Origin: Callipepla californica brunnescens
Lineage: Eukaryota; Chordata; Aves; Galliformes; Odontophoridae
Direction: 5' to 3'
Length of the DNA stretch: 64,000 nt
Assembly: GCA_023055505.1 (NCBI GenBank)
Contig: JALIRH010000049.1
Coordinates: 3,720,001-3,784,000, forward strand
This document shows, one piece after another, positions 1 through 64,000 of the stretch. Under the pieces are notes generated by a model. That model did not search any database. It had not been told where the DNA came from and was given only the letters and a program-made list of their open reading frames with translations. The position numbers and the translations under genes are program-made. Position 1 is the first letter of the stretch. Each line of letters starts with the position of its first letter.

Positions 1-3000
1 GAATCCATGGGGCCATAGGGTTCAATGGGGCCACAGGAAACAATGGGACCCTAGGAATCAATGGGGCCATAGAACTCAAAGGGGCCTTAGGGATGAGTGG
101 GGCCATAAAAATCAATGGGGCCATAGGGATCAAAGGGACCATAGAGATCGATGGAGCCATAGGAATCAATGGGGCCATAGGAATCAATGAGGGCATAGGG
201 ATCAATGGGGCCATAGGAATCAATGGGGCCATAGGAATCAATGGGGCCATAGAATTCAATTTGGGCGTAGAACTCAATGGGGCCGTAGGGATCGATGGGG
301 CCATAGGGATCAAAGAGGCCATAGGGATCAATGGGGCCATAGGGATCAAAGGGACCATCGGAATCAATGGGGCCAGAGGAATCAATGGGGCCATAGAACT
401 CAATGGGGCCATAGGGATCATTGGTGCCATAGGAATCAGCGGGTCAATAGGGATCAATGGGGCCATAGGAATTCAATGGGTCCATAGGGACCTATGGGAC
501 CTTAGGAATTCAATGGCGCCATAGGGATCAATGGGACCATAGGAATCATTGGGGCAATAGAGCTCAATGGGTTCTTCGGGATCAATGGGGCCATAGGGAT
601 CAATGAGACCATAGGGATCAATGGTATAATAGGAATCAATGGGGCCACAGCGATCAATGGGAACATAGGGATCAATGGGGCCATAGGAATCAATGGGGCC
701 ATAGGGTTCAATGGGGCCACAGGAAACAATGGGACCCTAGGAATCAATGGGGCCATAGAACTCAAAGGGGCCATAGGGATGAGTGGGGCCATAAAAATCA
801 ATGGGGCCATAGGGATCAAAGGGACCATAGAGATCGATGGAGCCATAGGAATCAATGGGGCCATAGGAATCAATGAGGGCATAGGGATCAATGGGGCCAT
901 AGGAATCAATGGGGCCATAGGAATCAATGGGGCCATAGGAATCAATGGGGCCATAGGAATCAATGGGGCCATAGAATTCAATTTGGGCGTAGAACTCAAT
1001 GGGGCCGTAGGGATCGATGGGGCCATAGGGATCAAAGAGGCCATAGGGATCAATGGGGCCATAGGGATCAGAGGGACCATCGGAAACAATGGGGCCAGAG
1101 GAATCAATGGGGCCATAGGAATCAAAGGGGCCATAGGAATGAATGGGGCCATAGAACTCAATGAGGGCATAGAACTCAATGGTGCCATAGGGATCGATGG
1201 GGCCATAGGGATCAATGGGGTCATAGGGATCAATGGGACCATAGGAATCAATGGGACCATAGGAATCAATGGAGCCATAGGGATCAATGGGCCCATAGAG
1301 ATCAATTGGGCCATAGAGATCGAAGGGGCCATAGGAATCAATGGGGCCATAGGGATCAATGGGGCCATAGGGATCAATGGGACCGTAGGAATCTATGGGG
1401 CAAAGGAATCAATGGAGCCATAGGGATAAAATGGGGCCATAGTGATCAATGGGACCATAGGGATCAAAGGGGCCATAGGGATCAATGGGACCATAAAAAT
1501 CAATGGGGTCATAGGGACCAATGGGACCATAGGAATCAATGGGGCCATAGGAATCAATGGGGCCATAGGAATCAATGGGGCCATAGGAGTCAATGGGGCC
1601 ATAGGGATGAATGGGACCATAGGAATCAATGGGGCCATAGGAATCAATGAGACCATAACAGTCAATGTGGCTAGAGGAATCAATGGGGCCATAGGTATCA
1701 ATGGTGTCATAGAACTCAATGGGGCCATAGGGATTAATGGGGCCACAGGAATCAATGGGATCCTAGGAATCAATGGGGCCATAGTAATGAATGGGGACAT
1801 AGAACTCAATGGGGCCATAAAGATCAATAGGGCCATAGGAATCAATGGGGCCATAGGGATCAATGGGGCCATAGGAATCAATGGGGCCTTAGGGATCAAT
1901 GGGGCCATAGGGATCAAAGGGGCCATAGAGATCGATGGGGCCATAGGAATCAATGGGGCCATAGGAATCAATGGGGCCATAGAACTCAATGCGGGCATAG
2001 AACTCAATGGGGCCATAGGGATCGATGGGGCCATAGGGATCAATAAGGACATAGGCATCAATGGGACCATAGGAATCAATGGGGCCATAGGAATCAATGG
2101 AGCCATAGGGATCAATGGGGCCATATGGATCAATGGAGCCATAGAACTCAAAGGGGCCATAGGGATCAATGGGACCGTAGGAATCAATGGGGCAATAGGG
2201 ACCATTGGGACCATAGGAATCAATGGGGTTATAGGAATCAATGGGGCCATAGTGATCAATGGGGCCATAGGGATCAATAGGGCCATAGGTATCAATGGGG
2301 ACATAGGGATCAATGGGACCATAGGAATCAATGGGACCATAGGAATCAATGGGGCCATAGAAGTCAATGGCGGCATAGAACTCAATGGGGCCATAGTGAT
2401 CGATGGGGCCATAGGGATCAATGGGGCCATAGGAATCAATGGGGCCATAGGGATCAATGGGGCCATAGGAATGAATGGGACCGTAGGAATCAATGGGGCC
2501 ATAGGAATCAATGGGGCCATAGGAATCAATGGGGCCATAGAACTCAATGGGGGCATAGAACTCAATGGGGCCATAGGGATCGATGGGGCCATAGGGATCA
2601 ATGGGGCCATAGGGATCAATAGGACCATAGGAATCAATGGGGCCATAGGAATCAATGGAGCCATAGGGATCAATGGGGCCATAGGGATCAATGGGGCCAT
2701 AGAACTCAATGGGGCCATAGGGATCAATGGGACCATAGGAATCAATGGGGCCATAGGGACTATTGGGACCATAGGAATCAATGGGGTTATAGGAATCAAT
2801 GGAACCATAGGGATCAATGGGGCCATAGGGATCAATAGGGCCATAGGTATCAATGGGGCCATAGGGATCAATGGGGCCATAGAACTCAATGGGGGAATAG
2901 AACTCAATGGGGCCATAAGATCGATGGGGCCATAGGGATCAATGGTGCGATAGGGATCAATGGGACCATAGGAATCAATGGGGTAATAGAACTCAATGGG

Positions 3001-3243
3001 GACATAGGGATCAATGGGGCCATAGGAATTCAATGGGTCCTTAGGGATCTATGGGACCATAGGAATTCAATGGCGCCATAGGGATCAATGGGACCATAGG
3101 AATCATTGGGGCAATAGAGCTCAATGGGTTCTTCGGGATCAATGGGGCCATAGGGATCAATGAGACCATAGGGATCAATGGTATAATAGGAATCAATGGG
3201 GCCACAGCGATCAATGGGAACATAGGGATCAATGGGGCCATAG
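1..3243 (+). repeat. Higher-order satellite block A1
   Basis: First copy of a duplicated satellite segment. Positions 1 onward match 3244 onward at an offset of 3243 bp. After one 18-bp and one 143-bp loss in the second copy the offset becomes 3082 bp. A distinctive marker (ggaattcaatggcgcc followed by an attggggcaatagagctc unit and a gttcttcggg unit) lies near 505 and again near 3063. The shared rare variants show block duplication rather than independent unit-by-unit drift. Confidence 0.8.
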
Positions 3244-5790
3244 GAATCAATGGGGCCATAGGGTTCAATGGGGCCACAGGAAACAATGGGACCCTAGGAA
3301 TCAATGGGGCCATAGAACTCAAAGGGGCCTTAGGGATGAGTGGGGCCATAAAAATCAATGGGGCCATAGGGATCAAAGGGACCATAGAGATCGATGGAGC
3401 CATAGGAATCAATGGGGCCATAGGAATCAATGAGGGCATAGGGATCAATGGGGCCATAGGAATCAATGGGGCCATAGGAATCAATGGGGCCATAGAATTC
3501 AATTTGGGCGTAGAACTCAATGGGGCCGTAGGGATCGATGGGGCCATAGGGATCAAAGAGGCCATAGGGATCAATGGGGCCATAGGGATCAAAGGGACCA
3601 TCGGAATCAATGGGGCCAGAGGAATCAATGGGGCCATAGAACTCAATGGGGCCATAGGGATCATTGGTGCCATAGGAATCAGCGGGTCAATAGGGATCAA
3701 TGGGGCCATAGGAATTCAATGGGTCCATAGGGACCTATGGGACCTTAGGAATTCAATGGCGCCATAGGGATCAATGGGACCATAGGAATCATTGGGGCAA
3801 TAGAGCTCAATGGGTTCTTCGGGATCAATGGGGCCATAGGGATCAATGAGACCATAGGGATCAATGGTATAATAGGAATCAATGGGGCCACAGCGATCAA
3901 TGGGAACATAGGGATCAATGGGGCCATAGGAATCAATGGGGCCATAGGGTTCAATGGGGCCACAGGAAACAATGGGACCCTAGGAATCAATGGGGCCATA
4001 GAACTCAAAGGGGCCATAGGGATGAGTGGGGCCATAAAAATCAATGGGGCCATAGGGATCAAAGGGACCATAGAGATCGATGGAGCCATAGGAATCAATG
4101 GGGCCATAGGAATCAATGAGGGCATAGGGATCAATGGGGCCATAGGAATCAATGGGGCCATAGGAATCAATGGGGCCATAGGAATCAATGGGGCCATAGA
4201 ATTCAATTTGGGCGTAGAACTCAATGGGGCCGTAGGGATCGATGGGGCCATAGGGATCAAAGAGGCCATAGGGATCAATGGGGCCATAGGGATCAGAGGG
4301 ACCATCGGAAACAATGGGGCCAGAGGAATCAATGGGGCCATAGGAATCAAAGGGGCCATAGGAATGAATGGGGCCATAGAACTCAATGAGGGCATAGAAC
4401 TCAATGGTGCCATAGGGATCGATGGGGCCATAGGGATCAATGGGGTCATAGGGATCAATGGGACCATAGGAATCAATGGGACCATAGGAATCAATGGAGC
4501 CATAGGGATAAAATGGGGCCATAGTGATCAATGGGACCATAGGGATCAAAGGGGCCATAGGGATCAATGGGACCATAAAAATCAATGGGGTCATAGGGAC
4601 CAATGGGACCATAGGAATCAATGGGGCCATAGGAATCAATGGGGCCATAGGAATCAATGGGGCCATAGGAGTCAATGGGGCCATAGGGATGAATGGGACC
4701 ATAGGAATCAATGGGGCCATAGGAATCAATGAGACCATAACAGTCAATGTGGCTAGAGGAATCAATGGGGCCATAGGTATCAATGGTGTCATAGAACTCA
4801 ATGGGGCCATAGGGATTAATGGGGCCACAGGAATCAATGGGATCCTAGGAATCAATGGGGCCATAGTAATGAATGGGGACATAGAACTCAATGGGGCCAT
4901 AAAGATCAATAGGGCCATAGGAATCAATGGGGCCATAGGGATCAATGGGGCCATAGGAATCAATGGGGCCTTAGGGATCAATGGGGCCATAGGGATCAAA
5001 GGGGTCATAGAGATCGATGGGGCCATAGGAATCAATGGGGCCATAGGAATCAATGGGGCCATAGAACTCAATGCGGGCATAGAACTCAATGGGGCCATAG
5101 GGATCGATGGGGCCATAGGGATCAATAAGGACATAGGCATCAATGGGACCATAGGAATCAATGGGGCCATAGGAATCAATGGAGCCATAGGGATCAATGG
5201 GGCCATATGGATCAATGGAGCCATAGAACTCAAAGGGGCCATAGGGATCAATGGGACCGTAGGAATCAATGGGGCAATAGGGACCATTGGGACCATAGGA
5301 ATCAATGGGGTTATAGGAATCAATGGGGCCATAGTGATCAATGGGGCCATAGGGATCAATAGGGCCATAGGTATCAATGGGGACATAGGGATCAAAGGGA
5401 CCATAGGAATCAATGGGACCATAGGAATCAATGGGGCCATAGAAGTCAATGGCGGCATAGAACTCAATGGGGCCATAGTGATCGATGGGGCCATAGGGAT
5501 CAATGGGGCCACAGTGATCAATGGGACCATAGGAATCAATGGGGCCATAGGGACTATTGGGACCATAGGAATCAATGGGGTTATAGGAATCAATGGAACC
5601 ATAGGGATCAATGGGGCCATAGGGATCAATAGGGCCATAGGTATCAATGGGGCCATAGGGATCAATGGGGCCATAGAACTCAATGGGGGAATAGAACTCA
5701 ATGGGGCCATAAGATCGATGGGGCCATAGGGATCAATGGTGCGATAGGGATCAATGGGACCATAGGAATCAATGGGGCAATAGAACTCAA
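3244..5790 (+). repeat. Higher-order satellite block A2
   Basis: Second copy of the segment at 1-3243, with the same order of rare variants (attcaatttgggcgtag, cgggtcaatag, gataaaatgggg, agaagtcaatggcggc). It is shortened by internal losses, including about 143 bp relative to 1271-1414. The marker unit recurs near 3748. The right limit is approximate because the satellite continues. Confidence 0.75.
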
Positions 5791-7064
5791 TGGGGACATA
5801 GGGATCAATGGGACCATAGGAAACAATGTGGCCATAGGGACCAATGGGACCATAGGAATCAATGGGGACATAGGAATCAATGGGGCCATAGGGATCAATG
5901 GGGCCATAGGAATCAATGGGGCCATAGAGCTCAATGGGGCCTTCGGGATCAATGGGGCCATAGGGATCAATGAGACCATAGGGATCAATGGTATAATAGG
6001 AATCAAAGGGGCCACAGCGATCAAAGGGAACATAGGGATCAATGGGGCCATAGGAATCAATGGGGCCATAGAACTCAAAGGGGCCATAGGGATCAGTGGG
6101 GCCAAAGTAAACAATTGGACATTAGGAATCAATGGGGCCATAGGGATCGATGGGGCCATAGGAATCAATGGGGCCATAGGGATCAATAGGGGCATAGGAA
6201 TCAATGGGGCCATAGAACTCAAAGGGGCCATAGGGATGAGTGGGGCCATAGGAATCAATGGGGCCATAGGGATCAATGGGGCCATAGGGATCAATGGGGC
6301 CATAGGGATCAATGGGACCATAGGAATCAATGGGGCCTTAGAACTCAATGGGGCCATAGGGATCAATGGGACCATAGGAATCAATGGGGCCTTAGAACTC
6401 AATGGGGCCATAGGGATCAATGGGACCATAGGAATCAGTGGGGCCATAGGGACCAATGAGACCATAGGAATCAATGGGGCCATAGGAATCATTGGGGCCA
6501 TAGGGATCAAAGGGGCCATAGGGATCGATGGGGCCATAGAAATCAATGGGGCCATAGGGATCAATAGGGCCGTAGGAATCAATGAGGCCATAGACCTCAA
6601 AGGGGCCATAGGGATGAGTGGGGCCATAGGAATCAATGGGGCCATAGGGATCAATGGGACCATAGGAATCAATGGGGCCATAGGAATCAATGGGGCCATA
6701 GAACTCAATGGGGCCATAGGGATCAAAGGGAACATAGGAATCAATGGGGCCATAGGAATCAATGGGACCATAATAATCAGTGTGGCCAGAGGAATCAATG
6801 GGGTCATAGGAATGACTGGGGCCATGGAATTCAATGGGGCCTTAGGGATCAATAAGGCCATAGGAATCAATGGGGCCATAGAACTCAATGGGGCCATAGG
6901 GATGAGTGGGGCCATAGAACTCAATGGGGCCATAGAACTCAACGGGGCCATAGGAATCAATGGGGCCACAGAACTCAATGGGGCCATAGGGATCAATGGG
7001 GACATAGCAATCAGTGAGACCATAGGGATCATTGGTGCCATAGGAATCAGCGAATCAATAGGGA

Positions 7065-9000
7065 TCAATGGGGCCATAGGAATTCAATGGGTCCATAGGG
7101 ATCTATGGGACCATAGGAATTCAATGGCGCCATAGGGATCAATGGGACCATAGGAATCATTGGGGCAATAGAGCTCAATGGGTTCTTCGGGATCAATGGG
7201 GCCATAGGGATCAATGAGACCATAGGGATCAATGGTATAATAGGAATCAATGGGGCCACAGCGATCAATGGGAACATAGGGATCAATGGGGCCATAGGAA
7301 TCAATGGGGACATAGGGTTCAATGGGGCCACAGGAAACAATGGGACCCTAGGAATCAATGGGGCCATAGAACTCAAATGGGCCATAGGGATGAGTGGGGC
7401 CATAAAAATCAATGGGGCCATAGGGATCAAAGGGACCATAGAGATCGATGGAGCCATAGGAATCAATGGGGCCATAGGAATCAATGAGGGCATAGGGATC
7501 AATGGGGCCATAGGAATCAATGGGGCCATAGGAATCAATGGGGCCATAGAATTCAATTTGGGCGTAGAACTCAATGGGGCCGTAGGGATCGATGGGGCCA
7601 TAGGGATCAAAGAGGCCATAGGGATCAATGGGGCCATAGGGATCAAAGGGACCATCGGAATCAATGGGGCCAGAGGAATCAATGGGGCCATAGGAATCAA
7701 AGGGGCCATAGGAATGAATGGGGCCATAGAACTCAATGAGGGCATAGAACTCAATGGTGCCATAGGGATCGATGGGGCCATAGGGATCAATGGGGTCATA
7801 GGGATCAATGGGACCATAGGAATCAATGGGACCATAGGAATCAATGGAGCCATAGGGATCAATGGGCCCATAGAGATCAATGGGACCATAGAGATCGAAG
7901 GGGCCATAGGAATCAATGGGGCCATAGGGATCAATGGGGCCATAGGAATCAATGGGACCGTAGGAATCAATGGGGCAAAGGAATCAATGGAGCCATAGGG
8001 ATAAAATGGGGCCATAGGGATCAATGGGACCATAGGGATCAAAGGGGCCATAGGGATCAATGGGACCATAAAAATCAATGGGGTCATAGGGACCAATGGG
8101 ACCATAGGAATCAATTGGTCCATAGGAATCAATGGGGCCATAGGAGTCAATGGGGCCATAGGGATGAATGGGGCCACAGGAATCAATGGGGCCATAGGAA
8201 TCAATGAGACCATAACAGTCACTGTGGCTAGAGGAATCAATGGGGCCATAGGTATCAATGGTGTCATAGAACTCAATGGGGCCATTGGGATTAATGGGGC
8301 CACAGGAATCAATGGGATCCTAGGAATCAATAAGGCCATAGTAATGAATGGGGACATAGAACTCAATGGGGCCATAAAGATCAATAGGGCAGTAGGAATC
8401 AATGGGGCCATAGGGATCAATGGGGCCATAGGAATCAATGGGGCCATAGGGATCAATGGGGCCATAGGGATCAAAGGGGCCATAGAGATCGATGGGGCCA
8501 TAGGAATCAATGGGGCCATAGGAATCAATGGGGCCATAGAACTCAATGCGGGCATAGAACTCAATGGGGCCATAGGGATCGATGGGGCCATAGGGATCAA
8601 TGGGGACATAGGGATCAATGGGACCATAGGAATCAATGGGGCCATAGGAATCAATGGAGCCATAGGGATCAATGGGGCCATATGGATCAATGGAGCCATA
8701 GAACTCAATGGGGCCATAGGGATCAATGGGACCGTAGGAATCAATGGGGCAATAGGGACCATTGGGACCATAGGAATCAATGGGGTTATAGGAATCAATG
8801 GGGCCATAGTGATCAATGGGGCCATAGGGATCAATAGGGCCATAGGTATCAATGGGGACATAGGGATCAATGGGACCATAGGAATCAATGGGACCATAGG
8901 AATCAATGGGGCCATAGAAGTCAATGGCGGCATAGAACTCAATGGGGCCATAGTGATCGATGGGGCCATAGGGATCAATGGGGCCACAGTGATCAATGGG
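7065..9000 (+). repeat. Higher-order satellite block A3 (partial)
   Basis: Third, more diverged copy. The marker unit recurs near 7117, the attcaatttgggcgtag variant near 7550, an acagtcactgtggctagagg variant near 8215 (compare 1650 and 4740), and agaagtcaatggcggc near 8926. Relative to A2 the offset is about 3369 bp at the left end. The limits are approximate. Confidence 0.65.
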
Positions 9001-12000
9001 ACCATAGGAATCAATGGGGCCATAGGAATCAATGGAGCCATAGGGATCAATGGGGCCATAGGGATCAATGGGGCCATAGAACTCAATGGGAACATAGGGA
9101 TCAATGGAACCATAGGAATCAATGTGGCCATAGGGACCAATGGGACCATAGGAATCAATGGGGATATAGGAATCAATGGGGCCTTAGGGATCAATGGGGC
9201 CATAGGAATCAATGGGGCCATAGAGCTCAATGGGGCCTTCGGGATCAATGGGGCCTTAGGGATCAATGAGACCATAGGGATCAATGGTATAATAGGAATC
9301 AATGGGGCCACAGCGATCAATGAGAACATAGGGATCAATGGGGCCATAGGAATCAATGGGGCCATAGGGTTCAATGGGGCCATAGGAATGAATGGGGCCA
9401 TAGAACACAATGGGGCCATAGGGATCAATAGGGCCATAGGAATCAATGGGGCCATAGAACTCAAAGGGGCCATAGGGACGAGTGGGGCCATAGGAATCAA
9501 TGGGGCCATAGGGATCAAAGGGGCCATAGAGATCGATGGAGCCATAGGAATCAATGGGACCACAGGAATCAATGGGGCCATAGGGATCAATCGGGCCATA
9601 GGAATCAATGGGGCCATAGAACTAAATTTGGGCATAGAACTCAATGGGGCCATAGGGATCGATGGGGCCATAGGAATCAATGGGTCCATAGGGATCAATG
9701 GGGCCATAGGGATCAATGGGACCATAGGAATCAATGGGGCCATAGGAATCAATGGGGCCATAGGAATGAATGGGGCCATAGAACTCAATGAGGGCATAGA
9801 ACTCAATGGTGCCATAGGGATCGATGGGGCCATAGGGATCAATGGGACCATAGGGATCAATGGGACAATAGGAATCAATGGGGCCATAGGAATCAATGGA
9901 GCCATAGGGATCAATGGGGCCATAGGGATCAATGGTGCCAGAGAGATCGAAGGGGCATAAGAATCAAAGGGGCCATAGGAATCAATGGGGCCATAGGGAT
10001 CAATGGGACCATAGGAATCAATGGGGCCATAGGGATCAATGGGACCATAGGAATCAATGGGGCCATAGGAATCAATGGGGCCACAGGAATCAATGGGGCC
10101 ATAGGAATCAATAGGGGAATAGAACTCAATGGGGCCATAGGGATCGATGGGGCCATAGGGATCAACTGGGCCATAGGGACCAAAGGGACCATAGGAATCA
10201 ATGGGGCCATAGTGATCAATGGGGCCATAGGGATCATTAGGGCCATAGGTATCAATGGGGACATAGGGATCAATGGGACCATAGGAATCAATGGGACCAT
10301 AGGAATCAATGGGGCCATAGAAGTCAATGGCGGCATAGAACTCAAAGGGGCCATAGTGATCGATGGGGCCTTAGGGATCAATGGGGCCACAGTGATCAAT
10401 GGGACCATAGGAATCAATGGGGCCATAGGAATCAATGGAGCCATAGGGATCAATGGGGCCATAGGGATCAATGGGGCCACAGGAATCAATGGGACCCTGG
10501 GAATCAATGGGGCCATAGGAATGGATGGGGCCATAGAACTCAATGGGGCAATAAAGATCAATAGGGCCATAGGAATCAATGGGGCCATAGGGATCAATGG
10601 GGCCATAGAGATCGATGGGGCCATAGGAATCAATGGGGCCATAGGAATCAATGGGGCCACAGGAATCAATGGGGCCATAAGAATCAATGGGGGCATAGAA
10701 CTCAATGGGGCCATAGGGATCGATGGAGCCATAGGGATCAATGGGACCATAGGAATCTATGGGGCCATAGGGACCATTGGGACCATAGGAATCAATGGGG
10801 TTATAGGAATCAATGGGGCCATAGGGATCAATGGGGCCATAGGGATCAATAGTGCCATAAATATCAATGGGGCCATAGGGATCAATGGGGCCATAGGGAC
10901 CAATGGGACCATAGGAATCAATGGGGCCATAGGAATCAATGGAGCCATAGGGATCAATGGGGCCATAGGGATTAATGGGGCCATAGGGATCAGTGCGGCC
11001 ATAGGGATCAATGGGACCATAGGAATCTATGGGGCCATAGGGACCATTGGGACCATAGGAATCAATGGGGTTATAGGAATCAATGGGGCCATAGGGATCA
11101 ATGGGGCCATAGGGATCAATAGTGCCATAAATATCAGTGGGGCCATAGGGATCAATGGGGCCATAGGAATCAATGGGACCATAGGAATCATTGAGTCATA
11201 GAACTCAATGGGGGCATAGAACTCAATGGGGCCATAGTGATCGATGGGGCCATAGGGATCAATGGGGCTATAGGGATCAATGGGACCATAGGAATCATGG
11301 TGCCATAGGAATCAATGGGGCCACAGGAATCAATGGGGCCATAGGAATCAATGGGGGCATAGGAATCAATGGTGTCATACAACTCAATGGGGACATAGGG
11401 ATTAATGTGCCACAGGAATCAATGGGACCCTAGGAATCAATGGGGCCATAGGAATGAATGGGGCCATAGAACTCAATGGGGCCATAGGGATCAATGGGGC
11501 CAAAGGAAACAATGGGACCTTAGGAATCAATGGGGCCATAGGAATGAATGGGGCCATAGAACACAATGGGGCCATAGGGATCAATAGGGCCATAGGAATC
11601 AATGGGGCCATAGAACTCAAAGGGGCCATAGGGATGAGTGGGGCCATAGGAATCAATGGGGCCATAGGGATCAAAGGGGCCATAGAGATCGATGGAGCTA
11701 TAGGAATCAATGGGGCCATAGGAATCAATGGGGCCATAGGGATCAATGGGGCCATAGGAATCAATGGGGCCGTAGAGATCAATGGGGCCATAGGGATCAA
11801 TGGGGCCATAGGGATCAATGGGACCATAGGAATCAAAGAGGCCATAGGAATCAATGGGGCCTTAGGAATCAATGGGGCCATAGGGTTCAATGGGGCCATA
11901 GGAATGAATGGGGCCATAGAACACAATGGGGCCATAGGGATCAATAGGGCCATAGGAATCAATGGGGCCATAGAACTCAAAGGGGCCATAGAGATGAGTG

Positions 12001-13636
12001 GGGCCATAGGAATCAAAGGGGCCATAGAGATCGAAGGAGCCATAGGAATCAATGGGGCCTTAGGAAACAATGGGGCCATAGGGATCAATGGGGCCATAGG
12101 AATCAATGGGGCCATAGAACTAAATTTGGGCATAGAACTCAATGGGGCCGTAGGGATCGATGGGGCCATAGGAATCAATGGGTCCATAGGGATAAATGGG
12201 GCCATAGGGATCAATGGGACCATAGGAATCAATGGGGCCATAGGAATCAATGGGGCCATAGGAATGAATGGGGCCATAGAACTCAATGAGGGCATAGAAC
12301 TCAATGGTGCCATAGGGATCGATGGGGCCATAGGGATCAATGGGACCATAGGGATCTATGGGACCATAGGAATCAATGGGGCCATAGGAATCAATGGAGC
12401 CAGAGGGATCAATGGGGCCATAGGGATCAATGGGGCCATAGAGATCGAAGGGGCCATAGGAATCAAAGGGGCCATAGGAATCAATGAAGCCATAGGGATC
12501 AATGGGACCATAGGAATCAATGGGGCCATAGGGATCAATGGGACCATAGGAATCAATGGGGCCATAGGAATCAATGGGGCCATAGGATTGAATGGGGCCA
12601 TAGAACTCAAAGAGGGCATAGAACTCAATGGTGCCATAGGGATCGATGGGGCCATAGGGATCAATGGGACCATAGGGATCAATGGGACCATAGGAATCAA
12701 TGGGGCCATAGGAATCAATGGAGCCATAGGGATCAATGGGGCCATAGGGATCAATGGGGCCATAGAGATCGAAGGGGCCATAGGAATCAAAGCGGCCATA
12801 GGAATCAATGGGGCCATAGGGATCAATGGGACCATAGGAATCAATGGGGCCATAGGAATCAATGGGGCCACAGGAATCAATGGGGCCATAGGAATCAATA
12901 GGGGAATAGAACTCAATGGGGCCATAGGGATCGACGGGGCCATAGGGATCGATGGGGCCATAGGGATCAATTGGGTCATAGGGACCAAAGGGACCATAGG
13001 AATCAATGGGGCCATAGGAATCAATGGGGCCATTGGGACCATTGGGGCCATTGGAATCAAAGGGACCATAATAGTCAATGTGGCCAGAGGAATCAATGAG
13101 GCCATAGGGATCAATGTTGTCATAGAACTCAATGGGGCCATAGGGATCAATGGGGCCACAAAAATCAATGGGACCCTAGGAATCAATGGGGCCATAGGAA
13201 TGAATGGGGACATAGAACTCAATGGGGCCATAAAGATCAATAGGGTCATAGGAATTAATGGGGCCATAGGGACCAATGGGGCCTTAGAGATCGATGGGGC
13301 CATAGGAATCAATGGGGCCATAGGAATCAATGGGGCCACAGGAATCAATGTGGCCATAAGAATCAATAGGGGCATAGAACTCAATGGGGCCATAGGGATC
13401 GACGGGGCCACAGGAATCAATGGGGCCATAAGAATCAATGGGGTATAGAACTCAATGGGGCCATAGGGATCGATGGAGCCATAGGGATCAATGGGGCCAT
13501 AGGAATCAATGGAGCAATAGAACTCAATGGCGCCATAGAACTCAATGGGACCATGGGAATCATTGAGGTCATAGAACTCAAAGTGGCCATGGGAATCAAT
13601 GGGGCCGTAGGAATCAATGGGGCCATAGAACTCAAT

Positions 13637-14841
13637 GGGGTCAGGAAGTCAATGGGGCCGTAGGGATCATTGGGGCCGTAGGGATCAATGGTACCCTGGG
13701 AATCAACGGGGCCATGCGAATTAATGAAGCCTTATGGATCAATGGGGCCATGCTAATCAATGAAGCCTTATGGATCAATGGGGCCATAGGGATCAATGGG
13801 GCCATAAAACTCAATGGGGTCATAGGAATCAATGAAGCTATAGAACTCAATGGGGCCATAGGAATCAATGGGGCAACAGCGATCAATGGGGCCATAGGAA
13901 TCAATGGGGCCATATGGATCAATGGGGCCATAGTGATAAATAAGGCCATAGGAATGCATGGGGCCATAGAACTCATTGGGGCAATAGGGATCAATGAAGC
14001 CATAGGAATAAATGGGGCCATACGGATCAATGGGACCATAGGAATCAATGGGGCCATAAAGATCAATGGGGCCATAGGGATAAAGGGGGCCATAGGTATC
14101 AGTGGGGCCTTAGGAATCAATGGGGCCATAGGGATCAATGGGACCATAGGGATCGATGGGGCCATAGGGATCAGTGGGGCTATAGGGATCAATGGGGCCA
14201 CTGGGATCAATGGGGCCATAGGAATCAATGGAGCCATATAACTCAATGGGGCCATAGGGATCAATGGGGCCATACGGATCAATGGGGCTATAGTGATCAA
14301 AGCGGCCATAGGAATCAAAGCGGACAGAGAACTCAATGGGGCCAAAGGGATCAATGGGGTCATAGGAAATAAAGAGGCCATAGGGATCAATGGGGCCACA
14401 GGAATCAATGGGGCCATAGGAAACAGTGGGGCCATAGGGATCAATGGGGCCTTAGGGATCAATGGGGCTATAGGGATCAATGTGGCCATAGAACTCTATG
14501 GGGTAATGGGAATAATTGCGGCCATAGAACTCAAAGGGGCCTTAGGAATCAATGGTGCCACAGGGATCAATGGGGCCATAGAACTCAATGGGGCCATAGG
14601 GATCAATGGGGCCATAGTAATCAATAGGGACATAGGGATCACTGGGGCTCGAGAACTAAGAGGGGCCATAGGAATCAGTGGGGCCATAGAACTCAGTGCG
14701 GCCATAGGGATCAATAGGACCATAGGAATCAATTGGGCCATAGGAATCAGTGGGGCCATAGGGATCAGTGGGGCCATAGGAATCAATGGAGCCATAGAAC
14801 TCAATGGGGACGTAGGGATCACTGGGACCATAGGAATCATT
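13637..14841 (+). repeat. 1205-bp tandem satellite duplication, copy 1
   Basis: Begins with an interrupted unit (ggtcaggaagtcaatgg) and is followed at once by a second copy at an offset of exactly 1205 bp. Reading both copies by eye I found only one clear difference (aatcaatg near 13755, aaccaatg near 14960). This suggests a very recent duplication or gene conversion. Confidence 0.9.
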
Positions 14842-16046
14842 GGGGTCAGGAAGTCAATGGGGCCGTAGGGATCATTGGGGCCGTAGGGATCAATGGTACC
14901 CTGGGAATCAACGGGGCCATGCGAATTAATGAAGCCTTATGGATCAATGGGGCCATGCTAACCAATGAAGCCTTATGGATCAATGGGGCCATAGGGATCA
15001 ATGGGGCCATAAAACTCAATGGGGTCATAGGAATCAATGAAGCTATAGAACTCAATGGGGCCATAGGAATCAATGGGGCAACAGCGATCAATGGGGCCAT
15101 AGGAATCAATGGGGCCATATGGATCAATGGGGCCATAGTGATAAATAAGGCCATAGGAATGCATGGGGCCATAGAACTCATTGGGGCAATAGGGATCAAT
15201 GAAGCCATAGGAATAAATGGGGCCATACGGATCAATGGGACCATAGGAATCAATGGGGCCATAAAGATCAATGGGGCCATAGGGATAAAGGGGGCCATAG
15301 GTATCAGTGGGGCCTTAGGAATCAATGGGGCCATAGGGATCAATGGGACCATAGGGATCGATGGGGCCATAGGGATCAGTGGGGCTATAGGGATCAATGG
15401 GGCCACTGGGATCAATGGGGCCATAGGAATCAATGGAGCCATATAACTCAATGGGGCCATAGGGATCAATGGGGCCATACGGATCAATGGGGCTATAGTG
15501 ATCAAAGCGGCCATAGGAATCAAAGCGGACAGAGAACTCAATGGGGCCAAAGGGATCAATGGGGTCATAGGAAATAAAGAGGCCATAGGGATCAATGGGG
15601 CCACAGGAATCAATGGGGCCATAGGAAACAGTGGGGCCATAGGGATCAATGGGGCCTTAGGGATCAATGGGGCTATAGGGATCAATGTGGCCATAGAACT
15701 CTATGGGGTAATGGGAATAATTGCGGCCATAGAACTCAAAGGGGCCTTAGGAATCAATGGTGCCACAGGGATCAATGGGGCCATAGAACTCAATGGGGCC
15801 ATAGGGATCAATGGGGCCATAGTAATCAATAGGGACATAGGGATCACTGGGGCTCGAGAACTAAGAGGGGCCATAGGAATCAGTGGGGCCATAGAACTCA
15901 GTGCGGCCATAGGGATCAATAGGACCATAGGAATCAATTGGGCCATAGGAATCAGTGGGGCCATAGGGATCAGTGGGGCCATAGGAATCAATGGAGCCAT
16001 AGAACTCAATGGGGACGTAGGGATCACTGGGACCATAGGAATCATT
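14842..16046 (+). repeat. 1205-bp tandem satellite duplication, copy 2
   Basis: Head-to-tail second copy of 13637-14841, carrying the same unusual variants (catgcgaattaatgaagcc, a ctcgagaactaag unit, an aataattgcggcc unit). After it the array returns to ordinary diverged units with ccataggaaccaatgag. Confidence 0.9.
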
Positions 16047-17510
16047 GGGCCATAGGAACCAATGAGTCCATAGGGATCAATGGGGCCATAGGGATCAATG
16101 TGACCACAGGAATCAATGGGGTCATAGGGATCAATGGGGCCATAGGAATCAATGCAGCCATAGAACTCAATACGGCCAAAGGGATCAATGGGGCCATAGG
16201 AATTAATGGGGCCATATAGATCAATGGGACCTAGGGATCAATGAGGCCATAGGGATCAATGGGGCCACAGAACTCAATGGGGCCATAGGGATCAAAGAGT
16301 CCATAGGAATCGATGGGGTCATAGGGATCAATGGGGCCATAGGAATCAATGGGGCCATGGGAGTCAATGGGGCCATATGGATCAAAGGGGCCATAGGGAT
16401 CAATGGGGCTATAGTGATCAAAGCGGCCATAGGAATCAATGCAGCCATAGAACTCAATAGGGCCAAAAAGATCAATGGGGACATAGGAATTAATGGGGCC
16501 ATAGGGATCAGTGGGGCCATAGGGATCTATGGGGGCTTAGGAGTCAATGGGGCCACAGGGATAAATGGGGCCATAGGGATCAATGGGGTCAAAGGAATCA
16601 ATGGGACCATAGGGATCATTGGGCTATAGCAATCAATGCGGCCTTAGAACTCAATGGGGCCATAGGGATCAAAGGGGCCATAGGAATTAATGGGGCCATA
16701 TGGATCAATGCGGCCATAGGGATCAATGGGGACATAGGGATCAATGGGGCCATAGGGATCAGTGGGGCCATAGGAATCAAAGGGGCCATAGTAATCAGTG
16801 GGGCCATAGGAATCAATGGGCCCATAGAACTCAATGGGACCATAGGGATCAATGGAAGCATAGGAATCAATGGGGCCATAGGAATAAATGGGGCCATAGG
16901 GATCAATGGGTCCTTACGGATCAATGGGGCTATAGGTATCAATGGGGCCATAGTGATCAATGGGGCCATAGGAAACAATGGGGCCATAGGGATCATTGGG
17001 GCCATAGGGATCAATGGGACCATAGGAATCAATGTGGCCATAGAACTCAATGGGGTCATAGGAATCACTGCGGCTATAGGGATAAATGGGGCCATAGAAC
17101 TCAATGGGGCCATAGGAATCAAAGGGGACATAGGGATCAATGGGGCCATAGAACTCAATGGGGCCATAGGAATCAGTGGGGCCATAGAACTCAGTGCGGC
17201 CATAGGGATCAATGGGACCATAGGAATCAATGGGGCCATAGGAATCAGTGGGGCCGTAGGGATCAAAGGGGCCATACAACTCTATGGGGCCATAGAACTC
17301 AATGGGGCCATAGGGATCACTGGGACTATAGGAATTAATGGGGCCATAGGGATCAATGGAGCCATAGAACTCAATGGGGCCACTGGAATCAATGGGGCCA
17401 TAGGGATCAATGGGGCCACAGGAATCAATGGGGCCATAGGGAGCAGAGGGGCCATAGATATCAATGGGGCCATAGGGATCAATGTGGCCATAGGGATCAA
17501 TGGGGCCATA

Positions 17511-18554
17511 GGGATCAACGGGGCCATAGGAATCAATGGGGCCATAGGAATCAATGTGGCCATAGGAATCAATGGGGCCATAGAACTCAATGGTGCCATA
17601 GGGATCAATGGGACCATAATAATCAATGTGGCCATAGGGATCACGTGGACCATAGGAATCAATGGTGCCATAGGAATCAATGGGGTCATAGGGATCAATG
17701 GGGCCATAGGAATCAATGGGGCCATAGAACTCAAAGCGGCCATAGGAATCAATGGGGCCAGAGGGACCAATGGGACCATAGGTATCAATGGGGCCATAGG
17801 AATCAATGGGGCCATAGTTACCATTGGGACCATAGGAATCAATGGGGCCATAGAACTCAACGGGGCCATAGTAATCAATGGTGCCATAGGAATAAATTGG
17901 GCCATGGAACTCAATGGGGCCGTAGAACTCAATTGGGCCGTAGAGATCAATGGGACCTCAGGAATCAATGGGGCCATTGGAATCAATGGGGCCTTAGGGA
18001 TCAGTGGGGCCGTAGAACTCAGTGGGGCCATAGGGATCAACGGGGCCATAGGAATCAATGGGGCCATAGGAATCAATGTGGCCATAGGAATCAATGGGGC
18101 CATAGAACTCAATGGTGCCATAGGGATCAATGGGACCATAATAATCAATGTGGCCATAGGGATCACGTGGACCATAGGAATCAATGGTGCCATAGGAATC
18201 AATGGGGTCATAGGGATCAATGGGGCCATAGGAATCAATGGGGCCATAGAACTCAAAGCGGCCATAGGAATCAATGGGGCCAGAGGGACCAATGGGACCA
18301 TAGGTATCAATGGGGCCATAGGAATCAATGGGGCCATAGTTACCATTGGGACCATAGGAATCAATGGGGCCATAGAACTCAACGGGGCCATAGTAATCAA
18401 TGGTGCCATAGGAATAAATTGGGCCATGGAACTCAATGGGGCCGTAGAACTCAATTGGGCCGTAGAGATCAATGGGACCTCAGGAATCAATGGGGCCATT
18501 GGAATCAATGGGGCCTTAGGGATCAGTGGGGCCGTAGAACTCAGTGGGGCCATA
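17511..18554 (+). repeat. 522-bp (29-unit) tandem satellite duplication
   Basis: Two head-to-tail copies, 17511-18032 and 18033-18554, offset by exactly 522 bp, which is 29 units of 18 bp. Both contain the rare tcacgtggacc, ccatagttaccattggg and gacctcagg variants. No difference between them was found by eye. This is the clearest example in the window of duplication by a whole number of satellite units. Confidence 0.9.
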
Positions 18555-19020
18555 GGGATCAATGGGGCAATAGGGATCAAATGTACCATAGAACTCAAAG
18601 GTGCCATAGGAATCGATGGGGCCGTAGAACTCAATGGGGCCATAGGAATCAATGGGGCCTTTGAACGCAATGGGGCCATAGGAATCAATGGAGCCATAGA
18701 AAATCAATGGGGCCATGGGGATCAATGGGGCCATAAAGATCAATTGGGCCATGGGGATCGATGGGACCATAGGGATCAATGGGGCCTTAGGGATCAATGG
18801 GACCATAGGAATCAATGGGGCCATAGGGATCAATGGGGCCACAGCGATCAATGGGGCCATAGGGATCAATGGGGCCATTGGAATCAATGGGGCCATAGAA
18901 CTCAATGGGGCTGTAGGAATCAATGGGGCTATAGGAATCAATGGGGCCATAGGAATCAGTGGGGCCATAGGAATCAATGGCGCCATAGAACTCTATGGCG
19001 CCATAGAACTCAATGGGGCC

Positions 19021-19453
19021 TGTCACGGTGTTATCCGTGACAGTAACCCAAGGGAGAACCGAGAAGGGTAAAAGAAAGGGAGAGGGAAAAAAACTGCCGC
19101 GCGGCCGCCTAACCAGAGCCTCACGCTTCAGGGGGAGGGGAAAACAGAGGGGATTAAGGGTCTGTAAAGATAAATACAACGGCACGATGTGAGAAGGAAT
19201 GGTAACTTTACTAAAACCAATAAAATTGAACAATTGAGAGATAGAGACAAACTTTCCAAACCAGAAAACTGGGAGCTTACTTTACACGTGCTGAACTCCT
19301 CAGAGCCGCCCAGAGAGCGCGCCACCAAAAAGCGCGGGCCTGGTGTCTGGTGCGGAGCTCCGCCCCTCCCCTGCTCCCACAGCATTAACTCCTTAACGGC
19401 CTGCATGATGTTCTGATGTGGAATACCGGCATCAAAACCACAAAACCACAACA
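19021..19453 (-). repeat. ERV1 3' LTR
   Basis: 433 bp that begins TG and ends CA on the plus strand. It matches 22158-22605 with roughly 5% differences by eye plus an indel in an A-rich run. The 3' end in LTR direction contains an inverted repeat, TGTCACGG and CCGTGACA separated by 6 nt (19021-19042). Its outer edge abuts the satellite. Confidence 0.92.
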
Positions 19454-19464
19454 TTCCACCCCTT
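19454..19464 (-). promoter_or_regulatory. ERV1 polypurine tract
   Basis: On the minus strand AAGGGGTGGAA lies directly before the TG of the 3' LTR. This is the place and composition expected for the plus-strand primer of a retrovirus. The same eleven bases precede the ERV2 3' LTR. Confidence 0.8.
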
Positions 19465-19571
19465 ATTCCACATCATCACATCATGCTTAACACATATCTA
19501 TATAGAACCAAAAACAGTAATAACACAGATTACATACAAACAGATCTATACATATACATATACACATGGAA

Positions 19572-20222
19572 TCACAGACTGCACTCCCCCAGCATCAGAT
19601 TCCCTTGTGGTACACACTGGACATCCCCATTTTTATCCATTACCCACCAGGTGCACCCAGGTCCCTGTACAAAAACTGTTCCACAGAGGGGTTTGCCCTT
19701 TCTAGAGGCTGGAAGGACCCACACTGCTTTTCCCAACATGCTCTTCACATGTACTACAGGGACCTTATGTCCCCCTGTAGGGAGCTGGATTGTGTAGGAC
19801 CATCTCGGTTCACTGATCCCCCAGTGTTGACCAACCAGGTGGCTTCTGACAGATTTTTCTCCCAATGCTTAAATGTCCCGCCACCCAGTGGTCGCCTCCA
19901 CCATGGTGAGCACATAACGCTTACCATTGCGAGATCGCGGCAAGGTGATATAATCAACCTGCCACGCCTCCCCATATTTATACTTCTGCCATCTCCCTTC
20001 CTGCCAGAGAGGTTTCATCCTCTCGGCCTGTTTAATTATGGCGCATGTATCACAGTCATGGGTAACCTGTGCGATGACATCCATAGTTAAGTCCACCCCT
20101 CGGTCTCTAGCCCACTTATAGGTCGCATCCCTTCCTTGATGTCCCGAGGTCTCATGGGCCCACCGAGCTAAAAATAACTCTCCTTTGTTCTGCCAGTTCA
20201 AGTCTATTTGAGACACTTCCAA
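19572..20222 (-). pseudogene. ERV1 integrase remnant (pol)
   Basis: The first part encodes the integrase zinc-binding motif (WAHETSGHQG then CDTC) and the first catalytic Asp context (QVDYITLP), ending shortly after VEATTGW. The rest, in a different frame (from about 19865), matches the integrase C-terminal domain (GKPLCGTVF, then WWVMDKNGD). The region carrying the second catalytic Asp and the Glu is deleted at about 19880 relative to ERV2, so the enzyme cannot be active. Upstream it is fused to the end of gag by a deletion that removed protease, reverse transcriptase and RNase H. Confidence 0.85.
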
Positions 20223-20224
20223 TT

Positions 20225-22144
20225 TCAGCAGCTTGATCTCTGCTGTAATTCTCTCACACGTGCTCGTAGTGCAGGGGAGGCTTTTTTATGCCACTTCTTC
20301 ATGTCCTCTCCATTTTCTCGTAAGAAGCTCCACATGGACACACGCGACATGAAGTTACTGCTGTCATCTGCTCGAGCAGAGAGGCGGTTGCCTTTGATGG
20401 CTGAGACTTTTATCAGTTTGATCAGTTTCTCCATCAGATTCTTTGGATCATCCCCGTCTTCATCCGGTGTTTCAGACACTGACACAGGTCCCTCCCGGTT
20501 CATCAGTAAGGACAATTCCTCCAGTATCATTTTCAGTATCTTCTTTATGTCACTGACTTCTCCTGCTACCGATGATACAGTTGCAATGGAAACGTGTGAT
20601 GGTGGAAGTTGTTGTTCAAAGTTTTGAAGTGTAGTAACCACTTCATGAAATGGGAGTCTTCTGTTTCGGCCCTCGAGTATATTGAATGTTGCTACCAGTG
20701 TACTTGCGTACCTTTCTAGTGCTGTTTTTGAGAGCTTCCGATATACATCAGCTTTACACCATGCTTTCTCAGGATCGCGGTCCTGGTGTGGATTGTTAGG
20801 GACGAAAGTAGGATCGTACAGCATCTCTACTACAGCCATTTCTCTCAAAAATTGGACGCCCTTCTCCACAGTATTCCATCTTTCCACCTTAGGCTCCAGA
20901 TCGTCTTTGTAAGGAAATCTCTCCTTTACAGCTACTAGTACTCGTTCCCAGAGGGTAGCAACTCCACTCAAACATCTACTAATCCCTCTGTCGATAGCTG
21001 GGTCTCGAGCAATGCTTCCCAGTTGGCGGGCTTCGTTGCCATCTAGGGACACGCTGCTGGCACCGTTGTCCCAACACCGCAGCAACCAGGTGACAATAGG
21101 TTCATCTGAGCGCCGTTCAAACTCCTTTCTTGAACCCTGGATTTCAGTCATCCTTAGGGGCCGACGAATAGTAGTAATGGTGATTTCTTCAGTATCACTG
21201 TCCTCTCCATGTCTCACACTTTTCTTAGTGGCCTTTCTAGGTGGTGGTGGTGGTGGTGGTGCTGAGGAGGGCCCCTCACCTGGATCTTCCTCTTCTTTCT
21301 CATCTCTGTCGTCTCCACGTTTCTCACCTTCCTTAGTGGCCTTTTTACGTAGTGGTGGTGGTGGTGGTGGTATTGGTGCTGAAGAGGGCCCCTCACCTGG
21401 ATCTTCCTTTTTTTTCTCTGCTTCTTCTTCTTTCCGTTCTAGCCGAGAGGACACAAGTTTCCATTTCTGGCCTTCCACAGGGGCAACCGACACGGATGCT
21501 GGTGCTTCCTGTGACTGGTCAGGTTTAACCTCAAGGTTTTAATTTTTGTTCTGAACCTCGGTTTGGAAACCATTTCTCTCAAGAATATCAATTATAGCTC
21601 GATAAGCACAAGCCAAGCCCCAAACAATCCGTTCCTTCTCAGATCTGCCTGAGTCACATGACTCCTGACCTAAACACTCACTGAATGTCTCAGGATCCCA
21701 CAGGTGCTCAAGATCAAAATCACATTGCACCGGGGGTCCCCACGCTTCTAATTTCTTCCCTAACTTTTCCCACCTTCCCTGCCATTCAACACTCTCTGGT
21801 TCTGAGGAAGGCTTCCGCCACTGGATGTAAAATACCATTGCACAGAGTACATTCAGGAAAACAGATAACACAGTTGCCAGGCTGACACCTTGAAGATAGC
21901 TAAAAACCTGAAAAGAGTACCTGGAAACCAATCCAAATGCCGTATAATCTGTCATATTAGCCAGGCTGTTTAGGCGGGAGGGGGGTAACCCCATCAGCAC
22001 ACTAAAGCAGCTGAATGCAGATATGACTCCCATGCTGAACATGAGGAGCTTAAAAAGACGCCAACATGCTCTAAGGTACATGAAAACACTTAGTCCACTC
22101 AGCACCAGTTTTACAGTGGAGTACAAAAACTGCATTGCCCGCAT
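20225..22144 (-). pseudogene. ERV1 gag with hydrophobic N-terminal region
   Basis: One reading frame interrupted by a single in-frame TAA at 21539-21541. The N-terminal part holds two hydrophobic stretches, roughly 22130-21990 and 21900-21830, with an N-M-T glycosylation sequon in the loop between them. The following region is charged, with proline runs (IPPPPPPL, APPPPPPPRK) and the signature LLRCWDNGA that is also seen in ERV2 gag. No CCHC zinc knuckle is visible. The likely start is one of two Met codons at 22144 or 22135. Both lie next to the LTR, so the usual untranslated leader is absent, perhaps deleted. The frame stops at 20225 just before the integrase remnant. Confidence 0.8.
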
Positions 22145-22153
22145 TCTCCACCA
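22136..22153 (-). promoter_or_regulatory. Possible ERV1 primer binding site (tRNA-Ala-like)
   Basis: Minus-strand TGGTGGAGAATGCGGGCA begins 4 nt inside the 5' LTR. The first nine bases fit the complement of a tRNA-Ala 3' end (ATCTCCACCA), with an extra A after them. It overlaps a candidate gag start codon. It may therefore be gag sequence brought next to the LTR by a leader deletion, and the match could be chance. Confidence 0.4.
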
Positions 22154-22157
22154 ATAA

Positions 22158-22605
22158 TGTGTCACGGTGTTATCCGTGACAGTAACCCAAGGGGGAACCG
22201 AGAAGGGTAAAAGAAAGGGAGAGGGAAAAAAAAAAAACAACAACAACTGCCGCGCGGCCGCCTCAGCAGAGCTTCGCGCTCCAGGGGGAGGGGAAACAGA
22301 GGGGATTGAGGGTCTGTAAAGAAAAACACAACGGCACGATCTGAGAAGGAACGGTAACTTTACTAAAACCAATAAAATTGAACAATTGAGAGAGAGAGAC
22401 AAAATTTCCAAACCAGAAAACTGGGAGCTTACGTTACACGTGCTGAACTCCTCACAGCCGCCCGGAGAGCGCGCCACCAAAAAGCGCGGGCCTGGTGTCT
22501 GGTGCGGAGCTCCGCCCCTCCCCTGCTCCCACAGCATTAACTCCTTAACGGCCTGCATGATGTTCTGATGTGGAATACCGGCATCAAAACCACAAAACCA
22601 CAACA
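22158..22605 (-). repeat. ERV1 5' LTR
   Basis: 448 bp, TG...CA, homologous to 19021-19453. It is longer mainly because of an expanded A/CAA run near 22229-22247. It shares the distant core (cacgatctgagaaggaa followed by actttactaaa) with the ERV2 LTR family, so the two proviruses belong to related lineages. Its right edge meets non-satellite sequence. Confidence 0.92.
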
Positions 22606-23008
22606 GTGTCCTGCTGCCGTCTGTGGCCATTGGACCTGGGAAGCAGCAGCCCGTTTTCAAACACAGATGAGAGGACAGGCCCACGGGGCAGTGAGGGGCA
22701 GCCCCCCGTGAACACTGAGGCTGCTGCTCCGTGGTGCAGCTGGGCTCTTGGCCCCTGAACTGCTCCTGCATACATGAGTTGCTCTCCCCGTCTCAGTGAA
22801 GATGGGAAAACAAAGGAATGGAGACAAATGAATTTCTGCTGGCTTCTTTATTGTATTTATCAACAGAGAGCCTTGATCTATAGGTACATGAGTTGAGTGT
22901 GCCAAAACATGAACGATATGTAGCAGGCCAAGAAGAAAACTTCTTATTAAATCAAAGTCGTGGCAGTGGAAACAATAATGGAGGCAAATATAAACAAGGG
23001 ATTGTGAA
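22606..23008. other. Flank between ERV1 and OR pseudogene
   Basis: No coding region is recognised. The sequence is the 3' flank of the olfactory receptor and the junction with the ERV1 5' LTR. Short open frames here have no recognisable motifs. Confidence 0.6.
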
Positions 23009-23979
23009 TTACCATGGGGATCCTGTTAGGCTGATGCGCATTTTTTGGGCGCAGAAGTACGTATTGCTCACTGCAACCTTGAGCTCCTGGTTCCTCAGGC
23101 TGTAGATGAGAGGATTCACTGCTGGAGGCACCACTGAGTACAGAAATGACACCAGGAGGTCCAGGAATGGAGAAGAGATAGAAGGATGCTTCAGGTAGGC
23201 AAACGTGGCAGTGCAGACAAAGAGGGGGACCACGGCCAGGTGAGGGAGGCACGTGGAGAAGGCTCTGTGCCGGCCGAGCACAGAGGGCATCCTCAGCACT
23301 GCCCTGAAGATCTGCACGTAGGACAGCACAATGAAAACAAAGCACCCAAGATACAAAGAGACACTAACCACAATAAGCCAAACTTTCCTGAGGTATGGCT
23401 GCGAGCAGGAGAGCTTTAACATTTGGGGGATTTCACCAAAGAATTGATTCAAAACATCGCCTTGGCAGAGTGGCAGTGAAAATGTATTGGCAGCGTGCAG
23501 CAGGGAATAGAAAAACCCAGTGCCCCAGGCAGCTGCTGCCACGGTGACACAAGCTCTGCTGCCCAGGAGGGTCCCATAGCGCAGGGGATTGCAGATGGCA
23601 ACAAAGTGGTCATAGGACTTGACTGCGAGAAGGGAATACTCTGCTGAGACGAAGAAAGTAGTAGAAAGAAAGAAAGAAAGAAGACCTGTGCAGCACATCC
23701 CAAGTAGGAGATGGCCCTGGTGTCCCAGAGGGCATTGGCCGCGGCTTTGGAGAGAGTGGTGGAGATGCAGCCCAGGTCGAGGAGGGCGGGGTTGAGGACA
23801 AAGAGGTACATGGGAGTGTGCAGGCCGTGGTCGCAGGCTGCAGCTGTGCTGCTGAGGCCGTTGCCCAGGAGGGCAGCCAGGGAGATGCCCAGGAAGAGCC
23901 AGAAGTGCAGGAGCTGCAGCTGCCGCGTGTCTGCCAACGCCAGCAGGAGGAACTCGCTGATGGAGCTGCTGTTGGGCAT
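23009..23979 (-). pseudogene. Olfactory receptor (OR14-like) pseudogene, frameshifted
   Basis: A single-exon class A GPCR odorant receptor on the minus strand. The start is the Met of MPNSSSISEF, which opens with the usual N-glycosylation site. Seen in order: TM1 with GNG, HTPMY at the intracellular loop 1/TM2 junction, LDLGCIS in TM3, then in a second frame SAEYSLLAV, the DRY region, KAFSTC-like RAFSTCLPHL at TM6 and NPLIYSLRNQE in TM7. The two frames overlap near 23650-23690, where the minus strand has a TTTC tetranucleotide run; slippage there explains the frameshift. The DRY motif reads DHF and HTPMYFF reads HTPMYLF, further signs of decay. The total length of about 323 codons is normal. 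OR14-like (avian gamma-c) assignment is from motif recall. Confidence 0.9.
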
Positions 23980-26900
23980 TTGGTACTGCTGGGTATCAGC
24001 ACCTGTGGGCATGAGGACCTGGTCAAGGAGTACAAAAGTCTGTGACAGGTCTTGCAATGGGGGAAATGCTTCTTGAGGTCAGTGATGTAAGCTACACTTC
24101 ATGAGGTTGTGTCTGCCACGAAGGCCTCTGCCTTCCTTCTCGGAAGGAAACAGCCATGTCCCTGTGAGGAACGTGTTGGTGCTGTGGTCACAGGTTTTCT
24201 TTTCAGAGTTGGTCAGACGAGATCACTTCTACAGCAGAAGTACTTGTAGGCATCTGTGCAACTGACACAAGAAAGACGTGCGTTGCAAATCAAAGTTGTA
24301 GGGATGCTTTTTCTCCTCCGTGGTCTCATCCTACTCATGATGCCCAAAGGGTGCTCGGTGAAGTCAGAAATCCTGAGCACTTCTGCTGCACTCAGTGTGA
24401 ATGGCTGTGACTGAGACCTGAGAGGCAAAGGGATTCACTGCTGCTTCCTGCAGGATAAGGGGAGCTCGCTGGGCTTCTTTCCAGTTGCTGTGAAACAGCA
24501 AAGTTTGGAGATGGAAGGAGAATACACTCCCGTGTTACCTTTCAAAGAAGCCAGACCCTGCTGAGAGAAGAGGAAATGACTGCGCATCACACAACGCACA
24601 CCCTTTCTCAAGGGACGTGAGCAAGATCTCATCACTGCCCTTCTTACAAAGGACACCTAACATTCATTTCACCAACCCCACAGCATTTCCATGCACACAG
24701 CTCTCTCTGCTTCTTCCCTGGACTTTGTTCTTCAGGCTATGGGAAAGATTTGCATCCTGAAGGTCAGCTCACAGCTCTGAAGGACCTCAGGGAGATATTT
24801 CCTAACAATGGCATCTCACTGAGGGAAAGCCAACTCCTTCCCAGCCTCACAGGCTGCATTGCACACAGCTCCAGGCATTCACTCTCAGCCACTGTGCTTT
24901 GCAGAGTGCGATGGACACGTGCCTGGGGAGATGCTCCTCTGCTCTGCAGGAGTTTGGCACGGGAATCATTCCTACAAGCTGTAGTTAAGTAGGATAAGAC
25001 CTCCTCGACCAGTTACCAAGTGCAAGGAGCTACGCCAGAATTTTACGAAGTCTTGGACAGTTTGGAAAGCGTGAGAGGTTTTAAGAGTTGCTTCTCAGCT
25101 TAAATGAGCAAGGCCCAACCAGAGTAAGGCTCAGCTCTGTACTTTTTAAGTGACCAAGGACGAGGTCAGGCGTCTGTCTGGTCTGTGATGACACGCTACT
25201 GATGGAGAACACAAGTGATAGCCTGTAGGACTAAGTGACTAACACTCACCCTAAGTCTGTGCCTAAATTAAGCAGGAGTTTTCTAACAATATTTTCAACA
25301 TGTTGAATGCGGACTGCAGTCCAGTGGAGGACTTTCTTTTCCTCTGTCCCAGATTCTGCAATCCGGCACAAGTAGTACAATACGCGCTTGTGTCGGACTC
25401 AAAAGCTCAACTAGAACAGCCCCTCCCTCTTCCCCAGAGGTAAAGAGGGTCTGAGTTACAGAGCAAAGTGATGCCGGCCAGCCAGCTTGTCTGCTTGTAT
25501 TCCAAGATCAGCAGTTAAACCACTTTCACCCAAAGGAACATTAATGGCAAGCATTAATGGCAACATCTCATTCCTGCAAAACTGCTGGTGGTGTCCAATC
25601 TCCAAATAATCTGATACTGACAGCAGGTCCTTGTGTTGTCCTCTGCTGCACAAAAATTCCTTGAAGAAGGACCTGTTTCCCAGATAAAGCAGCTTAAGGC
25701 TCATCACTACTAGGAAATTCATCTACTCTCTCAGAAGCATTTTCTTCTAACACACAAAAAAATCCACCTCTTGATGTACTTCCACTTCAAGCAGCGAAAT
25801 GATAGCTGAAAAATATTAAAATTTGAGTGCAAGTGCTGCCTTGATAGTCCTCGGACAGTGTTTCTTCCCAGCCCTTAATCTTTTCTGTGGGCTGGTCAAC
25901 CTCCCCCAGGGTATCCCCTGCAGTATCACACTGGGGTAGCTGTAGCTGTTGCAGCAATGTCCTGAGAAAGTCTGGTTAAAATGCCAACGAGGTGGAGTTG
26001 AACCTCATGTTCTGAAGCTGAGAAAACAAAAACAACGCATTGGAAGAGCTACAGAATTGTATTTGTCCTTACAAGTTTCTTTGATCAGAAACCCAGAGGC
26101 CTGTCAAGTCACAACAGAAAAACAAATGCTGTGAACAGCGGCAGCGGGAAGAACTCGGGCAGCAGGAATGCTAGGCTCCGGATATCTAATGCTTTGATCA
26201 TTCCACTTCACCTTTCAGAAGTGGAAAGGAATTCTACGTCCTGGTATATTTGTTACAGTAAAAATAAATTGCTGTTTGACCCCCTGCCATCCCTAGGTCA
26301 GCTTACTTTGTAGTAAAGGCTGCTGTAGGCCAGAAGACTGGCTCTAACCCTTGTGTGATTACACGAGGCCTCAAGGAAGCAAATCAAGAGAAAAATAAAT
26401 AAATAAAAGCAGTATAATGTTTTCTACCACTCACTCTCTTTCTAATCCTCAGCATCTCCGGAGAGAGCTTAGCCTTGTGTTCAAAGCCAGGCATCACTGT
26501 CCCCTCCCTCAGGTGCTTCTGTTTCTCCTCAATTTGCACTCATCCATCTCACCAAGCATCCAAGTCCTCCGTCAGAGAAATGCTGCCGTGTCCCGGAATG
26601 GCTCTTTGTGAATTCCTTCCCCTTAAGTCATCTGGGGAAACACGGAGCACGTCTGTTACAAAGCCCCTCCAGTCAGAGGGCCTGCCACTCCTCCTTCTGC
26701 TGCGGAGCAGTCTGCCCAAGGCTCTTCTCCAGTAACATTCCTTCTCTGAGAACGGAAAATTTCAGGCACACAAATTTCAAGTTTGAGAGAAATAAAAGCA
26801 GAGGAAACAAACAGCGCCTGATGCACTATTTCTGAATCCCTCGTCCCCAGTATAACTTCTTGCTAGAACACTCAGTGCAAAGATTGGTTTCCAAGCAAGT

Positions 26901-27456
26901 CAACACTGCTCCGAACAGTTTTCTGACACAGCTCAGACTAACCTGAGAACGTCAGCTGTCCTGCTTCTCCAAAAAGGCACAAAAGTGCCTCCAGGCTTTT
27001 GTTGATCTCATTACAGAAAAAAAAGCACTTCCAGAGCTATTTTTTTCCCCTGTATTTGCCTTTAAGCCCAGAATTCAGTGATGATAACCCATTTATTTTA
27101 GGAGAATCAGCACTGGAGGAGCACATCACTCAGCCAGTCGTCGATCCTCTACCGCCTCCCTGCTGTGCTGTAGGGAAACTCAGTCTTCCCTCCTGAGCCT
27201 GTTGTAAATTATTCTGACCAAAAACATGTCGCACGGTCTGGCTTCAGGAGTAATGGAAAAATCTGAAGGCAACATTGAGACAAAGTGCATTTCTTCCTCT
27301 CAGTAGAAGAACTCACATTAATCAGAACGACTAAAACTTTAGATTAGTATGAAGCCCTAGCATCTCTTTATCAGTACCAAAAAGTAAACCACCTACTTCA
27401 GGAATACTCTGAAAACAATCACATTCACGGTGCTTCCTCTAACATTTAATTACTTG
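23980..27456. other. Non-coding unique sequence
   Basis: No gene, transposon boundary or RNA gene recognised. The open frames are short and lack family motifs; an 88-codon minus frame at 25456-25722 was considered and not accepted. There is a short A-rich stretch with taaataaataaa near 26395-26410. Confidence 0.5.
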
Positions 27457-27800
27457 TAGGGCAAATAACCCCCAAGAATAGCACCCAAAAGAAATAGTGC
27501 CGAAGACGGTATATTTTAGATGGGCTTAAGTAGATGACATACAGATAACTAGTAAGGAAAGAGAGGCTCACCATGAAAATGATTGAGGCTTGCTGATTAC
27601 TCCACTACAGAGGGATCCCCAACCAGAGATCCTTCCCTGGTGGTGGTCAGCCCTTCAATGGGGTCTGGGGGAAGTGGAGCCAGACCCCACCCCTTCCAGT
27701 CACACAGGTACGTTACCTTCACCTGTGCCCCTGCGGCTGACTCAGTGCTCGCCTCAGGTGATCCATCAGTGGTTCAGGCCGTGATCCAGCAGTTCCCACA
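27457..27800. repeat. Dispersed repeat, copy 1 (possible LTR)
   Basis: Begins TGTAGGGCAAATAACCCCC and is homologous, with many differences, to 33928-34260. Shared blocks include ggcttaagtagatgacat, ccaaccagagatccttccct, ggtcagcccttcaatggggt and gatccatcagtggttcagg. Two interspersed copies 6.5 kb apart show a mobile or duplicated element. The TG start suggests an LTR, but the right end and internal parts are not identified. Confidence 0.6.
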
Positions 27801-28425
27801 CAGTACCGAATGCCAGTCTCATGCCCTTGGGTTGGAGGGTAAACTATTCCACTTTGTTGATTAACTTCTGGTTATTAATCAGTCCGAGGCAACTTTTCTA
27901 GCAGTGAAACCCTTAATCATGTACTAGAAATAGAGGACATTTTGTCTCCAGGGTGTGACAGCGTCGTTAAACCTTACAGGTCCTCCGCAGCTCCTGGCCA
28001 AGCACCGTTATTTGCCTTTTTGCGTCCAAGCTGCTGGCTCCCCTTTTTATCTCCCCAAAGAAACTGCAATCCAAACTCGTCAATGTACCCACTTTCAAAC
28101 CCCTTGGCTTGGAGATACTCATCCTGCCATGGTTGTTTGCCCGCTTTTATACTGAACCTTTTTGGATCACAGCCCCTGGGAGCTGACAGATGTGAAAAAT
28201 CCAAATTTGACCACGCAGACGTAGAGGGACCGCTGCAAGGCTGGGAAATGCTGATCCTCGAAGCAGCTCTCCCAGAACCCCATGGCGTGTTACTGCTGGT
28301 TTCTTCCTCAACCTCCGTGCCCTGAAGCTGTTTCCCATGCGGTGCCTGGCTCCCAGCCTCTGTGCTCCCATCCCCTGCTCTGCTGGACTTCACTTAGTGA
28401 TGTCGTGTCTGTGTGTCTTCCCCAG
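27801..28425. other. Non-coding sequence before MTUS-like exons
   Basis: No gene recognised. The last 30 bases form a pyrimidine-rich tract ending in cttccccag, the acceptor of the first MTUS-like exon. Confidence 0.45.
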
Positions 28426-28499
28426 AACTGGCTGCTGCTTGCGAACTGGAGAAAACACAATTAAAGGAAAGCTTTGAACAGATGCGGCCGTGCCTCCAG
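28426..28499 (+). CDS. MTUS1/MTUS2-like exon a
   Basis: A 74-nt candidate internal exon with a pyrimidine tract and cccag acceptor, and a CAG|gttagc donor. It enters in the second base of a codon and leaves in phase 0. The product includes CELEKTQLKESFEQMR, a charged heptad-like stretch resembling the C-terminal coiled coil of the MTUS1/MTUS2 (ATIP/TIP150) microtubule-associated proteins. Those proteins bind microtubule plus ends (known for the family). The frame is open and the order with the next two exons matches my memory of the family, but no alignment could be run. Flanking exons were not found, so this may be part of a gene fragment or pseudogene. Confidence 0.55.
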
Positions 28500-29626
28500 G
28501 TTAGCAGTTCTATTATTTCCCACCCCACAGCGGTGCTGGCAGAGCACACTGGGTCCTCGCTTCCTCCCAGCTGTAGTTTGTGGCGCCCATTGCGAGGCCA
28601 CGGCTCCCGTGGGTCCCCACACATCCCTCCAGCACAGCCAGCCAGCCAGCCAGGCTCAGCTTCTCTGAAGGCCTCTTCTGCTCCATCCAAAGGTGAGCAG
28701 CCACGCTGCCCCTTGGGCTCTTCTCCCTGCTTTGCCTGATTCGAATTATACAGCGTCTGGAAGGGAAGAGCAGGCAGACCTAGAGGGAGAAAAGCGCAGC
28801 TGGGGTCCGTGTTAACTTTGGAAACCTTGTGTGAGCACAAAGTGCCAGCTCTGTTTGATTGCCTGGTCAGAGATCAATACGATTTAGAAAAACCCCAACT
28901 GGTGCGTACTGTTACTTGTCACTGTGCTCCTCGTGCAGCATTGGCAGCTCCAGGTGTGTCAGCCTATCCTGCAGCGCACACTGATGCAGCGTTACAGCTG
29001 AGAATTGACAAACACAAAACGCAGAACGTGGCCTCGCAGCGACCGCAGCTTTTGCAGGTGTATGGAAGGCGCAGGGATGCCTTTCATGGGAACAGAAATG
29101 AGACTGCTTAAAATAGCACATTGTTCCCACCGGTAGCTCCGAGATGCCATTCAAAGCCCACTCCGTTAACTCACGGCTGCTCATTATTCTCTTAGGAGCC
29201 CCCGAGCGGGATGGAATGTTGCCTACAAAGGTAGAGGAAGCACGATGAGAATCTGTTCAGACCGCAGGAACTGTTCAGCAGATCTCTTTCACGCCCACGC
29301 CATAAACGCCCGCTGTCTGGAGGAGGCGTGGTTGTTCTTATTCGTGCCGAGGTGACGGGGTGATTTAGCACTGAAGACACGTCACGGAGCAGTGGCAGCC
29401 GCTGCCAGCTAGCTGCAGGCATTGCAGGGATCTCGGGCTCCCCCGAGGCACTTCGTTACGATAAGCCCATTGTACATTCAAGTGTCCTTGTGTTAAAAAT
29501 TCGCCTGGCAGTGGTTTCTGAGCCGTGGTCATCTCCCCTGGTGGTGGCACAGCTCAGACTGGGCTGTGTGAATGTGAGAGGGGTGATCAATAACACAGCA
29601 GTGTGCTCATTTCTCCTCTCCTCCAG
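28500..29626 (+). other. Putative intron between exons a and b
   Basis: Starts gttagc and ends ctcctccag. It contains no recognised gene or repeat. Its length (1.1 kb) is ordinary for a bird intron. Confidence 0.45.
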
Positions 29627-29719
29627 GACCAGGTAGGCACCCTCCCCTTCCAGAGCCAGTCCCTGAAGGCCAAAGCAAACCCGTCTGAGGAGGCTTTGAA
29701 CAAAAACAGTGAGGAGCAG
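29627..29719 (+). CDS. MTUS1/MTUS2-like exon b
   Basis: A 93-nt exon of 31 codons, phase 0 at both ends, with acceptor tcctctcctccag and donor CAG|gtgaag. The product begins DQVGTLPFQSQSLK and ends SEEALNKNSEEQ. This resembles the family segment containing TLTFQSQSL and an EEAL...EEQ stretch, just upstream of the next exon. Some usually charged positions are changed (for example a proline in the middle), which would weaken a coiled coil and hints at relaxed constraint. Identification is from memory of the family. Confidence 0.6.
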
Positions 29720-30800
29720 GTGAAGGTAGTTGGCAACTATAGTTACGTAGCCATCGAGATCTGTGCTTCTGCGTATGGCACACAGCAGTGTTAGCAATGG
29801 GGTCCCACCCCGAGGCCTGGGGCTCACACCTCAGTCATGACCCCAGATCTTGAATCCTGTGGGAACATCGGCGCCGATGGCTTTGTCCTGAACACACCTC
29901 AGCGCAGGGCTGCTGTCAGTGGTCTTCCCTCTATCCTCTGTTCTCTCACCCAACCTGTGTAGCTCCGTTTCCGAAACATTCCCTGTGCTCTATCTCACGC
30001 GTTCATCTTCTTCCTCTCTTTCTCTTTACTTCTCGTCTTTTCACACTCGTCCTGTTCACATTCTGAGCAAACTTCTCTGATGTTCTCTGCACTGCCTCAT
30101 TTTTTTCCTCGGCTTCTGTGGACGGACCTGTCCGGCCATTAAATATTTGTTCAGCTGCTGTCTACTGGGGCCAAGTTAATTTACAGTGTGCAAGTGAACA
30201 CTTTCTGCAATTATTTATCTGAAATGAAAGAAACCTAAAATGGGTTTTCTTTAATTTGGGTCATTTCAGCGTGGTGACAGCACAGCCACGTAAGCAAGAT
30301 GGTGGGGGATGGGGAATGGACATAGTAGGGTGGGTGAGGGGCTCTGGAGGCTTTTAGGGGGGAAAACTCCTTAGGAAAGGAGCACAAGTGTCTGAAAACG
30401 GCTTGGCCATGGAGACAGGTAGCATCAGCGCCTTCCATGCCCACTGCAGTACTGAGTTTATATAATGACAGGACAGATTTTGCTGTGTCACCGTGATGTC
30501 AACGCCCGCTACTCCAAGGCAGTTCACTAGTGTGGGTCACAGTCCAAGACGTCCAGAAAGCCATGGATCAGCAGCATCGAACCACGAGGCAGGCCATGAG
30601 GAAGGTTCCAGCAGCTGCCCACAGAAAGGGGTGTGCCACAGGAGAATGTCAGGGTTCAGACCGGCTGAGGGAGGCCGCCTCCATCTGCCCTTCATTGCAC
30701 CATCAGTCCTAAACCGCTGGGTAGACTTTTGGGAATCTTCACCTCACGGCTGAAGATGCATTTGTGGCCGACACAGACAAATTGCTGGCACGTTTCCTAG
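29720..30800 (+). other. Putative intron between exons b and c
   Basis: Begins gtgaag and ends acgtttcctag. No gene or known repeat recognised inside. Confidence 0.45.
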
Positions 30801-30920
30801 ATGGCAAAAGCTCCGTATCTGCCCTTAGAAGAAAATCTGAGGAGCTTCAGACACGTTCTGGAATTGAAGAACGATCAGATCCATGAACAGGACAGGAAGA
30901 TCGTGGCGCGAGAGAAACAA
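30801..30920 (+). CDS. MTUS1/MTUS2-like exon c
   Basis: A 120-nt exon of 40 codons, phase 0 at both ends, with acceptor tttcctag and a consensus donor CAA|gtgagt. The product contains APYLPLEENLRSF and VLELKNDQIHEQDRKI, the best family match of the three. The MTUS coiled coil has an APYQHLEED-type start and a KNQQIHEQ-type core at this place. The ATG at the exon start is an internal codon, not a start. The next family exon was not found before 34735. Three consecutive, correctly phased, stop-free exons suggest either a young gene fragment or part of a still-spliced gene. Confidence 0.65.
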
Positions 30921-31894
30921 GTGAGTTGTCATTTTTTGTTGTTGTTTTGGAGGAGAGGTAGAAAAGTAAAAGTTTGGTTACAGCAGGCGAAGTTAAAAGG
31001 GGTGAAATGCCGGAGGGACATCGTTCAGTTGGTTCCTGAGTGGCTGTGCTCTTCCACAGCCAAGCACACAGCTTCTTCCACCACAACATCTCAGTTTGTC
31101 ACTTAGAAATTGGGATCTTTTCCCACCCCTTCACCTCCCCATGACAACTGGACTTCTCCCACACATCTCTTGGCCCGGATCTTCCTGAGGCTCTCTCCCT
31201 GCTCTGTATTTCAGCTGAGGTCGGCATAGACTGGAAGGGACTCAGTGGCGGCATGGGGCACGGTGGGGACGGCCAGGTTTGGTGGGCTGGGAGGCACTGC
31301 CGAAGCTGGGAGGGGAGCTGGGACATGCAGCAAACGAGGGCACTCTTGATTCCTTGCCTGCTGGAAATGAGGGTGTCAGGAGAAGGGCACTGGAGGATGA
31401 AGGCTGCACTCAGGAGGGAAGGAGATGCAGCTCTCCTACGCTTTGTGTTGGCACAAAGTAGTTTGAGGCCCGGACGGATCAGTAGAGAGACGCAGCAAAC
31501 GTTTCCACGGCAAACATCTACAAGGACAAAAAATGAATGTCAGAACAATAGCCAGAATTAGGGTTCTCAAGGCAAAGACAGCAACGTGGATTCAGATCAG
31601 TATCGAGGTGTGATCCTTTGTTGATTATACCAGAGATGAAGTCCACGCCGTCCGCTGCTCTGGTCCACGGGGGTTGGGATCAGCATGCGCAGCAGGATGA
31701 GGGCTTCCCACCTCCCCCCGGTCCTGATGCACATGCATCATCGGGGCCCAGAAAATTCCATGAAACAAAAACATGTTATAAAGTAGTTTGGGGTTGAGGG
31801 GAATAACAAAATGTTATGGTCGGGGTTCAGGGGGAACAACAAGATTGGGGGAGACAACAGGCACAGCAGGAGGACGCAATCAACGTTTGCAGAA
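30921..31894. other. Non-coding sequence
   Basis: Begins with the exon c donor. No following coiled-coil exon was recognised. Open frames are short and without motifs. Confidence 0.45.
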
Positions 31895-31999
31895 GGGAAG
31901 GGGAAGGGAAGGAAAAAGGGGGGAAAGGAAGGAAGGAAAAAGGGGGGAAAGGAAGGGAAAAAAAAGGGGAAAGGAAGGAAAAAAAGGGGAAAGGAAACT
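31895..31999 (+). repeat. Polypurine tract
   Basis: About 105 bases almost wholly of A and G on the plus strand, made of ggaaagg, ggaagg and aaaagggg blocks. Long homopurine runs with mirror symmetry can adopt triplex structure and slip in replication. It produces spurious KGKKG-rich open frames. Confidence 0.9.
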
Positions 32000-32401
32000 T
32001 AGCTGTTATATCGGTCATTGGCAGGGACTGATTTTGCTGAGGTGCTCAGATGTCATCGACATCTCAGTAATGTGGTATGTATATGTGCAAAGCTGCACAT
32101 ATGGAATTGACTGCTGACTGTATAAACCAATATAAACCAATTTTTCAGACAGATCTCAATACCTGCAAAGCACATGAACAACCCCGCGCATTATTTTATT
32201 GTGTCCTCTCGGTGAGATAATGTCAGGGCCTGAGGACTCAAACCGCTCGGCCTGACCCACTTGGGTATCCTGGAGCTGATCAGGCCCCTCCTCATACCAG
32301 GACCATCAGCTCCTGCTTTAGTGAGGCTGCAGCCAGGCTGGGCTCCAGCTCCACACAGTCCTGCCTGGCTATGGGGCCACTGAGTTCACCCAGTGGACCA
32401 A

Positions 32402-32541
32402 TTTCATAGATTCATGAGGTTGGAAAGGACCTACAAGATCATCTAGTCCAACCGTCCTCCTACCACCATCCCTACCCACCAAACTACTCAATCAAATCCC
32501 TTAGCACCTCATCTAAATGCTTCTTGAACAGCGCTAGAGAT
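32402..32541 (-). mobile_element. CR1 LINE 3' fragment
   Basis: The reverse complement matches the 3' end of the CR1 at 36907-37267: ttcatgaggttggaaaggacc, then agatcatctagtccaacc, then the cttagcacctcatctaaatgc coding end. The element is heavily 5' truncated, as is usual for CR1. The 3' end lies at the left. Confidence 0.9.
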
Positions 32542-33927
32542 GGGCCCCTGTGGCTGCTCCGGTGCCCCTGGCTGCCCCGGTGCTGGCTAAGGTGATGGAC
32601 CCCGGCCCTCCCCTTGTCCCCTAGAGAGCACCCATTGCTCCCAGCTCCTCTTCCCACAGGCCTTACAGCCGTACCTCAGCTTGTCTGCAAAGGCGTGCCG
32701 GTCTTCAAAAGCACTCAGACGCAACTCCAGGAGATTCCGCCTGAGGTGCAGACCAAGGGATGACGAACAGTTCAGCTTGCCATTGTGAGCGTTCACTGCT
32801 GGCATGCATTTGTTTTTGTTTTTTTCTTTTTTCTGTGCGGTAAACACTTGTGAAAAAGCTGGTGTTTCATGTGTGGCGTTAGGTATTTTATATCACTGTG
32901 TGTACATAGGAGATCGCTGTGATAAAGCACTGTTGGTCAGCAGCAGAGAGCACTGAGCTGTTGCGACACAGCAGCTGTGTATTCTGGGATATCCTGCATA
33001 TGCATGCAGACAACGTATACATCCTATACAGGATAACATGAAAAAAAAATATGTGCAATTGTGAAATATTAGCCAAACCACATGCCTTCAAAATAGGCAC
33101 CTGGCAGCTCAACGGAGCAGCAGTTCCAACAAACAAGATGTTGGGGCCATTGCGTGGTTATCCTTCCTTCACTGTTTTACCACGGAACTGTTCTCTTTGT
33201 AACGCGTTCCTGGCACGTCACATTTACCGTCGTCTCATAACTCAGCGTCTTGCCTTCGTTTGGCAGAGGTAACGGTGCATCAAACACGAAGAAGTCAGAA
33301 ATCGTGCAGGTTTTGGGATTTCTGATCCGGGTGTGCCAAACCTGGCATACCCGCTAAGCATTTTCCTGTCGTCAATTTCTGGCTAAGTAATAAATGGGTA
33401 ATTCCTAAGAAGCGCCGAGTCGATCAGTGTGGCCTAAAAACAAAATCCCAAACATCCTAAAGCTGACTTTCCTTCTTCACAAGCCACGGTCGGTGAAGAA
33501 GGGAATGCTTTTAAGGACTGAGAAACGGCATTTCAAAGTGTGAAAGAAAAGCGTGCCCTTAACGACAAGAACTGTTTCTCGCTTACCTAAAACCATAAGG
33601 CTCAGCTGCCCTCATGCATCACAGGATGACAAAGTGAGAGATGCAATGCTGCAAAGGACTGATTACAACTTAATTAGGCATCAAAAGGAGGGCTAAAAGT
33701 ATTCAAGGAGGTGAAGGAGCTCTTCCGCACGTGTGAGATGGAAAGGATTCTTAATATGGTGACAGTAATCCCGTAAAGAGAATGACTTCTTCTTTTTCTC
33801 TAAGTGATGCAGAAAGATGAGGAGCGGTCCACGCAGTTTGAAAGATTGGAGGGTTTTTTTTTTTAAAGGATCGGGGCACCGAGGCCTGTCCGATTAATTG
33901 CTGGAGCAGGAAAACAAACCACCTCTG
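32542..33927. other. Non-coding unique sequence
   Basis: No gene or repeat recognised. A minus-strand frame at 32587-32847 has no family motif. Confidence 0.45.
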
Positions 33928-34260
33928 TAGGTCAAATAACCCCGAGGAAAGCACTCAAGGAAATGGTGCAAAAGGTGGTATATTTTCGGTAGGCTTTAAG
34001 TAGATGGTATACAAACAAATAGCAGAAGAGATTGGCTCACCTTGGTGATGGTTGAGGCTTGCCGATAACTCCACCAGGGAGGGATCTCCAACCAGAGATC
34101 CTTCCCTGCTGGTGGTCAGCCCTTCAATGGGGTCTGGGAGAGGTGGAGTCAAACTGCACCCCTTCCAATCACACTCAGTTGTGCCCCTGCAGCTGACCCA
34201 GTGCCTCAGGTGATCCATCAGTGGTTCAGGCCGTGATTCAGCATTTCCCATACATCCCTC
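33928..34260. repeat. Dispersed repeat, copy 2 (possible LTR)
   Basis: Homologous to 27457-27800 in the same orientation, beginning TGTAGGTCAAATAACCCCG. The two copies cease to align after the gttcaggccgtgat block. See copy 1 for the shared segments. Confidence 0.6.
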
Positions 34261-34734
34261 CACCTTGGGCCTGAGAGATCTGAAGTTCAAAGTTCCATTG
34301 TGATTGAGTGCTTGTTCAGACTGGGCCCTTCTCACATCCAAATCCTATGATGAGACACATTGCCCACGTGGGACTTGGGCCTCGCAATATCTTGCACCCC
34401 ACGCAGAGTGCTGCTGTTCCCTTGTCTCTCATTTGACATCACACAAACCTCCATCTCAATGCCCCAGGAAGGGCCCTGTGCCAGCATGAGGGACAGGATC
34501 TCCCCTCCATGGCTCCGGGGATCAGGGCATGGCCTTTCTGCTTCGTGAGACAAAGAAGGGATTTCTCAGCATCACAGCCACCATTACAGTTCTTTGTCAA
34601 CCTGTAACCATGGCTTCCAATGATCTGCTCCAGCAAGTCCCTGGCGCTAACGAAGCACGGAGCTGGGCCGGCCTTGCGACGGCAGCTATCCGTGGGAGAA
34701 CAGAAATCTCACGGCCAGTGGTTCGTAATGCTTT
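34261..34734. other. Unassigned sequence
   Basis: No gene recognised. It may be a continuation of the dispersed repeat that is missing from copy 1. Confidence 0.35.
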
Positions 34735-35450
34735 CATAATTGACCTGGGTGCGGGACCTGAAGGCACGCTGTCAACGGTTTACCGGAATGGGTCGGCACG
34801 GTTCCGCGACCATTGGTGTGGGGGACCCACGGCCCAGGAAAGGGGAAAGGGAAAAGGGAGATGGGCCTAGGGACAAAGCAGCGGCAACGATCTGAGGAGG
34901 AAAGCTAATTCACTAAATAAGATCTCAGGCAGCAAAATGACACAATCTAATACGATCTAATTGGAATTGAGGCTAATGAATCAAATAAAATGAGCAAGAG
35001 AGTGTCTGATAAACCGAAGGCCTTACGCTAACGCTGAAGGCGATACGGCAGCGAGCACCCACTGCCGAGTGATCCCGAAGGAAAGAGAGCGTCCCGTGAC
35101 ACACGAGCAGTTGATATCTTTTCCTCTGAGCAGAAAATACGTAAAAATACAAAGCATCGCACAGTGCTCTGGGGAATGGAGTTCTCTTCTGGGACAGGTA
35201 CACCCATAACTACTGATGATCCGCGGAGCTGGAGCCCTGACTCTTTGACTCTTCATGCACTCCATGATGTTATGATGTGGAATACCAATGCCCCAAAATC
35301 ATAAAACCGTGGCACACACTGAGCAGGTTTGCGGATCGCACGGATTTGGGGTGAGCTCCTGACTCCCTTAGGACGTCCTGCTGAGAGATCTCGCCAAACT
35401 GGAGGGCTGGGCAATTGGCAGCAGCGTTCGGAGAACCCAACCTACGAGGT
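34735..35450 (+). mobile_element. Degenerate CR1 fragment split by a solo LTR
   Basis: Sequence on both sides of the solo LTR resembles CR1 reverse-transcriptase coding sequence: cctgaaggcac before it, gagcaggtttgcgg after it, then gagagatctcgccaaactggagggctggg. The match is weak and the limits are approximate. Confidence 0.5.
34770..35314 (-). mobile_element. Solo LTR A (ERV2 family)
   Basis: 545 bp, TG...CA on the plus strand, homologous throughout to the ERV2 LTRs (cggcaacgatctgaggagg, ccgaaggccttacgctaacg, tgttatgatgtggaatacc). No retroviral interior adjoins it. The flanks cacgc and cacac are a 5-bp target duplication with one difference, so it is a recombined insertion of some age. Confidence 0.88.
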
Positions 35451-35579
35451 CACGCCGTCCCCAGCAGTTCTACTGAACCGTGGCCCTCAGCGCGAGGGCG
35501 AAACGCTCCTTCACAGCCCCGGGGTCGGTGTCTGCAACACCTCCCCGGGCCGCACGTTCTGGAGCCTGACAGCTCTTTT

Positions 35580-35705
35580 GAGAAGTATACTTTTATATAT
35601 TTACATCAAAAGATAAATTTATGTATTCATATAAAAAGATAAATTTATATATTTATATAAAAAAAATCTAAATTTGTATATTTGTGTAAAGATATATATG
35701 TTTAT
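35580..35705. repeat. AT-rich imperfect tandem repeat
   Basis: About 120 bases of repeated ttatatattta/aaaagataaattta blocks with a period of roughly 25-30 bases. It lies directly before the 5' truncation point of the CR1, a common target composition for LINE insertion. Confidence 0.75.
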
Positions 35706-36302
35706 ACTGTCGTGGTGGCGAACGGTGTTAAGTCCAGCTGGCGTCCTGTCACGAGTGGTGTCCCCCAAGGGTCGGTATTGGGGCCCATACTGTTTAATCT
35801 CTTTATTGATGACCTGGATGAGGGGATTGAGTGCACCCTCAGTAAGTTTGCGGATGACACCGAGTTGGGAGGATGTGTGGATGTGCCTGAGGGTAGGGAG
35901 GCCCTTCAGCGGGATCTGGATAGGCTAGACAGTTGGGCTGAGCTCAATGGGATGAGGTTCAATAAGGCCAAGTGCCGGGTGCTGTATTTGGCCACAATAA
36001 CCCCATGCAATGCTATAGGCTTGGGGCAGAACGGCTTGAGGAGTGTACAGAGGAAAAGGACCTGGGGGTGTTGGTTGATTCCCAACGTGAGCCGGCAGTG
36101 TGCCCAGGTAGCCAAGAAGGCCAATGGCATCCTGGCCTGGATTAGGAACAGCGTGGCCAGCAGGAGCAGGGAGGGGATCATCCCCTGTACCTCGAGTACT
36201 GTGTTCAGTGTTGGGCCCCTCACTACAAGAGAGACATCGAGGCCCTGGAGCGTGTTCAGAGAAGGGCGACAAAGCTGTGAGGGGTCTGGAGCACAAGCGT
36301 GA
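35706..36302 (+). pseudogene. CR1 ORF2 reverse transcriptase remnant
   Basis: Encodes the middle and C-terminal part of a CR1 reverse transcriptase: [22 protein letters not shown], then the catalytic FADDTELGG, then [16 protein letters not shown]. The N-terminal endonuclease and RT fingers are absent because of 5' truncation. Frame breaks and the LTR insertion interrupt the end. Not functional. Confidence 0.9.
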
Positions 36303-36340
36303 CCAGGAGCGGCTGAGGGAGCTGGGATTTTTTAGCCTGG

Positions 36341-36906
36341 TGTCAACGGTTTACCAGGCTGGATCGGCCCGGTTCCGCGACGACCGGTGCGGGGGACCCA
36401 CGGACCCACGCCCCAGGAAAGGGCAAGGAAAAGGGAAAAGGGAGATGGGCCTAGAAACAAAACAGCGGCAACGATCTGAGGAGGAAAGCTAATTTACTAA
36501 ATAAGATATTAGAAAGCAAAATAACACAATATAATACAAAGTAATTGGAATTGAGGCTAATGAATCAAATAAAATGAGCAAGAGAGAGTGTCCGATAAAC
36601 CGAAGGCCTTACGCTAACGCTGAAGGCGATAAGGGAGCGAGCACCCACTGCTGAGTCGATCCCGAAGGAAAGAGAGCGTCCCGTGACCGCTGAGGGTTTT
36701 TATCTGTTCCCTCTGAGTAGAAAACACGTAAAAATACAAAGCATTGCAAAGTCCTCTGCGGAATGTAGTGCTTCTTCTCTTCTGAGACAAGTATACCTGG
36801 AATTATCAATGATCTATGGAACTGGAGTATTAGCTCTTTAACTCTTAATGCAATACATGATGTTATGATGTGGAATACCAGTACAAAAAATCATAAAACC
36901 ATGACA
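36341..36906 (-). mobile_element. Solo LTR B (ERV2 family) in CR1
   Basis: 566 bp, TG...CA on the plus strand, of the ERV2 LTR family. It is flanked on both sides by CCTGG (36336-36340 and 36907-36911), a perfect 5-bp target duplication. It lies inside the CR1, so it inserted after the CR1. Confidence 0.95.
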
Positions 36907-37267
36907 CCTGGAGAAGAGGCTTAGAGGAGACCTCACTGCACTCTACCATTTCCTGAAGGGAGGCTGTGGTGAGGAGGGGGTCGGCCTCTTCTCCCAGGTA
37001 ACTAATGACAGGACGAGAGGGAATGGCCACAAGTTGTGTCGGGGAAGATTTAGATTAGACTTGAGGAAAAATTTTTCCTCTGAGAGAGTGGTCCGGCACT
37101 GGAATGGCCTGCCTAGGGAGGGGGTTGAGGCACCGTCCCTAGCGCTGTTCAAGAAGCGTTTAGATGAGGTGCTGAGGGATTTCATTTAGTAGCTTGGTTG
37201 GTAGGGATAGTGGTGTGAGGATGGTTGGACTAGATGATCTTCTAGGTCCTTTCCAACCTCATGAATC

Positions 37268-39839
37268 TATGAATCTATGGATCAATGTCGCCACAGGGAT
37301 CAATGGGGCCATAAAACTCAATGGGGCCATAGGAATCAATGGGGACATAGGAATCAATGGGGCCATAGGGATCAATGGGGCCATAGAAATCAGTGGAGCC
37401 ATAGAACTCAAAGGGGCCATAGGAATCAATGGGGTCATAGGAATCAATGGGGCCACAGGAATCAATGGGGCCATAGGGATCAATGGGGCCATAGGGATCA
37501 ATGGGGCCATAGAACTCAATGGGGCCATAAGAATCAATGTGGCCATAGAACTCAATGGGGCCATAAAAATCAATAAGGCCATAGGAATCAATGGGGACAT
37601 AGAACGCAATGGGGCCATAGGAATCAATGGAGCCATAGAAAATCAATGGGGCCATAGGGATCAATGGAGCCATAGGGATCAATTGCGACATAGGTATCAA
37701 TGAGGCAATAGAGATCGATGGGACCATAGGAATCAATGAAGCCATAGGAATCCATGGGGCAATAGTGATCAATGGGCCATAGGGATCCATGGGGCCATAG
37801 GGATCCATGGGGCCATAGAACTCAATGGGGCCATAGGGATCAATGGGGCCATAGGGATCAATGGGGCCATAGGAATAAATGGGGCCATAGAACTCAATGG
37901 GGCCATAGGGAACAATGGGACCATAGGAATCAGTGGGGCCATAGAACTCAATGGGGCCATAGGGATCAATGGGACCATAGGAATCAATGGGGCCATAGGA
38001 ATCAATGGGGCCATACGGATCAATGGGGCCATAGGGATCAATTGGGCCGTTGCAGTCAGTGGGGCCATAGGAATCAATAAGGCCATAGGGATTAATGGGG
38101 CCATAGGGATCGATGGGGCCATAGGGATCAATGGTACCATCGGAGTCAATGGAGCCATAGAATTCAGTGGGGCCATAGGAATCAATGGGGCCACAGAACT
38201 CAATGTGGACATAGGAATCAATGGGGCCTTAGGGATCAATGGGGCCTTAGGAATCAATGGGGCCATAGGAATCAATGGGGCCATAGGAATCAATGGGGGC
38301 ACAGCGATCAATGGAGCCATAGGGACCAATTTGGCCACAAGAATCAATGGGGCCACAGGAATCAATGGGGCCATAGGGATCAATGGGGTCTTAGGAATCA
38401 ATGGGGCCATAGAACTCAAAGGGGCCATAGGGATCAATAGGGCCATATGGATCAATGGGGCCACAGGAATCAATGGGGCCATATGAATCAGTGGGGCCAT
38501 AGGGATCAATGGGGCCATACGGATCAATGGGGCCATAGGGATCAATGGGAGCCTAGGAATCAATGGGGCCATAGGGATCAATGGGGCCATAGGGATCAAT
38601 GGTGCCAGAGAACTCAATGGGGCCTTAGGGATCAATGGGGCCATAGGGACCAATGGGAGCCTAGGAATCAATGGGGCCATAGGGATCAATGGGACCATAG
38701 GAATCAATGCGGCCATAGAACTGAATGGGGCCATAGGGATCAATGGGACCATAGAGATCAATGGGGCCATAGGGATCAATGGGACCAGAGGGATCAATGG
38801 GGCAATAGGGATCAATAGGGCCATAGGGAGCAGTGGGGCAATAGGGATCTATGGGGCAATAGGGATCTATGGGGCCTTAGAACTCAATGGAACCGTAGGG
38901 ATGAATGGGACCATAGAACTCAATGGGGCCGTTATAATCAATGGAGCCATAGAACTCAATGGGACCAGAGGGATCAATGGAGCCATAGGAATCAATGGGC
39001 CCATATGAATCAGTGGGGCCATAGAACTCAGAGGGGCCATAGGGATCAATGGGGCCACAGGAATCATTGGGGCCATAGGAATCAATGGGACCATAAAAAT
39101 CAATGGGGTTATCGGAATCAATGGAGCCATAGAACTCAATGGGGCCATAGAACTCAATAGGGCCGTAGGAATCAAAGGGGCCATAGGAATCAATGAGGCC
39201 ATAGGAATCAGTGGGACCAGAGAACTCAGTGGGGCCATAGTAATCAATGGGGCCGTAGGGATCAATGGTGCCATAGGGATCAATGGGGCCATATGGATCA
39301 ATGGGGCCATAGAACTTAATGGGGCCATAGGGATCAATGGGACCATAGGAATCAATGGGGCCATAGGAATCAATGTGGTCATAGGGATCAATGGAACCAA
39401 AGAAATCAGTGGTGCCACAGGGATCAATGGGGCCATAGGAATCAGTGGGGCCATAAAAGTCACTGGGGCCATAGGGATCAATGGGGCCACAGGAATCAAT
39501 GGCGCCATAGGAATCAATGGGGCCATAGCGATTAATGGGGCCATAGAATTCAATGGGGCCATAGGGAGCGATGGAGCCATAGGAATCAAAGGGACCATAG
39601 GAATCAATGGGGCCATAGGAATCAATGGGGCCATAGGAATCAATGGGGCCATAGGTATCAATTGGACCATAGGAATCAATGTGGCCTTAGGGATCAATGG
39701 GGCCGCAGCGATCAATGGGACCATAGGAATCAATGGGGCCATAGGGATCAATGGGGCCATAGGAATCAATGGGGCCATAGGAATCAATGGGGCCATAGAA
39801 CTCATTGGGGCCGTAGGAATCAATGGGACCATAGGAATC
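37268..39839 (+). repeat. 18-bp satellite array, block II
   Basis: Same unit and same orientation as block I, with the same three junction variants. It begins at the CR1 3' end and stops at the ERV2 3' LTR. It continues on the other side of ERV2, so blocks II and III were one array before that insertion. Confidence 0.97.
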
Positions 39840-40415
39840 TGTCAACGTTTTACCGGGCTGGATCGGCACGGCTCCGCTACGACCGGTGCGGGGGACCCAC
39901 GGACCCACACTCCAGGAAAGGGGAAAGGAAAAAAGGAAAAAGGGAAAAGGGAGATGGGCCTAGAAACAAAACAGCGGCAACGATCTGAGGAGGAATGCTA
40001 ATTTACTAAATAAGATATCAGAAAGTAAAATAACACAATATAATACAATATAATTGGAATTGAGGCTAATGAATCAAATAAAATGAGCAAGAGAGAGTGT
40101 CCGATAAACCGAAGGCCTTACGCTAACGCTGAAGGCGATACGGCAGCGAGCACCCACTGCTGCGTCGATCCCGAAGGAAAGAGAGTGTCCCGTGACCGCT
40201 GAGGGTTTTTATCTGTTCCCTCTGAGCGGAAAACACGTAAAAATACAGAGCATCGCAAAGTCCTCTGGGGAATGTAGAGCTTCTTCTCTTCTGAGGCAGG
40301 TATACCTGGAATTATCAATGATCTATGGAGCTGGAGTATTAGCTCTTTAACTCTTAATGCAATACATGATGTTATGATGTGGAATACTAGTACCAAAAAT
40401 CATAAAACCATGACA
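39840..40415 (-). repeat. ERV2 3' LTR
   Basis: 576 bp, TG...CA on the plus strand, homologous to 45674-46247 with roughly twenty differences by eye. Five LTRs of this family occur in the window. Confidence 0.95.
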
Positions 40416-40426
40416 TTCCACCCCTT
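40416..40426 (-). promoter_or_regulatory. ERV2 polypurine tract
   Basis: Minus-strand AAGGGGTGGAA immediately before the 3' LTR, identical to that of ERV1. This is the expected plus-strand primer. Confidence 0.85.
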
Positions 40427-40527
40427 ATTCCACATCATTTCATCATTCTTTGTACATACAGAAAAACAATGATTAACATGCATTAGATACACACACACAC
40501 AACATATATACAAGTATATACATGGAA

Positions 40528-43500
40528 TTACTGACTGCACTCCCCCAACATCAAATTCCCTTGTGGTACACACTCAACATCCCCATTCTTCTGCATCACC
40601 CACCAAGCGGACCCAGGTCCCTGAGCAAAGACAGTTCCACGGAGAGGTTTGCCCTTCCCAGAAGCTGGAAGGACCCGTACCGCTTTCCCCAACATGTTCT
40701 TTACATGTACTACAGGGACCTTATTTCCCTCTACAGTAGGTAGGGAGTTGGATTGGGCAGGACCATCACGATTGATGGATCCTCGAGTGTTGACCAACCA
40801 GCTGGCTTCTGCCAAATGCTTCTCCCAGTGCTTAAACGTTCTGCTACCCATTGCTTAGAACATGGTTTTTAGCAACCCATTGTATGTTTCAATCTTACCG
40901 GAAGCTGGTGCGTGATAGGGGATATGATAAATCCACTCAATGCCATGATCTTTGGCCCAATTACTTACAAGAGAATTTTTGAAATGAGTCCCATTATCTG
41001 ACTCAATTCTTTCTGGAGTGCCATGTCGCCACAGGACTTGCTTCTCGAGACCTAGAATGGTGTTTCGGGCGGTAGCATGGGGTACTGCATATGTTTCAAG
41101 CCACCCAGTAGTTGCTTCCACCATGGTGAGCACATAATGTTTACCATTGCGAGATCGTGGCAAGGTGATATAATCAACCTGCCACGCCTCCCCATATTTA
41201 TACTTTTGCCATCGTCCTTCCCCCCAGAGAGGTTTCATCCTCTTGGCTTGTTTAATTGTGGCACATGTATCACAGTCATGGATAACCTGTGCAATAGCAT
41301 CCATAGTTAAGTCCACCCCTCGGTCTCTAGCCCACTTATATGTTGCATCTCTTCCTTGATGGCCCGAGGTCTCATGGGCCCATCGAGCTAAAAATAATTC
41401 ACTTTTGTGTTGCCAATCCAAGTCTACTTGAGCCATCTTAACTTTAGCAGCTCGATCTACCTGATGGTTATTCTGTTGTTCTTCAGTTGCCCGGCTCTTA
41501 GGAACATGAGCATCTACATGGCGCACCTTTACAACCATATTCTTTATTCGGGCAGCAATATTTTTCCACAGTTCAGCGGCCCAAATAGGTTTACCCCTCC
41601 GTTGCCAGCCATTTTGTTCCCACTGCTGTAACCACCCCCATAAGGCATTTGCCACCATCCATGAGTCAGTGTAAAGATAAAGCACTGGCCACCTCTCACG
41701 TTCAGCAATATCTAAGGCCAGTTGGACAGCCTTTACCTCTGCAAATTGGCTTGACTCTCCTTTTCCTTCAGTGGCCTCTGCAACTTGTCGCGTGGGGCTC
41801 CACACTGCAGATTTCCATCTGCGGTGCTTTCCCACAATGCGACACGATCCATCTGTGAACAGGGCGTATCTCTTTTCATTGTCTGGTAGTTCATTGTATG
41901 GCGGGGCCTCTTTAGCACGTGATACCTCCTCTGCGGGTGTTGTTCCAAACTTTTTACCTTCAGGCCAGTCCATGATCACTTCTAGGATTCCTGGATGACT
42001 GAGGTTCCCCATCCGAGCTCGCTGTGTAATCAGTGCAATCCACTTACTCCAAGTGGCATCAGTAGCATGATGGGTGGAGGGAACCTTTCCTTTGAACATC
42101 CAATTCAGCACTGGCAGTCGAGGTGCCAGAAGGAGCTGCGCTTCAGTACCGATTACTTCGGAAGCAGCTCGAACCCCCTCGTACGCGGCCAAGATCTCCT
42201 TCTCAGTTGGAGCGTAGCGCTCCTCAGACCCCCTGTATGCTCGACTCCAGAAACCAAGGGGTCGGCCTCGGGTCTCTCCAGAAGCTCTTTGCCACAAACT
42301 CCAAGTGGGACCTTCCTTTCCAGCAGCAGTGTAGAGGATGTTCTTTACATCCTGTCCCATCCGCACTGGCCCCAGGGCCACGGCACGGGCTATCTCCTGC
42401 TTAATTTCCTCAAAAGCCTGCTGCTGCTCAGGGCCCCATACAAAATCATTCTTCTTCCGCGTCACCCGAAAGAGAGGGCTCACAATGAGGCTGTAGTTTG
42501 GAACATGCATTCTCCAAAAGCCCACTACACCCAGAAAAGCTTGGGTCTCTGTCTTACTAGTGGGTGGAGACATAGCACTAATTTTGTCAATCACATCTGT
42601 TGGGATGTGACGACGTCCATCTTGCCACTTTATGCCTAGGAATTGAATTTCCTGTGCAGGCCCTTTTACTTTGCTTCGTTTAATAGCGAAGCCAGCTCGC
42701 AGGAGGATCTGGATTATTCTCTCTCCTTTCTCAAAAACTTCCCCTGCTGTATTGCCCCACACAATGATGTCATCAATGTATTGTAAGTGCTCAGGAGCAC
42801 CGCCCTGTTCCAATGCAGTTTGGATCAACCCATGGCAAATGGTTGGGCTGTGCTTCCACCCCTGGGGCAAACGGTTCCAGGTGTACTGAACGCCTCTCCA
42901 GGTGAAGGCAAACTGTGGCCTGCATTCTGTGGCCAAGGGAATTGAAAAGAAGGCGTTAGCAATGTCAGTCGTGGCATACCACTTGGCTGCTTTTGACTCC
43001 AGTTCATACTGGAGTTGAAGCATGTCCGGCACAGAAGCACTCAGTGGAGGTGTGACTTCATTCAGGCCACGGTAATCTACCGTCAGCCTCCATTCTCCAC
43101 TGGCTTTACGCACTGGCCATATGGGGCTGTTAAACAGGGAGTGAGTTTTGCTGATCACTCCCTGGCTCTCTAGCTGACGAATCTGGTTATGAATGGGGAG
43201 CAAGGAATCCCTGTTGGTGCGGTACTGCCGTCTGTGCACCGTTTTTGTAGCAATTGGTACCTGTTGCTCCTCCACTTGTAGTAACCCTACAACAGACAGA
43301 TCTTCTGACAGGCCAGGCAAAGCAGACAGCTGCTTAATATTATCTGCATCCACAGCAGCTATTCCGAAAGCCCATCGATACCCTTTGGGATCCTTAAAAT
43401 ATCCCCTTTTGAGGTAATCAATACCAAGTATGCATGGGGCCCCCTGTCCGGTCACTATAGGATGCTTCTGCCAGTCTTTACCCGTGAGGCTTATTTCTGC

Positions 43501-43713
43501 CTCCAGCACAGACAATTCCTGAAAGCCCCCAGTCACTCCAGAGAGATGAATCAATTCTGCCCCTTTATAACTTGAAGGCATTAGAGTACATTGTGCACCA
43601 GTATCCACCAGTGCCTCATATTTCTGTGGGTTTGATGTGCCAGGCCACCGAATCCACACAGTCCAATACACTCTATTATCCCTCTCCCTCCTCTGGCTGA
43701 GGGCAGGGCCCCT
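40528..43713 (-). pseudogene. ERV2 pol: protease, RT, RNase H, integrase
   Basis: One frame from the codon after the gag UAG to 40528, broken by one in-frame TAA at 40855-40857. Counting from the first Met (43671): protease VDTGAQC with catalytic D23; RT with LTVDYRGLN, D236, LPQGW and YIDD (298-301); RNase H acidic residues D607, E645, D669, D739; integrase HHCC H766, H771, C800, C803 and catalytic D833, D892, E928 with the normal 35-residue spacing. After the nonsense codon the frame continues through the integrase C-terminal domain (GKPLRGTVF, WWVMQKNGD). All catalytic residues needed before the stop are visible, so inactivation may be fairly recent. No dUTPase segment is seen. Confidence 0.93.
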
Positions 43714-43716
43714 CTA
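43696..43716 (-). promoter_or_regulatory. Gag stop with possible readthrough hairpin
   Basis: Gag ends in TAG (43716-43714) and pol follows in the same frame with no other stop. Directly at the stop the RNA can form a 5-bp hairpin (GAGGG with CCCUC, loop GCCCUG). A downstream AGGG could pair with the loop as a pseudoknot. This is the arrangement used for stop-codon readthrough in gammaretroviruses. Function here is inferred. Confidence 0.5.
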
Positions 43717-45456
43717 TTCATTACCTGTAGTGACAGGAACAACTTCGCTGGTAGTTGCTCTGTGTTGTAATTCTCTCACCCGTGCTCGCAGTGCAGGGGT
43801 GGGTTTTTGATGCCATTCCTTCATATCTTCTCCATTTGCACGTAAGTAACTCCACAAAGCCGCGCGCGACATGAAGTTAGTGCTGTCATTTGCTCGAGCA
43901 GGACGGCGTCTGCTACTGATAGCTACAATTGATTCAACCCTATCAATCAGTTGGGATAATTTTCCCAGTATATCTTCCATTTGTCCTTCGAACTTTGATA
44001 TGGCTGAAATGGACGCGTATGGCGGCGGAAATTTTTGTTTGAAGTTTTGAAGTGTAAGAATTAGTTCAAAAACTGGGGGTTTTCTGTCTTGGTCCTCATA
44101 TCTGTTGAACGTTGTCACTAGTGTACCGGCGTACCTTTCTGGTGCTGACTTTGAAAGCTTCTGACATATTTCGGGTGTACTCCTTACTTTCTCCGGATCA
44201 TGGTCCCGATCGTCAGGATCAAAGGTGGGATCATACAGCATTTCCGCCACAGCTGTTTCTCTCAAATACTGGATGCCTTCCTCAATAGTTTTCCACCTTT
44301 TCACTTTAGGTGCCAGGTCACTCTTGTAGGGATATCTTTCCCTCACAGCTACTAGCATTTGTTGCCAGAGGCTGGCGATTCCATCCATATACCTGCTGAT
44401 TCCTCTGTCGACAGCCGGATCTCGGGCAATGTTTCCTAGTTGGCGAGCTTCGTTACTATCAAGGGACACACTGTTGGCCCCATTGTCCCAACACCGAAGC
44501 AACCAAGTGACAATACTCTCATCCGGACGTCGAACAAACTCCTTTCTTGAGCCTTGGTTCTCAGACATTTTCATGGGCCGACGAAACGTCGTAACTTTAA
44601 CTTTCTCTTCACCTTCATCATCACTTTCTTCTCCATGTCTCTCACTTTTCTTTGTTGCCTTTCTCGATGGTGGGGGGGTTGTGGCCACCCCCTCACCTAT
44701 ATCTTCCTCTTCTTTCGGCACCTCTTCTTTGCGTTCTAGGCGCGAGGACACACGTTTCCATTTCTTGCCTTCCACAGGGGCAACTGACTTTGATACTGGT
44801 GCTTCCTTTGGCTGGTCAGGCGTGACTGGGAGGTTTTCCTCTTTGGTTTGGGCCTCAGTTTGGACACTCTCTCCCTTCACAATAGTATATAAACCTCGGT
44901 AAGCATAAGCCAAGCCCCAAATAAGCTGTTCCACCTCAGATCTTTCTGAGCCGCAACACCCTTTACTCAGATACAGGCCTAGCTCCTCAGGATCCCGCAA
45001 TTGTTTGGGAGAAAAATCCCATGACACCGGGTGTCCCCATGCTTCTAATTTCTTTCCTAAAACTCTCCATTCTCCATGTCATTCAACATTCTCTGTTTCT
45101 GGGAGAAGCTTCCTGCACATGATGTAAAGTGCTACTACATGAAAGAGGACTAATATCCCAATTATTAACACCATCCCTAAGCTGTGATCTTGAAAATTCA
45201 TAAAAAACTGAGAGGGGAACCCGGATACCCATTCAAACATCACATGGTTCGTTAATATGCTATCGTTTGTTCCATTAGCTGGGGTGCCCTGGTATCTGGC
45301 AGGTGCCTCTATCATTGCTTTTAATTTATCATATAGGGACCAGAACCAATGGAACAGAATGGCAAACCTAACCAAGTTCCAGTACGTTTTGAGCATTAAG
45401 AGGGAAAAAAAAATGAAATGCAGCCCCTTTAAGAGCAGTTCAAAATGAGAGAACAT
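43714..45456 (-). pseudogene. ERV2 gag with two-TM glycosylated N-terminal region
   Basis: One frame from the Met at 45456 to the UAG, interrupted by a single TGA at 45079-45081 where ERV1 has a Trp codon. Residues 7-40 are strongly hydrophobic. An NGT sequon lies at 61-63 and a second hydrophobic helix at 92-114, followed by basic CRK. The gag body follows: a charged, proline-containing region, LLRCWDNGA, and a helical end with EDILGKLSQLIDRV. There is no CCHC zinc knuckle. The start at 45456 is chosen because the homologous ERV1 extension begins at the same place; a shorter product could start at 45027, after the nonsense codon. Confidence 0.85.
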
Positions 45457-45648
45457 TTTTTTTTTTTTCTTTACTATAACAAGTTAGCAGCACCCATAAA
45501 AGTTTACAGATATCCCAGAACAACTGGAAGTACGCCCAGACTTCAAGGTCGTGTTATGCCGTACAGTACCTGCAGTACAGATAAGCTTGCTAGCGAGAGA
45601 CAGAGATTCACTCTAAAAGTATGTCTCTGCCCGGCTAAGGCGGTTCGG

Positions 45649-45666
45649 GCCGCAAGTTGGGCGCCA
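45649..45666 (-). promoter_or_regulatory. ERV2 primer binding site (tRNA-Lys type)
   Basis: Minus-strand TGGCGCCCAACTTGCGGC, 7 nt inside the 5' LTR. It matches 16 of 18 bases of the site complementary to tRNA-Lys1,2 as I recall it. Confidence 0.8.
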
Positions 45667-45673
45667 AAAAAAA

Positions 45674-46247
45674 TGTCAACGATTCACCGGGCTGGATCGG
45701 CCCGGCTCCGCGACGACAGGTGCGGGGGACCCACGGACCCACACCGCAGGAAAAGGGAAAGAAAAAGAGAAAAAGGGAAAAGGGAGATGGGCCTAGAAAC
45801 AAAACAGCGGCAACGATCTGAGGAGGAATGCTAATTTACTAAATAAGATATCAGAAAGTAAAATAACACAATATAATACAATATAATTGGAATTGAGGCT
45901 AATGAATCAAATAAAATGAGCATGAGAGAGTGTCCAAAAAACCGAAGGCCTTACGCAAACGCTGAAGGCGATACGGCAGCGAGCACCCACTGCTGCGTCC
46001 TTCCCGAAGGAAAGAGAGCATCCCGTGACCGCTGAGGGTTTTTATCTGTTCCCTCTGAGCGGAAAACACGTAAAAATACAAAGCACTGTAAAGTACACTG
46101 GGTAATGAAGTGCTTCTTCTCTTCTGAGACAGGTATACCTGGAATTATCAATGATCTATGGAGCTGGAGTATTAGCTCTTTAACTCTTAATGCAATACAT
46201 GATGTTATGATGTGGAATACTAGTACAGAAATCCTAAAACAATGACA
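45674..46247 (-). repeat. ERV2 5' LTR
   Basis: 574 bp, TG...CA on the plus strand, paired with 39840-40415. Outer flank GAATC equals the flank of the 3' LTR, so both LTRs belong to one insertion. Confidence 0.95.
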
Positions 46248-49200
46248 GAATCAATGTGACCATAGGGATCAATGGGGCCATAGGGATCCATGGGGCCATA
46301 GAACTCAAAGGGGCCATAGGGATCAATGGGAGCAAAGGAATAAGTGGGACCATAGGAATCAGTGGGGCCATAAAACTCAATGTGACCATAGGGATCAATG
46401 GGACCATAGGAATCAATGGGGCCATAAGAATCAGTAAGGCCATACGAATCAGTGGGGCCACAGAGATCAATGGGGCCACAGGGATCAATTGGGCCATAAG
46501 AATCAATGGGGCCATAGGAATCAATGGAGCCATAGGGATCAAAGGAGCCATATAACTCAATGGGGCCATATAACTCAATGGGGCCACAGGGATCAATGGG
46601 GCCATAGGAATCAATGGGGCCATAGGAATCAGTGGGGCCATAGGAATCAATGGGGCCATAGGAATCAGTGGGGCCATAGGAATCAATGGGGCCATAGGGA
46701 TCAATGCGGCCATAGGGATAAATGGGGCCATAGGAATCAATGCGGCCATAGGGATAAATGGTGCCTTAGGAATCGATGGGGCCATAGGGATCTATGAGGC
46801 CATAGGGATCGATGAGGCCATAGGAATCAATGGAGCCCTTGAACTCAATGGGGCCATAGGAATCAATGGGGCCATAGGAATCAATGGTGTTATAGGAATG
46901 AATGGAGCTATAGAACTCAATGGGGTCATAGGGACCAATGGGACCATAGAACTCAAAGAAGCCATTGGAAGCAATGGGCCAATAGGGATCAATGGGGCCA
47001 TAGGGATCGATGAAGACATAGGGATCATCGGGGCCATAGGGATCATCGGGGCCATAGGAATCAATGGGGCCATAGGAATCAATGGGGCCATAGAACTCAA
47101 TGGGGCCATAGAACGCAATGGGGCCATAGGGATCAATGGGGCCCTAAAGATCAATGGGGCCATATAAATCAATGGGGCCATAGAACTCAATGGGGCCATA
47201 GGGATCAATGGGGCCATAGAACTCAATGGGGCAATAGAACTCAATGGGGCCATAGGGATCAATGGGACCATAGGAATCAATGGGGCCATAGGGATAAATG
47301 GGACCATAGGGATCAATTGGGCCATAGAACTCAACGGGGCCATAGGAATCAATGTGGCCATAGAACTGAAAGGGGCCATAAAAATCAAAGGGGCCATAGG
47401 AATCAATGGGGCCATAGGGATCAATGGTGCCACAGCGATCAATGGGACAATAGGAATCAATGGGGCCATAGAACTCAATGGGGCCATAGGAATCAAAGGG
47501 GCCATAGGAATCAATGGGGCCATAGGAATCAATGGGGCCATAGGGATCAATGGAGCCATAGAACTCAGTGGAGCAATAGAACCCCAATTGGCCATAGGGA
47601 TCAATGGGGCCATAGGGATCAATTGGGCCATAGAACTCAATGGGGCCATAGAACTCAAAGGGGCCAAAAAAATCAATGGGACCATAGGAATCAATGGGAC
47701 CATAGAACTCAATGGGGCCATAGGAATCAATGGGGCCATAGGAATCAATGGGGCCATAGAATTCAATGGGGCAATAGGGATCAATGGGGCCATAGGGATC
47801 AATGGAGCCAAAGAACTCAAAGGAGCCATAGACCTCAAAGGGGCCATAGGGATCAATTGGGCCATAGAACTCAATGGGGCCATAGGAATCAAAGGGGCCA
47901 TAGGAATCAATGAGGCCAAAGGCATCAGTGGAGCCATAGAACTCAAAGGGGCCATTGGGATCAATGGGGACATAGAACTCAATGGGGCCATAGACCTCAA
48001 AGGGGCCAAAAAAATCAATGGGGCCATAGGACTCAATGGGGCCATAGGGATCAATGGGGCCAAAGGGATCAATAAGGCCATAGGAATCCATGCGGTCATA
48101 GAACTCAATGGGGCCATAGGGATCAATAGGGCCATATGTATCAATGGGGCAATAGGAATCAATGGGGCCATAGGGATCAATAGGGCCTTATGTATCAATG
48201 GGGCAATAGGAATCAATGAGGTCATAGGGATCAATGGGGCAATAGGAATTAGTGTGGCCATAGGTATCAGTGGGGACATAGAAATGAATGGGCCCTAGGG
48301 ATCAATGGGACCATAGGAATCAATGGGGCCATAGGAATCAGTTGGGCCATAGGAATCAGTGGGGCCATAAAAATCAAAGGGGCCATAGGAATCAATGGGG
48401 CCATAGGGATCAATGGAGCCATAGGGATCAATGGGGCCATAGAACTCAATGGGGCAATAGGGATCAAGGGGGACCTAGGGATCAATGGGGCCATAGGAAT
48501 CAATGGGGCAATAGGAATCAGAGGGGACGTAAAAATCAATGGGGCCATAGGGATCAGTGGGGCCATAGTAATCAGTGGGGCCTGAGGAATAAATGAGGCA
48601 CTCGGGATCAATGGGGCCATAGGGATTGATGGGGCCATAGGGATCAAAGGGGCCATAGGGATCAATGGAGCCAAAGAACTCAAAGGAGCCATAGAACTCA
48701 ATGGGGCCATAGGGATCAAGGGGGACATAGGGATCAATGGCGCCATAGGAATCAATGGGGCCAGAGGAATCGATGTGGGCATAGGGATAGATGAGGCCAT
48801 AGGAATCAATGGGGCCATAGAACTCAAAGGGGCCATAGAGATCAGTGGGGCCATAGGGATCAATGGAGCCAAAGAACTCAAAGGAGCCATAGAACTCAAT
48901 GGGGCCATAGGGATGAATTGTGCCATTGAACTCAATGGGGCCATAGGGATCAATGGGGCCATAGGGATCAATGTGGCCATAGGGATCAATGGGGCCATAG
49001 AACTCAACGGGGCCATAGAACTCAAAGGGGCCAAAAAAATCAATGGGACCATAGGAATCAATGGGACCATAGAACTCAATGGGGCCATAGGAATCAATGG
49101 GGCCATAGAACTCAATGGGGCAATAGGGATCAATGGGGCCATAGGGATCAATGGAGCCAATGAACTCAAAGGAGAGATAGACCTCAATGGGGCCATAGGG

Positions 49201-50110
49201 ATCAATGGAGCCATAGGGATCAATTGGGCCATAGAACTCAATGGGACCATAGGAATCAATGTGGCCATAGAACTGAAAGGGGCCATAATAATCATAGGGG
49301 CCATAGGAATCAATGGGGCAATAGGGATCAATGGTGCCACAGCGATCAATGGGACCATAGGAATCAATGGGGCCATAGAACTCAATGGGGCCATAGGAAT
49401 CAATGGGGCCATAGGCATCAATGGAGCCATAGAACTCAAAGGGGCCATTGGGATCATTGGGGCCATAGAACTCAATGGGGCCATAGAACTCAAAGGGGCC
49501 AAAAAAATCAATGGGGCCATAGGACTCAATGGGGCCATAGGGATCAATGGGGCCAAAGGGATCAATAAGGCCATAGGAATCCATGCGGTCATAGAACTCA
49601 ATGGGGCCATAGGGTTCAATAGGGCCATATGTATCAATGGGGCAATAGGAATTAGTGTGGCCATAGGTATCAGTGGGGACATAGAACTCAATGGGCCCTA
49701 GGGATCAATGGGACCATAGGAATCAATGGGGCCATAGGAATCAGTGGGGCCATAGGAATCAGTGGGGCCATAAAAATCAAAGGGGCCATAGGAATCTATG
49801 GGGCCATAGGGATCAATGGAGCCATAGCGATCAATGGGGCCATAGAAATCAATGGGGCCATAGGGATCAAGGGGGACATAGGGATCAATGGGGCCATAGG
49901 AATCAATGGGGCAATAGGAATCAGAGGGGACGTAGGAATCAATGGGGCCATAGTGATCAGTGGGGCCATAATAATCAGTGGGGCCTGAGGAATAAATGAG
50001 GCAATCGGGATCAATGGGGCCATAGGGATTTACGAGGACATAGGGATCAATGGGGCCATAGGGATCAATGGAGGCAAAGAACTCAAAGGAGCCATAGAAC
50101 TCAATGGGGC

Positions 50111-50770
50111 CATAGGGATCAAAGGGGACATAGGGATCAATGGGGCCATAGGAATCAATGGGGCCAGAGGAATCGATGTGGGCATAGGGATAGATGAGGC
50201 CATAGGAATCAATGGGGCCATTGAACTCAATTGGGCCATGGAGATCAATGGGGCCATAGGGATCAATGGGGTCATAGAACTCAATGGGGCCATAGAACTC
50301 AAAGGGGCCATAGGAATCAATGGGACCATAGGAATCAAAGGGGCCATAGGAATCCATGGGGCCATAGAACTCAAAGGGGCCATAGAGATCAATGGGGCCA
50401 TAGGGATCAATGGAGCCAAAGAACTCAAAGGAGCCATAGAACTCAATGGGGCCATAGGGATCAATTGTGCCATTGAACTCAATGGGGCCATAGGGATCAA
50501 TGGGGCCATAGGGATCAATGGGGTCAAAGGGATCAATGGGGCCATAGAACTCAATGGGGCCATGGGAATCAGTGGGGCCATAGAACTCAGTGGGGCCCTA
50601 GGGATCAATGGGGCCCTAGGGATCAATGGGGCCCTAGGGATCAAAGGGGCCATAGAACTCAATGGGGCCATAGGGATCAATGGGGCCATATAACTCAATG
50701 GGGCCATAGAACTCAATGGGGCCATAGGGATCAATGGGACGATAGGAATCAATGGGGCCATAGGGATCAA
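50111..50770 (+). repeat. 660-bp satellite duplication, copy 1 (offset 1960)
   Basis: Matches 52071-52730 at an offset of exactly 1960 bp, including three successive ccctagggatcaatgggg units, a gaggaatcgatgtgggc unit and gggacgatagg. No difference was found by eye over most of the length. Confidence 0.85.
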
Positions 50771-52070
50771 TGGGACCATAGGGATCAATTGGGCCATAGA
50801 ACTCAACGGGGCCATAGGAATCAATGTGGCCATAGAACTGAAAGGGGCCATAAAAATCAAAGGGGCCATAGGAATCAATGGGGCCATAGGGATCTGTGGT
50901 GCCACGGCGATCAATGGGACAATAGGAATCAACGGGGCCATAGAACTCAAAGGGGCCATAGGAATCAAAGTGGCCATAGGGATCAATGGGGCCATAGAAC
51001 TCAGTGGAGCAATAGAACCCCAATTGGCCATAGGGATCAATGGGGCCATAGGGATCAATTGGGCCATAGAACTCAATGGGGCCATAGAACTCAAAGGGGC
51101 CAAAAAAATCAATGGGACCATAGGAATCAATGGGACCATAGAACTCAAGGTGGCCATAGGAATGAATGGGGCCATAGAACTCAATGGGGCAATAGGGATC
51201 AATGGGGCCATAGGGATCAATGGAGCCAAAGAACTCAAAGGAGCCATAGACCTCAATGGGGCCATAGGGATCAATGGAGCCATAGGGATCAATTGGGCCA
51301 TAGAACTCAATGGGGCCATAGGAATCAATGTGGCCATAGAACTGAAAGGGGCCATAATAATCATAGGGGCCATAGGAATCAATGGGGCAATAGGGATCAT
51401 GGTGCCACAGCGATCAATGGGACCATAGGAATCAATGGGGCCATAGAACTCAATGGGGCCATAGGAATCAATGGGGCCATAGGAATCAATGGGGCCATAG
51501 GCATCAATGAAGCCATAGAACTCAAAGGGGCCATTGGGATCAATGGGGCCATAGAACTCAATGGGGCCATAGAATTCAAAGGGGCCAAAAAAATCAATGG
51601 GGCCATAGGACTCAATGGGGTTATAGGGATCAATGGGGCCAAAGGGATCAATAAGGCCTTAGGAATTAATGCGGTCATAGAACTCAATGGGGCCGTAGGG
51701 ATTAATAGGGCCATATGTATCAATGGGGCAATAGGAATCAATGGGGCCATAGGGATCAATGGGGCAATAGGATTTAGTGTGGCCATAGGTATCAGTGGGG
51801 ACATAGAACTCAATGGGCCCTAGGGATCAATGGGACCATAGGAATCAATGGGGCCATAGGAATCAGTGGGGCCATAGGAATCAATGGGGCCATAAAAATC
51901 AATGGGGCCATATGAATCAATGGGGCCATAGGGATCAATGGAGCCATAGGGATCAATGGGGCCATAGAACTCAAAGTGGCCATAGGGATCAAGGGGGACA
52001 TAGGGATCAATGGGGCCAAAGGAATCAATGGGGCAATAGGAATCAGAGGGGCCGTAGGAATCAATGGGGC

Positions 52071-52730
52071 CATAGGGATCAAAGGGGACATAGGGATCAA
52101 TGGGGCCATAGGAATCAATGGGGCCAGAGGAATCGATGTGGGCATAGGGATAGATGAGGCCATAGGAATCAATGGGGCCATTGAACTCAATTGGGCCATG
52201 GAGATCAATGGGGCCATAGGGATCAATGGGGTCATAGAACTCAATGGGGCCATAGAACTCAAAGGGGCCATAGGAATCAATGGGACCATAGGAATCAAAG
52301 GGGCCATAGGAATCCATGGGGCCATAGAACTCAAAGGGGCCATAGAGATCAATGGGGCCATAGGGATCAATGGAGCCAAAGAACTCAAAGGAGCCATAGA
52401 ACTCAATGGGGCCATAGGGATCAATTGTGCCATTGAACTCAATGGGGCCATAGGGATCAATGGGGCCATAGGGATCAATGGGGTCATAGGGATCAATGGG
52501 GCCATAGAACTCAATGGGGCCATGGGAATCAGTGGGGCCATAGAACTCAGTGGGGCCCTAGGGATCAATGGGGCCCTAGGGATCAATGGGGCCCTAGGGA
52601 TCAAAGGGGCCATAGAACTCAATGGGGCCATAGGGATCAATGGGGCCATATAACTCAATGGGGCCATAGAACTCAATGGGGCCATAGGGATCAATGGGAC
52701 GATAGGAATCAATGGGGCCATAGGGATCAA
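52071..52730 (+). repeat. 660-bp satellite duplication, copy 2
   Basis: Second copy of 50111-50770. Just after 52730 the copies differ (ggaccat in copy 1, gggccat here), marking the end of close identity. Confidence 0.85.
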
Positions 52731-55700
52731 TGGGGCCATAGGGATCGATGGGGCCATAGGGATCAATGTGGCCATAGGGATCAATGGGGCCATAGGAATC
52801 AATGGGGCCAGAGGAATAAATGGGGCCATAGGGATAGATGAGGCCATAGGAATCAAAGGGGCCATTGAACTCAATTGGGCCATAGAGATCAATGGGGCCA
52901 TAGGGATCAGTAGGGCCATAGTAATCAGTGGGGCCTGAGGAATAAATGAGGCACTCGGGATCAATGGGGCCATAGGGATCGATGGGGCCATAGGGATCAA
53001 TGGGGCCATAGGAATCAATGGGGTCAGAGGAATCGATGGGGCCATAGGGATAGATGAGGCCATAGGAATCAATGGGGCCATTGAACTCAATTGGGCCATA
53101 GAGATCAATGGGGCCATAGGGATCAATGGGGTCATAGAACTCAATGGGGCCTCTAAAACTCAATGGGGCCATAGGAATCAATGGGGCCATAGGAATCAAA
53201 GGGGCCATAGGAATCCATGGGGCCATAGAACTCAAAGGGGCCATAGGGATCAATGGGGCCATAGGGATCAATGGAGCCAAAGAACTCAAAGGAGCCATAG
53301 AACTCAATGGGGCCTTAGGGATCAATTGTGCCATTGAACTCAGTGGGGTCATAGGGATCAATGGGGCCATAGGGATCAATGGGGCCATAGAACTCAATGG
53401 GGCCATAGGAATCAGTGGGGCCATAGAACTCAGTGGGGCCATAGGGATCAATGGGGCCACAAGAATCAATGGGACCATAGGAATCAATGCAGCCATAGTC
53501 ATCAATGGGAGAATAGGAATCAATGAAGCCATAGGAATCAATGGGGCCATAGGAATCAATGGGGCAATAGAACTCAATGGGGCCAATGGAATCAAAGGAG
53601 CCATAGAACTCAATGGGGCCATAGAACTCAATGGGGCCATAGGGATCAATGGGACCTTAGGAATCAAAGGGGCCATAGGAATCAATGTGGCCATAGGGAT
53701 CAATAGGGCCATAGGGATCAATGGAACCACAGGGATCAATGGAGCCATAGAACTCAATGTGCTCATAGGGATCAATGGGACCGTAGAAATCAATGGGGCC
53801 ATACAGATCAGTGGGGCCATAGGAATCAATAAAGCCATAGGGATCAATGGGGCCATAGGGATCGATGGGGCATTCGGGATCAATGGGGCCATAGGAATCA
53901 ATGGGGCCATAGGGATCAATGGGGCCTTAGGAATCAATGGGGCCAGAGGAATCGATGGGGCCATAGGGATAGATGAGGCCATAGGAATCAATGGGGCCAT
54001 TGAACTCAATTGGGCCATACAGATCAATGGGGCCATAGGGATCAATGGGGTCATAGAACTCAATGGGGCCATAGAACTCAATGGGGCCATAGGAATCAAT
54101 GGGACCATAGGAATCAAAGAGGCCATAGGAATCCATGGGGCCATAGAACTCAATGGGGCCATAGGGATCAATTGTGCCATTGAACTCAATGGGGCCATAG
54201 AGATCAATGGGACCATAGGGATCAATGGGGCCATAGGGATCAATGGAGCCAAAGAACTCAAAGGAGCCATAGAGCTCAATGGGGCCATAGGGATCAATTG
54301 TGCCATTGAACTCAATGGGGCCATAGGGATCAATGGGGCCATGGGGATCAATGGGGCCGTAGGGATCAATGGGGCCATAGAACTCAATTGGGCCATAAGA
54401 ATCAGTGGGGCCATAGAACTCAGTGGGGCCATAGGGATCAATGGGGCCACAAGAATCAATGGGACCATAGGAATCAATGGGGCCATAGGAATCAATGTGG
54501 CCATAGGGATCAATAGGGCCATAGGGATCAATGGAACCATAGGGATCAATGGAGCCATAGAACTCAATGTGCTCATAGGGATCAATGGGACCGTAGGAAT
54601 CAATGGGGCCATACAGATCAGTGGGGCCATAGGAATCAATAAGGCCTTAGGGATCAATGGGGCCATAGGGATCGATGGGGCCTTCGGGATCAATGGGGCC
54701 ATAGGAATCAATGGGGCCATAGGGATCAATGGGGCCTTAGGAATCAATGGGGCCAAAGAACTCATTGGGGCAATAGAGATCGATGGTGCCTTAAAAATCA
54801 ATGGGGCCATAGAACTCAAAGGGGCCATAGAACTCAAAGGGGCCAAAAAAATCAATGGGACCATATGAATCAATGGGGCCATAGAACTCAATGGGGCAAT
54901 AGGGATCAATGGGGCCTTAGGGGTCAGTGGAGCCAAAGAACTCAAAGGAGCCATAGAACTGAATGGGGCTGTAGGGATCAATGGGGCCATAGTTATCAAT
55001 TGGGCCATAGAACTCAATGGGGCCATAGGAATCAATGTGGCCATAGAACTGAAAGGGGCCATAATAATCATAGGGGCCATAGGAATCAAAGGGGCCATAG
55101 GAATCAATGGGGCCATAGGCATCAATGGAGCCATATAGCTCAATAGAGCCATAGAACTGAAAGGGGCCATAGGGATCAATGGGGCCATAGGGATCAACTG
55201 AACCATAGAACTCAATGGGGCCATAGAAGTCAAAGGGCCATAGGAATCAATGGGGCCATAGGAATCAATGGGGCCATAGAACTCAGTGGGGCCATAGAAC
55301 TCAATGGGGCAATAGGGATCAATGGAGCCAAAGAACTCAAAGGAGCCATAGAACTCAATGGGGATAGGGATAAATTGGGCCATAGAACTCAATGGGGCCA
55401 TAGGAATCAATGAGGACATAGAACTGAAAAGGGGTTATAAAAATCAATGGGGCCATAGGGATCAATGGAGCCATAGAACTCAATGGAGCCATATAACTCA
55501 AAGGGGCCATAGGGATCAATGGGGCCACAGTGATCAATGGGGCCATAGGACTCAATGGGGCCATAGGGATTAATGGGGCCGTAGGGATCAATAAGGCCAT
55601 AGGAATCCATGCGGCCATAGAACTCAATGGGGCCATATGGATCAATGGGGCAATCGGAATCAATGGGGCCATAGGGATCAATGGGGCAATAGGAATTACT

Positions 55701-55993
55701 GTGGCCATATGTATCAGTGGTGACATAGAACTCAATGGGCCCTAGTGATCAATGGGACCATAGGAATCAATAGGGCCATAGGAATAAGTGGTGCCATAGG
55801 AATCAGTGGGGCCATAAAGATCAAAGGGGGCATAGAAATCAATGGGGCCATAGGGATCAATGTGGCCACAGGAATGAATGGGGCCATAGGAATCAATGGG
55901 GACTTAGGGACCAATGGGTTCATAGGAATCAATGGGGCCTTAGGAATCAATGGGGCCATGGGGATTAAACGGGCCCTCGGGATCAATGGGGCC

Positions 55994-56254
55994 TGTCGTG
56001 GTTTTATGATTTTTTGGTACTGGTATTCCACATCATGGCATCATGTAGTGCATTGGGAGTCAGGGAGAACTACATTCCCCAGAGGACTTTGCAATGCTTT
56101 GTTTTTTTTTCTCGTGTTTTCCGCTCAGAGGGAACAGATAAAAACTCTCTGCGGTCACGGGACGTTCTCTCTCTTTCCTCTAGGATCACTTAGGAGTGGG
56201 TGCTCGCTGCCGTCCGCCTTCAGCGTTAGCGTAAGGCCTTCGGTTTATCGGGCA

Positions 56255-56285
<31 letters not shown>

Positions 56286-56530
56286 GTTTTGTTTGATTAA
56301 TTAGGCGTAATTCCAAATTGTATTGCATTATATTGTGTTATTTACTTCCTGATGTCTTATTTAGTAAATTAGCTTTTCCCCCTCAGATCGTTGCCGCTGT
56401 TTTGTTTTGGGGCTTATTTCCTTTTTTTTTTTTTCCTTTTTGCCCTTTCCCCTGTCCGGAGTGTGGGCCTGTGGGTCTCCTTCCTCGGTTGTTGCGGGGC
56501 TGGGCCGAACCGGCCAACAAACCCTTGACA
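55994..56530 (+). mobile_element. Solo LTR C (ERV2 family, plus strand)
   Basis: 537 bp, TG...CA, reading TGTCGTGGTTTTATG at its start. It is homologous to the reverse complement of the ERV2 LTRs. Flanks ggcc on both sides fit a 4-5 bp target duplication in a ggggcc unit. It is the only element of this family in the plus orientation here. Poly-T and CT runs have expanded in it. Confidence 0.92.
56249..56283 (+). repeat. CT microsatellite in solo LTR C
   Basis: About sixteen CT dinucleotides. The other LTRs have only a short gagagag at the same place, so the run expanded after insertion. Confidence 0.9.
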
Positions 56531-59500
56531 GGCCATAGAACTCAATGGGGCCATAGGAATCAATGGGACCATAGAACTCAATGGTGCAGTAGGGATCAAT
56601 GTGACCACAGGGATCAATGGGACCATAGGGATCAGTGGGGCTATAGGGATCAATGGGGCCATAGGGATCAATGGGGACATAGGGATCAATGGGACCATTG
56701 GAATCAATGGGACCAGAGGAATCAATGGGGCCATAGAACTCCATAGACCCATAGGGATTAGTGGGGCCATAGAGCTCAGTGGGGCCATAGGAATCAATGC
56801 AGCCATAGGAATCAATGGGGCTATGGGAACCTATGGGGCCAACGGGGTCAATGGGGCCATCGGGATCAATGGGGCCATAGAGATCAATAGGGCCATAGGG
56901 ATCAATGGGGCCATAGAAATCAATGGTGCCATTAGGATCAATGGGGACATAGGGATCAATGGGGCCTTAGAACTCATTGGGGCCGTAGGAATCAATGGAG
57001 CAATAGGGATCAATGGGGCCATAGAACTCAATGGGGCCATAGGGATCAATGAGACCATTGGGATCAATGGGGCCATAGGAATCAATGGGGCCATAGGGAT
57101 CAACGGGGCCATAGGGATCAATCGGGCATAGGGATCAATGGGGCCAAAGAACTCAATGGGGCCATAGGGATCACTGCGGCCATAGGGATCAATGGGGCCA
57201 TAGGGATCAATGGGGCCATAGAACTCAAAGGGGACATAGAACTCAATGGGGACATAGGGATCAATGGGAACATAGGAATCAAATGGGCCATAGGAATCAG
57301 TGGGGCCATAGAACTCAGTGGGGCCATAGGGATCAATGGGGCCATGGAACTCAGTGGGGCCATAGGAATCAATGGGCCCATAGAACTCAAAGGGACCATA
57401 GGAATCAATGGGGCCATAGAACTCAAAGGGGCCATAGGCATCAATGTGACCCTAGGAATCAATGGGGCCATAGGAATCAATGGGGCCATAGGGATCAAGG
57501 GGCTATAGGGATCAATGGGGCTATAGTGATCAAAGCGGCCATAGGAATCAGTGCGGCCATAGAACTCAATGGAGCCATAGAAATCAAAGGGGCCATAGGG
57601 TTCAATTGGGCCATAGAACTCAAGGGGCCTTAGGAATCAATGTGGCCATAGAACTGAAAGGGGTAATAATAATAAATGGGGCCATAGGTATCAAGGGGCA
57701 TTAGGGATCAATGGGACCATAGGAATCAATGGGGCCATAGGGATCAATGGGGCCATAGAACTCAGTGGGACCATAGGAATCAATGGGGCCTTAGGGATCA
57801 ATGGGGCCATAGGGATTAATTGGGCCATAGAACTCAAAGGGGCCATAGGAATCAATGTGGCCACAAAAATCAATGGAGCCATAAGAATCAAAGGAGCCAT
57901 AGGAATCAATGGAGGCATAGAACTCAATGGGGCCATAGGGATGAATGGGGACATAGGGATCAAAGGGGACGTAGGGATCAATTGGGCCATAGAACTCAAA
58001 GGGGCCATAGAAATCAATGGGGCCAAAGGAATCAATGAAGCCAGAGAACTAAAAGGGTCCATAGGGATCAATGGGACCTTAGAGATCAATGGGGCAAGAG
58101 GGATCAATGGGACCATAGGGATCAATGGGACCATAGGAATCAATGCGGCCATAGAACTCAACGAGGCCATAGGGATCAATGGAACCATAGGAATCAATGG
58201 GGCCATAGGGATCATTGGGGACATAGGGATCAATGGGGCCATAGGAATCGATGGGGCCATAGGAATCAATGGGGCCATAGGGATCAGTGGGACCATAGGA
58301 ATCAATGGGGCCATAGAAATCAATGGGGCCATAGATATCAATGGGTCATTAGAAATTAATGGGGCCATAGGAATCAATGTGGCCATAGAACTCAGTGGGG
58401 CCATAGGGATCAATGGTGCATAGAAATCAATGGGGCCATAGAACTCAATGGGGCCGTAGAACTCAATGAGGCCATAGAGTTAAATGGGACCATAAGAATA
58501 AATGGGGCCATAGGGATCAATGGGGCCATAGGGATCAATGTGGCCATAGGGATTATTGGGGACATAGGAATCAATGGGGCCATAGGGATCAATGAGGCCA
58601 TAGGAATCAGTGGGGCCATAGTGATCAATGGGGCCATAGGGATCAATGGGGCCGTAGAACTCAATGGGGCCATAGAGTTAAATGGGACCATAAGAATAAA
58701 TGGGGCCATAGGGATCAATGGGGCCATAGGGATCAGTGTGGCCATAGGGATGAGTGGGGCCATAGTAATCAATGGGGCCGTAGGGATCAATGAGGCCATA
58801 GGACTCAGTGGGGCCATAGGGATCAATGGGGCCATAGGGATCAATTGGGCCGTTGCAGTCAGTGGGGCCATATAGATCGATGGGGCTATAAGAATCAATG
58901 GGGCCATAGGAATCAATGGGGCCATTGGGTCAATGTGGCCATAGGGATCAATGGGGCCAGAGGGATCAATGGGGCCATAGGAATCAATGGGGCTATAGGA
59001 ATCAATGGAGTCATAGAACTTAATGTGGCCATAGGGATCAATGGGACCATAAAAATCAATGGGGCCATTGGAATAAATGGGGCCATAGGAACCAATGGGA
59101 ACATAGGAATCAGTGGGGCCATAGGAATCAATAAGGCCATAGAACTCAATGTGGCCGTTGGGATCAATCCGGCCATAGAACTCAATGGGGCCATAGGGAT
59201 TAATGGGGCCATAGGGATTAATGGGGCCATAGAACTCATTGTGGCCATAGGAATGAATGTGGCCATAGAACTCACTAAATGGTGCCTTAGGAATCAATGG
59301 GGTCAGAGAACTCAATGGGGCCATAGGTATCAATAACGACATAGGGATCAATGGGGCCATAGGGATCAATGGAGCCAAAGAACTCGAAGGGGCCATAGAA
59401 CTCACTGGGGCCATAATGATCAATGGGGATATAGGGATCAATTGGGCCATAGAACTCAAAGGGGCCATAGGAATCAAAGTGGCCATAGAACTGAAAGGGG

Positions 59501-59648
59501 TAATAATAATAAATGAGGCCATAGGAATCAGTGGGGCCATAGTAATCAATGTGGCCACAGCGATCAATGGGACCGTAGGAATCAATGGGGCCATAGAACT
59601 CAATGGGGCCATAGAACTCAATGGAGCCATAGAACTCAATGGGGCCAT

Positions 59649-60150
59649 AGGGATCAATGGGGTAATAGGGATCAATGAGACCACAGGAATCAATGGGACC
59701 ATAGGGATCAATGGGACCATAGGAATCAGTGGGGCCATAGGAATCAGTGGGGCCATAGGAATAAATGGAGCCATAGAACTCATTGGGGCCATAGGGATCA
59801 ATGGGACCTTAGAAATCAATGGGTCCTTAGCGATCAATGGCGCCATAGGGATCAATGGGGCCACAGGGATCGATGGGGCAATTGGGATCGATGGGGCCAT
59901 AGAGATCAACGGGGCCACAGGGATCGATGGGGCAATTGGGATCAAAGGGGCCATAGAGATCAATGGGGCCATAGGAATCAATGGGACCATATAAATCGAA
60001 GGGGCCATAGGAATCAGTGGGGCTATAGGAATCAATGGAGCCATAGAACTCAATCGAGCCATAGAACTCAATGGGGCCATAGGGATCAATGGCGCCATAG
60101 GGATCAATGGGGCCACAGGGATCGATGGGGCCATAGGGACCAAAGGGGCC
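59649..60150 (+). repeat. Satellite duplication (offset 1994), copy 1
   Basis: Corresponds to about 61643-62144 at an offset of 1994 bp. Shared rare units include catataaatcgaagggg, a gatcgatggggcaattggg pair and ccatagggaccaaagggg. Confidence 0.75.
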
Positions 60151-60711
60151 ATAGGGATCAATGGGGCCACAGGGATCGATTGGGCCATAGGGATCAATGG
60201 GGCCATAGAGATCAATGGGGCCTTAGGAATCAATGGAGCCACAGAACTCAATGGGGCCATAGGGATCAATGGGGCCATAGGAATCAATGTAAACATAGGA
60301 AACAATGGAAACATAGGAATCAATGTGGCCATAGGGATCAATGGGGCCATAGGAATCAATGGAGCCATAGAACTCAATGGGGCCATAGGGATCAATGGGG
60401 CCATACAACTCAAAGGGGCCATAGGAATTAATGTGGCCATAGGGATCAATGTGGCCATAGGAATCAATGGGTCATAGGGATCAATGGGGCCATAGGAATC
60501 AATGGGACCCTAAGAATCAATGGGACCATAGGGATCAATGGAGCCATAGAACTCAAAGGGGCCATAGGGATGAGTGGGGCCATAGGAATCAATGGGGCCA
60601 TAAAAATCAATGGAACCATAGGGATCAATGGGGCCATAGGGATCAATGGGGCCATACAACTCAAAGGGGCCATAGAATTCAATGGGGACATAGGGATCAA
60701 TGGGAACATAG
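60021..60711 (+). repeat. Satellite duplication (offset 3289), copy 1
   Basis: Matches 63310-64000 at an offset of 3289 bp, including the aatgtaaacataggaaacaa and ctcaatcgagcc variants. There are a handful of differences by eye. It overlaps the end of the offset-1994 duplication, so these are nested events. Confidence 0.85.
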
Positions 60712-61642
60712 GAATCAAAGGGTCATAGGAATCAGTGGGGCCATAGAACTCAGTGGGGCCATAGGGATCAATGGGGCCATAGAAATCAATGGGGCCATAG
60801 GGATCAATGTGACCATAGGGATTAATGGGGCCTTAGGAATCAATGGGGCCACAGCAATCAAAGGGGCCATAGGAATGAATGGGGCAATACAACTCAATGG
60901 GGCCATAGGGATCAATGGGGCCATAGAAATCAATGGGGCCATAGAACTCAATGGGGTTTAGGGATCAATGTGGCCATAGGAATCAATGGGGCCATAGGGA
61001 TCAATGGGCACATAGGTATCAATGGGACCATAGAACTCAAAGGGGCCGTAGGGATCAATGGGGCCATAGAACTCAATGGGCCATAGGGATCAATGGGACC
61101 ATAGGACTCAATGGAGCCATAAGGATCAATGGGGCCATAGGGATCAATGGGGCCATCGGGATCAATGGAGACATAGAACTCAATGGAGCCATAGAACTCA
61201 ATGGGGCCATTGGAAATCAATGGGGCCATAGGGATCAATGGGACCATAGGAATCAATGGAGTCATAAGGATCAATGGGGTCATAGGGATCAATGGGGCCA
61301 TCGGGATCAATGGAGACATAGAACTCAATGTAGCCATAGAACTCAATAGGACCATAGGAATCAATGGAGCCATAGAACTCAATGGAGCCATAAAAATCAA
61401 TGGGGCCATAGGAATCAATGGGGCCATAAAACTCAATGAGGCGATATGAATCAATGGAGCCATAGGAATCAATGGAGCCATAGATCTCAATGGGGCCATA
61501 GGGATCAATGGGACAAAGGGATCAAAGGGGACATAGGGATCAATTGGGCCATAGAACTGAATGGGGCCATAGAAATCAATCGGGCCATCGGAATCAATGG
61601 GGCCGTAGTACTCAATGGAGCCATAGAACTCAATGGGGCCAT

Positions 61643-62144
61643 AGGGATCAATGGGGTATTAGGGATCAATGAGACCACAGGAATCAATGGGACCATAGGG
61701 ACCAATGGGACCATAGGAATCAGTGGGGCCATAGGAATCAGTGGGGCCATAGGAATAAATGGAGCCATAGAACTCATTGGGGCCATAGGGTTCAATGGGA
61801 CCTTAGAAATCAATGGGGCCTTAGCGATCAATGGCGCCATAGGGATCAATGGGGCCACAGGGATCGATGGGGCAATTGGGATCGATGGGGCCATAGAGAT
61901 CAATGGGGCCATAGGGATCGATGGGGCAATTGGGATCAAAGGGGCCATAGAGATCAATGGGGCCATAGGAATCAATGGGACCATATAAATCGAAGGGGCC
62001 ATAGGAATCAGTGGGGCTATAGGAATCAATGGAGCCATAGAACTCAATCGAGCCATAGAACTCAATGGGGCCATAGGGATCAATGGCGCCATAGGGATCA
62101 ATGGGGCCACAGGGATCGATGGGGCCATAGGGACCAAAGGGGCC
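61643..62144 (+). repeat. Satellite duplication (offset 1994), copy 2
   Basis: Second copy of 59649-60150 with a few single-base differences. Confidence 0.75.
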
Positions 62145-63309
62145 ATAGGGATCTAAGGGGCCATAGGAATCAGTTGGGCCATAGATATCAATGGGGCCAT
62201 AGGGATCATTGAAGCCATTGGGATCAGTGGAGCCATAGGGATCAGTGGGGCCACAGTAATCAATGGGGCCATAGGAATCAATGGGGCCATCGGGATCAAT
62301 GGGGCCATAGGGATCAATGGGACCATAGGGATCAATGGTACAATAGGAATCAATGGGGCCACAGCGATCAATGGGACTAAAGGAATCAATGGGGCCATAG
62401 GAATCAATGGAGCCATAGAACTCAAATGGGCCATAGAACTCAATGGGGCCATAAAGATCAATGGGAACAAAGGAATCATTGGGGCCATAGGTATCAAAGG
62501 GACCAAAAAGATCGATGGGGCCATAGGGATCAATGGGGCCATAGGAATCAATGGTGCCATAGGAATCAGTGGAGCCATAGAACTCAGTGGGGCCATTAGG
62601 TCAATGGGGCCTTTGGAATCAGTGGGGAAATAGGGATCAATGGGACCTTAGGAATCAATGTGGCCATAGAACTCAAAGGGGTCATAGGAATCACTGCGGC
62701 CATAGAACTCAATGTGGACATAGGAATCAATGGTGCCATAGGGATCAAAGGGGCCATAGAACTCATTGGGGCCATAGGGATCAAAGGGACCATAGGGATC
62801 GATGGGGCCATAGGAATCAATAGGGCCATAGGAATCAATGGGGCCATAGGGATCAATGGGGCCATAGGAATCAATGGGGCCATAGGAATCAATGGGGCCA
62901 TAGGAATCAATGGTGCCATAGGAATCAATGGGGTTATATAACTCAATGGGGCCATAGGTATCAATGGGGCAATAGGAATCAATGGGGCCATACGAATCGA
63001 TTTGGCCATAGAACTCAATGGGGCCATAGGGATCAATGGTGCCATAGAAATCAATGGGGCCATAGAACTCAATGGGGCCGTAGAACTCAATAGGGCCATA
63101 GGGATAAATGGGACCATAAGAATCAATGGGGCCATAGAGATCAATGGGGCCATAGGGATCAATGTGGCCATAGGGATGAGTGGGGCCTTAGGAATCAATG
63201 GGGCCGTGGGGATCAATGAGGCCATAGGAATCAGTGGGGCCATAGGGATCAATGGGGCCTTAGGGATCAATGGGGCCTGAGAAATCAATGGGGCCATAGG
63301 AATCAATGG

Positions 63310-64000
63310 GGCTATAGGTATCAATGGAGCCATAGAACTCAATCGAGCCATAGAACTCAATGTGGCCATAGGGATCAATGGCGCCATAGGGATCAATGGG
63401 GCCACAGGGATCGATGGGGCCATAGGGACCAAAGGGGCCATAGGGATCAATGGGGCCACAGGGATCGATTGGGCCATAGGGATCAATGGGGCCATAGAGA
63501 TCAATGGGGCCTTAGGAATCAATGGAGCCACAGAACTTAATGGGGCCATAGGGATCAATGGGGCCATAGGAATCAATGTAAACATAGGAAACAATGGAAA
63601 CATAGGAATCAATGTGGCCATAGGGATCAATGGGGCCATAGGAATCAATGGAGCCATAGAACTCAATGGGGCCATAGGGATCAATGGGGCCATACAACTC
63701 AAAGGGGCCATAGGAATTAATGTGGCCATAGGGATCAATGTGGCCATAGGAATCAATGGGTCATAGGGATCAATGGGGCCATAGGAATCAATGGGACCCT
63801 AAGAATCAATGGGACCATAGGGATCAATGGAGCCATAGAACTCAAAGGGGCCATAGGGATGAGTGGGGCCATAGGAATCAATGGGGCCATAAAAATAAAT
63901 GGAACCATAGGGATCAATTGGGCCATAGGGATCAATGGGGCCATACAACTCAAAGGGGCCATAGAATTCAATGGGGACATAGGGATCAATGGGAACATAG
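63310..64000 (+). repeat. Satellite duplication (offset 3289), copy 2
   Basis: Second copy of 60021-60711; it continues past the window edge. Confidence 0.85.

What the first reader, a model, noticed from the sequence alone, without database searches (positions are those of the whole stretch)
43714..45456. Gag with a two-helix, probably glycosylated N-terminal membrane hairpin, conserved in two proviruses without env
Both ERV2 (45456-45082) and ERV1 (about 22144-21830) begin gag with a hydrophobic stretch, a loop carrying an N-glycosylation sequon (NGT in ERV2, NMT in ERV1), a second hydrophobic helix, a basic stop-transfer end (CRK, QWRK), and then the gag body in the same frame. The residues differ a lot but the layout is the same, which suggests selection on topology. 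Typical Gag is cytosolic and membrane-targeted by myristate. An integral-membrane Gag in an env-less element would be an unusual way to reach membranes, loosely like glyco-Gag of gammaretroviruses.
Basis: partly seen in the sequence, partly recalled or inferred. Interest (0 to 1): 0.75.

Follow-up and report, generated by a model that had tools for sequence, protein, structure and literature searches.

The report
Membrane-anchored Gag in bird retroelements
Envelope-less retrovirus relatives in bird genomes appear to carry their capsid protein on a built-in, probably glycosylated membrane anchor, which suggests how such elements could reach membranes without an envelope or a lipid tag.

Summary
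Both proviruses start gag with a hydrophobic region of 119-125 codons (hydrophobic, loop with N-glycosylation sequon, hydrophobic, basic end) in frame with the gag body. The window copies are damaged: ERV2 has a stop directly after the region, ERV1 a later one. In the same genome 35 of 44 copies picked from the best matches are open through the region and at least 300 codons of body. Of 26 non-redundant avian Gags that reach this far, 24 have an early hydrophobic segment, 23 one just before the body, 17 a loop sequon (about 8 expected). Residues change, but apolar positions mostly stay apolar (8% become polar, against 23% in the loop). All 20 copies checked lack room for env. Limits: 11 of 25 show three or more segments, not two; AlphaFold predicts one long helix for the first part; some lineages lost the sequon; one group of copies shares a stop in the region; residue-level dN/dS is not clearly below 1. 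It is not glyco-Gag. Best reading: an integral-membrane Gag of a class III (ERV-L/spuma-like) env-less lineage that anchors assembly at ER or secretory membranes. Nine literature searches listed no description of it.

The parts
45674..46247 (-). ERV2 5' LTR (edges read by eye)
   Evidence: LTR pair, slightly trimmed, differs at 5.7% of aligned sites
45649..45666 (-). ERV2 primer binding site, resembling that of tRNA-Lys1,2 (recalled, not tested)
   Evidence: sequence
45082..45456 (-). ERV2 gag N-terminal membrane region, 125 aa: hydrophobic stretch about aa 7-42, loop with sequons at aa 61 and 64, hydrophobic helix about aa 93-114, basic end
   Evidence: hydropathy
45079..45081 (-). in-frame stop codon of this copy between membrane region and gag body; none of the other 43 copies stops there
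43714..45078 (-). ERV2 gag body, same frame; contains a capsid-like domain (by its relative L005)
   Evidence: model of relative L005, residues 285-478
40855..43671 (-). ERV2 pol (protease-like, RT, RNase H, integrase), same frame as gag
39840..40415 (-). ERV2 3' LTR shortly after the end of pol; no room for env
22160..22605 (-). ERV1 5' LTR (edges read by eye)
22136..22153 (-). ERV1 primer binding site, resembling that of tRNA-Ala (recalled); first gag ATG (22144) lies inside it
21788..22144 (-). ERV1 gag N-terminal membrane region, 119 codons: three hydrophobic segments, sequon NMT, end QWRK
21539..21787 (-). ERV1 start of gag body in the same open frame, ending at an in-frame stop (21541-21539)
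20228..21538 (-). ERV1 rest of gag body, same frame
19021..19453 (-). ERV1 3' LTR (edges read by eye)
   Evidence: LTR pair differs at 3.8%

Best explanation
This is the N-terminal domain of the Gag of an avian, env-less, class III (ERV-L/spuma-like) LTR element. Gag is made from an AUG at the start of the region. The region acts as an uncleaved signal anchor, two or three membrane segments with a luminal loop that is often N-glycosylated, and leaves the capsid-bearing body on the cytosolic side. Gag is thus inserted co-translationally into the ER. Capsids assemble on, and perhaps bud into, ER or secretory-pathway membranes without myristate and without Env. Shown: the frame, its spread over bird orders, hydrophobic conservation, absence of env in this family, a capsid-like body. 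Inferred: the start codon used, insertion, topology, glycosylation, site of assembly.
For: 35 of 44 same-genome copies are open through the region and at least 300 codons of body, 33 to codon 560 or beyond. Of 26 non-redundant avian relatives that reach this far and are not chimeric gene models, 24 have an early segment, 23 a segment just before the body, 17 a loop sequon (8.4 expected from shuffled loops) and 14 all three (three chimeras subtracted). By an insertion scale that I recalled and weighted myself, 24 of 25 have at least two insertable segments, while 25 gag bodies (11,412 aa) have 3 in all. Apolar positions that changed became polar in 20 of 262 cases in the segments, 34 of 150 in the loop and 79 of 186 in the body start. 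No stop inside either window region although about 10 would be expected at the body's synonymous distance of 0.68 (13-16 expected stops per unit distance). No representative starts with MG (0 of 25, two of which do not begin at a Met). No env in 20 of 20 copies. Precedents: MuERV-L, also env-less, makes particles that accumulate in the ER (PMC5930517, passage); foamy Gag lacks its own membrane-targeting signal, and adding one allows Env-independent egress (PMC3705266, passages); Ty1 Gag is made through SRP and the ER (PMC3945221, abstract).
Against: AlphaFold draws the first stretch as one helix of about 49-56 residues with no turn (shallow alignments, no membrane). dN/dS of the region is 0.67 between ERV1 and ERV2 and 0.79 with an interval spanning 1 among recent copies; shared and singleton variants in the region both give 0.65; within-family variants show no significant bias against polar changes (4 of 24, 6.0 expected). 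22 of the 150 scored matches have a stop inside the region; of 8 of these fetched, 7 share one at residue 76 of the region while 5 of the 6 fetched whole have a body with no further stop before residue 581, so a group of copies, on contigs C60, C69 and C119, multiplied or was duplicated without an intact region. 13 of 25 representatives have a Met within 19 residues of the body start, so a second Gag without the region, started downstream, is not excluded. The sequon is missing in 9 of 26. No topology, glycosylation or localisation data exist. The test reuses one reference and depends on the alignment.
Confidence: 0.57

Rival explanations
1. The region is a membrane-active transfer module that serves cell-to-cell passage of capsids in place of Env, like the sORF2/FAST-like proteins of Drosophila MDG1 elements, but fused to Gag.
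For: Env-less elements in Drosophila use a short transmembrane protein with a basic patch in its tail to infect the germline (PMC11952523; abstract and two sections). Here too: small loop, transmembrane segment, basic flank, env-less element.
Against: sORF2/FAST proteins are separate proteins with one transmembrane domain, four of six MDG1 ones with a myristoylation motif; here the region usually has two or more segments, is fused to Gag, and 0 of 25 start with MG. No fusion data.
Confidence: 0.12
2. The region is an accessory host-interaction domain that evolves fast because of conflict with the host, as glyco-Gag serves infectivity; membrane anchoring is only the means. It may sit on only part of the Gag made, the rest starting downstream.
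For: Fast evolution: 30% identity between ERV1 and ERV2 against 64% for most of gag, dN/dS 0.67 against 0.31. 13 of 25 representatives have a Met within 19 residues of the body start, and a group of copies with a stop in the region keeps its body largely open.
Against: In 9 of 25 representatives the next Met lies 87 or more residues into the body, so there every capsid-bearing Gag from the first AUGs would carry at least part of the region.
Confidence: 0.13
3. The region is a cleaved leader or signal sequence (by signal peptidase or the element's protease) that delivers Gag to membranes and is then removed, so mature Gag is soluble.
For: An N-terminal hydrophobic helix resembles a signal sequence; retroviral Gags are processed (recalled).
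Against: A hydrophobic segment lies directly before the body in 23 of 26 representatives, mostly with basic residues after it, which cleavage after the first helix would not explain.
Confidence: 0.1
4. Leader or decayed DNA that happens to be open and hydrophobic, with no protein function.
For: Shuffled residues of the region pass the two-segment test in 1898 of 4600 cases; dN/dS is not clearly below 1; copies with a shared stop in the region exist.
Against: Open and in frame in relatives of at least seven bird orders; no stops where about 10 are expected; apolar residues preserved.
Confidence: 0.04

Closest known systems
ERV-L / MuERV-L (class III, env-less)
   Same: Env-less, no zinc knuckle here as in ERV3/ERV4 and spumaviruses (PMC4299795, passages); MuERV-L particles accumulate in the ER (PMC5930517, passage)
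   Different: Whether mammalian ERV-L Gag has such a membrane region was not tested here
Avian TguERVL2 elements (PMC6523648, passages)
   Same: Avian ERVL family with intact GAG, AP, RT and RH domains and no intact envelope; perhaps relatives (inferred from family and host, not compared)
   Different: That paper reports a 'disrupted envelope glycoprotein C' similarity in gag; the word transmembrane does not occur in its main text
Foamy virus Gag
   Same: Related Pol
   Different: Foamy Gag has no membrane-targeting signal and needs Env (PMC3705266, passages); here Gag appears to bring its own anchor
Gammaretroviral glyco-Gag
   Same: Gag extended at the N-terminus by a membrane segment and glycosylated
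   Different: CUG start, extra form beside normal Gag, type II with the unique N-terminus in the cytosol (PMC3423011, passages)
sORF2/FAST-like proteins of MDG1 elements
   Same: Small transmembrane module in an env-less element
   Different: Separate protein with one transmembrane domain, shown to work in cell-to-cell transfer
Ty1 Gag
   Same: LTR-element Gag routed through the ER
   Different: Ty1 Gag is translocated and thought to return to the cytosol (PMC3945221, abstract); no membrane anchor in the abstract seen
Gagr, a domesticated gag gene of Drosophila
   Same: Gag-derived protein with a putative transmembrane domain said to anchor it in the ER membrane (PMC8956099, passages)
   Different: A host gene in a stress pathway, not a working element's Gag; no sequon-bearing multi-segment region in the passages seen

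Membership tests
Class III ERV (ERV-L/spuma-like) | Pol nearest to spumavirus Pol | tested here: met
   Best solved-structure match is Pr125Pol (7o24), which I take to be foamy virus Pol, 184 bits over residues 140-740; the p80 RT/RNase H entries, which I take to be gammaretroviral, reach 159. One sequence search, no tree.
Class III ERV (ERV-L/spuma-like) | Gag without CCHC zinc knuckle | tested here: met
   0 of 25 representatives and 0 of 44 same-genome copies
ERV-L | No env | tested here: met
   Integrase piece to LTR 439-449 nt in 20 of 20 copies
ERV-L | dUTPase, present in mammalian ERV-L (recalled) | tested here: not met
   No dUTPase among the Pfam matches of ERV2's 938-aa pol ORF nor of the 108-aa frame after it; so I call it ERV-L-like, not ERV-L proper
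Retroviral Gag | Capsid fold | tested here: inconclusive
Glyco-Gag | Upstream non-AUG start beside a normal AUG-started Gag | tested here: not met
   The region itself begins at an AUG in ERV1, ERV2 and most representatives. A second, downstream AUG is not excluded in 13 of 25
Glyco-Gag | Type II topology, Gag outside the cytosol | not testable with these tools
   The charge pattern suggests a cytosolic body; experiment needed
Orthoretroviral myristoylated Gag | MG N-terminus | tested here: not met
   0 of 25 representatives, two of which do not begin at a Met
FAST/sORF2-like fusogen | Separate short protein with one transmembrane domain and a basic patch in its tail | tested here: not met
   Fused to Gag in 35 of 44 copies; 24 of 25 have two or more segments
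FAST/sORF2-like fusogen | Cell-cell fusion activity | not testable with these tools
   no experiment

The most novel reading that the evidence does not exclude
An avian-wide retroelement lineage replaced both Env and lipid-tagged matrix by fusing a multi-span, glycosylated membrane module to Gag, and uses it to pass capsids through membranes, inside the ER system or from cell to cell, without any envelope gene.
Probability: 0.15. Interest if true: 0.88.

Novelty: new variant of a known kind. Interest (0 to 1): 0.65.

Why it matters
How env-less ERV-L-type elements engage membranes is open: MuERV-L particles sit in the ER, and foamy Gag cannot reach membranes alone. A Gag with its own conserved anchor gives a simple, testable answer for birds. 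The Gag also has no credible Pfam match, and copies are named ubiquitin hydrolase or enolase in bird gene sets, so naming the family would clean these up.

Tried and rejected
IMG/VR scans for relatives found none. Pfam and NCBIfam on 42 aligned relatives gave only scattered weak matches that I judge to be coiled-coil or low-complexity; PDB by sequence gave nothing credible for Gag. A glyco-Gag filing was rejected (membership test). An env remnant at the 3' end was rejected. The claim 'dN/dS below 1 in the region' was tested three ways and not established. Polar-change bias among recent copies was uninformative. Shuffles showed that layout alone is weak evidence. In one search the more distant pairs show very high capsid-part distances, which I suspect come from frameshifted tails (not checked), so only all-pair values are quoted.

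Rows dropped before counts: six gene models that I judged chimeric (P0161, P0119, P0124, P0108, P0137, P0029) before clustering, and P0187, P0206, P0190 after reading their upstream sequence; with these three kept the tallies are 24, 23, 18 and 14 of 29. P0209, partly chimeric, is kept in the 26 and left out of the 25. The expected 8.4 is one search's 9.4 less the three dropped rows. In one search loci L003, L004, L014, L052 were dropped as duplicates or short pieces. The 44 copies are the window's own ERV2 locus (L001), the best others returned, and ones I picked from its list of the 150 best-scoring of 2117 candidates; I picked none of the 22 rows with a stop inside the region for the 44, so open copies are over-represented. 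The 85 of 150 open frames of 500 aa or more counted include 12 rows for which one search also reports a stop inside; 73 have none. The lower estimate for the main explanation (0.57, was 0.60 in my draft) follows from the shared stop and the downstream Mets.

Full report
What is there. On the minus strand the window holds two related env-less proviruses amid 18-bp satellite arrays. ERV2 runs from a 5' LTR (about 46247-45674) through gag and pol to a 3' LTR (about 40415-39840); ERV1 (about 22605-19021) has lost most of pol. The window belongs to a 1.085-Gb assembly, C49:3720001-3784000; that the host is a bird is inferred from the avian gag relatives.

The region. ERV2 gag starts at ATG 45456 with 125 aa of strongly hydrophobic sequence, sequons at 61 and 64, a second helix and a CRK end; ERV1 has the counterpart at 22144 with NMT and QWRK. 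The gag body follows in the same frame. Each window gag has one in-frame stop, ERV2 immediately after the region, ERV1 82 codons into the body. Elsewhere in the genome the region is joined to the body without a stop: of the 150 scored matches among 2117 candidates, 128 have no stop within the region, and 73 of these lie in open frames of 500 aa or more. In 44 copies examined, 35 are open through at least 300 codons of body and one, ERV2 itself, stops at the region's end. All 44 keep at least one loop sequon. Against this, 22 of the 150 matches have a stop inside the region; of 8 such copies fetched, 7 share it at residue 76, and in 5 of the 6 held whole no further stop follows before residue 581. 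Whether this group spread by transposition or by duplication of chromosome segments was not resolved.

Relatives. Three protein searches, with a natural open gag, a profile of 14 relatives and a Colius relative, found 90, 425 and 174 proteins, the best 120 of the last two listed. Where a source names the organism of a listed protein it is a bird (landfowl, waterfowl, raptors, cranes, storks and ibis, owls, mousebirds, parrots, shorebirds, passerines), save one 2-kb contig labelled Klebsiella, which I take for contamination. 137 of 221 proteins cover the start of the gag body and 59, one genome copy included, have 90 or more residues before it. After removal of chimeric gene models and clustering at 70% identity, 26 remain: 24 with an early hydrophobic segment, 23 with one just before the body, 17 with a loop sequon, 14 with all three. 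The named ones with the region come from landfowl, waterfowl, raptors, cranes, ibis, mousebirds and passerines; for owls, storks and shorebirds the listed proteins show the body only or a partial or chimeric front, and the parrot row shows one segment. In an alignment of 14, the sequon's threonine column is at least 90% conserved and the asparagine stands in 9 of 14 rows; L005's own sequons fall a few columns earlier. The Colius/crane/manakin group, one waterfowl group, a guineafowl and a grouse row keep segments but not the sequon.

Selection. Between ERV1 and ERV2 the region has dN 0.64, dS 0.95; the next 80 codons 0.36 and 0.56; a further 357 codons 0.21 and 0.68. So the region evolves fast. 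Yet it is open in both, where about ten stops would be expected at that distance. Across eight landfowl-type relatives compared with L005, 262 changed apolar positions in the segments became polar or charged in 20 cases, against 34 of 150 in the loop and 79 of 186 at the body start. The mutational expectation was about 25%. Recent copies say little: region 0.79 (0.44-1.59), capsid part 0.52 (0.40-0.69); variants shared by three or more copies give 0.65 in the region and 0.44 in the capsid part.

Topology. With an approximate insertion scale 24 of 25 representatives have two or more insertable segments and 11 have three or more. Turns between the first two segments are often basic (for example RGNWAR, RACWRLFK, CERWIK), though not always (SAVTGD), and basic residues mostly follow the last segment. 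By the positive-inside rule this puts the loop with the sequon in the lumen and the body in the cytosol for two or three spans. AlphaFold disagrees on the turn, showing one helix at 2-50 or 2-57 and another at 91-117 or 95-115.

The rest. Gag body residues about 285-478 resemble retroviral capsids (middling Z; Foldseek alone found nothing significant). Pol is nearest to foamy Pol among solved structures, Gag lacks a zinc knuckle and an MG start, and env is absent in 20 of 20 copies. I therefore place it with class III, ERV-L-like elements; the dUTPase of mammalian ERV-L (recalled) was not seen.

Mechanism and novelty. The likeliest function is an ER-inserted anchor that stands in for myristate and Env in membrane assembly. 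Foamy Gag, which lacks a targeting signal, buds without Env once one is added (PMC3705266, passages), and MuERV-L particles accumulate in the ER (PMC5930517, passage). A shorter second Gag started downstream remains possible in lineages with a Met near the body start (13 of 25). Nine literature searches listed no paper that, by title, abstract or the passages I looked at, describes a membrane-spanning Gag in these elements; the nearest is the domesticated Drosophila gene Gagr (PMC8956099, passages). The library lacks most subscription journals, so this is weak evidence of novelty.

Noticed in passing
window 22153-22136 (minus): The first gag ATG of ERV1 lies inside its primer binding site (tRNA-Ala-like, recalled), so gag has almost no leader. 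Relatives P0011 (Excalfactoria) and P0157 (Colius) also begin M-R-A, as such a site would encode.
   Followed up: partly
window 43716-43671 and loci: Gag and pol are in one frame separated by a stop: TAG in 31 of 33 copies whose gag is open to codon 560 or beyond, and 31 of 33 stay open for 30 codons or to the end of the held piece; suggests stop-codon readthrough.
   Followed up: partly
L069, L070, L071, L072, L074, L075, L076: Seven copies on C60, C69 and C119 share a stop at residue 76 of the membrane region; duplicated segments or a spreading sublineage.
   Followed up: partly
P0108 (Buteo), P0119 (Tyto), P0124 (Accipiter): Gene models named USP4 join host-type exons to gag just after the membrane region at nearly the same residue in three species; could be an old insertion used as an exon or a shared model artefact.
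   Followed up: no
P0052, P0176, P0212: AMFR gene models of two parrots and an owl contain gag sequence; crane gag copies are named ubiquitin hydrolase or enolase in databases.
   Followed up: no
P0031, P0043, P0098: Gags of several birds carry long Pro/Thr/Ala repeats in the linker; the herpesvirus glycoprotein C similarity reported for TguERVL2 gag (PMC6523648) may be this low-complexity stretch.
   Followed up: no
window 45497: ERV2 leader has a 7-codon upstream ORF ahead of the gag ATG.
   Followed up: no
G000 C59, C60, C69, C71: Many matches cluster on a few contigs, some with identical scores (e.g. three places on C71), which may mean segmental duplication of proviruses.
   Followed up: no
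window 22947-24057 (minus): Olfactory-receptor-like gene fragments lie just upstream of ERV1 (recognised by eye).
   Followed up: no
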